A stretch of 64,000 nt of DNA from Marinobacterium rhizophilum DSM 18822 (GTDB lineage: Bacteria > Pseudomonadota > Gammaproteobacteria > Pseudomonadales > Balneatricaceae), in NCBI RefSeq assembly GCF_000378045.1, contig NZ_KB899111.1, positions 1 to 64,000 of the forward strand, in the 5' to 3' direction. The notes below the pieces were generated by a model. The model searched no databases, had not been told where the DNA came from, and saw nothing but the letters and a program-made list of their open reading frames with translations. Each line of letters opens with the position of its first letter. Position 1 is the first letter of the stretch. The position numbers and the translations under genes were made by a program. This document shows positions 1 to 64,000 of this stretch, piece after piece.

Positions 1-11
1 GGGTACGCCTG

Positions 12-36
12 AAAAGCCGGGGCGCCCTGCCCCGGC
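12..36 (-). terminator. Terminator after the TRAP solute-binding protein gene
   Basis: A perfect 8-bp stem (16-23 with 29-36, GCCGGGGC/GCCCCGGC) closes on a 5-nt loop. Read on the minus strand it is followed by a short T-run (AAAA at 12-15 on the plus strand). It lies 9 nt past the dctP stop codon, so it could end that transcript or attenuate reading into dctQM-type genes beyond the window. Confidence 0.7.
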
Positions 37-44
37 GGCAGGTA

Positions 45-1133
45 TTACTCGGCGCGGCTGCGGGGCAGGAACGCATTGGCTTCCCACAGGTCGTAGCCGC
101 TGCGGAAGGTGCTCAGGTCGTCCCAGACCTTCTTGAAGAAGGGATCCGCGGCGGATTTCTCAATAGCCACCTCATCCCACTTGCTCTTGAAGGTATCCAG
201 CATGGTCTGATTCCAGTAGCGAATCTGCACGCCTTCTTCCTGGGCCTTTGCCATGACGGGGAACTGCATGGCCTCACCCTCAGCTATCGAGTTGGTCATG
301 GATGCCATGCAGGTGGTCTCAATCGTTGCTTTCTGACCCTCGCTCATGCCGTTCCAGGCATCTTTGTTGACCAGCAACTCAAAGATGGTCGCCTGCTGAT
401 GCCAGCCGGGAAAGTAGTTGTACTTGACGATTTTATTCAGCCCAAGGCGGGTATCGATGGCGGGCTGGGAGAACTCGGTGGCATCAATGGCCCCTTTCTC
501 AAGCGCACCAAAGATCTCGCCGCCAGGCAGCTGCACAGTACCGACCCCCAGTTTCTCCATCACCGAGGCGCCAAGGCCAAAGAAGCGCATGTTCAGGCCC
601 TGCAGGTCTTCAGGCTTGTCGATCGGCTTGGCGAACCACCCTGATGTTTCGGGCGACAGGATGGCGCAGGGCAGCACCTTGACGTTGAAGCCGGCGCTGT
701 CGTACATCTCCTGATACAGGCTCATGCCGTTGCCGTAGTACAGCCAAGCCATGTACTCGCCGGCTTCGGGGCCGAAGGGCACGGCCGAAAACAGCGCGGC
801 GGCGGGAATCTTGCCCTGCCAGTAACCGGCGGTGGCATAACCCGAGTTGACCTTGCCGGAGGATACCGCATCGAGAATCTCCGGCGGACTGACCAGTTTG
901 CCAGGCTCATAGACCTTCATGCGGATATTGCCGTCGCTGACCTTATCGAGCCGCTCCGCTACCCAGGTAATTGTGGTGCCCAGCGCCGGCAGGTTGGTAC
1001 CAAAGGCGATCGGTGTTTTCAGCAACACCTTGTCAGCGGCCAGTGCAATGGGACTGGCAGTCATGAAGGCGGTGCCGGTAAAAATTGCACTGACGACGGC
1101 GGCGGACATGAGGCTTTTTGTAAGTTTTTTCAT
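45..1133 (-). CDS. dctP: TRAP transporter solute-binding protein (DctP family)
   Basis: This is a periplasmic receptor that would capture an organic acid and hand it to a DctQM-type membrane permease. The 362-residue product has a Sec signal peptide (about 1-32, ending near SPIALAAD). The mature part has DctP-family signatures: GYWQGKIPAAALFSAVPFGP around 103-122, the carboxylate-binding arginine at about 183 (LNMRF), and the LPGGEIFGALEKGAIDATEF stretch. This subtype includes 2-oxoacid binders such as TakP. Membrane subunits are not in view and may lie left of the window. A PdhR-like palindrome upstream and the neighbouring pdhR-aceEF genes suggest pyruvate or another 2-oxoacid as substrate; that is inference. 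Confidence 0.9.
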   Translation of the reverse strand: MKKLTKSLMSAAVVSAIFTGTAFMTASPIALAADKVLLKTPIAFGTNLPALGTTITWVAERLDKVSDGNIRMKVYEPGKLVSPPEILDAVSSGKVNSGYATAGYWQGKIPAAALFSAVPFGPEAGEYMAWLYYGNGMSLYQEMYDSAGFNVKVLPCAILSPETSGWFAKPIDKPEDLQGLNMRFFGLGASVMEKLGVGTVQLPGGEIFGALEKGAIDATEFSQPAIDTRLGLNKIVKYNYFPGWHQQATIFELLVNKDAWNGMSEGQKATIETTCMASMTNSIAEGEAMQFPVMAKAQEEGVQIRYWNQTMLDTFKSKWDEVAIEKSAADPFFKKVWDDLSTFRSGYDLWEANAFLPRSRAE

Positions 1134-1211
1134 GAAGTGTCCTCGGACAAGCGATGGTTATTTTTGTTGGAGTGTCGTGTTTTCTTGTGTAATCGGGCTA
1201 CATATCTGTAG

Positions 1212-1226
1212 ATTGGTAATACCAAT
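1212..1226. promoter_or_regulatory. PdhR-like operator upstream of dctP
   Basis: ATTGGTAATACCAAT is a perfect 15-bp palindrome. It closely matches the E. coli PdhR box (ATTGGTNNNACCAAT). It lies about 20 bp downstream of a dctP promoter candidate, where a bound repressor would block transcription. The cognate regulator is encoded 280 bp away. Confidence 0.75.
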
Positions 1227-1245
1227 TTACCCGATTTGTGTGTGT

Positions 1246-1275
1246 ACTGTATTTTTTATGTACAGTCATTGTCAA
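1246..1275 (-). promoter_or_regulatory. Candidate sigma-70 promoter of dctP
   Basis: On the minus strand a perfect -35 TTGACA (1275-1270) is followed after 18 bp by TACAGT (1251-1246) as a weaker -10. The start point would fall just before the 1212-1226 palindrome. The assignment rests on motif spacing only. Confidence 0.45.
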
Positions 1276-1332
1276 TGTTTTCGTGCTTAAACTTAGGTCT
1301 CTATTTTTCGATGCATGGGTGAGTATGCTTTC

Positions 1333-1361
1333 TTGATAAGAGCGAGCTGATAGAGTAGAAA
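1333..1361 (+). promoter_or_regulatory. Candidate promoter of pdhR
   Basis: TTGATA (1333-1338) and TAGAAA (1356-1361) are separated by exactly 17 bp. The -10 abuts a PdhR-like box at 1361-1375, a layout that would give autorepression. Confidence 0.45.
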
Positions 1362-1375
1362 GTGGTATTACCAAT
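1361..1375. promoter_or_regulatory. Second PdhR-like operator, upstream of pdhR
   Basis: AGTGGTATTACCAAT differs from the ideal ATTGGTATTACCAAT at one position. It overlaps the predicted start point of pdhR, so it probably mediates autoregulation, as E. coli PdhR does at its own promoter. Confidence 0.65.
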
Positions 1376-1502
1376 TTGTATTTTTGACGAGTGTCGGGTC
1401 ATGTGAGCTACAACTATAGGCGTCAGATGGAAAAGCGCCGTAACATGGCGTTTTTATTAGTGTTTTAATATGGCAGTTGCGTGGCGGGGGAGTGGAATCA
1501 AG

Positions 1503-2264
1503 GTGGCTTATCAGCGGGTAAAACAACCCAAAATTTCCGATGTCATTGTGCAGCAGGTAGAGGAAATGATTCTCGAGGGTACGCTCAAGCCGGGGCAGAA
1601 GCTGCTTCCCGAGCGTGAGCTTGCCAAGCAGTTTGATGTATCACGCCCATCGTTGCGAGAGGCTGTGCAGAAGCTGGCAGCGAAGGGATTGCTGGTGAGT
1701 CGTCAGGGCGGTGGAACCTATGTCTCCGAAGACCTTGGCGGCTCCTTCTCCGACCCGCTGCTCGAACTGTTCAAAACGCACCCCGAAGCTCAGTACGATC
1801 TGCTGGAATTTCGGCATGCGCTTGAGGGCGTGTCTGCATATTATGCTGCGTTGCGCAGTACCGCCGCCGACCGTGACACTATCCAGGCGCGCTATAACGA
1901 GCTGGAGCATTTTCACCGCAACAAGGAATTCGCCAAGGAGGTCGAGGCCGATGTCGAGTTTCATCTGGCCATTGCCGCAGCGACGCATAACATGGTGCTG
2001 CTGCACATGATGCGTGCGCTTTTCAGTCTGTTGCGACAGCATATCACCGACAACCTTTTGAATATCTATCCCAGGGCAGGTTACCGGGAAAAGATCCACG
2101 GTCAGCACGAGGCGCTGATGACTGCTATCCTTGCCGGAGAACCGGACAACGCGCGCAAGGCTGCCCATTATCATATCGCTTTTGTTGAAGAGGCCCTGCT
2201 TGAAGGCGAGCGGGAAAATACTCGACAGGAGCGTGCGCTGCGCCGGGCCAATGCCGGTGTTTGA
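1503..2264 (+). CDS. pdhR: Pyruvate dehydrogenase complex repressor PdhR (GntR/FadR family)
   Basis: This is a transcriptional repressor whose E. coli orthologue senses pyruvate and controls aceEF. The N-terminal winged helix-turn-helix carries the near-invariant PERELAKQFDVSRPSLREA stretch and GLLVSRQGGGTYV. The C-terminal FCD ligand domain has conserved histidines (VEFHLAIA, HGQHEAL). The sequence lines up with E. coli PdhR from its first residues (VAYQRVKQPK against MAYSKIRQPK). I therefore chose the GTG at 1503, which has a GGGGGAG Shine-Dalgarno upstream; an in-frame ATG at 1470 has no ribosome site. It sits directly before aceE, with matching palindromes in its own promoter and before dctP. 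Confidence 0.93.
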   Translation: MAYQRVKQPKISDVIVQQVEEMILEGTLKPGQKLLPERELAKQFDVSRPSLREAVQKLAAKGLLVSRQGGGTYVSEDLGGSFSDPLLELFKTHPEAQYDLLEFRHALEGVSAYYAALRSTAADRDTIQARYNELEHFHRNKEFAKEVEADVEFHLAIAAATHNMVLLHMMRALFSLLRQHITDNLLNIYPRAGYREKIHGQHEALMTAILAGEPDNARKAAHYHIAFVEEALLEGERENTRQERALRRANAGV

Positions 2265-2382
2265 TGGTACTTTATATGCTGCATCGCCGTATCTACAGGG
2301 ATATGGGTATGAGTGCGGGCCCGTAATGGGTGTCCGATGTCACGAAACGCCTGCCGAGGTTGAGGAATCGTAATTTTCCGAT

Positions 2383-2400
2383 TTGGTATTATTACTACAA
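2383..2400. promoter_or_regulatory. Possible operator in the pdhR-aceE gap
   Basis: TTGGTATTATTACTACAA joins a PdhR-type half-site (TTGGTA) to a half of the TACTACA type seen in the palindrome 67 bp further on. Its spacing is longer than in the two upstream boxes, so it is a weaker candidate. Confidence 0.35.
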
Positions 2401-2454
2401 AATTGTCGTTCGAAGCCGGTTTTGTTGCCATCAACAGGCGATATGTGCATAATA

Positions 2455-2483
2455 TTGACACCATTATGTAGTAATACTACAAG
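2455..2483 (+). promoter_or_regulatory. aceE promoter with palindromic operator in the spacer
   Basis: A perfect -35 TTGACA (2455-2460) lies 17 bp before TACAAG (2478-2483), a poor -10. The spacer and -10 are covered by the perfect 15-bp palindrome TGTAGTAATACTACA (2467-2481). Its centre GTAATAC equals that of the 1212-1226 PdhR box, but the outer bases differ. A protein bound here would occlude RNA polymerase. Confidence 0.5.
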
Positions 2484-2595
2484 ATAATAAGAACGAGAAG
2501 GTGGTGGGGCGCGGGGGAGCCTGCACAATAGGCTGTTCCGTCTTAACGCTTAAGTGGGATTGACTGCTCGAATAAGAATGAGTGGAGAAAGCAAA

Positions 2596-5253
2596 GTGCA
2601 AGAATTCGTTGAAGATATTGATCCGATTGAAACCCATGAATGGTTGGATGCACTGGAGTCTGTTGCCAAAAGCGACGGTGATGATCGTGCACGATATATT
2701 CTCAAACAGCTGGGGCGTAAGGCGGCGGATATCGGCGTAGGTAGCGCCGGTGCCACCACGACCCCGTACCGCAACACGATCGCTCCCAAAGACGAAAGTC
2801 GCATGCCGGGTGATTTGTTTGTCGAACGGCGTATTCGTTCCTTTATACGCTGGAACGCCATGGCAATGGTCATGCGCGCCAACGACAACAAGGAAGGGCT
2901 GGGTGGTCATATCTCCAGCTTCTCGTCGTCCGCTACGCTGTATGATATTGGCTTTAACTACTTTTTCCGCGGCAATGAAGGCGAGCAGGATGCCGACATG
3001 GTGTTCTTCCAGGGGCATATCTCCCCCGGTATCTACGCCCGCGCTTACCTTGAAGGCCGTTTGACCGAAGAGCAGCTCGACAACTTCCGTCGTGAAGTGG
3101 ACGGTAATGGTCTGTCTTCCTATCCTCACCCCTGGCTTATGCCGGACTTCTGGCAGTTCCCGACCGTGTCCATGGGTCTGGGACCGATTCAGGCGATCTA
3201 CCAGGCGCACGTGATGCGTTACCTGTCCGCCCGTAGCCTGATTAATCGCGGTGACCGCAAGATCTGGGCTTTCCTGGGCGACGGTGAGTGCGACGAGCCG
3301 GAAACCCTGGGTGCGATCTCCCTGGCCGGCCGTGAGCAGCTCGAAAACCTGATCTTCGTCATCAACTGCAACCTGCAGCGTCTTGACGGTCCGGTACGTG
3401 GTAACGGCAAGATCGTGCAGGAACTCGAAGGTATCTTCCGTGGTGCTGGCTGGAACGTAGTCAAGTGCCTGTGGGGACGTCACTGGGATCCGCTGCTGGA
3501 AAAAGACACTACTGGTCTGCTGCAAAAACGCATGGATGAAGTCTGTGACGGTGAGTTGCAGAACTACAAGGCTAACGGCGGCGCTTACACCCGCGAGCAT
3601 TTCTTCGGCAAATACCCGGAACTGCTCGAAATGGTGAAAGACATGTCCGATCAGGACATCATGAACCTGAACCGTGGCGGACACGACCCGTACAAAGTCT
3701 ATGCGGCTTACCAGGCAGCCTATCAGCACAAGGGCCAGCCCACCGTCATTCTGGCGCAGACCGTCAAGGGCTACGGTACCGGCACTTCCGGCCAGGCGAA
3801 GAACGATACCCACTCCATCAAGAAAGTCGCGATGGACGACCTCAAGGCGTTCCGCGACAACTTCAACATTCCGTTGACCGATGAGCAGCTGACTGAAGTT
3901 CCGTATTACCGTCCGTCACCGGATTCCGCGGAAATGAAGTACATGTTCGAGCGCCGCAAGCAGCTCGGAGGCTTCTACCCGACTCGCCGTACTGAGTTTG
4001 ACGTGCTGGAAACGCCGTCGCTTGAGGCTTTCGCCAGCCAGCTGAAATCCAGCGGTGAGCGTGAACTCTCGACGCAGATGGGTCTGAACCGCGTACTCAA
4101 TGTACTGGTCAAGGACAAGCAGATCGGTAATCGCATTGTGCCGATCGTTCCAGACGAAGCCCGTACTTTCGGTATGGAAGGCATGTTCCGCCAGCTGGGT
4201 ATCTACACCTCTGCCGGCCAGCGTTATGTACCGCATGACTCTGACCAGATCATGTTCTACAAAGAGTCCAAGACAGGTCAGGTGCTGGAAGAAGGTATCA
4301 ACGAAGCCGGCGCGTTCTCTGCCTGGCTGGCTTGTGCCACCTCCTACAGCAACAATAACTGCCCGATGGTACCGTTCTACATCTTCTACTCGATGTTCGG
4401 TTTCCAGCGCGTCATGGATCTGATCTGGGCGGCCGGCGACAGCCAGGCGCGCGGTTTCCTGATCGGTGCAACATCCGGCCGCACGACCCTGAACGGCGAA
4501 GGCCTGCAGCATCAGGACGGCCACAGCCACCTGATGGCACAGATGATCCCGAACTGTATCAGCTACGATCCGACCTACGCCTATGAAGTGGCTGTTATCG
4601 TACAGGACGGCCTTGAGCGCATGTACAAGAAGCAGGAAAACCGCTTCTACTACATCACCACGATGAACGAAAACTACAGCCATCCGGAAATGCCGGTGGG
4701 TGCGGAAGAGGGCATCATCAAGGGCATGTACCTGCTTGAAGAAGGCAAGAAGGCCGACCTCAAGGTTCAGCTGATGGGTTGTGGCACCATTTTGCGTGAA
4801 GTACGTGAAGCGGCGGTGATCCTGCGTGAAGAGTTCGGTATTGAAGCCGACGTCTGGAGCACCACCTCGATCAACGAACTGCGCCGTGAGGCTCAGGCGG
4901 CTGATCGCTGGAACATGATGCACCCGACCGACGAACCGCGTGTACCTTACGTGACCGAGTGCCTGCAGGACCGTCAGGGTCCGGTTATCGCCTCGACCGA
5001 TTACATGCGCATGTTTGCCGACCAGCTGCGCGAGTTTATTCCGCACCGCTACAAGGTGCTGGGTACCGATGGTTTCGGACGTTCCGATACGCGTACCAAG
5101 CTGCGTGAGTTCTTCGAAGTCAACCGTTACTACGTCGTTCTGGCTGCGCTCAAGGCGCTGCAGGAAGAAGGCAAGGTGCCTGCAACCGAAGTTGCCAAGG
5201 CGATGCAGAAGTTCAATCTGAACCCGGAAAAACCGGCGCCCTGGACCGTTTAA
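2596..5253 (+). CDS. aceE: Pyruvate dehydrogenase E1 component, homodimeric type
   Basis: AceE decarboxylates pyruvate with thiamine diphosphate and passes the acetyl group to the lipoyl arms of AceF. The 885-residue product matches the family length. The ThDP-Mg motif starts at about residue 228 (GDGECDE) and ends in the INCNLQRLDG segment; the DIPIET-like start (EDIDPIETHEWLDALESV) and the C-terminal region are intact. I prefer the GTG at 2596: GGAG lies 8 nt upstream and the protein then begins VQEFVEDIDPIET, like relatives. ATGs at 2578 and 2554 lack a clear ribosome site. aceF follows 48 bp downstream, and the pair is probably repressed by PdhR. Confidence 0.97.
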   Translation: MQEFVEDIDPIETHEWLDALESVAKSDGDDRARYILKQLGRKAADIGVGSAGATTTPYRNTIAPKDESRMPGDLFVERRIRSFIRWNAMAMVMRANDNKEGLGGHISSFSSSATLYDIGFNYFFRGNEGEQDADMVFFQGHISPGIYARAYLEGRLTEEQLDNFRREVDGNGLSSYPHPWLMPDFWQFPTVSMGLGPIQAIYQAHVMRYLSARSLINRGDRKIWAFLGDGECDEPETLGAISLAGREQLENLIFVINCNLQRLDGPVRGNGKIVQELEGIFRGAGWNVVKCLWGRHWDPLLEKDTTGLLQKRMDEVCDGELQNYKANGGAYTREHFFGKYPELLEMVKDMSDQDIMNLNRGGHDPYKVYAAYQAAYQHKGQPTVILAQTVKGYGTGTSGQAKNDTHSIKKVAMDDLKAFRDNFNIPLTDEQLTEVPYYRPSPDSAEMKYMFERRKQLGGFYPTRRTEFDVLETPSLEAFASQLKSSGERELSTQMGLNRVLNVLVKDKQIGNRIVPIVPDEARTFGMEGMFRQLGIYTSAGQRYVPHDSDQIMFYKESKTGQVLEEGINEAGAFSAWLACATSYSNNNCPMVPFYIFYSMFGFQRVMDLIWAAGDSQARGFLIGATSGRTTLNGEGLQHQDGHSHLMAQMIPNCISYDPTYAYEVAVIVQDGLERMYKKQENRFYYITTMNENYSHPEMPVGAEEGIIKGMYLLEEGKKADLKVQLMGCGTILREVREAAVILREEFGIEADVWSTTSINELRREAQAADRWNMMHPTDEPRVPYVTECLQDRQGPVIASTDYMRMFADQLREFIPHRYKVLGTDGFGRSDTRTKLREFFEVNRYYVVLAALKALQEEGKVPATEVAKAMQKFNLNPEKPAPWTV

Positions 5254-5301
5254 GGCTCCTGTGAACTTCGTAACGGTTGAGAATTAGTAGAGGACATTAT
5301 C

Positions 5302-7254
5302 GTGAGCACTATCACAATTACCGTTCCAGACCTGAGTGGCGCCTCGGATGTAGATGTCGTCGAGGTACTGGTCAAGGCCGGCGATGTCATTGCCGAAGGC
5401 GACAGCCTGATTGCCGTTGAGACCGATAAAGCCTCAATGGAAGTTCCGTCTACCCATGGCGGTACAGTCAAGGAAGTGATTATCCAGGAAGGCGGCACCT
5501 GTAACGAAGGTGACCAGATCCTGTTACTGGAAACCGGAGCCGCCGCTGAGGCTGAGGCTCCTGCTGCAGCGGCGCCCGCCGCGGCGGCACCTGCAGCGGC
5601 AGCGCCTGCTGCTGCCGCTGCTCCGGCCGCAGCAGCCAGTGTCGAAGAAGTTCGAGTACCGGATCTCAGCGGTGCTACCGATGTCGACGTGGTTGAAGTG
5701 CTGGTCAAGGCCGGTGACGTTATTGCCGAGGGTGACAGCCTGATTGCCGTCGAAACCGACAAGGCATCCATGGAAGTGCCGGCGCCAATGAGCGGCACGG
5801 TCAAGGAAGTCAAGATTGCGGCGGGCGGCACCTGCAACGAAGGCGATCTGATCCTGATGCTTGAAGTGGCAGGTTCGGTAGCCGCCGCGCCCCAGGCAGA
5901 GGCTCCGGCCGCTGCTGCCGCGGCGCCTGCACCAGCTGCGGCACCGGCGGCACCCGCTGTTGCCGGCGGTATCGAGGAAGTTCGGGTTCCGGATCTGAGC
6001 GGTGCGACCGATGTCGATGTCATCGAAGTGCTGGTCAAGGCCGGTGATGTCATTGCCGAGGGCGACAGCCTGATGGCGCTGGAAACCGACAAGGCTTCGA
6101 TGGAAGTGCCGGCGCCCAAGGGCGGTACCGTCAAGTCCGTCAGCATCAGTGCTGGTGCGACCTGCAACGAAGGTGATGTCATCCTGATGCTGGAGGTGGC
6201 GGGCAGTGCTGCGGTTGCAGCGCCTGCTGCCGCTGCTCCTGCACCTGCTGGAGCCACACCGGCGCCTGCGGCACCGGCCAAGGCTGCCCCGGCGGCTTCG
6301 GCTACTACGGTCAACCAGGCCCTGGAACAGAAAAATCGCAGTGTCCACGCAGGACCGGCTGTACGTGCCATTGCCCGCGAGTTTGGCGTTGATCTGTCCT
6401 TGGTAAGCGGTACCGGTCGTCGTGGCCGTATCGTTAAGGAAGACGTACAGAACTTCGTCAAGACCTCCCTCAAGGCGCTGGCTGAGAAGCCGGCCGGAGG
6501 CAGCGTTGTTGCGGGTGCCGGTATTCCTGCCATTCCTGCCATCGATTTCAGCCAGTTCGGCGAGATCGAAATGCAGAAGATGAGCAAGGTTGCCAAGGTG
6601 ACGGCGGCGAACATGACACGTTGCTGGCTTAATGTGCCGCACGTGACCCAGTTCGACAAGGCGGATATCACTGAACTGGAAGCCTTCCGCAAGGAAATGA
6701 AGGACGCTGCAGCGAAAGAGGGTGTGAAACTCACGCCGCTGCCGTTCATCATCAAGGCGGTGGCCCAGGCGCTGAAGGAAAACCCCAAGTTCAATGCTTC
6801 GCTGCATGCCGACGGCGAACACATTGTGCTGAAGAAATACATCAATGTCGGTCTGGCGGTGGATACGCCGAACGGCCTGATGGTCCCGGTGATCAAGGAT
6901 GCGGACAAAAAGTCGATCTACCAGTTGTCACTGGAAGCGAACGAACTGGCTGGCAAGGCCAAGGACCGCAAACTGAAGCCCAACGAGATGCAGGGCGGCT
7001 GCTTTACCATCTCGAGCCTGGGCGGCATTGGCGGAACCGGCTTTACGCCGATCGTGCCGGCGCCGGAAGTTGGTATCCTTGGTGTATCCAAAGCGGACAT
7101 CGAACCGCGCTGGAACGGCAAGGAGTTCGCGCCGCGTCTGATGCTGCCGCTGTGCCTGTCGTATGACCACCGGGCGATCAATGGTGGGGATGCTGGACGC
7201 TTCCTGACCTACCTGAACAGTCTGCTGAGCGATATTCGTCGCTTGGTGCTGTAG
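5302..7254 (+). CDS. aceF: Dihydrolipoamide acetyltransferase (E2) with three lipoyl domains
   Basis: This is the core E2 of the pyruvate dehydrogenase complex, moving acetyl groups from E1 to CoA. In order there are three near-identical lipoyl domains with ETDKASM lipoylation sites at Lys43, Lys154 and Lys264, each followed by an Ala-Pro rich linker. A peripheral subunit-binding domain (about 348-387, AVRAIAREFGVD..GRRGRIVKEDV) comes next. The acetyltransferase domain ends in SYDHRAINGGDAGRF with the catalytic His at about 623. The start is a GTG with GAGGA upstream. Two terminators follow. No lpd (E3) gene follows in this window. Confidence 0.97.
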   Translation: MSTITITVPDLSGASDVDVVEVLVKAGDVIAEGDSLIAVETDKASMEVPSTHGGTVKEVIIQEGGTCNEGDQILLLETGAAAEAEAPAAAAPAAAAPAAAAPAAAAAPAAAASVEEVRVPDLSGATDVDVVEVLVKAGDVIAEGDSLIAVETDKASMEVPAPMSGTVKEVKIAAGGTCNEGDLILMLEVAGSVAAAPQAEAPAAAAAAPAPAAAPAAPAVAGGIEEVRVPDLSGATDVDVIEVLVKAGDVIAEGDSLMALETDKASMEVPAPKGGTVKSVSISAGATCNEGDVILMLEVAGSAAVAAPAAAAPAPAGATPAPAAPAKAAPAASATTVNQALEQKNRSVHAGPAVRAIAREFGVDLSLVSGTGRRGRIVKEDVQNFVKTSLKALAEKPAGGSVVAGAGIPAIPAIDFSQFGEIEMQKMSKVAKVTAANMTRCWLNVPHVTQFDKADITELEAFRKEMKDAAAKEGVKLTPLPFIIKAVAQALKENPKFNASLHADGEHIVLKKYINVGLAVDTPNGLMVPVIKDADKKSIYQLSLEANELAGKAKDRKLKPNEMQGGCFTISSLGGIGGTGFTPIVPAPEVGILGVSKADIEPRWNGKEFAPRLMLPLCLSYDHRAINGGDAGRFLTYLNSLLSDIRRLVL

Positions 7255-7288
7255 CACTTTGGAAAGACCCACTTCCAAAACCTTGGCG

Positions 7289-7318
7289 TCAGGGCCCTGC
7301 TTGGGGTCCTGATTTTTT
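7289..7318 (+). terminator. First terminator after aceF
   Basis: A 9-bp stem (7289-7297 with 7304-7312, one G-U pair) around a TGCTTG loop is followed by six T. It is 34 nt past the aceF stop. Confidence 0.8.
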
Positions 7319-7385
7319 ACCGGCCTGCAATACAGCCGTGCCAGGTACAGGATAGTTTTTACAAAGCTGCAGACTGATGTAAACA

Positions 7386-7413
7386 AAAGGCCACTCGCTT
7401 GAGTGGCTTTTTT
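7386..7413 (+). terminator. Second terminator after aceF
   Basis: A perfect 7-bp stem GCCACTC/GAGTGGC (7390-7396, 7401-7407) with a GCTT loop is followed by six T. Together with the hairpin at 7289 it makes a double stop after aceEF. Confidence 0.85.
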
Positions 7414-7795
7414 ATGCCTGGACGTATGTATTCTGTGGGTGAAGAGATGCGCAGGGGCAGAGGTGTCGAGACAGGGCGAGGACTCAGCAATAATCGCTAC
7501 CCCATCGAGGCTATTCGAGTCGCTCCTGGCGACCTCCATGCTTTTGTATGGGGAGTGCCACAACTCCTGGTACCCCAGCCGCCGATGCTGCGAGCGAAGG
7601 GGGCGTCTCCTGTGTCTGGCGAAATCGGCATGCAGCTCATTCCAGACCATCATCCGTCCATCTGCCGGGTTAGACTGCAGTTTCCTGATCCAGCGGCCGC
7701 TAATCTAAGTACTCTCGTCAGTTAATGATATAGTGCGGGCTCAAAGACAGAGGTAGCGGGAGCTGCTGTCGCCGGGCTGTATCAAGGGTTGACGG
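7414..7795. other. Intergenic region without a recognised gene
   Basis: These 382 bases lie between the aceF terminators and the epimerase gene. Open frames exist on both strands, but their translations look non-coding and none has a family I recognise. A TATAGT at about 7730 could be a -10 for the epimerase gene. I see no RNA gene. Confidence 0.4.
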
Positions 7796-8809
7796 ATGAA
7801 CGTACTCATCACCGGGGTTGCGGGTTTTATCGGGTTCCATGTTGCCAGGCGCTTGTTGCAGGGCGGGTGGAAGGTGCTGGGGCTGGACAGTCTGAATGAC
7901 TATTACGACCCTGCGCTCAAGCGTGCCCGCCTGGCGTTGCTGACACCAGAGCCCGGCTTTCGCTTTGTCGGTACCGATCTGGCGGATCGAGCGGCGATGG
8001 AGTCACTGTTTGCCGGCCAGACCTTCGATCGGGTTATCCACCTGGCAGCCCAGGCGGGGGTGCGCTATTCGCTGGAAAACCCCCATGCTTATGTCGATGC
8101 GAATCTTTCGGGGTTGCTGAATGTGCTGGAGGGCTGCCGTGTGCAGCAGGTGGCGCACCTGGTCTATGCGTCGTCCAGTTCCGTCTACGGGCTGAATACC
8201 AAGGTGCCCTTTACCGAAACTGATGCGGTGGACCATCCGGTGTCACTCTACGCCGCCACCAAGAAGTCCGGCGAGTTGCTGACCCATTCCTATTCCCATT
8301 TATATGGTCTGCCCGCGACTGGCCTGCGTTTCTTTACGGTGTATGGTCCCTGGGGGCGCCCGGATATGGCGCCGATCAAGTTTGCCCGAGCGATCTGTGC
8401 CGGGGAGCCAATCGATGTGTACAACCAGGGCGAGATGAGTCGCGACTTTACCTATATCGACGACATTGTCGAGGGTGTCGTGGGGGTGCTCGATCAGGTT
8501 CCAGTACCGCAGCCCGATTGGATACCGGAGCTGGGTAGCCGCGGTCAGAGTTCGGCACCCTACCGTATTTTCAATATAGGTGCGGGGCAGCCGGTGGGGC
8601 TGCTGGATTTTATCCAGACACTGGAGCGCGGGCTGGGAATAGAAGCGCGGAAAAATTTTCTGCCCATGCAGCCGGGTGATGTCGCCCGTACCTGGGCATC
8701 AACCCAGGCGTTGCGGGATCTGACCGGGTTTAGTCCGCAGGTTGGGCTGGAGGAGGGGGTGGCGAAATTCGTTGCCTGGTACCGAGAGTTTTACAGCCCA
8801 ACTGTCTAG
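7796..8809 (+). CDS. NAD-dependent epimerase, UDP-glucuronate 4-epimerase type
   Basis: This extended short-chain dehydrogenase would interconvert UDP-glucuronate and UDP-galacturonate for surface polysaccharide. The N-terminal Rossmann motif is GVAGFIGFH (7-15), followed by GLDSLNDYYDPALK, typical of the UDP-glucuronate epimerase branch. The catalytic Ser region is YASSSSVYG and the YxxxK motif is YAATKKSGE. Later signatures are FFTVYGPWGRPDMA and SRDFTYIDDIVEG. The 337-residue length fits. It converges on galU, whose UDP-glucose product is the precursor of UDP-glucuronate; a UDP-glucose dehydrogenase is not in the window. Exact substrate is inferred from family resemblance. Confidence 0.88.
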   Translation: MNVLITGVAGFIGFHVARRLLQGGWKVLGLDSLNDYYDPALKRARLALLTPEPGFRFVGTDLADRAAMESLFAGQTFDRVIHLAAQAGVRYSLENPHAYVDANLSGLLNVLEGCRVQQVAHLVYASSSSVYGLNTKVPFTETDAVDHPVSLYAATKKSGELLTHSYSHLYGLPATGLRFFTVYGPWGRPDMAPIKFARAICAGEPIDVYNQGEMSRDFTYIDDIVEGVVGVLDQVPVPQPDWIPELGSRGQSSAPYRIFNIGAGQPVGLLDFIQTLERGLGIEARKNFLPMQPGDVARTWASTQALRDLTGFSPQVGLEEGVAKFVAWYREFYSPTV

Positions 8810-8845
8810 GTCGTAGGCCAGGAAACAAGGGGCAGGCTTCTGGCA

Positions 8846-8870
8846 GGGGCGACGTGTAGCACGTCGCCCC
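8846..8870. terminator. Bidirectional terminator between convergent genes
   Basis: A perfect 11-bp stem (8846-8856 with 8860-8870, GGGGCGACGTG/CACGTCGCCCC) closes on a 3-nt loop midway between the convergent epimerase and galU stop codons. Flanking T-runs are weak. Confidence 0.65.
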
Positions 8871-8877
8871 TTGCTGG

Positions 8878-9786
8878 TCAGGCCTTGTCCAGCGCGTCGA
8901 GTTGCTGCGTGAGAAATGCGCGCAGCTCTGCGCCTGTATGCGGACTTTGCAGACCAAACACCATGTTGGCCTGCAGGTAGCCCAGCTTGTTGCCACAGTC
9001 GTAGGACTTGCCTTCCATGTGGTAGGCCTCCATCGGCGTTTCCTTCAGCAGCGCGGCCATGGCGTCGGTCAGCTGAATTTCACCGCCGGCACCGCGCGGT
9101 GTGGTCTTGAGCAGCTGCATGATGCGCGCCGGCAGGATGTAGCGGCCAACAATGGCCAGGTTCGACGGGGCCGTACCTTGGGGCGGCTTTTCTACCATGC
9201 CCTGAATCGGGTGGGCATCGCCACCGGTCAGGCTTGCGCCCGCGCAATCGACAATGCCATAGCGCTCGGCGTGTTCGTGCGGCACGGGTTCTACCATGAT
9301 CTGCGGATGCTCGGCGCGACTGAAGGCGGCCATCATGCCGGCCATGTCGACGTGGCCGTTGTCGGAGCTTCGATTGTTGATCAGTACATCCGGCAGCATC
9401 ACGGCAAAGGGTTCGTCACCGATGATTCCAGCGGCGCAGAGGACCGCGTGGCCAAGGCCCAGTGCGCGTGGCTGGCGTACGGAGATAATCTCTACTTCCG
9501 GCGGCTGGATATTGCGTACCGAGGCGAGCTCGGCAATCTTGCCCTTGATCTCGAGTTCGGCTTCGAGTTCATAGTGGGCATCGAAATGGTTTTCGATGGC
9601 TTCCTTGCCGGAGCGCGTCACCAGAATAATCTGAGTGATGCCTGCGGCCACCGCTTCCTCGACAACGCGCTGAATGACAGGTTTATCGCCGACCGGCAGC
9701 ATTTCCTTGGGAATAGCCTTGCTGGCGGGTAATACGCGGGTGCCGAGTCCGGCGACGGGGATGATGGCTTTGGTAACTTTACGCAT
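8878..9786 (-). CDS. galU: UTP-glucose-1-phosphate uridylyltransferase
   Basis: GalU makes UDP-glucose from UTP and glucose-1-phosphate in the cytoplasm for polysaccharide and lipopolysaccharide synthesis. The nucleotidyltransferase signature is at the N terminus (AIIPVAGLGTRVLPASKAIPKEMLP), followed by VVEEAVAAGI and the HAVLCAAGIIGDEPFAVMLPD segment. I start it at the ATG at 9786 (MRKVTKAIIP), giving 302 residues, the usual size. An in-frame upstream start would add nine residues without homology support. It is adjacent to and convergent with a UDP-sugar epimerase. Confidence 0.96.
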   Translation of the reverse strand: MRKVTKAIIPVAGLGTRVLPASKAIPKEMLPVGDKPVIQRVVEEAVAAGITQIILVTRSGKEAIENHFDAHYELEAELEIKGKIAELASVRNIQPPEVEIISVRQPRALGLGHAVLCAAGIIGDEPFAVMLPDVLINNRSSDNGHVDMAGMMAAFSRAEHPQIMVEPVPHEHAERYGIVDCAGASLTGGDAHPIQGMVEKPPQGTAPSNLAIVGRYILPARIMQLLKTTPRGAGGEIQLTDAMAALLKETPMEAYHMEGKSYDCGNKLGYLQANMVFGLQSPHTGAELRAFLTQQLDALDKA

Positions 9787-9872
9787 CGGTAATGGCACTC
9801 CCTGGTGGTTCATTGTCCTGGTGCAGCCGGGTGGCGCGGGCCACCCGGTGCGGCTGTATGGTACCTGAGCAA

Positions 9873-10439
9873 TCAGGCGCGGGTCATGAACTTCCCGGTT
9901 TCAGTATTGATCTTGATTTTCTCGCCCTGCTTTATGTACTCGGGTACCTGTATTTCCAGTCCGTTGGTCAGGATGGCCGGCTTGGTACGGCCGGTGGCAC
10001 TGGCCGCTTGCATGCCGGGCACGCATTCAGCCACCTCCATGGTAACGGTAGCCGGCAATTCAATGGTGACTATCTCGCCTTCAATCAGCAGCGCCATAAT
10101 GCCTTCGAGCCCATCGCTCAGGTACGGCAGCTGGCTTTCGATGCTGCTGCCATTGAGGTAGTACTGGCTGTAGTCTTCCACGTCCATAAAGGTGAAGAGG
10201 TCGTCTTCGCGGTACAGGTAGGAAACCTTGCGCCGCTCCAGTGAAACATTCTTGACCATGTCGTCACCGGTAAAGGTCACTTCGTGCTTGCCGCCCTCGG
10301 GCAGCTGGTTGAAGCGAATCTTGTACAGGGTTGTGGCACCGCGGGAGGTGGGGTTGCGCACATCGACATGCTGCACCACATAGACATGGCCATTGAGCTC
10401 GACGACATGGCCCCGCTTGAGTTCGGATGCTTTGGGCAT
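9873..10439 (-). CDS. efpL: Elongation factor P-like protein EfpL (YeiP)
   Basis: This EF-P paralogue helps ribosomes through difficult motifs such as polyproline. The 188-residue product starts MPKASELKRGHVVEL and has the three-domain EF-P layout ending in GEKIKINTETGKFMTRA. The loop that in EF-P carries the modified residue reads NPTSRGATTLYKIRF. It has an arginine and the extended loop typical of EfpL rather than the lysine of EF-P. I chose the ATG at 10439, since the longer reading frame upstream shows no conserved residues. It appears to be a single gene. Confidence 0.93.
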   Translation of the reverse strand: MPKASELKRGHVVELNGHVYVVQHVDVRNPTSRGATTLYKIRFNQLPEGGKHEVTFTGDDMVKNVSLERRKVSYLYREDDLFTFMDVEDYSQYYLNGSSIESQLPYLSDGLEGIMALLIEGEIVTIELPATVTMEVAECVPGMQAASATGRTKPAILTNGLEIQVPEYIKQGEKIKINTETGKFMTRA

Positions 10440-10586
10440 CGGATAAAACCTCGTGATCACAAAGTTGGGAGTCTGTTTGGCCGACCGGTTAGCGTGCGGC
10501 CCCGCATGACAGATTCCGGGGGTTGCATTGTAGGAGAAAACCCTGCGCCGCAATACTGAAGTCAGTGCGCCAGCGGGGTTTTCGTC

Positions 10587-11477
10587 TCAGTCTTCTACCC
10601 GCTGCACATCCACCGCGACCCGGGGCGGTTGGGGTTTGCCGCCATCAAACAGCACGCCTCGCAAGGGCGCTACATCGGAGTAGTCCCGGCCCCAGGCCGT
10701 TGTGATGTGCTGCTCGGCCGGCATGTTGTCATTGGTGGGGTCGAATTCGAACCAGCCTTCGTCCGGTGAGTAGAGCGAGAACCAGGCGTGGGACGCATCG
10801 GATCCGACCATTTTAACCTGTCCGGGCGGGGGCAGGGTTTCGAGATAGCCACTCACATAGCGCGCCGGAAAGCCGAGTGCACGCAGGCAGCCAATCGCCA
10901 GATGGGCAAAATCCTGACACACGCCGCGGCGGTGTTCGAGTACGTCGGACAGGGGAGTGGCCACGGTGGTAAACGCCGGATCGTAGGTAAAGTCGGTAAA
11001 AATGCGGTGAGTCAGCTCGCGGGCTGCCGACAGCAGTGGCCGGTCGGAGGCAAAGGAGGGCGCGGCATAGTCGCGCAACGCGTCCATAACCTTGACCATC
11101 GGCGAGTCGAGCACGAATTCACGGGCGATGAGCGTGCTTTTGGTCTGGCTTTGCTGCAACGCCTCCAGCGCCTGGGCGCAGGTGTTACCCAGATCCAGGT
11201 TGAGCTCCGGACTGGCGCGGTTCTCGTCGATGCGAATTTCGCTGGTGATTTCCACCGATAGCTTTCTGTGTGGCACCTCGATCGAGAAGTGCACAATGTT
11301 GTTGCCGAAATAGTCCTTGCGCTTGCGGCTGTAGGCCGGCATCGGGTTGATCTGCAGCTTGCTGCTCAGGCAGCTTTGATAGCTGGTATTGCGTGGCTGC
11401 AGATGGGCCAGGTTGTAGCAGAGGCTTACCGGGTGCTGGTATACGTATTCGGTCAGGTGTCGGATGCGGTAGATCAT
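10587..11477 (-). CDS. Transglutaminase-like protein, last gene of the ATP-grasp operon
   Basis: The 296-residue protein has an N-terminal beta domain (Transglut_N type, about 1-90) followed by a transglutaminase core. The full catalytic triad is visible: Cys187 (RRGVCQDFAH), His230 (DASHAWF) and Asp246 (FDPTND). Such proteins may act as peptidases or amide transferases; the substrate is unknown. Its start overlaps the stop of the ATP-grasp/alpha-E fusion by 4 nt (ATGA), so the two are translationally coupled. Proteins of this set were predicted by comparative genomics (Iyer, Aravind and colleagues) to form or cleave amide bonds in small peptides. Confidence 0.88.
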   Translation of the reverse strand: MIYRIRHLTEYVYQHPVSLCYNLAHLQPRNTSYQSCLSSKLQINPMPAYSRKRKDYFGNNIVHFSIEVPHRKLSVEITSEIRIDENRASPELNLDLGNTCAQALEALQQSQTKSTLIAREFVLDSPMVKVMDALRDYAAPSFASDRPLLSAARELTHRIFTDFTYDPAFTTVATPLSDVLEHRRGVCQDFAHLAIGCLRALGFPARYVSGYLETLPPPGQVKMVGSDASHAWFSLYSPDEGWFEFDPTNDNMPAEQHITTAWGRDYSDVAPLRGVLFDGGKPQPPRVAVDVQRVED

Positions 11478-14050
11478 AGTTCGCTGTTCAATCCGGTATT
11501 GACCAGCTGCTGGGGGCCGCCGGTGTGGTCGAAGTAGTCTTCACTGACCGCCACTGCGGTTTCGTTCAGGCGCTGCTGGACCTGACGCAGTAGCTTGTCG
11601 AGCTGGACGCGGCTTTGCAGTTTCTCATCCACCACGGCCATGGCTTGCATGTCTGCGAGACGGACTGCGGTCGAAATTTCGAGTACCAGGCGCTGGTTGC
11701 GCGACAATTCAGGCCCCTTGCTGCGACTTGGCAGTTCGCTCAGGTCCTTGAACAGCTTGTCGAGCTGGTAAATCAGTGAACGCGGGTTACTGCGGTCAAT
11801 CAGCAGCAGCCCAAGGCCACTGACAATGTTGGTTTCGGCCCGGAAGCGGCGGCGGTAGGTGTTCAGTGCCTCGGTGGACAGCAAGGCGGATTCCAGTGCC
11901 AGGGGCTCGCTGGGGTCTACATGGACCGGTACCAGCAGGTGGCGCAGCAGGGACGCGACTTGCTGGGCTTTTTCAAGCCGGCGGCCGATCTGCAAGAAGC
12001 GCCACCCCAGGCCGCGGAACATGCTGTCCTGATACAGGCCGCTCAGGGCGAGCAGGGCAGAGATCAGCGGATCCAGCGTTTCTTCCGGCGCCGATGCCAT
12101 GCCGCGGGTTACCGCGTTTTCCAGTCCATTCAGCTCATCACGTATGTCGTTGATAATACGTTGAATATCGGCCGAGAGCAGTTCCTTGACCTCTTCGGCG
12201 CAGTTAAGCATGGAAATCAGAGAGGCCTTGACGCTCCCGGTGCGCTGCGCATCGGTAATGACCGACAGCAGCTCTGGCTCGGGCTTGCGCAGCAGTTCCA
12301 GGTTGTCCTTGGTAAAGCCCGGCAACGTCAGCGTGACCTCGGAGACCGCCCGCAGCAGCAGCCGCTCGGCGCCTGAGGGGAGAATGACCGCGCTGTTGAG
12401 CTGGACAAACACGGTGCGCATCAGGCGGATAGCGGCATCGGCCCGTTCGGAATAGCGTCCCATCCAGAACAGGTTTTCCACCATGCGGCTCGGCAGGGTG
12501 GTGTACTGGTGTATCTGGTTGATGCTTTCTCCGCCGGGTACGACCTGCAGCGTCAGCTGTTTTTCCGGTTCAGAGGCGAGTACCCAGGTGTCCTTGCTGA
12601 AGGAGCCCAGCTGGTTGGAAATCAGACGGCTATCGGTGGCGATGCCCACGCGGGTCATGCCGCCCGGCATCACCGAATAGGAACCCTCGCCGGCGACCGA
12701 GAAGCTGCGCAACACGGAAGGGCGCGATTGCATGGTGCCCTTGTGCCAGCTCGGTGCATTGGACGGCGCGATGTACTCCTGCGCCGTGTAGTGCAGCGGG
12801 TTGAGCCGTATGCGTTCAATCAGCTCCTGGCGCTCGCTGGCCGACAGGTCGCAGCCAAATACGCTGAACTCGCCGGCACGCCTGGCACAGCGCTTGATCA
12901 CCAGCTTGTCGATATTGGCAAGCACATGGCTGAGGTCTCCGGGATCACCACACCAGTAGGTCGTGGCCGATGCCAGCTGCAGCTCGTGACCGAGAAAAAA
13001 CTGGCTGATCTTGGGCATGTATTTCATCAGCGCGGTATTTTCCAGCACGCTGCTGCCCATGGGGTTGGCGACCACCACCCGGCCCGAGCGTACCACTTCG
13101 AGCAAGCCGGGTACGCCCAGGCGTGAATCGCTTCTGAGCTCGACCGGGTCGCAGTAGTTGTCGTCCACGCGGCGCAGAATGACATCCACCCGGGTCAGGC
13201 CGTCGAGGGACTTCATCCACACATAACCGTTACGTACCGTCAGGTCGCCGCCCTGTACCAGCGGATAACCAAGGTAGTTGGCCAGGTAGGTGTGTTCGAA
13301 ATAGGTCTCGCTGTACGCGCCGGGGGTCAGTATGACGATGCTGGGCAAATCGCCGTTTGTCAGGTTGCCCGCAGGGGCCAGTCGCGTCAGTGTGTGACGC
13401 AGTGTTGTGAAAAACAGTGACAGCCGGTGTACATGGCTGTCACGAAACAGGCTGGGAAATACGCGGCGCATGACGGTGCGGTTTTCCAGTGCATAGCCTG
13501 CTCCGCTGGGAGTCTGGGTGCGGTCAGCGATGATGACCATGTTGCCGTCGGCGCCACGTACCATATCGGCGCTGTGCAGGATCAGCTGGTTGTTACCCTT
13601 GAGCTTGATATCCTGGCAGGGGCGCAGAAAACCGCTGTGACTGTACAGCAGCTCGGCCGGCAGAATGCCGTTGCGCAATAGCTCACGGGGCCCGTAAATG
13701 TCCTTTAAAAGGAGGTCGAGCAGTTCGGCGCGTTCACTCAGGCCTGTTTCGATCTGGCTCCATTCCTCGCTGCCGATCAGCAGAGGAATGGGGTCCAGTC
13801 CCCAGGTGTGGCTGGCGAGCGAGCCGCTGGACAGCGTATAGGTCGCACCGTCATCACGCAGGATGCGTTCAGCCTTGCGCTGGCGCTCATTCAGGGTTTC
13901 GGAGCCCAGAACGTTCAGGCTGTCGAGAAGATACTCCCAATGGCTGCGAATGCTGCCATCGGGTGCATAGACCTCATCCATGGATCCCGCCGGGCGCGGG
14001 TAGACCAGGGCAAGGCCCTGGTCGGATTGCTGCTGTTGAGAAAAGCTCAT
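11474..14050 (-). CDS. Circularly permuted ATP-grasp / alpha-E fusion protein
   Basis: This 858-residue fusion has an N-terminal circularly permuted ATP-grasp ligase domain (about 1-480). Signatures include DLLLKDIYGPRELL, the HSADMVRGADGNMVIIADRTQTPSGAGYALENR segment and TPGAYSETYFEHTYLANYLG. The C-terminal alpha-E helical domain runs from about 525 (SRMVENLFWMGRYSERADAAIRL). Predicted activity is ATP-dependent amide ligation. The two domains are encoded separately at 17.5-19.9 kb in the same operon, so the operon holds both the split and the fused form. The start at 14050 (MSFSQQQQ) has AGGA upstream; six further in-frame codons are possible. Confidence 0.9.
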   Translation of the reverse strand: MSFSQQQQSDQGLALVYPRPAGSMDEVYAPDGSIRSHWEYLLDSLNVLGSETLNERQRKAERILRDDGATYTLSSGSLASHTWGLDPIPLLIGSEEWSQIETGLSERAELLDLLLKDIYGPRELLRNGILPAELLYSHSGFLRPCQDIKLKGNNQLILHSADMVRGADGNMVIIADRTQTPSGAGYALENRTVMRRVFPSLFRDSHVHRLSLFFTTLRHTLTRLAPAGNLTNGDLPSIVILTPGAYSETYFEHTYLANYLGYPLVQGGDLTVRNGYVWMKSLDGLTRVDVILRRVDDNYCDPVELRSDSRLGVPGLLEVVRSGRVVVANPMGSSVLENTALMKYMPKISQFFLGHELQLASATTYWCGDPGDLSHVLANIDKLVIKRCARRAGEFSVFGCDLSASERQELIERIRLNPLHYTAQEYIAPSNAPSWHKGTMQSRPSVLRSFSVAGEGSYSVMPGGMTRVGIATDSRLISNQLGSFSKDTWVLASEPEKQLTLQVVPGGESINQIHQYTTLPSRMVENLFWMGRYSERADAAIRLMRTVFVQLNSAVILPSGAERLLLRAVSEVTLTLPGFTKDNLELLRKPEPELLSVITDAQRTGSVKASLISMLNCAEEVKELLSADIQRIINDIRDELNGLENAVTRGMASAPEETLDPLISALLALSGLYQDSMFRGLGWRFLQIGRRLEKAQQVASLLRHLLVPVHVDPSEPLALESALLSTEALNTYRRRFRAETNIVSGLGLLLIDRSNPRSLIYQLDKLFKDLSELPSRSKGPELSRNQRLVLEISTAVRLADMQAMAVVDEKLQSRVQLDKLLRQVQQRLNETAVAVSEDYFDHTGGPQQLVNTGLNSEL

Positions 14051-14137
14051 GCGGCGTGATCCTGTCACAAATCCGGTGGTTGTCAGGAAGGTTGCGCATA
14101 GTATACCCGAGTCCGTGGCTTTAGCGTCGCCGGCTTT

Positions 14138-17100
14138 TTAAGGCTGGCGACGAAGGTCAAGGGTGTGCGGGTATTCATTGCTGGGCTCTTCTGGTGGTGG
14201 TGCCATCGGATGCGGTGCTTTCTGGTGAGGAAAGAACTCGCGAATGGCATCGAACTGTGACAGGGGCTCCAGGGGTCCAGGTGTATGACCGAACTCCCAG
14301 AAGCGGTTTACGCGCCGGGCCTCGGCTTCAAAGCCGTTGACCGGGAAGCTGTCATAGCTGCGTCCGCCCGGGTGGCGCACATGGTAGGTGCAGCCACCGA
14401 TCGACTGGCCGTTCCAGGTATCGATCAGATCGAATACCAGCGGTGCATGTACGCCGATCGTGGGATGCAGTGCCGACGGCGGCTGCCAGGCACGATAGCG
14501 CACTCCGGCGACATATTCGCCCTTGCGGCCGGTGTTGCGCAGCGGTACGCGGCGACCATTGCAGGCCAGCACGTAGCGGCCCTCAGTCAGACCGTTGACC
14601 TTGACCTGCAGCCGTTCGACTGAAGAGTCGACATAGCGGGATGTGCCAAAGCTGCTGATTTCCTCACCCAGCACGTGCCAGGGTTCGATGGCCCAGCGTA
14701 GCTCGAGGCTGACATCGTCGATATTCACACGACCGTAGTGCGGGTAGCGGAATTCTTCGAATGGAGCAAGCCAGGACAGCTGGAACGGGCAGTCATGCTG
14801 CTGCAGATCCTTCACGACATCCTGCACATCGGCCCAGGTGTAGTGCGGCAGCATGAAGCGGTCATGCAGCTCGGTGCCCCAGCGCACCAGGGGCTTGTGG
14901 TACGGTTCCTTCCAGAAGCGCACCAGCAGTGCCCGCAGCAGCAGCGCCTGGACCAGCGCCATGCGCGGGTGTGGCGGCATTTCAAAACCGCGGAATTCCA
15001 GAATGCCCAGGCGTCCGGTGGCGCTGCCCGGTGCATAGAGCTTGTCGATGCAGAATTCCGACCGGTGAGTGTTACCGGTGATGTCGACCAGCAGGTTGCG
15101 CATCAGACGGTCAATCAGCCAGGGCTGATCGACCAGTCCCTCAGGCATTTGCTGGAAGGCAATTTCAAGCTCATACAGCGCCTCATCGCGACCCTCGTCG
15201 ACACGGGGAGCCTGGCTGGTCGGGCCGATAAACATGCCCGAAAACAGGTAGGACAGGCTGGGATGGTGCTGCCAGTACGTGACCAGGCTGCGCAGAATAT
15301 CGGGTCGGCGCAGCAGCGGGCTGTCTTCGGGTTTGGCGCCGCCCAGCGTGATGTGGTTGCCGCCGCCGGTACCGCTGTGGCGGCCATCGACCATGAATGA
15401 CTCGGTGCCGAGGCGGGACTGGTGAGCCTCCTCGTACAGGGTGATCATGTTGTGGGTCAGTTCGCGCCAGTTGTTGGCCGGGTGAATGTTGACTTCGATC
15501 ACGCCGGGATCCGGGGTGACCAGCAGGCGCAGCAGGCGTGAATCCTTGGGCGGCTCATAGCCTTCGAGTACCACCGGCAGTTTGAGTTCTGCCGCGGTAC
15601 GCTCAATGGCATTGATCAGCAGTACGTAGGATTCCAGGTCCTTGATGGGCGGCAGAAACAGGTGCAGGCGCCCGTCTCGAGGCTCGATGCACAGCGCTGT
15701 GTGTATCACCTGGCTGGCCGGCGTGCTGCTGGTATCGGTCTTCGGGGTTTCCCGCATATCGGATTGCGGCGGGGCTGCCTTGGTAAACCGGTTGATATCG
15801 TAGACCGTGCTTTGCAGCGGCGGGCGCTCTGCAAAATGATCGGGATCGGGCTCTATCTCGCGCTCTTCCTTGCTCACCCAGGGGAGTGAGTTGAGCGGCA
15901 GGCGAAAACCGATGGGTGCATCGCCCGGGATCAGGACCAGGGCGCCACGTCGCAACTCCCAGGTGCAGCTGCGCCAGCCGGTGCCAATTTCATCCCGGCT
16001 CAGCGGCACGACAAAGCCACTGGGCGTATTGAGGCCGCGCTGCAGCAGTCTGGCGAGACGCTGTCGGTCGAGGCTGTCCGTAAGATCCGCCTTGAGCGGG
16101 TCCAGGTTGGCCGGCAGCTGTTGCTCCTTGTCGAGGTAGTGCAGTGCATCCTCATAGGCAGGATGTATGTACTTCTTCGAGACTTCAAGGTTGGTGCATA
16201 GCTGCTCGGCGAAGCGCTCGGCATCATCAAGCTTGTGCCCCAGATTCTGGTCCACTCGGGCCAGCAGCTTGGGGTTATGCCACAGCGGCTCGCCATCCTG
16301 ACGCCAGAAACAGCCCAGCGCCCAGCGCGGTGTTTCTTCGCCCGGATACCATTTCCCCTGGCCGTAATGCAGCACGGCGCCAGGTGCAAAGCGGTCACGC
16401 AAGCGCAACAGCAGCGTCTTGGCCAGGCGCAGCTTGTCGGCACCCAGTGCCGCGGTGTTCCACTGCGCAGACTCCATGTCATCGATGGAGACAAAGGTCG
16501 GTTCGCCACCCATGGTCAGGCGCACGTCCAGTGCGTCGAGATCAGCATCCACCGCATCACCCAGGGCAAGAATTTCCTCCCACTGGTGCTCGAGGTAGGG
16601 CTTGGTTACCCGGGGGTCTTCATGGATACGATAGACTTCGTTGCTGTATTCGAATTCAACTTCACACTCGTCCATGGCGCCGCTGATTGGAGCGGCGGAG
16701 GCCGGGTCCGGTGTACAGGCCAGCGGGATATGACCTTCGCCGGTCATCAGGCCCGAGGTCGGATCCAGTCCGATCCAGCCGGCACCCGGGATATAGACTT
16801 CGCACCAGGCGTGCAGGTCGGTAAAGTCGGCTTCCGGACCGCTGGGGCCGTCAAGTGATTTTACGTCTGAACTGAGCTGAATCAGGTAGCCGGAGGCAAA
16901 GCGTGCCGCCAGCCCCAATTCACGCAGGATCTGAACCAGCAGCCAGGCGGTGTCGCGGCATGAACCCTTTTTCATCTCAAGGGTTTCCTGGCAGGTCTGG
17001 ATACCGGGCTCAAAGCGCAGGCCGTAGTCGATATCCTTTTGCAGGCGCTGATTGAGCGCTACCAGAAAGTCGTTTATCGGTGTCTTGGTGCGCGGCACCG

Positions 17101-17500
17101 AAGCAATCCATTCCTGCAACAGCGGGCTGTCGGGTTCGGTGCACTCAAGGTAAGGCGCGAGTTCCTTCTGCTGGCTTTCGTCGTACTTGAACGGAAAGTG
17201 CTCGGCATACGTTTCGACGAAGAAATCAAACGGGTTGATCACCGTCATATCGGCGATTACTTCGACCTCGATGCACAGCTCGGTGGTTTTCTCAGGGAAA
17301 ACCAGCCGAGCCAGAAAATTGCCGAACGGATCCTGCTGCCAGTTGATGAAGTGGTTTTCCGGTGTAACCTTGAGCGAATAGCCGTGAATCTGGGTTCTGG
17401 AGTGGGCGGCGGGCCTTAGGCGCAATACATGGGGCGCCAGGTTCACATGACGGTCGAACTTGTAACGCGTCAGGTGGTGTATTTTGGTCCGAATAGTCAT
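14138..17500 (-). CDS. Transglutaminase plus DUF2126 putative amidoligase
   Basis: The 1120-residue protein combines a Transglut_N beta domain (1-90), a transglutaminase core with Cys181 (KKGSCRDTAW), His230 (LHAWCEVY) and Asp246 (LDPTSG), and a long C-terminal DUF2126 region from about 290. Pfam lists DUF2126 as a putative amidoligase of the carboxylate-amine ligase class. Conserved segments there include RLTMGGEPTF, a GQGKWYPGEETPRWAL stretch, EVNIHPANNWREL and the GTGGGNHITLGG loop. It starts 8 nt after the alpha-E stop codon. Joining an amide-forming and a transglutaminase domain in one chain suggests sequential work on one peptide; the product is unknown. Confidence 0.9.
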   Translation of the reverse strand: MTIRTKIHHLTRYKFDRHVNLAPHVLRLRPAAHSRTQIHGYSLKVTPENHFINWQQDPFGNFLARLVFPEKTTELCIEVEVIADMTVINPFDFFVETYAEHFPFKYDESQQKELAPYLECTEPDSPLLQEWIASVPRTKTPINDFLVALNQRLQKDIDYGLRFEPGIQTCQETLEMKKGSCRDTAWLLVQILRELGLAARFASGYLIQLSSDVKSLDGPSGPEADFTDLHAWCEVYIPGAGWIGLDPTSGLMTGEGHIPLACTPDPASAAPISGAMDECEVEFEYSNEVYRIHEDPRVTKPYLEHQWEEILALGDAVDADLDALDVRLTMGGEPTFVSIDDMESAQWNTAALGADKLRLAKTLLLRLRDRFAPGAVLHYGQGKWYPGEETPRWALGCFWRQDGEPLWHNPKLLARVDQNLGHKLDDAERFAEQLCTNLEVSKKYIHPAYEDALHYLDKEQQLPANLDPLKADLTDSLDRQRLARLLQRGLNTPSGFVVPLSRDEIGTGWRSCTWELRRGALVLIPGDAPIGFRLPLNSLPWVSKEEREIEPDPDHFAERPPLQSTVYDINRFTKAAPPQSDMRETPKTDTSSTPASQVIHTALCIEPRDGRLHLFLPPIKDLESYVLLINAIERTAAELKLPVVLEGYEPPKDSRLLRLLVTPDPGVIEVNIHPANNWRELTHNMITLYEEAHQSRLGTESFMVDGRHSGTGGGNHITLGGAKPEDSPLLRRPDILRSLVTYWQHHPSLSYLFSGMFIGPTSQAPRVDEGRDEALYELEIAFQQMPEGLVDQPWLIDRLMRNLLVDITGNTHRSEFCIDKLYAPGSATGRLGILEFRGFEMPPHPRMALVQALLLRALLVRFWKEPYHKPLVRWGTELHDRFMLPHYTWADVQDVVKDLQQHDCPFQLSWLAPFEEFRYPHYGRVNIDDVSLELRWAIEPWHVLGEEISSFGTSRYVDSSVERLQVKVNGLTEGRYVLACNGRRVPLRNTGRKGEYVAGVRYRAWQPPSALHPTIGVHAPLVFDLIDTWNGQSIGGCTYHVRHPGGRSYDSFPVNGFEAEARRVNRFWEFGHTPGPLEPLSQFDAIREFFPHQKAPHPMAPPPEEPSNEYPHTLDLRRQP

Positions 17501-17508
17501 CTTGACCC

Positions 17509-18438
17509 CTAATCGTTTGCAAACCAGTTGCTGGAAATATGGTTGTGGGTCTCGGCCAGCATGAGCTGCTGGTCGTTGAGATAGTCACGAAAGTCGGCGT
17601 TCAAGCTGTCGCTATCCCTGATATCGTATTTCGGTAGCTGGGGCTTGATGGCGGGGTAGGGCTTCCCGGCGCAAGGCAGCTTGGCAGTGGCGGAGCGGAC
17701 CTGGTCCAGGCAGTAGCCGACCGAGCGCGGGAATTCCTCGTCGCTGAGAAGAAAGTGCGCCACGTCGGAGCCATTAACCGTGGTACGCATGGTACGACGA
17801 TAGGCCATGTAGGCACTGCCGGAGCGCAGTACATTGCCCCATACGATCTGAGACAGGTTGGTAGTGTCGTTATCGTCGGACAGCTGCAGCACGGCGGCGC
17901 CGGCGTCGAGCAATCGGGTTGTCATGTCGGCGCGCTCCAGGTTGCAGCCCAGGCGCAAGAAATGCCAGGTGGCATCGCGGCTCACGGTGCCGAGCAGCAG
18001 GCCGTTAATGCCCTGGCACCCTTCGATAATGCCGTTGAGAAAGGCATGGCGGCCGTTGCGATTGATGCCCTGCTGAATATTGTTGCGGGCGAACAAAAGC
18101 AGTTCGTTGACCAGCTCCCAGGCTTCAGATGGTAGCACGTCGCGGGCTGTGCGGATGTTCTCGCGCAGCATGGTAAGGGACGACAGCATGGAGCTCGGGT
18201 TCGTATCGTCGGCCAGTGTGAACTTCACGACATTGCGCTCGTCCTGCACGCGGTAGCGCTCAAAAAACAGCTCGCTGCCACTGTTGATGATCACCAGGTT
18301 AAACCAGCCGATATTTACGCTGCGGGGCAGGTCGAATAGCAGGTTGTCGTAGACGCTGACCAGGCGTGCGGTATTTTCAACGCGCTCAAGGTAGCGCGCA
18401 GCCCAGTAAATCCGTTCAGCTACTCTGGACAGCATCAT
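17509..18438 (-). CDS. Stand-alone alpha-E domain protein
   Basis: This 309-residue, largely helical protein is of the alpha-E family (DUF403). It opens with the family hallmark LSRVAERIYWAARYLERVENTARLV (shown by its ends: LSRVAERIYW, ERVENTARLV) and has further paired charged motifs such as LRLGCNLERADMTTRLLD. No catalytic motif is recognised; the family always travels with circularly permuted ATP-grasp ligases and is presumed a partner. Its ATG overlaps the stop codon of the upstream ATP-grasp gene by 4 nt, so equal synthesis of both proteins is likely. Confidence 0.88.
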   Translation of the reverse strand: MMLSRVAERIYWAARYLERVENTARLVSVYDNLLFDLPRSVNIGWFNLVIINSGSELFFERYRVQDERNVVKFTLADDTNPSSMLSSLTMLRENIRTARDVLPSEAWELVNELLLFARNNIQQGINRNGRHAFLNGIIEGCQGINGLLLGTVSRDATWHFLRLGCNLERADMTTRLLDAGAAVLQLSDDNDTTNLSQIVWGNVLRSGSAYMAYRRTMRTTVNGSDVAHFLLSDEEFPRSVGYCLDQVRSATAKLPCAGKPYPAIKPQLPKYDIRDSDSLNADFRDYLNDQQLMLAETHNHISSNWFAND

Positions 18439-19889
18439 TTTGCCTCCGTATCAACGATCCAGGTGTCTTTGCTTCCGCCACCCTGGGAGGAGTTAACCAC
18501 GAGGGAGCCCTTCTTCATGGCGACTCGGGTCAGGCCGCCGGTGGTGACATAGGTGTCCTTGCCCTGCAGGATGAAGGGGCGTAAATCCAGGTGGCGCGGC
18601 TCCAGCTTGTTGTTGTCTACCAGGGTCGGCGCCGTCGATAGCGCGAGGGTCGGTTGGGCTATGTAGTTGCGGGGGTTACCCTTGATCAGCTCGGCGAATT
18701 TTGCCTGATCCTTTTTGGTTGAGTGCGGGCCGACCAGCATGCCGTATCCACCGGACTCGTTGGCCGGCTTGACGACGAGTTGGTCGAGGTTGGCCAGCAC
18801 GTATTCGCGGTCCTTGTCATTTTCGCACAGGTACGTTTTGACGTTGGGCAGCAGGGGTTCTTCGTCGAGGTAGTACTTTATCAGTTGCGGTACATAGGCA
18901 TAGATGACCTTGTCGTCGGCGACCCCTGCGCCGGGTGCATTTGCCAGCGCAACGTTACCGCTTTTCCAGGCGCGCATCAGTCCGGGGACACCCAGTACCG
19001 AGTCCTTTTGAAATACCTCGGGGTCCAGGAAAAGGTCGTCGATGCGGCGGTAAATCACGTCGACCCGGGTCAGTCCATCGATAGTCCGCATAAAGACCAG
19101 GTCGTCCTCGTTTACGACCAGATCGCTGCCCTCTACCAGTTCTGCGCCCATCTGCTGGGCCAGAAAGGCATGTTCAAAATAGGCGGAGTTGAAGATGCCG
19201 GGTGTCAATACCACGATTTCGGGCTGCTTGACCTTGCGGGGTGACAGCGCGGCGAGGGTGTCAAACAGACGGGCCGGGTAGTCATCAATCGGCATTATGT
19301 TGTCGTTTTCAAACAGCTCGGGCAGTACGCGTTTGGTGATGGCGCGGTTTTCCAGCATATAGGATACGCCGGAGGGGACGCGCAGGTTGTCTTCCAGTAC
19401 GTAGAATTCGCCGTCGCTGTCACGCACCAAGTCGGTGCCGCAGATGTGTGCCCAGACGCCATGGGGGGGCGAGACGCCGACGCACTCGGGACGAAAGTTG
19501 GCGGAGTTTTCGATCAGGTGGCGCGGAATAATACCGTCATTAATGACGTTCTGATCGTGGTAAAGGTCATTGATAAACATGTTCAGGGCACGCAGGCGCT
19601 GCTTCAGTCCTGCGGCTGTCTTGTCCCACTGTTTGCGGGAAATCGTGCGGGGAATCAGGTCAAATGGCCAGGCCCGGTCTATGTTTCCTTCCTCTGTATA
19701 GACGGTGAAGCTGACACCCATTTCCTGAATTGTTGCCTCGGCCATGAGGCGGCGTTTTTCGAGTTCTTCATCTTCGAGGCTTGCGAGATAGTTGGCAAGC
19801 TTGCGGGCCGGGGCCCTGGCATTGCCGGGTGAACTAATCAATTCGTCGAAGAAACCACCACTGTCATACTGTTTCCAATCGATACTCAT
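18435..19889 (-). CDS. Circularly permuted ATP-grasp protein, first gene of the operon
   Basis: The 484-residue protein is a circularly permuted ATP-grasp ligase. Characteristic stretches are GVWAHICGTDLVRDSDGEFYVLEDNLRVPSGVSYMLENR (ends HICGTDLVRD and VPSGVSYMLENR), TPGIFNSAYFEHAFLAQQMG, a metal/ATP-binding VKPANESGGYGMLVG and the final VVNSSQGGGSKDTW. It probably activates a carboxylate with ATP for amide bond formation. It is the promoter-proximal gene of the five-gene leftward operon; a sigma-54-type promoter candidate lies about 150 bp upstream. Its closest paralogue in the window is the N-terminal half of the fusion at 11474-14050. Confidence 0.9.
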   Translation of the reverse strand: MSIDWKQYDSGGFFDELISSPGNARAPARKLANYLASLEDEELEKRRLMAEATIQEMGVSFTVYTEEGNIDRAWPFDLIPRTISRKQWDKTAAGLKQRLRALNMFINDLYHDQNVINDGIIPRHLIENSANFRPECVGVSPPHGVWAHICGTDLVRDSDGEFYVLEDNLRVPSGVSYMLENRAITKRVLPELFENDNIMPIDDYPARLFDTLAALSPRKVKQPEIVVLTPGIFNSAYFEHAFLAQQMGAELVEGSDLVVNEDDLVFMRTIDGLTRVDVIYRRIDDLFLDPEVFQKDSVLGVPGLMRAWKSGNVALANAPGAGVADDKVIYAYVPQLIKYYLDEEPLLPNVKTYLCENDKDREYVLANLDQLVVKPANESGGYGMLVGPHSTKKDQAKFAELIKGNPRNYIAQPTLALSTAPTLVDNNKLEPRHLDLRPFILQGKDTYVTTGGLTRVAMKKGSLVVNSSQGGGSKDTWIVDTEAK

Positions 19890-20041
19890 GACTTAAAGCC
19901 TTCTGCTGATCCCTGTTGCATTCAACTCACCAAAGTGGGGCGTTTTTCGAACCAATAAGGGGCGCAGTGACCCTTGTTGGTGCTGCCTGACCGGGAGGGC
20001 TGTGAAAAAGTCGCGTCACGCTACTTATACTGTTGTTTACG

Positions 20042-20058
20042 AGCAATTACCTTGCCAG
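20042..20058 (-). promoter_or_regulatory. Candidate sigma-54 promoter of the ATP-grasp operon
   Basis: On the minus strand CTGGCAAGGTAATTGCT matches the -24/-12 consensus TGGCACG-N4-TTGCW at all but one conserved base. GG and GC are separated by exactly 10 bp. It points to the ATP-grasp gene starting at 19889. No enhancer site was identified. Confidence 0.5.
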
Positions 20059-20396
20059 TTGTAAGGCTGCTGAGATGTCTTGCGGGCGACTCCGCCGGTA
20101 AAGTGTAGCAGCAGCTATGTTACGCGTTAGCTTGAATTTGAATAAACTTCTGTTAATTCAGCGATGTTCTGTATGTTTTTTGAGCAGAATGTATTGATGC
20201 TCTGGCGTGTTTTGTTTTCGCGTGCGGCTGTGTTTGAGCGGCGCTTGTCATTGAGTGGGTGCAGTGGGAGGTTGCTTGGGGATGTGCAGGGCTGATACGG
20301 CGTTGCTGAGCAGGGAGTTGAACGCTAGCGGCCAAATATCGGAGGTGTATGACTGGTCGAAAAGGGATAACAGTATGGGAAAAAGCGAAAAAGATT
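20059..20396. other. Non-coding stretch upstream of the ATP-grasp operon
   Basis: These 338 bases between the sigma-54-like site and the first tRNA hold no credible gene. They could contain activator sites for that promoter, but I see no clear repeat. Confidence 0.4.
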
Positions 20397-20473
20397 TGGT
20401 CGGGGTAACAGGATTTGAACCTACGACCCCTGCCTCCCGAAGACAGTGCTCTACCAGGCTGAGCTATACCCCG
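20397..20473 (-). tRNA. tRNA-Pro (CGG), second copy in transcript
   Basis: A 77-nt cloverleaf with encoded CCA. The acceptor stem CGGGGTA/TACCCCG begins with C1-G72, as usual for proline. The anticodon loop TTCGGGA sits on stem CTGTC/GGCAG, giving anticodon CGG. The 73-nt body is identical to the copy at 20556-20632. Confidence 0.95.
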
Positions 20474-20555
20474 ACGTATCTGAATTACCTTTGCAGCATA
20501 GCGCTGCGATGCCCTGAGGGCCAACTGCGAAGCAGTTGTTAAAGCGGGAAAAATT

Positions 20556-20632
20556 TGGTCGGGGTAACAGGATTTGAACCTACGACCCCTGCCTCCCGAA
20601 GACAGTGCTCTACCAGGCTGAGCTATACCCCG
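20556..20632 (-). tRNA. tRNA-Pro (CGG), first copy in transcript
   Basis: It has the same sequence and cloverleaf as the downstream copy, including the CCA end (TGG at 20556-20558 on the plus strand) and anticodon CGG. It lies 52 bp downstream of a consensus promoter, and the two tRNAs (82 bp apart) are probably one transcript. Confidence 0.95.
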
Positions 20633-20683
20633 AACCGATGCCCGCAACAGGCCTTTCGACAAACTGTTGTGAACAGGGCGCGA

Positions 20684-20711
20684 ATTATAATCCGGGCTCA
20701 GATGATGTCAA
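20684..20711 (-). promoter_or_regulatory. Consensus sigma-70 promoter of the tRNA-Pro pair
   Basis: Read leftward, a perfect TTGACA (20711-20706) and a perfect TATAAT (20689-20684) are 16 bp apart. A GC-rich discriminator (TCGCGCCC) follows, the usual mark of stringently controlled stable-RNA promoters. Confidence 0.85.
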
Positions 20712-20761
20712 GCCTGTTTTGTAAAACAAGCGCTTACGCGTAGATGGGGGACCTATAACTG

Positions 20762-21118
20762 CTATTGCATTTCAACTTCGCCAAGCCGGTTCGCGGTTTC
20801 CGGGCACGCCAGGCGGTCGGTAGCGACCAGTACATTGGCGAGGTGGTCGTAGGCGACGCGCTGCTGCTTCAGGATTTGCTCGGCTTCGGTCAGGGCTTCC
20901 TCAACACTGAGGTGACCGTTGCGGTGGTCCTCGCTGATGGTCAGGCTGCGCTTGTCATTGGCGACGATGCGTTTGTATGTGTTCTTGGCTTCGATATTAA
21001 GTCGAAAGCAGGCGGCATAGATGCCGTCTTTGAGGTTTTGTGCGTTTGCGGGGTCTTCTGCCTGGGCGTGTGCTGTGTTGAGTAACAGCAGGACAAAAAG
21101 CGGGAAAGTCCTTTTCAT
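20762..21118 (-). CDS. Small secreted protein of unknown function
   Basis: The 118-residue product has a clear signal peptide (MKRTFPLFVLLLLNTAHAQA, cleavage near residue 20). The mature part is charged and helical and contains two cysteines (about residues 37 and 104) that could pair in the periplasm. I do not recognise the family. It stands alone between the tRNA promoter and a decayed ATPase gene and has a TAACGGAG-free but plausible start, with GGAG just upstream of the ATG on its own strand. Confidence 0.6.
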   Translation of the reverse strand: MKRTFPLFVLLLLNTAHAQAEDPANAQNLKDGIYAACFRLNIEAKNTYKRIVANDKRSLTISEDHRNGHLSVEEALTEAEQILKQQRVAYDHLANVLVATDRLACPETANRLGEVEMQ

Positions 21119-21348
21119 TCAGTAACTCCGGTCGGCAACATGTATTTGGCGTAGTCAGTATAGCGTAGCGCTGGCGCTGATCCTGTATGGAAATCAGTAT
21201 TAAAAATATGCAGGTGGACGCGTCGTTTGGAGTGTTTGCGGCGCAGGGCAGTGCACCGGTTGCTGTGGCTGTTAGATTGCGACGGTGAATGCTGGCGGGG
21301 CTGTATGGAGAGGCGCTCGCTTAATCGGACGAGGCGGAGGAATCGCGT

Positions 21349-21661
21349 ATGTCATCGGGTAACCTGATGCTAGGGCGCAGTGTTACGGGCAAGGAAGTTG
21401 AACTGCCGCTGATGATGGCGAATCGTCATGGTCTGATCGCGGGCGCAACGGGAACGGGCAAGGCAGTCACCTTGCAGGCGCTGGCGGAGCGTTTTTCCCG
21501 CAACGGGTGCCGGTTTTCATGGCCGACATAAAGGGGGGGCTGTCGGGTCTGGCGGCATGTTTGGCGTGCTGGCGAGAAGCGCCATGCGTGCAATTGACAC
21601 CCAGCTTGGGCGTCAGATAGTGCGAGGCCTGCTGGGCTCCATTATGGGTGGACGCCGGTAA
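21349..21661 (+). pseudogene. Collapsed HerA-like (DUF853) ATPase gene
   Basis: The first 55 or so codons encode the N terminus of a HerA-like P-loop ATPase ([38 protein letters not shown]). A 1-nt loss in a G-run near 21508 then shifts the frame; the next frame reads [16 protein letters not shown], the expected continuation. At about 21555 the sequence jumps, again out of frame, to the family's C terminus (GMFGVLARSAMRAIDTQLGRQ ... GSIMGGRR, stop at 21661). Some 400 internal codons are missing. The Walker A motif also carries an Ala where Ser/Thr should follow the Lys (GATGTGKA). This is a dead remnant. Confidence 0.85.
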
Positions 21662-21802
21662 CACAGAGCCGGGTTTTTCTGTCTGTTTTTTCAGGATCCA
21701 GGCCCTGTCGGTTCCCAAGCCGTGATTGCTAAAGCTGATCTGGCTAGGTAAAGTGCCGGCACTTTTTTGATTGACGAACAGATGGCAGGGGCTGGGGCCG
21801 GT

Positions 21803-22906
21803 ATGACTCCGTTAGGACGCTACAAGCAAGATCTCGAGCGTGACGACTTTTCCTATGATCCGGCGCAGGAACTGGCAGTAAAGCATTTGCAGCGCCTGTT
21901 TGATGAGCTGGTTGCCGCGCCGCCGCCCAAGCCTGGACTGATGCAGCGTCTGGCCACTGGCTGGAAGAAGGCTCCGAAGGAGCCGCTGCGCGGACTCTAT
22001 TTCTGGGGTGGGGTCGGGCGGGGCAAGACCTACCTGATGGACACCTTTTACGACAGTCTGCCGTTCGAGCAGAAAACCCGCACTCATTTCCATCGTTTCA
22101 TGCAGCGTGTGCACCAGGACCTGAAGACACTGGGTGGAGAAAAGAACCCGCTGGTGGAATTGGCGCGGCGCTATGCCGAAGAAACCCGCATTATCTGCTT
22201 CGACGAGTTTTTTGTCTCGGACATCGCTGACGCCATGATTCTGGGCAGTCTGCTGGAACAGTTGTTCGCCAATGGCGTGGCGCTGGTGGCGACGTCCAAT
22301 ATAGTGCCGGATGGTCTCTATAAGGATGGCTTGCAGCGTGCGCGCTTTATGCCGGCCATCGCGTTGCTGAACAAGTATACGGAAGTGGTGAACGTGGATG
22401 GTGGCATTGATTACCGCCTGAGGGCGTTGGAGCAAGCGGAGCTGTACCACTGTCCACTGGATGGCAAGGCTGATGAAAGCCTTAATGCCAGTTTCGAGTC
22501 GCTGGCGCCAGATCTGCTGGAAGTGGTGGAGGGCGAGGTGCTGGAGGTGAATGGTCGAGGCATTCGCTCGCGTCGTTGCTGTGAGGATGTGGTCTGGTTC
22601 GACTTTGCCGATCTGTGTCAGGGGCCGCGCTCGCAGAATGACTATATTGAGCTGGCCAAGGTTTATCATGCGGTGCTGGTATCGAATGTCCCCCAGCTGG
22701 GACGCAGCAATGATGATGCGGCGCGCCGTTTTATCAACATGGTCGACGAGTTCTATGACAGCGGCGTGAAGTTGATTTTGTCGGCGGCGGCACCGATCCA
22801 TGAGATCTACACCGAGGGCCGCCTGGAGTTCGAAATTCAGCGTACCCAGAGCCGATTGCTCGAGATGCAGTCCCATGAGTACCTGGCGCGGGCGCACCGG
22901 GCCTGA
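21803..22906 (+). CDS. zapE: Cell division ATPase ZapE (AFG1/LACE1 family)
   Basis: ZapE is a cytoplasmic P-loop ATPase associated with the constricting FtsZ ring. The product (367 residues from MTPLGRYKQDLERDDF) has Walker A GGVGRGKTYLMD, then HFHRFMQRVHQDL, Walker B CFDEFFVSDIADAMIL and a sensor-like ATSNIVPDGLYKDGLQRARF. The start at 21803 matches the family; in-frame starts at 21767 and 21782 would add a Gly/Ala-rich tail. It precedes rplM-rpsI, its usual position in pseudomonads. Confidence 0.94.
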   Translation: MTPLGRYKQDLERDDFSYDPAQELAVKHLQRLFDELVAAPPPKPGLMQRLATGWKKAPKEPLRGLYFWGGVGRGKTYLMDTFYDSLPFEQKTRTHFHRFMQRVHQDLKTLGGEKNPLVELARRYAEETRIICFDEFFVSDIADAMILGSLLEQLFANGVALVATSNIVPDGLYKDGLQRARFMPAIALLNKYTEVVNVDGGIDYRLRALEQAELYHCPLDGKADESLNASFESLAPDLLEVVEGEVLEVNGRGIRSRRCCEDVVWFDFADLCQGPRSQNDYIELAKVYHAVLVSNVPQLGRSNDDAARRFINMVDEFYDSGVKLILSAAAPIHEIYTEGRLEFEIQRTQSRLLEMQSHEYLARAHRA

Positions 22907-22947
22907 AAAAATGTGTGCTGTGCGGAGCAAAAGCTGTGTTTTTGCGC

Positions 22948-22976
22948 TCGCATTCGCAGTGTGAGTTGTCTATAAT
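22948..22976 (+). promoter_or_regulatory. Promoter of rplM-rpsI
   Basis: A perfect -10 TATAAT (22971-22976) is followed by a GC-rich GCGCGCC discriminator. The -35 region about 17 bp upstream (TCGCAT) is weak. It is the only plausible promoter between zapE and rplM. Confidence 0.6.
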
Positions 22977-22982
22977 GCGCGC

Positions 22983-23110
22983 CACCCATTTCTATGGGTT
23001 GTTACTGTTGTGCTTGGGATGCTCCCAAATACAACCAAGAATTATAAGTCAGCTCGGTAGCGCATTCGAAATGTGTAGCGAGAGCTGAGTTAAATGAAGG
23101 CAATATACAA
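22983..23110 (+). promoter_or_regulatory. Possible L13 leader of rplM mRNA
   Basis: About 130 nt of untranslated leader separates the promoter from rplM and can form small hairpins (for example CCCAT..ATGGG near 22985-22999 and TTGGGATGCTCCCAA near 23013-23027). Enterobacterial rplM leaders are bound by L13. The comparison here is by position and length only. Confidence 0.35.
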
Positions 23111-23539
23111 ATGAAAACTTTTGTTGCTAAACCAGCCGAAGTAAAACGCGACTGGTACGTTGTTGACGCCGAGGGTAAAACCCTGGGTCGTCTGGCTACT
23201 GAAATTGCACGTCGCCTGCGCGGCAAGCATAAGCCGGAATTTACTCCGCACGTTGATACCGGTGATTACATCGTTGTCGTCAACGCTGAAAAGATCGGCG
23301 TGACCGGTAATAAGCGTAAAGACAAAATGTACTACCGTCACACCGGTTATCCGGGCGGTCTGCGTGAAGCTTCTTTCCAGAAAATGATCGATTCTCACCC
23401 GGAGCGGGTTCTTGAGATCGCGGTCAAGGGTATGCTGCCCAAGGGTCCGCTGGGTCGTGCCATGCACAGCAAGCTGAAAGTTTACGCTGGCACCGAACAT
23501 CCGCACCAGGCTCAGCAGCCCAAAGAACTGAACATTTAA
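23111..23539 (+). CDS. rplM: 50S ribosomal protein L13
   Basis: This is an early-assembly protein of the large ribosomal subunit. The 142-residue product has the standard length and the family stretches [42 protein letters not shown] and [11 protein letters not shown]. The ATG is preceded by GAAGG. It forms an operon with rpsI 14 bp downstream and may be controlled through its own leader. Confidence 0.99.
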
Positions 23540-23553
23540 GGGGAAGGCAGACT

Positions 23554-23946
23554 ATGTCCACTACTCAGTATTACGGTACCGGCCGTCGTAAAACCTCTAC
23601 TGCTCGCGTCTTCCTGCGTCCGGGTACAGGTGTTATTACTATCAACGATCGTACTATCGAAGAATACTTCGGTCGCGAAACTGCGCGCATGATCGTTAAG
23701 CAGCCGCTGGAACTGACCGGTTCTGTCGAAAAATTCGACGTTTTTGTTACTGTCGCCGGTGGCGGTGGTTTCGGTCAGGCTGGCGCCATTCGTCACGGTA
23801 TCACCCGTGCACTGATGGTTTATGATGAGACTCTGCGTCCTGAGCTGCGTAGCGCTGGCTTCGTAACCCGCGACTCGCGTATGGTTGAGCGTAAGAAAGT
23901 CGGTCTGCGCAAAGCACGTAAGCGTCCTCAGTTCTCCAAGCGTTAA
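23554..23946 (+). CDS. rpsI: 30S ribosomal protein S9
   Basis: S9 belongs to the head of the small subunit; its C-terminal tail reaches the P-site tRNA. The 130-residue product begins [21 protein letters not shown] and ends in the basic [12 protein letters not shown] with the invariant C-terminal Lys-Arg. A strong ribosome site (AAGGGGAAGG) lies upstream and an intrinsic terminator downstream. Confidence 0.99.
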
Positions 23947-23984
23947 TTCGCTTTCGGCTTCGGTCGAAGACTGGTGGCAAAAAA

Positions 23985-24017
23985 AACGCTCAAACCTTCG
24001 GGTTTGGGCGTTTTTTT
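23985..24017 (+). terminator. Terminator after rpsI
   Basis: A 12-bp stem (23985-23996 with 24001-24012, one mismatch or wobble) with a stable TTCG tetraloop is followed by a T-run. A matching A-run lies upstream. Confidence 0.9.
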
Positions 24018-24085
24018 GTTTGGGTCTAAGTCAAAAGTCGCAGAGATTACAGGGTTTTAGCCTGCCAATGTTCTTGTAAGCGAAG

Positions 24086-24100
24086 GGTAATTTCATTACC
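24086..24100. promoter_or_regulatory. Palindrome upstream of petABC
   Basis: GGTAATTTCATTACC is a perfect 6-bp inverted repeat with a 3-nt spacer, about 110 bp before petA. It may be an operator, but no known regulator is recognised. Confidence 0.3.
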
Positions 24101-24208
24101 ATTTGGGCCATTTTAAAAATCCGTTATTTGATGGTTTTTAGTTGAGCAATCGAGTTATTTACGTTCAAGCGGGGCGTTAAATAGCAGGTTGAACGAGGGA
24201 GAGAGTTA

Positions 24209-24805
24209 ATGAGTAATGACGGCGTGAACAAGGGGCGGCGTCGACTGCTGGTCGGTGCGACCTCTGCGGTCGGGGCAGTCGGCGCAGCGGGCGTTGCTGT
24301 TCCGTTCGTGGCTTCCTGGATGCCCAGCGCCAAGGCGCGGTCGGCGGGTGCTCCGGTACGGGCGGATGTCAGCAAGCTCGAAGCGGGCCAGCAGATGGTC
24401 GTGAAGTGGCGCGGCAAGCCGGTGTGGATCGTTAAGCGCAGCGAGGAAGCATTGAGCAACCTGGCCGGGTTGACGGATCAGCTGTCGGATCCTGATTCTG
24501 CGAGTCCGCAGCAGCCGGAGTATATCTCGCACGATGCGAATCGTTCACTGCGCCCCGATATTTCCGTGCTTGTTGGTATCTGTACTCATCTTGGATGCTC
24601 TCCGACCTATCGTCCGGAAGTCGCGCCCGAAGATCTCGGACCTGAGTGGGTCGGTGGCTACTACTGTCCTTGCCACGGCTCGCGTTTTGACCTCTCCGGT
24701 CGCGTGCTCAAGGGCTCTCCTGCGCCGCAGAATCTTGTCATTCCTCCCCACATGTACGAAAGCGATAACGTTATCGTCGTCGGCGTAGATCAGGAGACTG
24801 CATAA
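24209..24805 (+). CDS. petA: Ubiquinol-cytochrome c reductase iron-sulfur subunit
   Basis: This is the Rieske protein of the cytochrome bc1 complex, taking the first electron from ubiquinol. A twin-arginine signal-anchor is visible at the N terminus ([20 protein letters not shown]). The 2Fe-2S ligands lie in CTHLGC and CPCHGSRFD. The 198-residue length is normal. Its stop overlaps the petB start (TAATG), so the two are coupled. The product works at the outer face of the inner membrane. Confidence 0.98.
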
Positions 24806-26055
24806 TGGCTAATCCGAACAAGAGCAAGGCCGAAAGCGGTTTGATGCGCTGGATCGACGATCGTTTCCCGGCGACGCAGATGTGGGAAGACCATCTTTCC
24901 AAGTACTATGCGCCGAAAAACTTCAACTTCTGGTACTTCTTTGGTTCCCTGGCGATGCTGGTTCTGGTTAACCAGATCCTCACCGGCATCTGGCTGACCA
25001 TGAGCTACAACCCATCAGCGGAAGGCGCCTTCGCCTCTGTCGAATACATCATGCGTGACGTCGAGTACGGCTGGCTGCTGCGCTACATGCACTCTACCGG
25101 TGCATCGGCCTTCTTCGTGGTGGTCTACCTGCACATGTTCCGTGGCATGATGTACGGTTCCTACCGCAAGCCGCGTGAGCTGGTGTGGCTGTTTGGCATG
25201 ACCATCTATCTGGCGCTGATGGCGGAAGCCTTCATGGGCTACCTGCTGCCCTGGGGGCAGATGTCGTACTGGGGTGCCCAGGTTATCGTCTCCCTGTTCT
25301 CGGCGGTGCCGTTCATTGGTGAAGATCTGTCGCTGTGGATTCGTGGTGACTATCTGATTTCTGGCATTACCCTGACCCGTTTCTTCTCGCTGCACGTCAT
25401 CGCACTGCCCATCGTGCTGCTGGCGCTGGTTGTGCTGCACATCATTGCATTGCATGAGGTGGGCTCCAACAACCCCGATGGTATCGAGATCAAGGCCAAC
25501 AAGGATGAAAATGGCGTGCCGCTCGATGGCATTCCGTTCCACCCGTACTACACCGTCAAGGACATTGTCGGCGTGGTGGTATTCCTGTTTGTGTTCTGTA
25601 CCGTGATCTTCTTCTTCCCTGAAGGTGGCGGCTACTTTATCGAGGCGCCGAACTTTGAGCCGGCCAACCCGCTGAAGACGCCTGAGCACATTGCGCCGGT
25701 TTGGTATTTCACCCCGTTCTACGCCATGCTGCGTGCCATTCCGCCTATTGCCGGCTCCCAGTTCCCGGGCGTTGTCGTCATGGGTGGTGCCATTGCCATT
25801 CTGTTCGTGCTGCCCTGGCTGGATCGTAGTCCGGTCAAGTCCATACGCTACAAGGGAATGCTCAGCAAGATCGCGCTGGCGGTTTTCGCGGTTAGCTTCG
25901 TGATTCTGGGTTACCTGGGTGTGGTTGCGTCCAATCCGACCCGTACGGTGGTGGCCCAGATCTGTACTGCGCTGTATTTCGCGTATTTCTTTCTGATGCC
26001 GATCTACACCAGGATGGAGAGCACTAAACCGGTTCCGGAAAGGGTTACAGGCTAA
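24805..26055 (+). CDS. petB: Cytochrome b of the bc1 complex
   Basis: This integral membrane subunit carries two b hemes and both quinone sites. The 416-residue chain has about eight hydrophobic segments and heme-ligand histidines in paired helices (MHSTGASAFFVVVYLHMFRG, ends MHSTGA and LHMFRG; and RFFSLHVIALPIVLLALVVLHI, ends RFFSLH and VLHI). The Qo tetrapeptide at about 298-301 reads PVWY, where mitochondria and alphaproteobacteria have PEWY. It lies between petA and petC with overlapping ends. Confidence 0.98.
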   Translation: MANPNKSKAESGLMRWIDDRFPATQMWEDHLSKYYAPKNFNFWYFFGSLAMLVLVNQILTGIWLTMSYNPSAEGAFASVEYIMRDVEYGWLLRYMHSTGASAFFVVVYLHMFRGMMYGSYRKPRELVWLFGMTIYLALMAEAFMGYLLPWGQMSYWGAQVIVSLFSAVPFIGEDLSLWIRGDYLISGITLTRFFSLHVIALPIVLLALVVLHIIALHEVGSNNPDGIEIKANKDENGVPLDGIPFHPYYTVKDIVGVVVFLFVFCTVIFFFPEGGGYFIEAPNFEPANPLKTPEHIAPVWYFTPFYAMLRAIPPIAGSQFPGVVVMGGAIAILFVLPWLDRSPVKSIRYKGMLSKIALAVFAVSFVILGYLGVVASNPTRTVVAQICTALYFAYFFLMPIYTRMESTKPVPERVTG

Positions 26056-26819
26056 TGAAAAAGTATCTGATTGCATTGATGATGGTTCTGTTGCCGGTGT
26101 CGGTTCAGGCCGCGGTCGGCGGTGTGCATCTCGATTCTATCGAGGTGGATCTCGAGAATAACGCCTCTTTGCAGCGCGGCATGGCGACATTCGTGAACCG
26201 CTGCATGGGCTGTCACTCGGCTGATTATCAGCGCTTCGAACGCGCAGCCAACGATCTGGAGATCCCTAACGAGCTGGTGGAAGAATACCTGCTGTTCGGT
26301 GGTCAAAAGATTGGCGAGCAGATGAAGATCGCCATGGACAAGGGGGATGCTGCCAACTGGTTTGGTAATCCCCCGCCGGATCTGTCTCTGGAAGCGCGTC
26401 TGCGCGGCCCTGACTGGATCTATACTTATCTGCGTACCTTCTACAAGGATGAGTCGCGTCCCTGGGGCGTGAACAACGTGGTGTTCAAGGATGTCGGCAT
26501 GCCTAACGTACTGCAGGATCTGCAGGGCTTGCAGGTCAATCACTGCACGCCGGAAGAGTTTGCACATGCGGCGTCCGGCGAGATTGATCCGCTGACCAAC
26601 ACCCGCATGTCCAGCTGCCTGACAGTTGCAGAGGCGGGCAGTCAGACAGTCGAGGAGTTCGACCGGACGGTATATGACCTGACGAACTTCCTCACTTACA
26701 TGGGTGAGCCGTACCGTCTTGACTCCGAGCGCATGGGTACCAAGGTGCTTATCTTCCTGTTCGTTTTCTTCCTGTTCGCATTTGCGTTGAAGAAAGAGTA
26801 CTGGAAAGACGTACACTAA
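26055..26819 (+). CDS. petC: Cytochrome c1
   Basis: Cytochrome c1 accepts electrons from the Rieske protein and passes them to soluble cytochrome c. The 254-residue product has a signal peptide (1-19, MKKYLIALMMVLLPVSVQA), the heme c motif Cys50-Met-Gly-Cys53-His54, and a C-terminal membrane anchor (VLIFLFVFFLFAFALKK). A distal heme-ligand region with methionines is present (KDVGMPNVL). Its ATG overlaps the petB stop region by a base. Confidence 0.98.
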   Translation: MKKYLIALMMVLLPVSVQAAVGGVHLDSIEVDLENNASLQRGMATFVNRCMGCHSADYQRFERAANDLEIPNELVEEYLLFGGQKIGEQMKIAMDKGDAANWFGNPPPDLSLEARLRGPDWIYTYLRTFYKDESRPWGVNNVVFKDVGMPNVLQDLQGLQVNHCTPEEFAHAASGEIDPLTNTRMSSCLTVAEAGSQTVEEFDRTVYDLTNFLTYMGEPYRLDSERMGTKVLIFLFVFFLFAFALKKEYWKDVH

Positions 26820-26845
26820 GACTCTTGTGTTCGTGTAATGATCGT

Positions 26846-26880
26846 ATGCGGCCTGATGGATCGGGCCGCATTTATGTTTT
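26846..26880 (+). terminator. Possible terminator after petC
   Basis: A perfect 8-bp stem ATGCGGCC/GGCCGCAT (26846-26853, 26864-26871) with a 10-nt loop is followed by a mixed T-rich tract. It may only attenuate, since sspA follows at once. Confidence 0.5.
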
Positions 26881-26907
26881 TAAATGAAGACTGACGGGGA
26901 CTATCCG

Positions 26908-27540
26908 ATGGGAGTAGTGGCTAAGCGTTCTTCCATGACCTTCTTTTCCAATGGCGCTGACCATTACAGCCACCGCGTGCGTATCGTGCTGGCGGAAAAA
27001 GGGGTCGCAGTCGATATCGTCGACTGCACCGAAAATGACTTGCCCGAGGATCTGTCGTCACTGAATCCCTACAACAGCCTGCCGACCCTGCTGGATCGGG
27101 ATCTGGTGTTGTATGAGCCGAATGTGATGATGGAATATCTCGATGAGCGTTTTCCACATCCGCCGCTGTTACCGGTTTACCCGGTCGCGCGTGCAGAAAG
27201 TCGTCTGTACATGTACCGCATTCAGCATGACTGGTGCGGCCTGGCGGACACTATTCTGGCAGGCAAGGCTGATGCAGCCGAGATTGAGCGTTGCCGCAAG
27301 GAATTGCGCGACGGCCTGGTGGCCATTTCTCCGATCTTCGGAGAAAAGGACTTCTTCATGAGTGAAGAGTTCTCGCTGGTGGACTGCTGCCTGGCGCCGA
27401 TTTTGTGGCGTTTGCCTGCGATGGGTATTGAGCTGCCAGAAGCGCAGTGCAAGATGCTGTTGCGTTACATGAAGCGTATTTTTGAGCGCGAAGCTTTCCA
27501 GGAAAGCCTGTCGGAAGCTGAGCGCGAGATGCGCGACTGA
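26908..27540 (+). CDS. sspA: Stringent starvation protein A
   Basis: SspA has a glutathione S-transferase fold and binds RNA polymerase as a starvation and acid-stress regulator. The 210-residue product has the N-terminal thioredoxin-like part ([23 protein letters not shown]; ends MTFFSNGAD and RIVLAEKG), [35 protein letters not shown] and a helical C-terminal domain. The ATG at 26908 has GGGGA seven bases upstream; the earlier in-frame ATG at 26884 lacks a site. It precedes sspB, as in E. coli. Confidence 0.95.
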
Positions 27541-27585
27541 GCCCAGGCTTTTTGTTGCGTCGGGGCTGAGTCAAGGGATTGAAGC

Positions 27586-27615
27586 AAGGGATGGAGGTGA
27601 CTCTGTCCCTTTTTT
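27586..27615 (+). terminator. Terminator after sspA
   Basis: An 11-bp stem (27586-27596 with 27601-27611, two G-U pairs) with a GTGA loop runs into TTTTTT. Its strength suggests that sspB has its own promoter in the following 130 bp. Confidence 0.85.
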
Positions 27616-27747
27616 ATCGCCTGTGTTCCGGGGGTTGGTCGATTTACGTGCGGCTGGTCTTTATGGTGTAAAGTCCCATCATGTTAAACATTATGAATAT
27701 CCGCTGTCGTAACAGGGAAGTGCGGTGGCGTCTGCGGAGAGCGAGCA

Positions 27748-28191
27748 ATGAATCCAAGTCGTCCCTATATCGCGCGAGGCCTGTATGAATGGATCCTCGA
27801 TAATGACTGTACGCCGCATCTGGTGGTCGATGCGGATGCGCCCGATGTCGTGGTGCCGCGCCAGTTCGTACAGGACGGTCAGATTGTGCTGAACGTGCTG
27901 CCCTCTGCCGTGCGCGACTTTCTGATGGGTGACAGCGAAATTTCGTTCAGTGCCCGTTTTGGTGGTGTGCCGATGCAGGTGCGGGTGCCCTATGCTGCGC
28001 TGGTCGCGATCTTTGCCAAGGAGAATGCCATGGGAATGGGGTTTGGCATGGAGCCCGGTGCGGATTATTACGAGCGTCTGCAGCCGGTACAGGCGGGTGA
28101 GTCGGCGGGTCAGGAGGTTGCTGAAGGGATTGAAAAAACGCCGGTGCCGCAAAAGCCCAAGGGGCGCGCGAGTCTTAAGGTGGTGAAGTAA
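27748..28191 (+). CDS. sspB: ClpXP protease specificity-enhancing factor
   Basis: SspB delivers ssrA-tagged and other substrates to ClpXP. The folded N-terminal domain is visible (PYIARGLYEWILDNDCTPHLVVDA..VPRQFV and NVLPSAVRDFLMGDSEISFSARFGG; shown in part). A flexible linker leads to a short C-terminal ClpX-binding tail (KGRASLKVVK), as in E. coli. The product has 147 residues. It is separated from sspA by a strong terminator. Confidence 0.96.
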   Translation: MNPSRPYIARGLYEWILDNDCTPHLVVDADAPDVVVPRQFVQDGQIVLNVLPSAVRDFLMGDSEISFSARFGGVPMQVRVPYAALVAIFAKENAMGMGFGMEPGADYYERLQPVQAGESAGQEVAEGIEKTPVPQKPKGRASLKVVK

Positions 28192-28201
28192 TAACGCTAC
28201 G

Positions 28202-28230
28202 TGACGGGCGGTGCCATGCACCACCCGTCA
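28202..28230. terminator. Convergent terminator between sspB and dolP
   Basis: TGACGGG(C)GGTGC and GCACC(A)CCCGTCA form a 12-bp stem with one internal mismatch and a CAT loop, placed between two convergent stop codons. T-runs are short. Confidence 0.6.
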
Positions 28231-28237
28231 GATTTCA

Positions 28238-28807
28238 TCAGATGTATTCAAACGCCTTGACGATCTTCTGTACGCCAGTGATCGTGCGTACAACGCGTAC
28301 CGCAAGATCCGCTTCCTTCTGGCTTACCAGACCCATCAGATAGACAGTGCTGTTTTCCGTCACGACCTTGATGCGGCCGCCGTTGATGTTGCGCTCGGCC
28401 AGTAGCTGCAGCTTGACGCGGCTGGTCAGGTAAACGTCGTTACTGCGAACGATGGATGACGTCGGTCCGGCAATTTCCAATTCATTGTGTACCTTGCGCA
28501 CTTCGCGTATCTGGCTGGTGATGCGCTCAGCTTCTTCTTTCGTGGCGGTGTTGGGTACCTGGCCGGTAAGCAAGACCAGGCCGTTGTAGCTGGTGGCGCC
28601 GACATGGGAGTTGCGCAGTGCGACGGAACCCTTATTCAGGTTGACGAGGGTTTTGGTTTCGATGACCTCATCTTCCAGGTAGTTGCCCAGCGTGCGGCTC
28701 CCCCTGTCTTCCTGGATAGGCTCTTCCCGAGTCGCGCTAATGAGGGAAGAGCAGCCGGACAGGATGACCAGGCTGCCGAGGCTTGCGGCAATTAACAGTT
28801 TTTTCAT
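28238..28807 (-). CDS. dolP: BON-domain outer-membrane lipoprotein (DolP/YraP type)
   Basis: This is a division- and envelope-integrity lipoprotein. The 189-residue product starts MKKLLIAASLGSLVILSGCSS with a clear lipobox (LSGC). Two BON domains follow (about 50-110 and 120-189), with typical stretches NGLVLLTGQVPNTATKEEAERI and NSTVYLMGLVSQKEADLAVRVVR (in part). I chose the ATG at 28807; longer reading frames upstream run through the diaA stop. It ends a leftward operon lpoA-yraN-diaA-dolP. Confidence 0.93.
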   Translation of the reverse strand: MKKLLIAASLGSLVILSGCSSLISATREEPIQEDRGSRTLGNYLEDEVIETKTLVNLNKGSVALRNSHVGATSYNGLVLLTGQVPNTATKEEAERITSQIREVRKVHNELEIAGPTSSIVRSNDVYLTSRVKLQLLAERNINGGRIKVVTENSTVYLMGLVSQKEADLAVRVVRTITGVQKIVKAFEYI

Positions 28808-28812
28808 CAATT

Positions 28813-29400
28813 TCAGGCTCCAAACAGTTGGTAGTCGATGAGATCGCACAGGCAGTGAAGTACCAGCAGGTGAGCGTCGTGTATCAGTACGTCGTCATCG
28901 GACGGAACGCAGATTTCGATCTCATCGGGGCGTAAAAGTGCCGTGGTATTTCCGCCATCATATCCTGTCAGTGCAATGACGCTCATCTCCCGGTCGTGGG
29001 CCGCCTGGATCGCCTGCACCAGGTTATTGGCGCGGCCGTGGGTCGATATGACCAGCAGAACATCACCGGGCTGTCCGAGGGCGCGAATCTGCTTGGAATA
29101 GATGTCGCTGAAGCTGCTGTCTTCGCTGATGGCGGTCAGGGTGGCGCTGTCGGCGGACAGTGCAAGCGCGGGCAGGCCGGGGCGCTCATGGCGGTAGCGG
29201 TTCAGCAGTAGCGCGCTGAAGTGCTGCGCCAGTGCGGCAGAGCCGCCATTGCCCACGCACAGGATCTTGTTTTCATTTATCAGGCAATGCAGCAGTTGTT
29301 CGCCGGCGTGGGCGATCATGGGGGTGTAATGTTCGATGGTATGGGCATTGATATCCATCGAACTGTGAAACTGGCTGACAATGCGGTCTTCGAGTTCCAT
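28813..29400 (-). CDS. diaA: SIS-domain protein, DiaA / phosphoheptose isomerase type
   Basis: The 195-residue protein is one sugar-isomerase (SIS) domain: KILCVGNGGSAALAQHFSALLLNRY, LALSADSATLTAISED, GDVLLVISTHGRANNLVQAI (parts shown). Sequence alone cannot separate DiaA (a DnaA-binding initiator factor) from GmhA (sedoheptulose-7-phosphate isomerase). The context lpoA-yraN-diaA-dolP is that of DiaA in E. coli and pseudomonads, so I favour DiaA. It is 18 bp after yraN and 5 bp before dolP. Confidence 0.87.
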   Translation of the reverse strand: MELEDRIVSQFHSSMDINAHTIEHYTPMIAHAGEQLLHCLINENKILCVGNGGSAALAQHFSALLLNRYRHERPGLPALALSADSATLTAISEDSSFSDIYSKQIRALGQPGDVLLVISTHGRANNLVQAIQAAHDREMSVIALTGYDGGNTTALLRPDEIEICVPSDDDVLIHDAHLLVLHCLCDLIDYQLFGA

Positions 29401-29418
29401 TCAGCGGTGGTTCCGATC

Positions 29419-29778
29419 TCAGGGCCTGAAGGCGTCTTTATACCATAGCGGGGTTGCCGTCGGTGAATCTGATTCGAGTGCGATCACATCAAAGCGACAG
29501 GGCTGGGTGGCCCGCTGGGGGTATTTGCTCAGGTAGTGGTTGGCGGTAAGGATGATTTTTTGCTGCTTGCGGCCGTCGACCGAAGCAGCGGCGTTGGCCA
29601 GGCTGGTGCGGGCACGCTTGCGCACCTCGACAAAAACCAGGCAGTCGGCGTGCTGCATGATGAGGTCTATTTCACCCAGGCGGCAGTGATAGTTGCGCGT
29701 CAGCAGTACCAGGCCTTGCTGTTCGAGCCAATGCAGGGCCAGGTCTTCGGCGAGCTGTCCGCTGGCGCGTCGATCCAT
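29419..29778 (-). CDS. yraN: YraN family (UPF0102) putative endonuclease
   Basis: The 119-residue protein has the restriction-endonuclease-like core of the family: GLVLLTRNYHCRLGEIDLIM followed by LVFVEVRKRA, carrying the D and E-x-K/R type residues of the fold. The N terminus AEDLALHWLEQQG is typical. Function in the cell is not established. Its start overlaps the lpoA stop by one base (TGATG). Confidence 0.92.
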   Translation of the reverse strand: MDRRASGQLAEDLALHWLEQQGLVLLTRNYHCRLGEIDLIMQHADCLVFVEVRKRARTSLANAAASVDGRKQQKIILTANHYLSKYPQRATQPCRFDVIALESDSPTATPLWYKDAFRP

Positions 29779-31607
29779 CAGTTGCTTGCCGGTGTCAGCA
29801 GGCTGGGGACGCCATTGTCAAACCGGGCCCAGGGCAGGTCCCTGGCAATGCGCGAGCCCTCTGTCAGGTACAGCTGGCCGGTTTCGCCGCTGATGCGTGT
29901 CAGCGGGCTCGCCCGCAGCTGCTCCAGGTAGGGGTGCACTGTGAAGGCGTCGGCCCCCAGGGCATAGAGCCGGCCGAAGCGGGTGTCGGTATCTTCGCGC
30001 TGCTGGCTCATGGCGAGTTTCAGTGTGCTTGGCGGACCGATAACCCAGGGCAGGTCGCAGAACAGAATGCCGTTAAGGTCGATATCGCTGAGACTGTTGG
30101 GGCTGCCATTGTACAGGTGCGAGGTGGCATATACCGGCAGATCGGCGGCGTAGTTAAAAGCCAGCAGGGGTTTGATCTGGCGGGCGTCCACCGGCAGGGC
30201 GCTCAGGAACAGTGCGTCGGCATCATTGCGTGGCTGGAGTTCGGACTGGATGCGGTTGCCAATGGCCTGTTGTACTCGCTTGGTTCTGGCTTCGTTATCG
30301 TCGATATTGAGCAGCGATGCCACCCGGTCTGCAAGGCCGGCCTGTTCGGCGAAGGTGACGGCGCCGACCACCTGGCCGCCGAGGCTTTCGAATTTGCGCA
30401 CGAAGGCCTGGCCGACGCGTGAGCCCCAATCGGTTTCCGGGATCATCATCAGCATGCGGCGGTTGCCATCCTGCCAGGCGCGAAGCGCGGCCGCTTCGGC
30501 TTCATCCTCGGCGGCGAGGCCCAGTTGGTACAGGTTTCCCGGTGCCTGGATGTTGGAGTTGTTCAGTGCCAGCACCGGCACGGGCAGTGTGTCGGTGAGG
30601 GCGAGCTGGTTGACATAGTTCTTGTCCAGCGGGCCGATGATCAGTTCAAGCTGCATGGTGCGGGTGAGGTTTAGCAGTTGCTCCGGTGTATTGACCAGCG
30701 TTGAGTCCAGGAGCTGGATTTCCGGTACAGGCCGGCCTTCGCGCTGGGCCTGGTAGTAGGCGGCCATGAAGCCGTCACTGATGGCGCTGGCGGCCTTGGC
30801 CAGCGAGCCGCTCTGGGGTAGCAGCAGGCCAATGCGTCGGGTCGGCATAATGCTGGAGTCGAACAGTGCGGCCACGGCCTTGGGGGGCTGCTGCAGGGCG
30901 GGGTGGGATTGCCACAGGGTGCGCCATGCGTCCAGGTTGCTGTACTGCTCTGCCAGGTCGGTGCTGGTGCGCAGATTGATGGCCAGCTCGTACCAGCCCT
31001 GCTCGTAATAGGATGCCTCACCGGCGCTGGCCAGGCGCTGCAGTCCGTCGGTGGGGAGTGCGCCCAGCAGGGCCCAGATGCGTTCATGCAGGGCCTGGCG
31101 CATTGCGGGCTCCTGGCGCAGCTGTGCCACCTTGATTAATTCCCGCAATTCGCCAGTGCTGTCCTGCTGCTGCTGATAGGCCTGCGCGCGCAGTTCGCCC
31201 AGCTCTATGGCCTGAGCGGTGGGCAGCGGTTCGCTGCTGGGCATTTCTGCCAGATAGCGCAGGGCCTGACCGCTGTCCTGGCGTTCCAGTGCGGTGCCTG
31301 CCTTGAGCGTGGCGATATCAAAGCGCAGGATGGGGGGGAGCAGGGCGGTATCGATGCGCTCCAGAATGGCAATGGCCTGGTCGCGCTGGTTGGCGTCGAT
31401 CAGTTTGCGCGCAGCCTCGGTGCGCAGTTCGGCCGCGCGGATGGGTTGGGCGCGGCTGGCTTCATCGAGCAGTGCGGCAATGGCGTCCTGCTGGCGTTCG
31501 GCCGGAGTGGCGGCGGATGTGGGTGCCCTGGATGTCGGCGTACTGCAGCCGACAAGCAATACGGCCAGCAGGCTGGCGGTCAGAGACAGGCGCAGCGGAT
31601 TCATCAT
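29778..31607 (-). CDS. lpoA: Outer-membrane lipoprotein activator of PBP1a
   Basis: LpoA stimulates the peptidoglycan synthase PBP1a from the outer membrane. The 609-residue product has a lipoprotein signal ([21 protein letters not shown]), a helical TPR-like N-terminal half rich in Gln and Ala, and a C-terminal periplasmic-binding-like domain from about residue 260 ([28 protein letters not shown] in part). Its ATG at 31607 is only 35 bp from the divergent rsmI start, so the two promoters must overlap the opposite genes. It leads the yraN-diaA-dolP operon. Confidence 0.92.
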
Positions 31608-31642
31608 ATACTCTGTCACCCCAAAAGACGGATGGATTCACG

Positions 31643-32485
31643 ATGTCGGAAGCGGTTTTGTATGTTGTCGCAACGCCCATAGGCAATCTCGCAGATATGA
31701 CTGCGCGTGCAATTGAGGTGTTGCAGACGGTGACACTGATCGCGGCGGAAGATACCCGTCACAGTGTGCGTTTGATGGCGCACTTTAACATTAAAACGCC
31801 CATGATTTCAGTGCATGATCACAACGAACGACAGCGAATTGAGCGAATTCTTGAGCGCCTGGCGGCGGGTGAAAGCATTGCGCTGATTTCTGATGCTGGT
31901 ACGCCGTTGATTTCAGACCCCGGCTTCGTGCTGGTAAGGGCGGTGCGCGAGGCTCAGTTCAGGGTTGTGCCGGTGCCGGGCTGCAGTGCGCTGGTGACCG
32001 CGCTGTGTGCGGCGGGCTTGCCATCCGACCGCTTTGTGTTCGAAGGTTTTCTGCCGGCCAAGAGCCTGGCGCGGCGCCAGCGTCTGGAGGCGCTGGCGCG
32101 CGAAGAGCGTACCCTGATCTTTTATGAGTCAACGCATCGGATTCTGGCATCACTGGAAGACATGCAAGCCTGCTTTGGTGCCGAGCGCATGGTTGTGGCT
32201 GCACGGGAGTTGACCAAAACATTCGAGACGATAAAGGGTGCGCCGGTGGCGGAGCTGCTTGAATGGATGCGCCAGGACGCCAATCAGCAGAAAGGTGAAT
32301 TTGTCGTGCTCGTGCAGGGCGCGCCGGCGCCCGCCGATGATGCGCTCAATGCCGAGGCCATGCGGGTGCTTGACGTGCTGCTGGAAGAGCTGCCGATCAA
32401 GCAGGCCGCGGCGCTGGCGGCAAAACTGACCGGCCTGAAAAAGAACTTCCTTTATCAGGCTGCGCTGGCGCGTCGGGACGCCTGA
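31643..32485 (+). CDS. rsmI: 16S rRNA (cytidine-1402-2'-O)-methyltransferase
   Basis: RsmI methylates the 2'-OH of C1402 in the decoding centre. The SAM-binding tetrapyrrole-methylase fold is shown by [47 protein letters not shown] and [13 protein letters not shown]. The product has 280 residues from the ATG at 31643; a longer in-frame opening to 31472 overlaps lpoA and has no conserved residues. It is divergent from lpoA and precedes rnpB. The partner rsmH lies 1.2 kb downstream and methylates the same nucleotide. Confidence 0.97.
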
Positions 32486-32555
32486 TTAAGAACGGTATGC
32501 AAAGGGTGGGCGTCTTGGCTTGCGCTTTGTGTGGATACTGGTATTCTTGCGCCCG

Positions 32556-32909
<354 letters not shown>

Positions 32910-33000
32910 ACTAATTTGCTCATGAAACAACAGTGTTCCGCGTTTCTGATTTTTCCGCGTTTACGTCCTAATTGACTGATTTCTATATCAGTTATTTTCC

Positions 33001-33035
33001 AGCCACCTTTGACACCCTGTCAGTGGCTTTAAATT
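33001..33035 (+). terminator. Hairpin downstream of rnpB
   Basis: AGCCAC..GTGGCT encloses a second stem TGACA/TGTCA with a CCC loop and is followed by TTTAAATT. It could end rnpB transcription, about 90 bp past the mature 3' end. The T-tract is imperfect. Confidence 0.4.
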
Positions 33036-33082
33036 AGCTAATGCGTCCGTTTATCTCCATGGAAGGTGCCACTCCGGCTGCC

Positions 33083-33111
33083 TTGCATTGCCTGTGGTTA
33101 GTTCCTATAGT
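33083..33111 (+). promoter_or_regulatory. Promoter of the dcw cluster (Pmra)
   Basis: TTGCAT (33083-33088) and TATAGT (33106-33111) are exactly 17 bp apart. The start point would be near 33118, just before the MraZ boxes. Confidence 0.65.
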
Positions 33112-33120
33112 GTGCGCAAG

Positions 33121-33155
33121 TGGGGTAAAGTGGGCAGATGTGGGTAATTATGGGA
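33121..33155 (+). promoter_or_regulatory. Four MraZ-binding boxes
   Basis: TGGGG, TGGGC, TGGGT and TGGGA start at 33121, 33131, 33141 and 33151, each followed by a 5-nt spacer. E. coli MraZ binds TGGGN repeats separated by 5 nt at its own promoter; here there are four boxes, directly after the predicted start point. Confidence 0.8.
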
Positions 33156-33196
33156 ATTTTGTGGTGAAAATGCTCTAAGCAGAGGATGGCAGCTCC

Positions 33197-33652
33197 ATGT
33201 TTCGTGGTGTAAATCCGATCAATCTTGATGCCAAGGGCCGCATGGCCATTCCGGCACGCTATCGCCAGCAGATTCAGGCGGGATGCGAGGGTTGTCTGGT
33301 CGCCACCATTGATACCGAAGAGCGTTGCCTGCTGCTTTATCCACTACCCGAATGGGAACAGATTCAACAGAAGATCGAGGCCTTGTCCAGCTTTAACAAG
33401 GCCACCAGGCGCATTCAGCGCCTGCTGATAGGTCATGCCACGGACCTGGAGATGGATGGCAGCGGCCGGTTGCTACTCACAGCGCCGTTGCGCGAATACG
33501 CTGGGCTCGACAAGAAAGTGATACTGCTTGGGCAGGGGCGCAAGTTCGAGATCTGGAGTGAAGATCTCTGGAATGAGACCCGCGAGCAGTATCTGAAAGA
33601 AGTAGAGGGTGGTATGGCGCTGCCGGATGAGTTGCAGACGCTGTCACTGTAA
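33197..33652 (+). CDS. mraZ: Transcriptional regulator MraZ
   Basis: MraZ is a ring-forming DNA-binding repressor of the dcw cluster. The 151-residue product has two AbrB-like SpoVT repeats, each with the signature D-x-K-G-R/D-x-S-G-R: NLDAKGRMAIPARYRQQI near the N terminus and EMDGSGRLLLTAPLREYAGL in the middle. The ATG follows a GGATGGCAG ribosome site. Four TGGGN boxes upstream are its likely autoregulatory target. Confidence 0.98.
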   Translation: MFRGVNPINLDAKGRMAIPARYRQQIQAGCEGCLVATIDTEERCLLLYPLPEWEQIQQKIEALSSFNKATRRIQRLLIGHATDLEMDGSGRLLLTAPLREYAGLDKKVILLGQGRKFEIWSEDLWNETREQYLKEVEGGMALPDELQTLSL

Positions 33653-33688
33653 GCCAATTTTTTACAGCAAACAGGTTGTCGAGCGCGA

Positions 33689-34627
33689 ATGATACAGGAT
33701 TTCAGTCATACCACCGTATTGCTGCACGAGGCCGTCGAGGCCCTGGTGCAGGACCCGAATGCCTTCTATATAGATGGCACTTTTGGGCGGGGTGGTCATA
33801 GCGGGCTGATTCTGCAGCAGCTGCAGGCAAAGGGCCGCGTGCTGGCGATCGACAAGGACCCCGAGGCGATCGCCTATGCTGCGCAGCGCTTTGCCGACGA
33901 GCCGCGCTTTGAGATTGAGCGCGGTTCATTCGCAGACATGCAAGAGTATGTGCAAGCGCGTGGGCTTGAGGGTCAGGTGGGCGGCATCCTGCTGGACCTG
34001 GGCGTGAGCTCGCCCCAGCTGGACGACGCGGCGCGCGGTTTCAGCTTTTTGAATGAAGGTCCGCTGGATATGCGGATGAACCCCGATGTCGGCCAGAGCG
34101 CGGCGCAGTGGATCGCGACGGCCAGTGAAAAGGAAATGGCGGATGTGATTTTCACCTACGGTGAAGAACGCTTCGCAAGGCGTATGGCGCGCGCTGTTGT
34201 TGCAGCGCGCCAAGAGGTGCAGATCACCACCACGGCGCAGTTGGCCAAGATTATCGCGGAAGCGAACCCTGCCTGGGAGAAGGGGAAACATCCGGCGACG
34301 CGGGCTTTTCAGGCTATCCGGATTCACATAAACCGGGAGCTGGAAGACCTTGAGCGTTGCCTGGACCAGGCACTGGATTTGCTATCGATAGGAGGCCGCC
34401 TGGTGGTGATCAGCTTTCATTCGCTGGAAGACCGTATCGTTAAACGTTTCATTCGCAAACATGTTAAGGGCGATGAGCATTTGCCGCGCGGCATTCCGGT
34501 GACGCAGGACATGCTGCGCCAGCGTCTCAAGTCCGTGGGCAAGGCGGTCAAGGCCAGCCCCGCCGAAGTTCAGCAAAATCCCCGAGCGCGTAGCGCAGTC
34601 ATGCGTGTTGCGGTGCGCATAAAATGA
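33689..34627 (+). CDS. rsmH: 16S rRNA (cytosine-1402-N4)-methyltransferase
   Basis: RsmH (MraW) methylates N4 of C1402 in 16S rRNA. The SAM-dependent methyltransferase has the conserved [13 protein letters not shown] start, [41 protein letters not shown], the [14 protein letters not shown] stretch, and the [15 protein letters not shown] end. The length of 312 residues is standard. The stop overlaps the ftsL start by ATGA. Confidence 0.98.
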
Positions 34628-35034
34628 ATTTCCCAGCCATGGATTGGCGCCAGTTTCGGCTCCCGCGCCTGATACGTGCGCTTTTCTCCCGCGACGGGGT
34701 GGTGGCAGACCAGAAATCCGCTGCCGCCCCGTCGCTGCGTCTGCTCCGTGCTGCTGAGCTGACCCGACCGGCCGCGGTGCTGGTCGTGCTGTTGCTGCTG
34801 GTCGTTGGCAGTGCCATGGCGGTGATTCTCAGCGCTTATCAATACCGTGTCCTGTTTAATCAACACCAGAACCTGGTGGCGAATTGGGATGAACTTCAGG
34901 TGGAGTGGGGGCAACTTGTGCTGGAAGAGAGCGCCTGGGCTGCGAACAATCGCATTGAACAGATCGCCAGCAAAAGGCTGTCCATGCTGGTGCCGGAACC
35001 TGGCATGATCGAGATAGTGCGTCATGAACGCTGA
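34624..35034 (+). CDS. ftsL: Cell division protein FtsL
   Basis: FtsL is a bitopic inner-membrane protein that forms the FtsQLB subcomplex and helps activate FtsWI. The 136-residue product has a basic cytoplasmic part, one transmembrane segment (about 56-79, [21 protein letters not shown]) and a periplasmic coiled coil with the family stretch [21 protein letters not shown]. It shares ATGA with rsmH and overlaps ftsI by 11 nt. Its size is slightly above the usual 95-120 residues because of a longer cytoplasmic tail. Confidence 0.93.
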
Positions 35035-36739
35035 GTCCGCCAAGGTCGACAACCAGGCCGCCAGAAGCTGGCGCCTGATCCTGCTGTTTGGTCTGTTGGC
35101 GTTGATCGCCTCGGCCATTCTGTTCAAGCTGTTTTCCCTTTACGGGCAGGACCAGGCATTTTTGCAGAGTCAGGGTGATGCCCGCACGTTGCGCACGATG
35201 CTGATTCCGGCTCACCGCGGCCAGATTACCGACCGCAACGGCGAGCCCCTGGCGGTGAGTGCCCCGGTGGCGACCATCTGGGCCGATCCAGGCAAAGCTG
35301 ACTTGAATCATCCGTCCCTCGGACGCCTGGCGCAATTGCTGGAGCTGGATCGCTCCGAGTTGCTTGGACGTCTGAACGAATTCAAGTCACGCCAGTTCCT
35401 CTATCTGCGACGCCAGGTATCACCGGAACTGGCCCAGCAGGTCGCGGCGCTGCGGGTGCCGGGCATCCATGTCGACAGGGAATACAAGCGCTATTACCCG
35501 GCGGCAGAAGTCACCAGTCATCTGGTTGGCTTTACCAATGTCGATGGTGAAGGCCAGGAGGGCATGGAGCTGGCCTACAACGACTGGCTGCGTGGCGATC
35601 CGGGGAGCAAACTGGTCCTCAAGGATCGCCTCGGCCGCACGATCAAGCATATCCGTTCGGTCGAAGAGTCCGACCCGGGCCGTAATCTCCAGCTGAGTAT
35701 TGATCTGCGGTTGCAGTATCTGGCCTATCGCGAACTCAAGGCCGCGGTGCAGGTGCACCAGGCCGATGGTGCAGCGGTGGTGGTGCTCAATGCCCATACC
35801 GGAGAGGTGTTGGCCATGGTGAATCAGCCCTCGTATAACCCCAACGATCGCAGCAAGCTCAACAGCAGCGCACTGCGTAACCGTGCCCTGACCGATGTGT
35901 TTGAACCCGGTTCGCCAATGAAGTCCCTTACCGTGGCCGCGGCCCTGATGAGTGGCCAGTACCAGGCGGATACGCCGGTGGATGTGTCGCCGGGCTACAT
36001 TCGCATCAAGGGTCACACCATTCGAGATCATCGAAACTACGGCATTCTTGACCTGACTGGCATTATCACCAAGTCCAGTAACGTGGGTGTGACAAAGCTG
36101 GCGTTGAGCATGCATGGCGATGCAGTGCGCAACCTGATGACCAATGTGGGCCTCGGGGAAGTGCCGGGCACGGGCTTTCCGGGCGAACAGTCGGGCTCGC
36201 TGCCGTATGTATCTGAAAAGCAGGTGGTGGAACGTGCCACCATGTCTTATGGCTACGGGCTATCAGTCACGCCGTTGCAGTTGGCCCATGCCTACATCCC
36301 ATTTGCCAGCAATGGCATGATTCGCCCGGTGTCACTGCTCAAGCAGAGCGAACCTGCGCCCATGACGCGGGTCATGCCTGAACAGGTGGCAAAAGAGGTG
36401 CTGGCGATGATGGAAACCGTGACCAACAGCGGCGGTACCGGTACCCGCGCCAAGGTGCCGGGCTACCGGATTGCAGGCAAAACAGGCACGACGCACAAAA
36501 TCGGTTCCGGCGGCTATATCGCGGATCAGTATGTATCGGTCTTTGCAGGCGTGGCGCCGGTAGAAAATCCGGAACTGGTGATGGTGGTCATGGTGGATAA
36601 TCCCAAGGGGCAGGAATATTACGGTGGCGAGGTGGCGGCACCGGTTTTCTCCCGAATTGCAGCAGGCGCTCTGCGCCTGTTGAACGTGGCGCCGGATGAC
36701 TGGCCTGAGAAAGATACCAAGCGGGTGGCAATGAAATAG
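35024..36739 (+). CDS. ftsI: Division-specific peptidoglycan transpeptidase (PBP3)
   Basis: FtsI crosslinks septal peptidoglycan together with the glycosyltransferase FtsW. A single N-terminal membrane segment (about 17-38) is followed by the pedestal domain (RGQITDRNGEPLAVS). The transpeptidase domain has the SxxK motif at Ser297 (EPGSPMK), the SSN triad (TKSSNVGV) and KTGTT. The 571-residue length is typical. The start lies within the ftsL end, and murE begins one base after the stop. Confidence 0.98.
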   Translation: MNAESAKVDNQAARSWRLILLFGLLALIASAILFKLFSLYGQDQAFLQSQGDARTLRTMLIPAHRGQITDRNGEPLAVSAPVATIWADPGKADLNHPSLGRLAQLLELDRSELLGRLNEFKSRQFLYLRRQVSPELAQQVAALRVPGIHVDREYKRYYPAAEVTSHLVGFTNVDGEGQEGMELAYNDWLRGDPGSKLVLKDRLGRTIKHIRSVEESDPGRNLQLSIDLRLQYLAYRELKAAVQVHQADGAAVVVLNAHTGEVLAMVNQPSYNPNDRSKLNSSALRNRALTDVFEPGSPMKSLTVAAALMSGQYQADTPVDVSPGYIRIKGHTIRDHRNYGILDLTGIITKSSNVGVTKLALSMHGDAVRNLMTNVGLGEVPGTGFPGEQSGSLPYVSEKQVVERATMSYGYGLSVTPLQLAHAYIPFASNGMIRPVSLLKQSEPAPMTRVMPEQVAKEVLAMMETVTNSGGTGTRAKVPGYRIAGKTGTTHKIGSGGYIADQYVSVFAGVAPVENPELVMVVMVDNPKGQEYYGGEVAAPVFSRIAAGALRLLNVAPDDWPEKDTKRVAMK

Positions 36740-36740
36740 C

Positions 36741-38240
36741 ATGACTCCAAAGGCGCAATATACGTTGCAACAGCTCCTGCCAGAGGCGGTTAACACCCCT
36801 CTGGCTTCGCTCGTTATCGGGGGGCTGTCGCAGGACAGTCGAAGTTTGCAGGCGGGAGACCTGTTCTTCGCCCGCGCAGGACTGGCGCACCGTGGCGTGG
36901 ATTTTATTCCGGCTGCGGTGGCGCGCGGTGCCGTTGCGGTGCTGGTGGATGAGGCCGAGCGGGCGTCTGTCGCAGAGGTTGACTTTGGCGTGCCGGTATT
37001 CGCGGTTGCCCAGCTTGCACGCCGTATCGGCCCCATGGCCTCGCTATTCTACGGTGAACCGAGCCAGTCGATGCAGATGATCGGCGTGACCGGCACCAAC
37101 GGTAAGACATCCTGCACTCATTACATTGCCCAGGCGCTCAATTTCGCGGCGCGGCGCACGGCACTGGTCGGCACCGTGGGAAACGGCTTTGTTGATGCGC
37201 TGGAGCCTGCCAGTCACACCACACCTGATCCCATTGCACTGCAGCGTCTGTTGGCGGATTTTCGGTCGCAGGGTGCCGACGCGGTCGTCATGGAGGTATC
37301 GTCCCATGCGCTGGATCAGGGGCGTGTTGAGGGCATCGCTTTCGATATCGTGGCCTTCAGCAACCTCAGTCGCGATCATCTTGATTACCACGGCTCAATG
37401 GATGCCTATGGCGAAGCCAAGGCGCGCCTGTTTGAGGCCATGGAGGTGCCCTTGCTGGCCATCAATGCCGATGATGCCTTTGGGCGAGCGCTGCTGCAGC
37501 GCCATTTTCCCGATGCGCGGCAGGTGCTGGCCTTTGGTACCACCCAGGATGTCGATGTCTATCCCCTGCACAGCGAACTGAACAGCAATGGCATGCAAGT
37601 GCGCCTGCATACGGCGCTGGGCGAGATCCATGCGCAGAACCACCTGCTCGGACATTTTAACCTCAGCAACGTGCTGCTCAGCGCCGCGGTGCTGCAGCTG
37701 GCCGGGCTCGACAGCGCAGAAATGCAGCGCGGACTCAGCGGCCTGACGCCGGTTTGTGGGCGCATGGAGTGCTTTGGCGGCGGCGACTTGCCGCTGGTCG
37801 TGGTCGATTATGCCCACACGCCGGATGCGCTGGAAAAAGCGCTGCAGGCGCTGGCCGAGCATGTCGAAGGTCAACTCTGGTGTGTGTTTGGCTGTGGTGG
37901 TGACCGTGATACCGGCAAGCGCGCGCAAATGGGGGCTGTCGCTTCGGCATTGGCTGATCAGGTGGTGATCACCAGTGATAATCCGCGCACAGAGGATCCG
38001 CAGCACATTGTTGCGATGATTCAGGAAGGTATCGATGACGGCACCTGCGCTCGCGTCGAGGTCGATCGCGCCCGGGCGATCGAGCAGACTCTGGCCCGCG
38101 CAGTCGCGGGCGATATCGTGCTGATTGCCGGCAAGGGGCATGAGGACTACCAGGAAATTCACGGCCAGCGTCGTCCGTTCAGCGATCAGAAAGTCGCGCA
38201 ACAGGCGCTGGGAAAACGCAAACAGGGAGCGCTGTCATGA
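36741..38240 (+). CDS. murE: UDP-MurNAc-tripeptide synthetase (meso-DAP adding)
   Basis: MurE adds meso-diaminopimelate to UDP-MurNAc-L-Ala-D-Glu. The ATP site is GVTGTNGKTSCTHYIAQ, and EVSSHALDQGRVEG is the Mur-ligase middle motif. SDNPRTEDP carries the DNPR motif that marks DAP-specific rather than lysine-specific enzymes. The end has IAGKGHEDYQEIHGQRRPFSD. Length is 499 residues. The stop overlaps the murF start by ATGA. Confidence 0.98.
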   Translation: MTPKAQYTLQQLLPEAVNTPLASLVIGGLSQDSRSLQAGDLFFARAGLAHRGVDFIPAAVARGAVAVLVDEAERASVAEVDFGVPVFAVAQLARRIGPMASLFYGEPSQSMQMIGVTGTNGKTSCTHYIAQALNFAARRTALVGTVGNGFVDALEPASHTTPDPIALQRLLADFRSQGADAVVMEVSSHALDQGRVEGIAFDIVAFSNLSRDHLDYHGSMDAYGEAKARLFEAMEVPLLAINADDAFGRALLQRHFPDARQVLAFGTTQDVDVYPLHSELNSNGMQVRLHTALGEIHAQNHLLGHFNLSNVLLSAAVLQLAGLDSAEMQRGLSGLTPVCGRMECFGGGDLPLVVVDYAHTPDALEKALQALAEHVEGQLWCVFGCGGDRDTGKRAQMGAVASALADQVVITSDNPRTEDPQHIVAMIQEGIDDGTCARVEVDRARAIEQTLARAVAGDIVLIAGKGHEDYQEIHGQRRPFSDQKVAQQALGKRKQGALS

Positions 38241-39619
38241 TCGGGAGTTTCAGTCTTGCTGAGCTGATGCCGGTGCTGGGTGCGCGCCTGGGTGCGGCCG
38301 AAGGTGCGGACATCCGTATTGCAAGGGTCAGTACCGATACCCGCAAGATACAGCCGGGCGATCTCTTTGTGGCGTTACGTGGCGAGAATTTCGATGCCCA
38401 CGACTTTGTGGCCCAGGCGCAGCGCCAGGGGGCTGTGGCGGCGGTGGTGGAGCGGTTGCTGCCGCTGGATATTGCGCAGCTGATTGTTGCCGATACGCGA
38501 CTCGCTCTCGGGGCCATCGCGCAATACAATCGCACCTTTTTTGCGGGCCCCCTGATCGCGGTCACCGGCAGCAGCGGTAAAACTACTGTTAAGGAAATGC
38601 TTGCTACCATACTGGCCGCCGCAGGCCCGACGCTGTCGACAAAAGGCAACCTTAACAATGACATCGGTGTACCGCTGACGCTGTTCGAGCTTGAGCAGCA
38701 ACACCGCTATGCCGTGATCGAGATGGGCGCCAGCGGTCCCGGAGAAATTGATTATGTCTCGGGCTTGGCGCGTCCTGACGTAGCTGTACTGAATAATGCC
38801 TTTGGTGCGCATCTCGAGGGTTTTGGATCGCTGCAGGGGGTTGTTCGGGCCAAGGGCGAGATTTTCAACGGTCTCAACGCCGGCGGCACGGCCGTGGTCA
38901 ATGCCGATGATCCTCACGCCGATTACTGGCTGCGGCAACTGGAGCTACGACGGGTGTTGTGCTTTGGGCTTGAACGCAGCGATGTGGATGTGACAGCGAC
39001 CGGTCTGTTTTATCAGCCCAGTGGCTGTCATGGCTTTGAGCTGGTGCTGGGCCAGCAACGCGCCCCGGTACATCTGCAGGTGTTGGGACGCCATAACGTT
39101 GCCAATGCTCTGGCGGCAGCAGCGGCGGCCTTTGCCGCAGGCCTGGACCTGGACGTGATCGTGCAGGGGCTGGAGCGTTTCGAAGCGGTTGCCGGGCGTA
39201 TGAAGCCACTGCCGGGCGCAGCCGGCTGTCGAGTTATTGATGACAGCTACAACGCCAACCCCGCATCGGTAAAGGCCGCTATTGACGTGCTGGCGGGCTT
39301 GCCGGGTGAACGGGTTCTGGTGCTCGGCGACATGGCCGAGCTCGGTCCGGACGCGGCACAACAGCATGCCGAGGTGGGTGTCTATGCGGCGGCGGCGGGC
39401 ATCGATCGCTTTTGTGCCGCAGGCCCGCTATGCCGTCATGCCATTGAGGCCTATCGCCGCGCAGGTGGCGTCGGTGGGCAGAGTTTCGACAATCGGGCTG
39501 ATTTAACCAGCACACTCAATACACTGGCGCATGCGCGGATGACCCTGTTGATAAAGGGATCACGCAGCGCCGCTATGGACCAGGTCGTATCCGGCCTGAC
39601 GCAAGGGGACTCTCACTAG
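38237..39619 (+). CDS. murF: UDP-MurNAc-tripeptide:D-Ala-D-Ala ligase
   Basis: MurF adds D-Ala-D-Ala to complete the cytoplasmic pentapeptide precursor. Signatures are VSTDTRKIQPGDLFVALRGENFDAHDF (in part), the P-loop VTGSSGKTTVKEML, YAVIEMGASGPGEI, and VIDDSYNANPASVKAAID. The product has 460 residues. It follows murE with a 4-nt overlap, and mraY starts at the base after its stop codon. Confidence 0.98.
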   Translation: MIGSFSLAELMPVLGARLGAAEGADIRIARVSTDTRKIQPGDLFVALRGENFDAHDFVAQAQRQGAVAAVVERLLPLDIAQLIVADTRLALGAIAQYNRTFFAGPLIAVTGSSGKTTVKEMLATILAAAGPTLSTKGNLNNDIGVPLTLFELEQQHRYAVIEMGASGPGEIDYVSGLARPDVAVLNNAFGAHLEGFGSLQGVVRAKGEIFNGLNAGGTAVVNADDPHADYWLRQLELRRVLCFGLERSDVDVTATGLFYQPSGCHGFELVLGQQRAPVHLQVLGRHNVANALAAAAAAFAAGLDLDVIVQGLERFEAVAGRMKPLPGAAGCRVIDDSYNANPASVKAAIDVLAGLPGERVLVLGDMAELGPDAAQQHAEVGVYAAAAGIDRFCAAGPLCRHAIEAYRRAGGVGGQSFDNRADLTSTLNTLAHARMTLLIKGSRSAAMDQVVSGLTQGDSH

Positions 39620-40702
39620 ATGCTGGTTATTTTTGCCGAATTTTTGACACAGTATTTTAAAGGCTTTGCTGTGTTTCAGTACATTACGCTGCGCGGCATT
39701 CTCGGCGTGCTGACGGCGCTGGCGATCTCGCTGTTCGCCGGTCCGCGTTTGATCAGTCTGCTGAAAAATCGCCAGATCGGTCAGTCCGTGCGCAATGACG
39801 GGCCCCAGTCCCACCTCAGCAAGGCCGGTACCCCGACCATGGGCGGCGGCCTGATTCTGCTGGCGATTGGTATCAGTACCTTTTTGTGGAGCGATCTTGG
39901 CAACCGTTACGTCTGGATTCTGATGGGCGTGACCTTCATCTTCGGTGCTGTGGGCTGGGTTGATGACTGGCGCAAGGTGGTCGAAAAGAATTCCCGTGGC
40001 CTGCCGGCACGCTGGAAATACTTCTGGCAGTCGGTCGGTGGTCTGGGTGCGGCCATCGCGCTTTATGCGTCGGCGCCGGGTGCCGCCGAAACGACCCTGA
40101 TCGTGCCCTTTTTCAAGGAAGTGGCGCTGGATCTGGGCATCTTCTTTATCGTCTTCACGTATTTCGTCATTGTCGGCAGCTCCAATGCGGTGAACCTGAC
40201 CGATGGCCTGGATGGACTGGCGATCATGCCGACAGTCATGGTGGCCGGTGCGCTGGCGGTTTTCGCCTACCTGACCGGCCACAGCCAGTTCGCCAGCTAC
40301 CTGAACATTCCCTATATCGCCGGTGCCGGTGAGCTGATCATCTTTTGCGGCGCCATCGTCGGTGCGGGGCTTGGGTTCCTCTGGTTCAACACCTATCCGG
40401 CCCAGGTCTTCATGGGCGATGTCGGTGCGCTGGCACTGGGGGCCGCATTGGGTACCGTGGCGGTGATCGTGCGCCAGGAGCTGGTGCTGGTCATCATGGG
40501 CGGCGTCTTTGTGATGGAAACGGTATCGGTGATTCTGCAGGTGGCATCGTTCAAGCTGACCGGGCGGCGCATCTTCAGAATGGCGCCGATCCATCATCAC
40601 TTTGAACTGAAGGGCTGGCCCGAGCCGCGCGTTATTGTGCGTTTCTGGATTATTACCGTCGTGCTGGTACTGATTGGCTTGGCGACGCTGAAGATTCGTT
40701 GA
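39620..40702 (+). CDS. mraY: Phospho-MurNAc-pentapeptide transferase
   Basis: MraY moves phospho-MurNAc-pentapeptide onto undecaprenyl phosphate to make lipid I. The 360-residue protein has about ten membrane segments. Conserved cytoplasmic motifs are GTPTMGG ([13 protein letters not shown]), [10 protein letters not shown] with the aspartate pair, [15 protein letters not shown] and the [13 protein letters not shown] end. These are the metal and nucleotide-binding parts of the family. Confidence 0.99.
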
Positions 40703-40743
40703 TGTGAATGTACTGATGGTTTGTGAACGGGATTAAAAACGAC

Positions 40744-42099
40744 ATGAGTCTGATTTCGAGTGATCGGCTAACAGTGGTGATCGGTCTTGGCAAGACCGGG
40801 CTCTCCTGTGCGCGGCATCTGCAGCGCCTTGGCCGTCGCTTTGCCGTGGTGGACACCCGTCCGGCGCCACCGGGGCTCGAGGAACTGCGCGCGCTGGCGC
40901 CCGATGTCGAGGTTCACTGCGGTGAGCTGGACGGCGCTTACCTGGCTCAGGCCGACGAGCTGGTGCTGAGCCCGGGCGTCGCCCAGAGTCATCCGGCGAT
41001 TCGCCAGGCGGTGGCCGCGGGCGTTCATCTGACCGGTGACATCGATCTCTTTTGCCGTGCCATCAGTGCGCCGGTCATTGCCATTACCGGTTCCAACGCC
41101 AAGAGCACGGTGACCACCCTGGTGGGCGAGATGGCGGCGGCGGCCGGCATTGATGTGGGCGTGGGCGGCAACCTGGGTACGCCGGTACTGGATATGCTGG
41201 CCGGCGGCGAGCAGGCGCTGTACGTGCTCGAACTGTCGAGTTTTCAGCTGGAGACGACTTCGGATCTGCGCGCCGAGGTGGCCACGGTACTGAATATAAG
41301 CCCCGATCATCTGGACCGTTACGACAGCGTGCAGGATTACTACCGTGCCAAGCACCGTATCTTTCGCGGTGCGCGCAAGGTGGTGGAGAATCGGGATGAT
41401 CCGCTGACGCATCCGCTGCTGCCCAAGGGCGTGGAAACCTGGCTGTATCACCTGGGCGCACCGGACCTGAAACGTTTTGGGCTGTTGCAGGATGAAGCGG
41501 GGCAGGATTGGCTGGCACTGGGGCGTGAGCGCTTACTGCCCGTGAAGGAGCTGAAGATTCGCGGTACGCACAACGTCAGCAATGCGCTGGCGGCGCTGGC
41601 CATTGGCCAGGCGGCCGGACTGCCGATGCCGGCCATGCTGCAGGCGCTCCGCAGCTTCGGTGGTCTGGAACACCGCTGTGAATGGGTTGCAGACGTGGCT
41701 GGCGTCGCTTACGTGAATGATTCCAAAGGCACCAATGTCGGTGCCACCGTGGCGGCGCTGAACGGGCTTGGGCCGACCCTTGCCGAGTGCGCGGGTATCG
41801 TGCTGATCGCCGGTGGTGACGGCAAGGGCGCCGAGTTTGCCGAACTGGACGAACCGCTGAATCGCTATGCCCGGGCGCTGGTGCTGATCGGCCGTGACGC
41901 CCCGCGCATTGATGCGGCCATCAGCACGGTGCCGCGTGTCTATGCCCAGTCCATGGAGGATGCCGTGCAGCAGGCCGCAGCACTGGCAAAGGCGGGCGAC
42001 ATCGTGTTGCTGTCGCCTGCCTGCGCAAGCCTTGACATGTTCAGTGGCTATCCCGAGCGTGGCCGCCGCTTCGTTGCAGCGGTAGGAGCCCTGGCATGA
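40744..42099 (+). CDS. murD: UDP-MurNAc-L-alanine:D-glutamate ligase
   Basis: MurD adds D-glutamate to UDP-MurNAc-L-Ala. The product (451 residues from MSLISSDRLTVVIGLGKTGLSC; shown by its ends MSLISSDR and GLGKTGLSC) has P-loop ITGSNAKSTVTTLV, NISPDHLDRY and the C-terminal YVNDSKGTNVGATVAAL. The P-loop has Ala-Lys-Ser in place of the common Gly-Lys-Ser/Thr, as in some pseudomonad MurD. The ATG at 40744 has ACGGGA upstream and gives the standard length; a GTG at 40723 would add seven residues. The stop overlaps ftsW. Confidence 0.97.
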   Translation: MSLISSDRLTVVIGLGKTGLSCARHLQRLGRRFAVVDTRPAPPGLEELRALAPDVEVHCGELDGAYLAQADELVLSPGVAQSHPAIRQAVAAGVHLTGDIDLFCRAISAPVIAITGSNAKSTVTTLVGEMAAAAGIDVGVGGNLGTPVLDMLAGGEQALYVLELSSFQLETTSDLRAEVATVLNISPDHLDRYDSVQDYYRAKHRIFRGARKVVENRDDPLTHPLLPKGVETWLYHLGAPDLKRFGLLQDEAGQDWLALGRERLLPVKELKIRGTHNVSNALAALAIGQAAGLPMPAMLQALRSFGGLEHRCEWVADVAGVAYVNDSKGTNVGATVAALNGLGPTLAECAGIVLIAGGDGKGAEFAELDEPLNRYARALVLIGRDAPRIDAAISTVPRVYAQSMEDAVQQAAALAKAGDIVLLSPACASLDMFSGYPERGRRFVAAVGALA

Positions 42100-43316
42100 T
42101 GATGAAGTACTGGCAGGCATTGCAGCCACAGCAGAAGGGTGCCTTGCCATTTGACCCCTGGTTGCTGCTGGCCGCCGTGAGCCTGGTACTGACCGGCTTC
42201 GTGATGATTACCTCGGCATCGATGGATGTGGCGGCCGAGCGTTTCGGCGGTGCCTTTTTCTTCAGTATCCGTCATGGCGTTTTCATCGTCATTGGCCTGG
42301 TGCTGGCGCTGGTCGTGTCACGCATTCCGCTGGCCTTCTGGCATCGCATGGGGCCTGTGCTGTTGCTGATAGCCCTGCTGTTGCTGGTGCTGGTGCTGGT
42401 TCCCGGCGTGGGACGTGAAGTCAATGGCAGCCGACGCTGGATTGGCCTGGGGCCGATTAACCTGCAGGCATCCGAGGTCGCCAAGTTCTTCATGGTGCTG
42501 TACCTCAGTGGCTATCTGGTGCGGCGTCTGTCCGAGGTACGCACCAGCTGGACCGGTGTGGCCAAACCAGCATTGCCGCTGGGTATCCTCGTGTTCCTGC
42601 TGATCATGGAACCCGATTACGGAGCAGCGGTTGTGCTGATGGGTACGGTCATGGGCATGATCTTTCTGGGCGGCATGCGGTTTGTGCAATTCCTGATGGT
42701 GACCCTCGGTGCCGGCGCGCTGATCGGCGTACTGGCGATTGCACAACCGTATCGACTGGAGCGTCTCAAGTCCTTCCAGGATCCCTGGTCCGACCCCTTC
42801 GGTGCCGGTTACCAGTTGTCCCAGGCACAGATTGCTTTTGGTCGCGGGGACTGGTTCGGCACCGGGCTGGGCAGCAGCGTGCAGAAACTGTTTTACCTGC
42901 CGGAGGCTCACACCGATTTCGTGTTCTCGGTTGTCGCAGAAGAGTTTGGCCTGATGGGGGCCTTGCTGGTGATCGGTCTTTACATGTTGCTGGTGACACG
43001 GGTCTTCCTGATCGGCCGTCAGGCGGAGAAGCAAAAAGAGTTTTTCATGGCATATGCCGCCTATGGCTTCGGCTTTATCTTTGCCGGGCAGGCATTGATC
43101 AACATCGGAGTGAATGTCGGCGCGTTGCCGACCAAGGGGCTGACGCTGCCACTGCTGAGTTACGGTGGCAGTAGCCTGCTGGTGTGCTGCGCCATGATTG
43201 CCATCGTGCAGCGAATAGATTTTGAACTAAAAACCAGGCGTCTGGCAGCAGCGCCGCGCACAAGTCGGCGCCGTCGTGCCCGCACCGATGCACAAGTAAC
43301 GGAGTCTGTGGCATGA
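42096..43316 (+). CDS. ftsW: Septal peptidoglycan glycosyltransferase FtsW
   Basis: FtsW is a SEDS-family polymerase that works with FtsI at the septum. The 406-residue protein has about ten membrane segments. SEDS signatures are GSRRWIGLGPINLQASEVAKFF, the VLLPEPDYGA-like IMEPDYGAAVVLM, DPWSDPFGAGYQLSQAQIAFGRG (in part), the LPEAHTDFVFSVVAEEFGL motif and LPTKGLTLPLLSYGGSS. The tail is basic. It overlaps murD and murG by ATGA at both ends. Confidence 0.98.
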   Translation: MMMKYWQALQPQQKGALPFDPWLLLAAVSLVLTGFVMITSASMDVAAERFGGAFFFSIRHGVFIVIGLVLALVVSRIPLAFWHRMGPVLLLIALLLLVLVLVPGVGREVNGSRRWIGLGPINLQASEVAKFFMVLYLSGYLVRRLSEVRTSWTGVAKPALPLGILVFLLIMEPDYGAAVVLMGTVMGMIFLGGMRFVQFLMVTLGAGALIGVLAIAQPYRLERLKSFQDPWSDPFGAGYQLSQAQIAFGRGDWFGTGLGSSVQKLFYLPEAHTDFVFSVVAEEFGLMGALLVIGLYMLLVTRVFLIGRQAEKQKEFFMAYAAYGFGFIFAGQALINIGVNVGALPTKGLTLPLLSYGGSSLLVCCAMIAIVQRIDFELKTRRLAAAPRTSRRRRARTDAQVTESVA

Positions 43317-44398
43317 CGGCCTGGCAGGGTAAAAAGGTGCTGGTCATGGCCGGCGGTACGGGCGGTCATGTCTTTCCGGCTCTGGCGACGGCCCGTGAGC
43401 TGCAGCGCGAAGGCGTGCAGGTGGAGTGGCTTGGCACGCGGCGAGGTATTGAGTCAGACCTGGTTCCGGCCGCCGGTATCGAGCTGCACTGCATTGATGT
43501 TGCGGGCCTGCGCGGCAAGGGACGGCTCAGCCTGGTGTTGGCGCCATTGCGCCTGGTGCGGGCACTCTGGCAGGCCTGGTGCCTGCTGCGCCGCTACAAG
43601 CCTGATCTGGTGCTGGGCATGGGAGGCTTTGCCGCCGGCCCGGGCGGTCTGGCTGCACGGTTGCAGGGGCGCCCGCTGGTGATACATGAGCAGAACGCAA
43701 CCGCTGGCATGACCAACCGTATTCTGTCCCGCATTGCGACACGCGTGCTCGAAGCCTTTGGTGGCGCCTTTGAGGCTGGCCGTAATGTCACGCTGACAGG
43801 AAATCCGGTGCGCGGAGCCATTCTCGATCTGGCGCCGCCGGAAGAACGCATGCAGGGGCGTACCGGCCCGCTGCGCCTGCTGGTGGTCGGCGGCAGTCTG
43901 GGCGCGCGGGCGATTAATGATCTGTTGCCACGCGTGCTCGCCTCGCTGCCGCCGGAACAGCGACCGCAGGTGCGCCACCAGACAGGCAAAAAGCTGCTCG
44001 ACGAGACGCAGGCGCTGTATCGCGAGTGTGGCGTCGAGGCCGAAGTGGTGCCCTTTATCGATCGCATGGATGAGGCCTATGGCTGGGCTGATCTGGTGCT
44101 GTGCCGGGCTGGTGCCCTGACCGTGAGCGAACTGTCCATCGCCGGCGTCGCTGCCGTGCTGGTGCCCTTTCCCCATGCAGTGGACGATCACCAGACCGGC
44201 AATGCCGGCTATCTGGCAGGCCCGGGAGCGGCTTTGCTGATTCAGCAGCGCGATCTGGATGAGGCTGCGCTGAAAAAATTACTTGAGCAGCTGAGCAGCC
44301 GGGAAACGCTGCTCAGCATGGCAAAGATCGCGCGCGCACAGGGCCGGCCACAAGCCAGCCGCGACGTGGCACGAATCTGCCTGGAAACCATGAAATGA
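43313..44398 (+). CDS. murG: Lipid II synthase (UDP-GlcNAc transferase)
   Basis: MurG transfers GlcNAc to lipid I at the inner face of the membrane. The N-terminal Gly-rich loop is MAGGTGGHVFPALA; WLGTRRGIESDLVPAAGI and GFAAGPGGLAARL follow. The nucleotide-sugar part has VVGGSLGARAIND, LVLCRAGALTVSEL and VLVPFPHAVDDHQTGNA. The product has 361 residues. Its end (ICLETMK, then ATGA) is the template of the amplified junction that follows: the next two repeats end in TCLEITK. Confidence 0.98.
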   Translation: MTAWQGKKVLVMAGGTGGHVFPALATARELQREGVQVEWLGTRRGIESDLVPAAGIELHCIDVAGLRGKGRLSLVLAPLRLVRALWQAWCLLRRYKPDLVLGMGGFAAGPGGLAARLQGRPLVIHEQNATAGMTNRILSRIATRVLEAFGGAFEAGRNVTLTGNPVRGAILDLAPPEERMQGRTGPLRLLVVGGSLGARAINDLLPRVLASLPPEQRPQVRHQTGKKLLDETQALYRECGVEAEVVPFIDRMDEAYGWADLVLCRAGALTVSELSIAGVAAVLVPFPHAVDDHQTGNAGYLAGPGAALLIQQRDLDEAALKKLLEQLSSRETLLSMAKIARAQGRPQASRDVARICLETMK

Positions 44399-44475
44399 GC
44401 AAGATACAGAAAAATTCGATGCGGTTTGAAGTACCGGATGACGTGACGCGAACCGGTTTGGAAATCACGAAATGA
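44395..44475 (+). CDS. Micro-ORF 1 between murG and murC (26 residues)
   Basis: The ATG overlaps the murG stop (ATGA) and the TGA overlaps the next micro-ORF start in the same way. The peptide begins MSKIQKNSMRFEVPDDVT and ends GLEITK. It resembles a shortened murC N terminus fused to the murG C terminus. No domain is visible. It may be translated by coupling only; function, if any, is unknown. Confidence 0.5.
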   Translation: MSKIQKNSMRFEVPDDVTRTGLEITK

Positions 44476-44588
44476 GTACCGTAATGCAGAAGAGCCCGAC
44501 AGTGTTTGAAGTTCCGGCCGAGATGACACGGATACTACGCCAAGTGTTCATCGACGTGACGCCAACCTGCCTGGAAATCACGAAATGA
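44472..44588 (+). CDS. Micro-ORF 2 between murG and murC (38 residues)
   Basis: The peptide begins [15 protein letters not shown], exactly as MurC does, and ends TCLEITK, like the MurG C terminus. ATGA overlaps couple it on both sides. It differs from micro-ORF 3 by one Met/Val change and one extra codon. Confidence 0.55.
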   Translation: MSTVMQKSPTVFEVPAEMTRILRQVFIDVTPTCLEITK

Positions 44589-44694
44589 GTACCGTAATGC
44601 AGAAGAGCCCGACAGTGTTTGAAGTTCCGGCCGAGGTGACACGGATACGCCAAGTGTTCATCGACGTGACGCCAACCTGCCTGGAAATCACGAA

Positions 44695-44698
<4 letters not shown>
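44585..44698 (+). CDS. Micro-ORF 3 between murG and murC (37 residues)
   Basis: It is nearly identical to micro-ORF 2 and ends on the ATGA that starts murC. Ribosomes reading murG would have to terminate and restart three times in the amplified junction before reaching murC, unless murC is initiated independently. Confidence 0.55.
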
Positions 44699-47916
<3,218 letters not shown>

Positions 47917-47920
47917 AACT

Positions 47921-49216
47921 ATGTCTGACAGCAACATGATCGTGGTGCTCGATATTGGCACTTCCAAGGTGGTTTGCCTGGTGGGTGAGGTTGGCCCCGA
48001 GGGGCGCATTGAAATTATCGGCGTCGGCTCCCAGCCTTCCCGCGGTCTCAAGCGTGGCGTGGTGGTGAACATTGAATCCACCGTCAGCTCGATTCAGCGG
48101 GCGGTGGAAGAAGCGGAGCTGATGGCCGGCTGCAAGATCCACTCGGTTACCGTGGGCATTGCGGGCAGTCACATCAGCAGCATGAACTCCCACGGGATCG
48201 TCGCGGTCAAGGACCGGGAAGTGACCGAGCATGACCTGGAACGGGTCATCGATGCCGCCCGGGCGGTGGCGATTCCGGCGGATCAGAAGATTCTGCACAT
48301 TCTGCCGCAGGAATACCTGATCGATAACCAGGAAGGCATTCGAGAGCCGCTTGGCATGTCCGGCGTGCGCCTTGAAGCCCGGGTACACCTGGTGAGTGGC
48401 GCGATTAACGCGGTGCAGAATATCGAGAAGTGTATTCGTCGTTGCGGGCTGGAAGTCGATCATGTGGTGCTCGAGCAGCTGGCTTCCAGCTATGCCGTGC
48501 TTACCGATGACGAGAAGGAGCTGGGTGTCTGCATGGTGGACATTGGCGGTGGTACCACCGATATCGCGATCTTCATCGGCGGTGCCATTCGGCATACGGC
48601 GGTGATTCCGATCGCAGGCGACCAGGTCACCAACGACATTGCCATGGCGCTGCGCACCCCGACGCCCCATGCCGAGCAGATCAAGATCAAGTACGCCTGC
48701 GCGCTGGCCCAGCTGGCGGGCGTGAACGAAACCATCAAGGTGCCGAGTGTGGGGGATCGTCCAGCACGGGATTTATCACGCCAGGCGTTGGCCGAAGTGG
48801 TGGAGCCCCGCTACGACGAGTTGTTCTCACTGATCCAGACCGAGTTGCGACGCAGTGGTTTTGAGGACCTGGTTGCGGCGGGGCTGGTCATGACCGGCGG
48901 CAGCGCCAAGATGGAAGGCGCGGTGGAACTGGCCGAAGAAATTTTCCATATGCCGGTGCGTCTGGCAGTGCCCAGTGGTGTTTTCGGCATGGAAGATGTG
49001 CTGAAAAATCCGATCTATGCCACCGGAACAGGCCTTTTGCATTACGCCCGTCAGGAGCACCAGTACCGGGCGCCCACGAACAAGTTGCCGGCACTGTCGG
49101 CCCGCAGTTCGATGCAGGAGCTACCGGCACGGCGCGGCTCGATCGAAATGCCCGCATTACCTAGTGTGGGGTCGATGCTGGGCCGCATGAAAACATGGTT
49201 TCAAGGGAATTTCTGA
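47921..49216 (+). CDS. ftsA: Cell division protein FtsA
   Basis: FtsA is an actin-like ATPase that anchors FtsZ to the membrane. The 431-residue product has MIVVLDIGTSKVVCLVGEV (phosphate 1), the SHISSMNSHGIVAV 1C-domain stretch, CMVDIGGGTTDIAIF (phosphate 2) and LVMTGGSAKMEGAVELAE (adenosine). The C terminus MLGRMKTWFQGNF is the amphipathic membrane-targeting helix. It starts 4 bp after ftsQ; an upstream in-frame opening overlaps ftsQ without homology. Confidence 0.98.
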   Translation: MSDSNMIVVLDIGTSKVVCLVGEVGPEGRIEIIGVGSQPSRGLKRGVVVNIESTVSSIQRAVEEAELMAGCKIHSVTVGIAGSHISSMNSHGIVAVKDREVTEHDLERVIDAARAVAIPADQKILHILPQEYLIDNQEGIREPLGMSGVRLEARVHLVSGAINAVQNIEKCIRRCGLEVDHVVLEQLASSYAVLTDDEKELGVCMVDIGGGTTDIAIFIGGAIRHTAVIPIAGDQVTNDIAMALRTPTPHAEQIKIKYACALAQLAGVNETIKVPSVGDRPARDLSRQALAEVVEPRYDELFSLIQTELRRSGFEDLVAAGLVMTGGSAKMEGAVELAEEIFHMPVRLAVPSGVFGMEDVLKNPIYATGTGLLHYARQEHQYRAPTNKLPALSARSSMQELPARRGSIEMPALPSVGSMLGRMKTWFQGNF

Positions 49217-49303
49217 GGCGTTTCGACGGCCTCAGCATGGCGATTTTTAGTTTTTGACGGTGCCGGAATGTAGTAGGCAGGCGCTATAACGGAGGAAGGG
49301 GAT

Positions 49304-50506
49304 ATGTTTGAATTACTCGAAAACGTACCACAAAGCGCAATAATCAAGGTTGTCGGTGTTGGCGGTGGCGGCGGTAATGCCGTTCATCACATGCTGAACA
49401 GCGACGTTGACGGTGTCGATTTTATCTGTGCCAACACGGATGCCCAGGCGTTAAGCAACTCCGCTTCACGCTCTGTGCTGCAGATTGGCAATGAGTTAAC
49501 CAAGGGGCTTGGCGCCGGCGCCAACCCGGAAGTCGGTCGTCAGGCGGCGATCGAGGACCGCGAGCGGATCGCCGAAATGATTCGTGGTGCCGATATGGTG
49601 TTCATCACCGCCGGCATGGGCGGTGGCACCGGTACCGGGGCCGCACCCATCGTGGCGGAAGTGGCGCGCGAGCTGGGCATTTTGACCGTGGCGGTCGTGA
49701 CCAAGCCGTTCCCGTTTGAAGGTCGCAAGCGCATGAAGATTGCCGAAGAGGGCATTCGTGAACTGCGTGAGTCGGTCGACTCCCTGATTATCATCCCCAA
49801 TGAAAAGCTGATGCAGGTGCTGGGACGCAACTGCAGTCTGCTGAACGCCTTCAATTCGGCGAATGATGTGCTCAAGGGTGCCGTACAGGGCATCGCGGAC
49901 CTGATCACCCGCCCTGGCATGATCAACGTCGACTTTGCCGACGTGCGTACGGTCATGGCTGAAATGGGCATGGCGATGATGGGCACCGGGATTGCCCGCG
50001 GCGAAGATCGGGCCACGCTGGCGGCAGAAGCGGCTATCAAGAGCCCGTTGCTGGAAGATGTCGATCTGAAGGGCGCCAGCGGCATTCTGGTAAACATTAC
50101 CGCGGGTCTGGACCTGAGCCTGGGCGAATTTACCGAAGTCGGTAACATCGTCGAGGAATATGCGTCCGACAACGCCACTATCGTGGTGGGTACTGTTATC
50201 GATCCCGAAATGACCGACGACCTCAAGGTCACCGTGGTTGCGACGGGGCTGGACAAGCGTGCCGAGGAAATCCGGGTGGTCAGCAACAACAGCAACTACA
50301 AGCCCGATGGTGCCCTGAACATGCAGGAAATCGAACTGCCGACTGTGCTGCGTCGCAAGCGCCAGGAGGCCATGCTGGATGAGCCGGCGGCTCCCGCCGA
50401 TGCAGAAAAACCCTCGCGTGGTTCTTTGCGTCAGGGTGGCAACAACGCGCAGGCTGAATACGGCGCACTGGATATTCCGACATTCCTGCGCCGTCAGGCG
50501 GACTGA
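49304..50506 (+). CDS. ftsZ: Cell division protein FtsZ
   Basis: FtsZ is the tubulin-like GTPase that builds the division ring. The 400-residue product has [17 protein letters not shown], the tubulin signature [10 protein letters not shown], the T7 synergy loop region ([15 protein letters not shown]) and a variable linker. The conserved C-terminal peptide [11 protein letters not shown] binds FtsA and ZipA. A GGAGGAAGGGG ribosome site precedes the ATG; an 87-bp gap separates it from ftsA. Confidence 0.99.
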
Positions 50507-50550
50507 TGCGGCGTATTCGGGTGAGAGGGCGGGCATGCCGCGCCGGGTGC

Positions 50551-50612
50551 TGCCGGCCGGGCCGGGCCAGGCCGGACCTAGCCGCGCCGGACCTGGCCAG
50601 GCCGGACCTGGT
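50551..50612 (+). repeat. GC-rich direct repeats between ftsZ and lpxC
   Basis: GGCCAGGCCGGACCT occurs at 50565-50579 and again at 50595-50609, 30 bp apart, with a partial copy (GCGCCGGACCT) at 50584-50594. The stretch is almost pure G+C and partly self-complementary. Its role is unknown. Confidence 0.7.
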
Positions 50613-50681
50613 TTGCTTCGCTCGACTCACCTTTGATACTATTCGCCGCCTCTGCGGGCGGAACCTGGTGTGACTACGAGC

Positions 50682-51596
50682 ATGATCAGACAGCGTACTT
50701 TGAAGAACAGCATCAAGGCGACGGGGATCGGGCTGCACACCGGACAGAAAGTGTACCTGACACTCAAGCCCGCACCGGTGGATACGGGTATCGTTTTTCG
50801 GCGGGTCGATCTGGACCCTGTCGTGGAGATCCCGGCTCGAGCCGAGCTGGTGGTGGATACCACGCTGTCGAGTAACCTGTCAGCTGGCGGTGCCCGGGTG
50901 GCAACTGTCGAGCATCTGATGTCGGCTCTGGCGGGGCTTGGCATCGACAACGCCTATGTGGAGCTGAGTGCCGAAGAAGTGCCGATCATGGATGGCAGTG
51001 CTGCGCCCTTTGTATTCCTGATCCAGTCCGCTGGCATTCAGGAGCAGGAAGCGCCCAAGCAGTTTATCCGTATCACGCGCGAGATCAGTTTTACCGCCGA
51101 CGACAAGGTAGCGACCTTCAAGCCATTTGACGGCTTCAAGGTGGGTTTTACCATCGAATTCGATCATCCCGCCTTCAGTGATCGCGACATGGAGGCCTGT
51201 CTGGATTTTTCCAGCACCAACTTCGTGCGTGAAGTCAGCCGGGCCCGTACCTTCGGTTTTATGCGCGATATCGAGTACCTGCGTTCGAAGAACCTGGTCC
51301 TGGGGGGCAGTTTCGACAATGCGATTGTGGTGGATGACCACCGTATTCTGAACACCGAGGGATTGCGTTACGAGGACGAGTTCGTCAAGCACAAGATTCT
51401 GGACGCGGTAGGGGATCTTTACCTGGCAGGCAAAAGCCTGATCGGTGAGTTTATCGGTCACAAGTCCGGTCATTATTTGAACAATATGTTGGTGCGCAAA
51501 CTGCTGGAAACCAAGGATGCCTGGGAACTCGTGACCTTCGAAGAGGACGATGCCAAGGCGCCGATCGCCTTCGTCAAGGCCACCCAAACCGTCTGA
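50682..51596 (+). CDS. lpxC: UDP-3-O-acyl-GlcNAc deacetylase
   Basis: LpxC is the zinc enzyme of the committed step of lipid A synthesis. The 304-residue product begins [21 protein letters not shown]. Zinc-site and catalytic motifs are [36 protein letters not shown], and [15 protein letters not shown], followed by [11 protein letters not shown]. The ATG at 50682 gives the standard N terminus; a GTG four codons upstream is possible. It closes the dcw cluster and is followed by a strong terminator. Confidence 0.98.
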
Positions 51597-51625
51597 TTTG
51601 TATGCAGTCTCATTGATCTTTGTGC

Positions 51626-51655
51626 AATCAGGCCGGGCGTTTGCCCGGCCTGATT
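51626..51655 (+). terminator. Terminator after lpxC
   Basis: A perfect 13-bp stem (51626-51638 with 51643-51655, AATCAGGCCGGGC/GCCCGGCCTGATT) has a GTTT loop. The T-run after it is poor (GCGTT), so release may be partial. It marks the end of the dcw cluster. Confidence 0.7.
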
Positions 51656-51801
51656 GCGTTCAGGCGGACGGGTTTCTGTCATGCCGGAAAATAATTACGT
51701 TTAAAATTCTACTCGGCGCCCCAATATGGGTAGAATGTCGAGTTGTTTTTTCGTGGCACGCGCGTAAAAGTCTTTGTATTCAACTGGTTGAAATTCGGAT
51801 T

Positions 51802-54570
51802 ATGCTGACATCACTATTGAAGAAGGTTTTCGGGAGCAAGAACGACCGGGAACTCAAGCGCATGGGCAAGATCGTCGAACAAATCAACGCGCTTGAGCCC
51901 GAAATAGAAAAGCTCAGTGACGAGGCGCTGCGCGGACAAACCGCTGCTTTTCGGCAGCGCCTTGAGCAGGGCGAAACGCTCGATTCGCTGCTGCCGGAAG
52001 CCTTTGCCGTGGTACGCGAAGTCTCCAAGCGTACTTTGGGGCTGCGCCACTTCGATGTGCAGATGGTCGGTGGTATCGCCCTGCATGAAGGCAAAGTCGC
52101 CGAAATGCGCACCGGTGAAGGTAAAACCCTGGTGGCAACGCTGGCGGTTTACCTCAATGCGCTCGATGGCGAGGGCGTGCACGTGGTTACCGTCAATGAC
52201 TACCTGGCACGGCGCGATGCGGACTGGATGCGCCCGCTCTATGAAGGACTGGGTCTGAGTGTCGGTGTGGTGCTGTCGGGTCAGGATCAGCAGGTCAAGC
52301 GTGCGGCCTACGCGAGCGACATCACCTACGGCACCAACAATGAATTCGGCTTTGACTACCTGCGCGACAATATGGCCTTCAGCCTGGCCGACAAGGTACA
52401 GCGCGCGTTCAATTTCGCCGTGGTCGATGAGGTTGACTCCATCCTGATCGACGAGGCCCGTACTCCGCTGATTATCTCTGGTCCCGCCGAAGACAGCTCA
52501 GCGATGTACCGCAAGATCAATACCCTGATACCCGAGCTCAAGCGCTTTGAAGGCGAGATCGATCCCAAGGACGATACGCAGGTTATCAACGAGCACTTCG
52601 TGGTCGACGAGAAAAACCGCAGCGTTGAGTTGACCGAAGCCGGCCATCAGCGGGTTGAGGAAATATTGGTCAGCAACGGTCTGCTGGGTGAGGGTGAAAG
52701 CCTCTATGCGCCGAGCAACCTGAGCCTGCTGCACCATGTGCTGGCGGCGCTGCGGGCGCACAACCTGTTTCAGCGCGATATTGATTACATCGTGCAGGAC
52801 AATCAGGTCGTGATCGTCGACGAGCACACCGGGCGCATCATGCCGGGGCGGCGCTGGTCCGAAGGGTTGCACCAGGCGGTTGAAGCGAAGGAGGGTGTTC
52901 AGGTTCAGCTTGAAAGCCAGACCCTGGCCTCCACGACTTTCCAGAATTACTTCCGCCTGTACAGCAAGTTGTCCGGCATGACCGGCACCGCCGATACAGA
53001 GGCTTTCGAGCTGCGCCAGATTTACGGCCTCGATGTGGTCGTTATTCCGACCAACCGAGCAGTCTCCCGGGTGGACCAGAACGATATCGTCTTCCTGACC
53101 ATGGAAGAGAAGTACGAAGCCATTATCGACGAGATCAAGTCGTGCCAGGAAAAAGGCCAGCCGGTGCTGGTGGGTACGGCTTCGATCGAGTCCTCGGAGC
53201 TGATCTCGACCCTGCTCAACAAGCAGCACCTCAAGCACAGCGTGCTCAATGCCAAGAACCATGTCATGGAAGCCGGCATCATTGCCGATGCCGGGCGCCC
53301 GGGCGCCGTGACGATCGCCACCAACATGGCGGGGCGTGGTACCGATATCATGCTCGGTGGCAAGCTGGAGGCGGAACTCGCTGCGCTGGACAACCCGACC
53401 GACGAGCAAGTGGCGGCGGCGAAGGCAGCCTGGCAGGCGCGTCACGACCAGGTGGTAGCGGCGGGCGGCCTGCACATTCTGGGCACCGAACGCCACGAGT
53501 CGCGTCGTATCGACAACCAGCTGCGTGGTCGCGCCGGTCGCCAGGGTGATCCGGGGTCGTCGCGCTTCTTCCTGTCGCTGGAAGATGACCTGATGCGTAT
53601 TTTTGCTTCCGAGCGGGTACGCCAGTTCATGCAGGCGCTGGGCATGGAGCGGGGAGAGGCTATCGAGCACAAAATGGTCAGCAATGCCATTGAGAAGGCA
53701 CAGCGCAAGGTGGAAGGCCGCAACTTCGATATCCGCAAATCGCTGCTCGAATACGATGATGTGGCAAACGACCAGCGCAGCGTAATCTACCGTCAGCGCA
53801 ATGAACTGATGGCCAGTGACGATATCTCCGATATCGTGGCAGAAGTGCGCGCTGAAGTGGTTGATAACGCCATCAGCGAATACATCGCGCCGCAAAGCCT
53901 TGCCGAACAGTGGGATATCGAGGGGCTGGAGAAGGCCCTGCAAGCCGAATTTGCCATAGAGCTGCCGTTGCAGCAGTGGCTGGACGAAGACGACAGCCTG
54001 CATGAAGAGGGCCTGCGCGAGAAAATCACCTCTGCCATCAGCGAAAGCTATGCGCAGAAGGAGGCGCTGGTGGGGGCAGAGGGTATGCGCACCTTTGAGA
54101 AGCAGGTCATGCTGCAGGTACTCGACACTCTGTGGAAGGAGCACCTGCAAACCATGGATCAGCTGCGCCAGGGTATTCATCTGCGCGGTTATGCGCAGAA
54201 AAACCCGAAGCAGGAGTACAAGCGCGAAGCCTTCCAGCTGTTCCAGGAGCTGCTTGAGAATATCAAGCGCGACCTGATCAAGGTGCTGAGCCATGTACAG
54301 GTGCGCCAGCCTGAAGAGGTCGAGGTTGTCGAGCAGAAGCGCCGCGAGCAGGCAGAGCGTCAGCAGATGAACTATCAGCATGATGCGAGCAGCGCCATGC
54401 ATGAGGAGGCGGAATCTCAGGCGGCGGCGCAAGACACCCGCGCCGTGGCACAGGGTGATGATGCCCAGGTTGAGACCTTTGTGCGTGAAGCGCCCAAGGT
54501 CGGACGCAATGATCCCTGCCCCTGCGGTTCGGGCAAAAAGTACAAGCAGTGTCACGGTCAATTAAGCTAA
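51802..54570 (+). CDS. secA: Preprotein translocase ATPase SecA
   Basis: SecA drives protein export through SecYEG. The 922-residue product starts [20 protein letters not shown]. It has Walker [14 protein letters not shown], the DEAD-like [22 protein letters not shown] (in part), a preprotein cross-linking domain, the second nucleotide fold ([41 protein letters not shown] in part) and the C-terminal zinc site [18 protein letters not shown] for SecB and ribosome binding. An in-frame opening to 51550 includes the lpxC end and has no homology. No secM-like gene is seen upstream. Confidence 0.98.
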
Positions 54571-54653
54571 GGCCGCTGGCAGCAGGCGGTACCCGGCTGA
54601 GGTTTCAGCCCCGTGGTACTGCCCGGGCGGCATCTATTGAGGATTAAAAGGTT

Positions 54654-55868
54654 ATGGCTGTAGGTCCCGGAACCTTACCCGTACTGCACCCGATCAGGGG
54701 CATGCGTATTGGCACCGCTTCGGCGGGCATCAAAAAACCAGGTCGCAGGGATCTGGTCGTGATGGAGCTGTGCGAGGGCGCCACCGTTGCCGGCGTCTTT
54801 ACCCTCAATGCATTTTGTGCCGCACCGGTGCAGATTGCCAAACGCCATCTGGCCTGTGCGCCGCGTTACCTGCTGACCAATACCGGTAATGCCAACGCCG
54901 GTACCGGCGCCGAGGGCATGCAGGATGCGACCCAGTGCTGCGCGGCACTGGCGCAGCTGGTGTCCGAGCCGATTGAGCGGGTACTGCCGTTTTCAACCGG
55001 TGTCATCGGTGAAAAGCTGCCGGTCGACAAGATCGTAGAAACCTTGCCGGCGGCACTGGACGCTCTGGATGAAAACGGCTGGGAAGACGCGGCCAGCGGT
55101 ATTATGACCACTGATACGCGGCCCAAGGCGGCCTCGTGCCAGTTCGAATACCAGGGCAAAACCGTGAGCCTGACCGGTATTTCCAAGGGTGCCGGCATGA
55201 TCATGCCAAATATGGCTACCATGCTGGCCTATATAGGCACGGATGCTGGCGTAGCCGCACCCCTGCTGCAGCGGATTCTTGCAGCCGCAGCCGACAAGTC
55301 GTTTAACCGCATTACCATTGATGGCGATACCTCGACCAACGACAGCTGCATGCTGATCGCGACGGGGCAGAGCGGTGTCGTTGTCAATGAGGATGATGCA
55401 GAGTTGCTGGCGCAGTTCACCTCGGCGGTGGAGTCGGTATTGCTGGAGTTGTCCCATGCCATCGTGCGCGATGGTGAGGGGGCGACCAAGTTTGTCACTG
55501 TGCAGGTAGAGGGTGCGCGCACCAGCGCCGAAGCATTGCAGACCGCCTATACCATCGCGCATTCGCCGCTGGTGAAAACGGCACTCTTTGCCAGTGATCC
55601 AAACTGGGGCCGTATTCTGGCAGCCGTTGGCCGCGCGGGTATCCAGGACCTCGATCTTGATGCGCTGCGCCTTTACCTGGGCGATGTGTGCATTGTCGAG
55701 AATGGCGGTCGCTCCCCAGGCTACACCGAAGCTGCCGGGCAGCGCGTCATGCAGCAGGAGGATATCCTGATCCGCGTGGTGCTGGACCGGGGGGATGCAT
55801 GTGAAACCGTCTGGACGACGGACTTCTCTGAAGAGTATGTACGTATCAATGCGGATTACCGCAGCTAA
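54654..55868 (+). CDS. argJ: Bifunctional ornithine acetyltransferase / N-acetylglutamate synthase
   Basis: ArgJ recycles the acetyl group from N-acetylornithine to glutamate in arginine synthesis. The precursor cuts itself before a conserved threonine, seen here at about residue 189 in KGAGMIMPNMATMLAYIGTDA. Other signatures are FTLNAFCAAPV, LTNTGNANAGTGAEG, TIDGDTSTNDS and SDPNWGRILAAVGRAGI. The 404-residue length is normal. A GAGGATTAAAAG site precedes the ATG. Whether it also makes acetylglutamate from acetyl-CoA cannot be told from sequence. Confidence 0.97.
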   Translation: MAVGPGTLPVLHPIRGMRIGTASAGIKKPGRRDLVVMELCEGATVAGVFTLNAFCAAPVQIAKRHLACAPRYLLTNTGNANAGTGAEGMQDATQCCAALAQLVSEPIERVLPFSTGVIGEKLPVDKIVETLPAALDALDENGWEDAASGIMTTDTRPKAASCQFEYQGKTVSLTGISKGAGMIMPNMATMLAYIGTDAGVAAPLLQRILAAAADKSFNRITIDGDTSTNDSCMLIATGQSGVVVNEDDAELLAQFTSAVESVLLELSHAIVRDGEGATKFVTVQVEGARTSAEALQTAYTIAHSPLVKTALFASDPNWGRILAAVGRAGIQDLDLDALRLYLGDVCIVENGGRSPGYTEAAGQRVMQQEDILIRVVLDRGDACETVWTTDFSEEYVRINADYRS

Positions 55869-55939
55869 CTCCTGACCATCGTGTGCCGGGTTGCCCGTCC
55901 TGGGGCGCCTGGCACGCGTGTATCTCGAAGACTTCCTGC

Positions 55940-56890
55940 ATGAGCAATACAAAACATCGACTGATTCACGTTGCCGCTGCCGTTATCCTGGACCGGGACA
56001 AGCGCGTTCTGCTGGCCCGCAGGCCCGATGACAAGCACCAGGGCGGGCTCTGGGAGTTCCCCGGGGGCAAGGTCGAGGCCGGTGAGGCGGTGCCTGATGC
56101 GCTGGATCGCGAACTGCATGAAGAGCTGGGTATTCGTGTACGTGGCGCGCGCCCGCTGATTCAAATACCGCACCACTATGCCGACAAGTCGGTACTGCTG
56201 GACGTGTTTGTCGTGGATCAGTTTGACGGTGAGGCCCACGGGCGCGAAGGTCAGCCGGTGCGCTGGGTGAGTCTGGATGAGCTGTCCGGTTACCGTTTTC
56301 CGGCCGCCAACCAGCCTATTCTGGCGGCCGCGAGACTGCCCGCCCGCATGTTGATTACCGGCGAAGCGGCGGATATGGCACAGTACCTTGCGTGCACGCA
56401 GCGTGCGCTGGCGCTCGGGCTGCGCTGGGTAATGCTGCGGGCGCCGGCACTATCGGAATCCGACTTTTGCGACCTGTACCGGCAGCTGTTGCCCCTGTGT
56501 GATGCTGCCGGCGCCACGCTTGCCGTGAATTGCGAGCTGGCGCTGGCGAACAGTCTCGGGGCTCGTGCATTGCACCTCAATCGTCATCGATTGGCGCGTC
56601 TGGATGCACGAGACGCCTTTCAGGGGGAGTGGCTCAGCGCATCCTGTCATGACGACTCCGAACTGGCACGTGCGGCTGCGCTGGGGCTGGATTTCGTGAC
56701 GCTGTCTCCGCTTGCGCCGACGCGCTCACACCCCCAAGCCACGTCACTTGGCTGGCCGGGGTTTGCGCGTCTGTGCAGCGATGCGACGCTACCAGTGTAT
56801 GCGCTGGGCGGATTGGGCGAAAGTGATCTGGGCGATGCCTGGGTCCATGGGGCCCAGGGCGTGGCGGCCATCAGCGCCTGGTGGGGCTGA
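55940..56890 (+). CDS. Nudix hydrolase fused to a ThiE/TenI-like domain
   Basis: The 316-residue protein has an N-terminal MutT-type Nudix domain (1-135) with a complete Nudix box: Gly-Gly-Lys-Val-Glu at 37 on, then RELHEELGI. It probably removes oxidised nucleotides such as 8-oxo-dGTP. The C-terminal part (about 140-316) resembles thiamine phosphate synthase/TenI: GARALHLNRHRLA, DFVTLSPLAPTRSHP and LPVYALGGLGESDL. The phosphate-binding region is partly kept. The fusion is common in pseudomonads downstream of argJ; the role of the second domain is unknown. Confidence 0.92.
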   Translation: MSNTKHRLIHVAAAVILDRDKRVLLARRPDDKHQGGLWEFPGGKVEAGEAVPDALDRELHEELGIRVRGARPLIQIPHHYADKSVLLDVFVVDQFDGEAHGREGQPVRWVSLDELSGYRFPAANQPILAAARLPARMLITGEAADMAQYLACTQRALALGLRWVMLRAPALSESDFCDLYRQLLPLCDAAGATLAVNCELALANSLGARALHLNRHRLARLDARDAFQGEWLSASCHDDSELARAAALGLDFVTLSPLAPTRSHPQATSLGWPGFARLCSDATLPVYALGGLGESDLGDAWVHGAQGVAAISAWWG

Positions 56891-56924
56891 GCCGGTCGGA
56901 CAGCTTCTTACCTGATACCGCTTT

Positions 56925-57167
56925 TCAGTGCCGCGTAGGCGTATGCGGGCGTTCGTCGTCATCCATGCCTGTACTGTAATCATCCTCCGATGGCGCCGTA
57001 GGGATGCGGTACTCTTCATTTGCCCAGGTGCCCAGATCAATCAGCTTGCAGCGTTCGCTGCAGAAGGGGCGGTAGCTGTTGGCGGGGCTCCATTCGCTGG
57101 GCTTGCCGCACTGCGGGCACTTGATGGTCTTTGTCTTGCTGCTGGTCTTGGTCTGGCTGGTAGTCAT
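56925..57167 (-). CDS. yacG: DNA gyrase inhibitor YacG
   Basis: YacG is a small zinc protein that binds GyrB and inhibits gyrase in E. coli. The four zinc cysteines lie in [12 protein letters not shown] and [24 protein letters not shown] (in part). The product has 80 residues with a Thr/Lys-rich N-terminal extension and an acidic tail. It overlaps coaE by 4 nt; this coaE-yacG pair sits next to pilDCB, as in pseudomonads. Confidence 0.96.
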
Positions 57168-57772
57168 GAATCTCTCAGGTCTTGCGCCAGCTGCAGTAAG
57201 GTCTGATGTAACTGCAGGGTGGCGGTGCGCAGGGATTGAAGGTTGCCTGAATTGTCGATGATGCTGTCGGCTCTGGCAAGTCTGGATTGGCGGTCGATTT
57301 GCGCCGCCATGATGCGCTTTACCTGATCCGGGCTGTTCTGATCACGCTCGACGGTACGTTGCAGCTGGGTCTCCTCAGGTACGTCCACCACGATGACGTG
57401 ATTCACCAGGCTGTGCTGATCGGTCTCAAGTAACAGCGGTGATACCAGCAGGCTGTAGGGCGACGTTGCGGCGTGCAGCGATGCCTGGATACGCTCCCGG
57501 ATCAGCGGGTGCAGCAGCGCTTCCAGCCACAGGCGGGCCTTCGGGTCAGCGAACACGATTTGGCGCAGCTGGGTCCGGTCCAGCGTGCCATCGGGCAGCA
57601 GTATGTCCGTGCCAAAATGCTGAGCGATCTGCGCCAGCGCAGGTTCTCCCGGCAAGACAACGTCCCGCGCAACCTGATCGGCATCAACCGCAACGATGCC
57701 TTGCTCCTGCAGCAGATTGGCGACAGCGCTTTTGCCACTGCCGATGCCGCCGGTCAAACCCGCAACAAACAT
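57164..57772 (-). CDS. coaE: Dephospho-CoA kinase
   Basis: CoaE phosphorylates dephospho-CoA in the last step of coenzyme A synthesis. The 202-residue product begins [21 protein letters not shown] with the P-loop. It has [14 protein letters not shown] (substrate Asp), [19 protein letters not shown] and a helical lid ending in [24 protein letters not shown] (in part). It is placed between yacG and pilD on the same strand, with a gap of about 200 bp to pilD. Confidence 0.97.
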
Positions 57773-57971
57773 GCTTAATATCTCCTGCTGCTTTCAGCGA
57801 GACCGATGAACGAGTGTACTGTTGCAGCCTATATGAACCTTATAATGGCCTCTTTTTTCCGTCATCCTGGGTTGTTCGTTGTCGCCATAGCCCTACTATG
57901 ACTCCGCCTCACGCCTTGACTGGCGAAAAAATGAGCGCGTTCTAAAACATCACCAAGAGTGCAACAGTACA

Positions 57972-58838
57972 CTAGATGCTGAACAGCTGCAGATAGGCTT
58001 CGGTAATCGGACGGCCCCAGATAATGGCGACCCAGCCTGCGATAGCAAGGTAGGGTCCAAAGGGCAGGGGATTGGCGACCTGGTGCTTGCGCAGCAGTAT
58101 GAGCGCCATTGCGAGCAGAATGCCCACAACCGAGGATAGCAGGATGATCAGTGGCAGCTGTTCAACGCCGCACCAGGCGCCGAGCGCCGCCAGCAGCTTG
58201 AAGTCGCCATAGCCCATGCCTTCCTTGCCGGTCATGAGCTTGAACAGCCAGTAGATGGACCAGAGCGCCAGGTAGCCGACCACAGCACCCCAGAGGGCGG
58301 ATTCCAGGGTCGTAAAGAGCGTGAAGCTGTTTATGATGAGCCCAAGCCAGATGAGCGGCAGTGTTATGCGATCCGGCAGCAGTTGGTGATCAACGTCAAT
58401 GAACGTCAGTACAATCAGGGCCCAGCTTAATGCGACCAGGCTGAAGCCCGTGGAGTTGAAGCCGAAATGCCAGATGACATAGCTGCTGACCAGGGCGGTG
58501 AGCAGCTCGACCATCGGGTAACGTATCGATATCGGTGCTGAACAGGCCGAGCATTTGCCCCCTAATGCCAGGTAGCTTATCAGCGGAATGTTCTCGTACC
58601 AGCGGATACGATGCTGGCAATGGGGGCAGCGCGATGCCGGTACGGCCAGGTTGAAAGCCTCGCTGGCCGGCTCCTCGCTATGTGAGCCTGTATCTGTCGC
58701 CATGGCTTGCCACTCCCGCTCCATCATCAGGGGCAGGCGGTGAATAACCACATTCAGGAAGCTGCCTACGAGCAGCGCCACCACAAAGGTAAAAACGATC
58801 GCAATCAGCGGGGCGTCTGCCATAAATTCGAAATACAT
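57972..58838 (-). CDS. pilD: Type IV prepilin leader peptidase
   Basis: PilD cuts and N-methylates prepilins at the inner membrane. The 288-residue protein has about eight membrane segments. The N-terminal zinc-type cysteines are in SRCPHCQHRIRWYENIPLISYL and GKCSACSAPIS. The two catalytic aspartates lie in VDHQLLPDRITLPLIW and GYGDFKLLAALGA. An in-frame Met at 58823 (MADAPLIAI) is an alternative start. A REP-like element separates it from pilC. Confidence 0.96.
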   Translation of the reverse strand: MYFEFMADAPLIAIVFTFVVALLVGSFLNVVIHRLPLMMEREWQAMATDTGSHSEEPASEAFNLAVPASRCPHCQHRIRWYENIPLISYLALGGKCSACSAPISIRYPMVELLTALVSSYVIWHFGFNSTGFSLVALSWALIVLTFIDVDHQLLPDRITLPLIWLGLIINSFTLFTTLESALWGAVVGYLALWSIYWLFKLMTGKEGMGYGDFKLLAALGAWCGVEQLPLIILLSSVVGILLAMALILLRKHQVANPLPFGPYLAIAGWVAIIWGRPITEAYLQLFSI

Positions 58839-58895
58839 GTATTGATTCAGTCTGGGGTCGAGATTGTTGGATGGTGACGGCAGGCTGCGGTTCGT

Positions 58896-58967
58896 TGTGG
58901 GAGCCCGGTCTTCGGGCGAGCCCGAAGGTGTCGAAAGCTTTATTCGCCCATAGAGAGCGCTCCCACA
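58896..58967. repeat. REP-like palindromic element between pilC and pilD
   Basis: A 72-bp imperfect palindrome is bounded by TGTGGGAGC and GCTCCCACA and contains inner hairpins (CGGTCTTCGGGCGAGCCCGAAG region). The ends resemble the TGTGGGAGC ends of repetitive extragenic palindromes in pseudomonads. A second, shorter TCTCCTACA follows at 58970. Only one copy is present in the window. Confidence 0.65.
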
Positions 58968-58972
58968 GTCTC

Positions 58973-60193
58973 CTACAAAACGTTACCCAGCTGGAAGATG
59001 GGCAGATACATGGCGATAACCAGACCGCCCACCAGAACGCCGAGTACCGCCATGATCAAGGGTTCCATCAGGCTGGACAGGGAATCCACTGCATTATCCA
59101 CCTCTTGCTCGTAAAAGGCCGCGACCTTGTCGAGCATCATTTCCAGCGAGCCGGCTTCCTCACCGATACCGATCATCTGTATGGTCATGTTGGGGAAGAT
59201 GCCGGTCATCTGGACTGCATTCACAAGCGATTGTCCAGTCGATACGCCGTTACGGATCTGAATAACCGCGTTGCGATAGACCACGTTGCCAACGGCGCCT
59301 GCAGCGGAATCCAGAGCCTCGACCAACGGCACGCCAGCGGCAAAGGTCGTGGCCAGTGTGCGTGCGAAGCGGGCGATGGCCGCCTTGTGCAGTATCGTAC
59401 CCAGTACCGGGATTTTAAGCACCGCGCGGTCGACGAAATCACGAAATTTCTCCGACTTGCGATGGGTGCTCTGAAACAGGTAGCCGAATAGCGCGATGCC
59501 AAGCAGTACTACAAACCACCATTTTTGTGCAGATTCCGACAGGTTGACCACGAAGCGAGTAAATGCCGGCAGATCTGCGCCAAAACTACTGAACACGTCG
59601 TCAAAAACGGGTACGACCTTAACCAGCAGTATAGCGGTGACAATAATACCGACGATGATTACCGCCGCCGGGTAGGTCATTGCCTTGCGGATTTTTGCTT
59701 TCAGGGCCTCGACCTTTTCCTTGTAGGTGGCTATGCGGTCGAGCATGGCATCGAGTGCACCCGACTGTTCTCCGGCCTTGACCAGGTTGCAGTACAGGTC
59801 ATCAAAGAAAATGGGGAACTTGGACAGTGCCGTGGAAAAGTCAGATCCACCGCTGACATCGTTGCGAATGTCGTAGAGCATTTTTTTGAGTTTGTCTTTC
59901 TCCGAGCCCCCGGCAACGATCTCTAGCGCTTGGATCAGAGGAACACCAGATTTCAGCATCGTCGCCATCTGGCGCGTGAAAAAGGCGATATCAAGTGGCT
60001 TGATCGCCTTGGAGCGGTTGCTGAAAATGGAGATGCTTTCCTTGGCGACTTTCTTGGGTGTAATGCCCTGGCGCCGAAGCTGGGCCTTGGCCGTGGCAAC
60101 ATTGGCCGCATCGAGCTTGCCTTTGGTGACGTTGCCGCTTTTGTCACGCCCCTGCCAGACAAAGGTCTGCAGTTTGATTTCTTTCGTGGCCAT
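58973..60193 (-). CDS. pilC: Type IV pilus inner-membrane platform protein PilC
   Basis: PilC is the polytopic platform that couples the PilB motor to pilin assembly. The 406-residue product contains two repeated T2SF domains (about 70-195 and 275-395), with FFTRQMATMLKSGVPLIQALEIV and FARTLATTFAAGVPLVEALDS (in part) as the paired signatures, and three membrane segments. The N-terminal start is TFVWQGRDKSGNVTKGKLDA. It lies 24 bp after pilB. Confidence 0.97.
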   Translation of the reverse strand: MATKEIKLQTFVWQGRDKSGNVTKGKLDAANVATAKAQLRRQGITPKKVAKESISIFSNRSKAIKPLDIAFFTRQMATMLKSGVPLIQALEIVAGGSEKDKLKKMLYDIRNDVSGGSDFSTALSKFPIFFDDLYCNLVKAGEQSGALDAMLDRIATYKEKVEALKAKIRKAMTYPAAVIIVGIIVTAILLVKVVPVFDDVFSSFGADLPAFTRFVVNLSESAQKWWFVVLLGIALFGYLFQSTHRKSEKFRDFVDRAVLKIPVLGTILHKAAIARFARTLATTFAAGVPLVEALDSAAGAVGNVVYRNAVIQIRNGVSTGQSLVNAVQMTGIFPNMTIQMIGIGEEAGSLEMMLDKVAAFYEQEVDNAVDSLSSLMEPLIMAVLGVLVGGLVIAMYLPIFQLGNVL

Positions 60194-60217
60194 AGTAATC
60201 CCTGTAATGACTTACGC

Positions 60218-61927
60218 TCAGGTAACGATAACCCGGTTCATTTCTTCGAGGCTGGTAAGGCCTCTCGCAACCTTGATCAGGCCGGACCCGCGCAAGGTGC
60301 GAAAGCCGTCTGCCTGTGCCACGCGCAGGATATCAAGCGAGTTGCCGTTATTCATGATCACGTTAGCGACCTCTGAACTCATCGGCAGCATCTCGTAAAT
60401 CCCGACGCGGCCCTTGTAGCCCCGGTTGCATTTCGGGCAACCTTCGGGGTTGGCTTCAAAGAGTGTAGTATTTTCCAGCTGCTCCTGGGTGAAGCCTTCT
60501 GCGAGCAGGGCGGCCTCGGGAATATCGGCCGGGCGCTTGCAGGATTCACACAGGCGTCGTGCCAGGCGCTGGGCGATAATCAGCGTGACGGAGGTGGCGA
60601 TATTGAACGCCGGCACGCCCATGTTGCGCAGGCGGGTCAGGGTTTCGGGCGAGCTGTTAGTGTGCAGCGTCGAGAGCACCATGTGGCCCGTCTGGGCGGC
60701 CTTGATGCCGATCTCGGCGGTTTCCAGGTCTCGAATCTCGCCGACCATGACAACATCAGGGTCCTGGCGCAAAAAGGCGCGCAGCGCTTCGGCAAAGGTC
60801 AGGCCGACCTTGACGTTGACATGCACCTGGTTGATGCCTTCCATGTTAATCTCCACCGGATCCTCGGCGGTGGAAATATTGCGTTCTTCATCATTGAGAA
60901 TATTGAGGCCGGTATAGAGTGTCACCGTCTTGCCGCTGCCGGTGGGGCCGGTTACCAGGACCATCCCCTGGGGTTTGGTCAGGGTGGCGAGAAAGACCTC
61001 TTTCTGGTCCGGCTCAAAGCCCAGTGCATCGACCCCCATCTTGGCGCTGGCAGGGTCCAGGATACGCAGTACGATTTTTTCCCCCCACAGGGTCGGCAGG
61101 CTGTTGACGCGAAAGTCGATGGCCCGTTTGGCCGAGATCTTCATCTTGATGCGTCCATCCTGGGGCATGCGGCGCTCGGAAATATCCATGCGCGACATGA
61201 CTTTCAGGCGCGCGGCCAGGCGCGGCGCCAGGTTGGCTGGGGGCTTGGCCACTTCCTGCAAAATTCCGTCGATACGGCTACGGATGCGGTAGTGCTTCTC
61301 ATAGGGCTCGAAATGGATATCCGAGGCGCCATTCTTGATGGCATCCAGCAGTATCTTGTTCACGAAGCGCACGATAGGAGCGTCGTTGGCGGCTTCTTCT
61401 GCAGTTTCGGCGGACTCGACTTGCTGGCCTTCGCCGACGTCGAGGTTGTCGAGGTCGGAGTCGGCCAGGTCGTCCAGCGCGCTGTGCTGGTTATCCAGGA
61501 AGGCGTCGATCAGCCGGCGCAGTTTGTCTTCCTCGACAATCACGCCTTCGGTGGTGGTGCCCGTATGAAATTTTATCTCGTCCAGCGCCTGGATATTGGT
61601 GGGGTCGGCGATGGCGATAAAGAGCCGGTTTTCACGCTTCATCAGCGGTAGCGCATGGTGCTTGCTGATGAGTGCTTCCGACACCAGCCCCTGGGGCAGT
61701 GCTTCGCGGGCGATAACATCAAGGTCCAGCAGCGGGAGTCCAAACTCGTCGGAGGCGGCGCAGGCGGCGCGGTGTGCGCTGACCAGGCGCTTTTCGATGA
61801 TATGGCTGATAAAGGGTTTTTGTGCCGCCCGTGCCTGGGCGATCGCGTCGACCGCAACTTCGGCAGAAAATACACCATCATTTACCAGTCGCTTGGCGAG
61901 ACCGCTGAGGGGTTGAAAAGCGTTCAC
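60218..61927 (-). CDS. pilB: Type IV pilus assembly ATPase PilB
   Basis: PilB is the hexameric extension motor of the pilus. The 569-residue product has the T2SSE N-terminal domain (about 60-150), Walker A VTGPTGSGKTVTLYTGL, the Asp box AEDPVEINMEGINQV, Walker B DPDVVMVGEIRDLETAEI and the HMVLSTLHTNS His box. The four zinc cysteines are in CESCKRP and CPKCNRGYKGR. It is first in the leftward pilBCD-coaE-yacG set and divergent from pilA. Confidence 0.98.
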   Translation of the reverse strand: MNAFQPLSGLAKRLVNDGVFSAEVAVDAIAQARAAQKPFISHIIEKRLVSAHRAACAASDEFGLPLLDLDVIAREALPQGLVSEALISKHHALPLMKRENRLFIAIADPTNIQALDEIKFHTGTTTEGVIVEEDKLRRLIDAFLDNQHSALDDLADSDLDNLDVGEGQQVESAETAEEAANDAPIVRFVNKILLDAIKNGASDIHFEPYEKHYRIRSRIDGILQEVAKPPANLAPRLAARLKVMSRMDISERRMPQDGRIKMKISAKRAIDFRVNSLPTLWGEKIVLRILDPASAKMGVDALGFEPDQKEVFLATLTKPQGMVLVTGPTGSGKTVTLYTGLNILNDEERNISTAEDPVEINMEGINQVHVNVKVGLTFAEALRAFLRQDPDVVMVGEIRDLETAEIGIKAAQTGHMVLSTLHTNSSPETLTRLRNMGVPAFNIATSVTLIIAQRLARRLCESCKRPADIPEAALLAEGFTQEQLENTTLFEANPEGCPKCNRGYKGRVGIYEMLPMSSEVANVIMNNGNSLDILRVAQADGFRTLRGSGLIKVARGLTSLEEMNRVIVT

Positions 61928-62011
61928 CTTGACTCCCGAATTGAACCGTCCGATGTTTGAACTCGATCAGGATGTAACATAGCACTTGCGTGACTCTTTG
62001 AAAATGCAGAC

Positions 62012-62017
62012 TATACT
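62012..62017 (+). promoter_or_regulatory. Possible -10 of pilA
   Basis: TATACT lies about 160 bp before pilA in the pilB-pilA gap. No well-spaced -35 and no sigma-54 GG-N10-GC element in the expected direction were found, although pilA is sigma-54 dependent in Pseudomonas. Confidence 0.25.
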
Positions 62018-62176
62018 GATCCTTGGTCACTGGAGTGTAATAGATATGATACGATTTAGTGCAATGCTATATCGTCGTCAGATTGGATCAAGCTGCCCTT
62101 TGTCACAGGGCTGATTGGGTAGAACTGCCTGATCATGGAGACTCATAAAATGGAAAACTCGCTGGAGAAACACAAA

Positions 62177-62746
62177 ATGAACAGAACAGTCAGAACAGGG
62201 CAAAAAGGCTTTACCCTGATCGAATTGATGATCGTTATCGCGATCATCGGTATTCTGGCGGCCATCGCGCTGCCGGCTTACCGTGATTACGTGACGCGCT
62301 CGCGTGTCACGGAAGGCTTGAGTATTGCCGCGGATGCACAGGTGATGGTTGCGACAGAAGGTACCACCGTTAACGAGCTCTTGAACGCGGCGACGAGTTG
62401 GAACGCCCAAGCAACTAATACTGGTGCTTCGAGTAAATATGTTCAATCTGTACAGGTAAATACAGCTACGGGTGTGATTACGATTCTTTACGATGGTGCT
62501 GCTACTGGTCTGGGAGCGGCCGGTCTCAACCTTACGTTGACTCCTTTCGTTCGAACCGGACCTCTGCCTGGAGATGCTACGCAGCTTGGAGCTGCTTTAC
62601 TCGCGGGTACTGCCGGCACGATTGATTGGGCGTGTGTATCTGAAACAAACGTGACAGCAACCACGAACTTTGGAGCTGCAGTGCCGGTAGCTTTGGGCGT
62701 AGGTGTTGGTGTTGATCCGCGATTTGTTCCGAACGAATGTCGCTAG
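62177..62746 (+). CDS. pilA: Type IV pilin (major pilin PilA type)
   Basis: PilA is the subunit of the type IV pilus, processed by PilD. The leader [11 protein letters not shown] is cut before the N-methylated Phe of [22 protein letters not shown], with Glu at +5. The mature protein has about 178 residues; two cysteines near the C terminus (DWACVSETN and PNEC) form the usual disulfide loop. The globular part is Ala/Thr-rich with few charges. ATGs at 62150 and 62135 are in frame; I chose 62177, which has GGAG nine bases upstream and the shortest normal leader. Confidence 0.93.
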
Positions 62747-62775
62747 ATCATAGTAAAATAGGAAATTGCCCCCAA

Positions 62776-62810
62776 GAAAGAGCCCCGGCATAGGCCGGGG
62801 CTCTTTCTTT
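62776..62810 (+). terminator. Terminator after pilA
   Basis: A perfect 14-bp stem (62776-62789 with 62794-62807) with an ATAG loop is followed by TTT. The A-rich left arm makes it work on both strands. Confidence 0.9.
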
Positions 62811-62993
62811 ATTGCAGGCTCCAAGGAATAGGTTTTGACAGACGTTGCCTGGTGTTGGGTTTTTAATCGCTGGAGTCGCTAATCCCTTTGTCTGTTTTCT
62901 TGATGGCCTTGCTTGGGTAGGTTTTGTGCACTTGGCTTGGCGTTACCAAAGTATACTATCGTCCCAAGAGCTGCTGGGGCAGACTTGATCGCT

Positions 62994-63338
62994 ATGAAAA
63001 GAATAATTCTGCTTGTACTTATTGCGTTGTCCGTCGGCGTAACCCTGTATCTTAATCGGCAGGCTGAACCCGTGCCCGAGAGCGTGCGTGCTGCAGTGGA
63101 AGCGCAGCTGGCCAAGGACGCCCGCTTTCCAGCGCGTCCGGTCTGGTGGCAGGATGGGGCCATACTGGCGGTGGGTATGCTGGCTGATGGGGCGCCGAAG
63201 GATGCCGCGGCGCTGGATGTTTGCGCGCTATTGCTAAGCCAGGGAATTACCGAGACCTCGGTGGAAGTCTACGATCTGGATAAAATCCGTCAGAGCGAGG
63301 ACTGGAATTTAATTGGCAAGGCGTCCTGCAAGCCCTAA
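62994..63338 (+). CDS. Small membrane-anchored protein of unknown function
   Basis: The 114-residue product has one N-terminal hydrophobic segment (MKRIILLVLIALSVGVTLYL), best read as a signal anchor. The rest is soluble with motifs FPARPVWWQDGAILAVGML and SVEVYDLDKIRQSEDWNLIGKASC. I do not recognise the family. The ATG at 62994 was chosen because the hydrophobic segment starts there; the 27 upstream in-frame codons look non-coding. It is convergent with nadC through a shared terminator. Confidence 0.65.
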   Translation: MKRIILLVLIALSVGVTLYLNRQAEPVPESVRAAVEAQLAKDARFPARPVWWQDGAILAVGMLADGAPKDAAALDVCALLLSQGITETSVEVYDLDKIRQSEDWNLIGKASCKP

Positions 63339-63415
63339 GTATTCGGCTCGGTCTGTTTTCAGTGGTATTTCGCGAGCAGCTCTTAATGCCAGGAATTAAT
63401 TATTTGATTCAGATC

Positions 63416-63449
63416 AAAAAAGGGCGCACTTATCAGTACGCCCTTTTTT
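63416..63449. terminator. Bidirectional terminator between the small gene and nadC
   Basis: An 11-bp stem (63416-63426 with 63439-63449, AAAAAAGGGCG/CGCCCTTTTTT) extends by three more pairs past one mismatch to a TATC loop. The A-run and T-run serve both convergent genes. Confidence 0.85.
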
Positions 63450-63482
63450 ATTTTTTCAGCATGTTTCTGAACTATCCGGTAT

Positions 63483-64000
<518 letters not shown>

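Follow-up and report, generated by a model that had tools for sequence, protein, structure and literature searches.

Between murG and murC in the window, the 64,000-nucleotide stretch of Marinobacterium rhizophilum DNA analysed here (genome G000), lies a tandem duplication of the joint at which the tail of murG meets the head of murC. The copies form a chain of short overlapping reading frames, which recurs at the same junction in other species of the genus, and related chains occur at further operon joints. The explanation favoured here, to which a probability of roughly two in three is assigned, is that such duplications couple themselves: nearly transparent to ribosomes, they would be tolerated and vary in copy number, and broken ones would be lost through their effect on the downstream gene.

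Anatomy of the murG–murC array

The genes of the region, named by their NCBIfam matches, run ftsW, murG, murC and a gene for D-Ala-D-Ala ligase, to which we give the name ddlB, and ftsW-murG-murC-ddl is the order of gammaproteobacterial dcw clusters. On the plus strand, murG (43313..44398; TIGR01133, 347 bits, above the NCBIfam cut-off) ends in the codons ICLETMK followed by a TGA stop that lies within ATGA, and it is this tail that is copied in the array. Three micro-ORFs follow on the same strand. Micro-ORF 1 (44395..44475; 26 aa, MSKIQKNSMRFEVPDDVTRTGLEITK) is the most diverged of all copies and bears only a loose likeness to MurC and MurG, micro-ORF 2 (44472..44588; 38 aa) has a MurC-like head and a MurG-like tail, and micro-ORF 3 (44585..44698; 37 aa) repeats this design minus one codon. 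The head of murC itself (44695..46137, plus strand; TIGR01082, 594 bits, above the NCBIfam cut-off) is the copied start region. The next joint, at which the ligase gene (46130..47110, plus strand) overlaps murC by the 8 nt of ATGACTGA, is present in single copy in the window.

The copied unit thus consists of the murG end, ATGA and the murC start. TRF reports a plus-strand tandem array at 44440..44735 with a period of 110, 2.7 copies and 95% matches, and the murG 3′ end with its ATGA joint occurs four times on that strand within 44362..44699, at start-to-start distances of 77, 113 and 110. ATGA is found at all four joints of the chain (44395, 44472, 44585 and 44695), and each of the three spacings is 2 mod 3, as an ATGA joint needs. 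With 96% identity between units 2 and 3 across 110 nt, and with all matches to the unit (E ≤ 0.001) confined to the murG–murC junction in seven of seven genus genomes, the likeness reflects copying and not chance. The same confinement led to the rejection of a dispersed element, and a foreign or mobile insertion at the start codon does not describe the locus either, the head being murC, the tail murG and the process a local duplication. An amplified junction, micro-ORFs of 26, 38 and 37 residues in a complete ATGA chain, and length differences in multiples of three with every ATGA kept had all been described in the first-pass annotation and are borne out; its statement that the peptides start like MurC and end like MurG holds for micro-ORFs 2 and 3 and only loosely for the diverged micro-ORF 1. 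None of the three micro-ORFs has an NCBIfam match. Elsewhere in the window, a 330-nt tandem repeat (5347-6278) lies within a 650-aa ORF starting MSTITITVPDLSGASDVDVVEVLVK, which looks like a dehydrogenase E2 with its lipoyl domain repeated.

Distribution among relatives and recurrence at other joints

Among 116 genomes of the family, 111 have a murC match at E ≤ 1e-200, and 110 were compared after G093 had been set aside because of a contig edge. In 104 of these 110 the stop codon of murG lies 43-83 nt before residue 24 of MurC; in the other six, all of which fall in the window's genus, the distance is 166-496 nt. The genus set comprises seven genomes (G000-G006, one per species, including M. 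profundum), so that six of seven have a long junction; the G000 assembly is a 58-contig draft, and the single-contig genomes G001 and G004 carry arrays too. Eighty named loci from other collections were added, 78 of them with both genes (L060 and L080 lack murG). Here the murG stop lies 28-88 nt from MurC residue 19 except in L030 (M. profundum; 207 nt) and L085 (236 nt), and no murG- or murC-like copies were seen in the long junction of L085.

The first-pass annotation had proposed counting the copies in related genomes. Tracing from stop to start finds complete relays in five of the seven genus genomes, and both copy number and unit type differ between these species: the murG–murC chain holds three micro-ORFs in G000, two in G005, three each in G001 and G003, and seven in G004, where one stop has shifted. 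Some joints in G001, G003 and G004 read GTGAGTAA, where the overlap is 8 nt long and each of the other two frames also meets a stop. G002 has a plain GTGA overlap and no array. In G006 (L008) the junction is 104 nt longer than in G002 and contains a second murG-like tail, CLQMVK, and stop-to-start tracing gave no coupled frame or chain there. With G002 lacking the array and G006 carrying a broken insert, the array is not required in the genus.

At silent sites of murG and murC, the five chain species lie 0.36-0.90 apart and 0.75-1.19 from the other two. G005 (L003) is nearest to G001 (L005), at 0.357 for these two genes and likewise over 28 genes, and despite this closeness its array is built from the unit type of G000 (L001), to which it is 91% identical. 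The likely cause is that arrays have been exchanged by recombination between species or rebuilt repeatedly, and because array type disagrees with gene relationship the five chains are less independent as witnesses.

Tandem arrays and duplicated gene starts were sought, without regard to frame, in 2.0 Mb of G004 (C1:1-2000000, L228-L327) and in the dcw regions. At the murC–ddlB joint, G004 has three 52-aa micro-ORFs with a Ddl-like start and a MurC-like end (period 151), linked by 8-nt overlaps at ATGACTGA joints; among the five genomes compared, the other four (G000, G001, G003 and G005) have this joint singly. Before a gene for an FtsX-type permease (Pfam), preceded by a gene judged by eye to be ABC ATPase-like, G004 has two micro-ORFs, 74 and 71 codons long, whose joints overlap by 1 nt; the permease joint of G003 carries a separate micro-ORF of 56 codons, and those of G000, G001 and G005 carry none. 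At bluB (TIGR02476) in G004, three coupled micro-ORFs of 54, 54 and 52 codons occur (L265, around 1389-1851); one period is 155 rather than 154, and the relay is still coupled because the joint, ATGAGCCCTGA, has stops in two frames. Two micro-ORFs at a urtE/livF-type ATPase gene, so named from best NCBIfam matches that lie under their cut-offs, form a coupled chain that runs on into the gene, the first of them starting about 95 nt downstream of the preceding gene. The accC-like carboxylase joint of G004 has two micro-ORFs, whereas the three short ORFs at sbcD are unlinked and the last ends 12 nt short of the gene.

Five evident genes in the 2.0 Mb passed the filter of Pfam and NCBIfam matches, and at four of the five the micro-ORFs are coupled. 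Pfam was searched with 17 of the 18 listed candidate ORFs and the permease, the eighteenth being the accC-like gene read from a start farther upstream; an antisense ORF at 1262458 in a Big_12 region was outside this candidate set. Where Pfam gave no match, the candidate was set aside as an ORF belonging to no evident gene; a Big_12 repeat protein was excluded as well, its repeats being coding ones. With murC–ddlB and the G003 permease included, six of seven cases are coupled, or five of seven if the chain must connect to the gene upstream as well. Random duplications simulated at single-copy relatives of the murG–murC, murC–ddlB, permease and livF-type joints are coupled in 33-69% of runs, and hand arithmetic at 0.42 each gives p of about 0.025 for six of seven and about 0.12 for five of seven, which is at most suggestive. 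As a control, the scan was repeated on 617,595 bases, made up of 79 loci (mostly dcw regions) from other species plus 50 kb from E. coli; it gave no hit, a weak result given that the G004 rate predicts only one to two.

The 2.0 Mb of G004 contain 17 tandem arrays (period at least 35) outside long ORFs, several at gene 3′ ends; one array at 50680-51762 has 10.2 copies of 106 nt. In G003 (C210:80334-80551, L220), 3.9 copies of a 55-nt repeat stand at the end of a gene starting MSDQETELQVLRDQIDQIDQQ, before a co-directed ORF.

Constraint on the relays and signals for coupling

Of these joints, the accC-like one gives the best test. Six of seven genus genomes have a chimaeric micro-ORF of 36-42 codons (L269:5269-5504 in G004; L350-L354) that begins like the carboxylase gene, for example with MFNKILIANRG, starts 4 nt past the upstream stop in the four genomes read for this point (G000, G001, G004 and G005) and runs 8 or 11 nt into the gene. 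In G003 (L359) the joint is clean, and the gene itself starts 4 nt past the upstream stop. All six carriers keep the coupled frame, and the sole length difference between them is an 18-nt in-frame deletion in G005. Simulated neutral evolution with the observed substitutions and spacer-like indel rates kept all six relays in 27 of 4000 runs at 0.05 indels per substitution and in 11 of 4000 at 0.085, and in 517 of 4000 without indels. On these simulations the open relay looks to be maintained by selection, and this is the strongest hint of selection in the analysis. Over all codons of the micro-ORF the nonsynonymous/synonymous ratio is 0.32 (p 0.0004), and over codons 13-40, in three genome pairs, it is 1.22 (p 0.61), so that the shortage of nonsynonymous change is limited to the gene-like head. 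Exchange with the real gene head explains such a head-only signal without any peptide function. Within the 2.0 Mb of G004 searched, no clear source turned up for the central part of the unit, so that at this joint inserted foreign sequence may be involved.

At murG–murC the tests say less. Shuffling the spacer yields a strict chain in 135 of 2000 cases for G000 and in 64-418 of 2000 across the five chain species, and the idea that the chain is improbable by itself was dropped on these counts. Between G001 and G003, changes affect 12 of the 223 junction sites, whereas of the fourfold sites 73 of 241 have changed in murG and 66 of 249 in murC; control regions of this pair differ at 77 of 1488 sites in gene 5′ ends, 41 of 1080 in 3′ ends and 94 of 1162 in spacers, with 47 of the changes in a single 396-nt spacer that we take to hold ftsL. 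Between G000 and G005 the sole alignable micro-ORF has 10 of 111 sites changed, compared with 119 of 1368 in gene 5′ ends, 92 of 1005 in 3′ ends and 226 of 1125 in spacers. The micro-ORF of this second pair thus diverges as gene ends do and less than spacers, and the junction of the first pair equals spacers. For sequence that resembles gene ends, low divergence was abandoned as a sign of purifying selection, as the gene-end controls diverge as little. Simulated neutral decay would leave the present chains intact, by the strict criterion, with a probability of 0.09-0.80 per species, a range that depends on rate and indels; five intact chains are at most mildly surprising, and less so if arrays have moved between species, and selection keeping the chain open is suggested only weakly here. 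Counted in frame over two genome pairs, changes in the micro-ORFs fall on 9 of the 57 synonymous sites and on 10 of the 222 nonsynonymous ones (Fisher p 0.006), a nonsynonymous/synonymous ratio of about 0.3 that comes mostly from gene-like sequence, in which head and middle are not separable. The coding constraint proposed by the first-pass annotation is not supported at the level of the peptides, given an effect confined to the gene-like head at the accC-like joint and micro-ORFs that diverge no more slowly than gene ends.

Start sites were scored against the canonical anti-Shine–Dalgarno (anti-SD) sequence as generally known, not as read from G000, where a search for 16S rRNA gave no match. 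On this scale the micro-ORFs and murC of G000 have SD energies of -3.3 kcal/mol, compared with a median of -2.8 for all ATGs, and murG and ftsW have -6.1 and -6.5. At the joints of relatives the energies range from +0.2 to -6.4, the last being the stronger site of the first micro-ORF in G004. The weak SD-like sites of G000 fit a dependence on coupling and, its start site being so weak, murC probably needs ribosomes arriving from upstream. No RNA structure was detected in the murG–murC array (z +1.51; of 100 shuffled sequences, 94 fold equally well or better), and no Rfam family exceeded its cut-off, the one match up to E 1 scoring 20.8 bits where the gathering score is 80. Nothing of note emerged in a search for promoters at murG–murC, and the three terminator-like sites found (1.2 expected) all lie within murC.

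The geometry of the joints can be set against published work on translational coupling. According to PMC12548453, coupling is best at spacings of -4 to +3 nt, and a longer overlap lowers it further than a gap of the same size; in E. coli, coupling depends strongly on distance (PMC10666635). Several joints in G001, G003 and G004 overlap by 8 nt, and the accC-like and bluB joints by 11 nt, and by PMC12548453 these should be less efficient at coupling. Throughout the window chain, stop and start overlap and the frames are co-directed. In this respect the chain resembles translationally coupled gene pairs, for which ATGA, 1-nt or 8-nt overlaps of co-directed genes are described in PMC6728339 and PMC10666635; it differs in that serial micro-ORFs have arisen here from tandem duplication of the joint.

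Precedents, rival explanations and meaning

The closest precedent is MIRU (mycobacterial interspersed repetitive units). As set out in PMC12548453, MIRU are short, apparently mobile repeats at gene starts in many mycobacteria, with an ORF coupled to its neighbour at -4 nt and an insertion likely to have little effect on expression. The coupling logic is the same, with four ATGA joints in G000 and overlaps of -4 and -8 in relatives. Membership nevertheless fails: MIRU are apparently mobile and dispersed, whereas the joints here mostly copy their own flanking genes, and the murG–murC unit is built from those genes and found nowhere else in seven of seven genomes. The first-pass annotation knew of no dcw cluster arranged in this way, which stands for the literature searched; coupled repeat ORFs of the same kind have been described as MIRU (PMC12548453). 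Searches combining murG and murC with translational coupling found nothing, and those for Marinobacterium with murC and for coupling with tandem duplication or repeats found no such arrangement or case, judged by titles and the starts of abstracts. Tandem arrays are familiar as bacterial VNTR or minisatellites. The present arrays share with these a copy number that differs between species (one genome for each of the seven), the level at which the variation is known, and differ from them in forming a relay of coupled frames. A short ORF directly upstream may supply ribosomes to a gene, as in uORF delivery and leader peptides (PMC12548453), but here the ORFs lie within an operon, several in series, and no attenuator structure was found.

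In the favoured explanation, the array would have arisen as the joint where murG and murC overlap was duplicated in tandem several times over, each copied piece bringing with it the stop that closes one frame and the start that opens the following one. Because the upstream stop sits inside the next start, a duplication of the right length (2 mod 3) automatically makes a coupled micro-ORF. We infer that the micro-ORFs are translated and that ribosomes from murG terminate and re-initiate at each ATGA, so being passed along to murC. As a duplication re-creates the joint, it would be nearly transparent for downstream expression and tolerated even in a cell-wall operon. Slippage or recombination may then expand and contract the copies, and any copy that broke the relay would leave a weakly starting gene uncoupled and would tend to disappear, selection presumably acting through that gene; the peptides themselves probably do nothing. 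The broken insert of G006, the unlinked copies at sbcD and the livF-type relay lying about 95 nt after its upstream gene speak against this account, as do the gene-end-like divergence of the micro-ORFs, the 8- and 11-nt overlaps, the stronger start site of the first micro-ORF in G004 and the disagreement between array type and flanking genes.

The unlinked copies of G006 and sbcD would be expected if the array were a purely neutral minisatellite in a genus that tends to duplicate short gene-end stretches, with murC starting alone and the chain a by-product. Such an origin would also accommodate the 17 non-ORF arrays of G004, the differing copy numbers, the ease with which shuffled spacers give strict chains and the gene-end-like divergence of the micro-ORFs. 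It is at odds with the retention of the accC-like relay in six of six carriers, rare in neutral runs with indels and less so in the 517 without, with the weak start site of murC, and with the coupling of six of seven frame-blind duplications where 0.33-0.69 was expected at the joints simulated; we regard it as unlikely, if a serious contender. The first-pass annotation had suggested that the chain could set the MurC:MurG ratio; in this reading each termination and re-initiation step would lose a fraction of the ribosomes, and copy number would tune the output. The relay geometry, the loss of coupling at unfavourable spacings (PMC12548453, PMC10666635) and the presence of the array in five species fit such a regulatory attenuator, but micro-ORF numbers run from 0 to 7 among the seven genus genomes with no known pattern, and the array has neither RNA structure nor an Rfam family above cut-off, which makes this role improbable. 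That the micro-ORFs encode functional small proteins would agree with the in-frame ratio of about 0.3 at murG–murC; it is hardly credible given the head-only signal at the accC-like joint, the want of NCBIfam matches for the three window micro-ORFs and a unit sequence that changes from joint to joint.

For annotators, runs of short ORFs like this one can be copies of gene ends. Self-coupling duplication describes a simple route by which duplications enter tight operons, a joint with its stop and start being copied as a self-contained relay, and the natural arrays make re-initiation over many successive joints directly testable. More tentatively, and with the odds against it, joints of the genus may have been repeatedly amplified into self-coupling chimaeric relays as a home-grown counterpart of MIRU, an evolvable valve tunable by copy number and kept in frame through the downstream gene. 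If that were true, the valve would act between neighbouring genes of these bacteria, essential cell-wall genes included.
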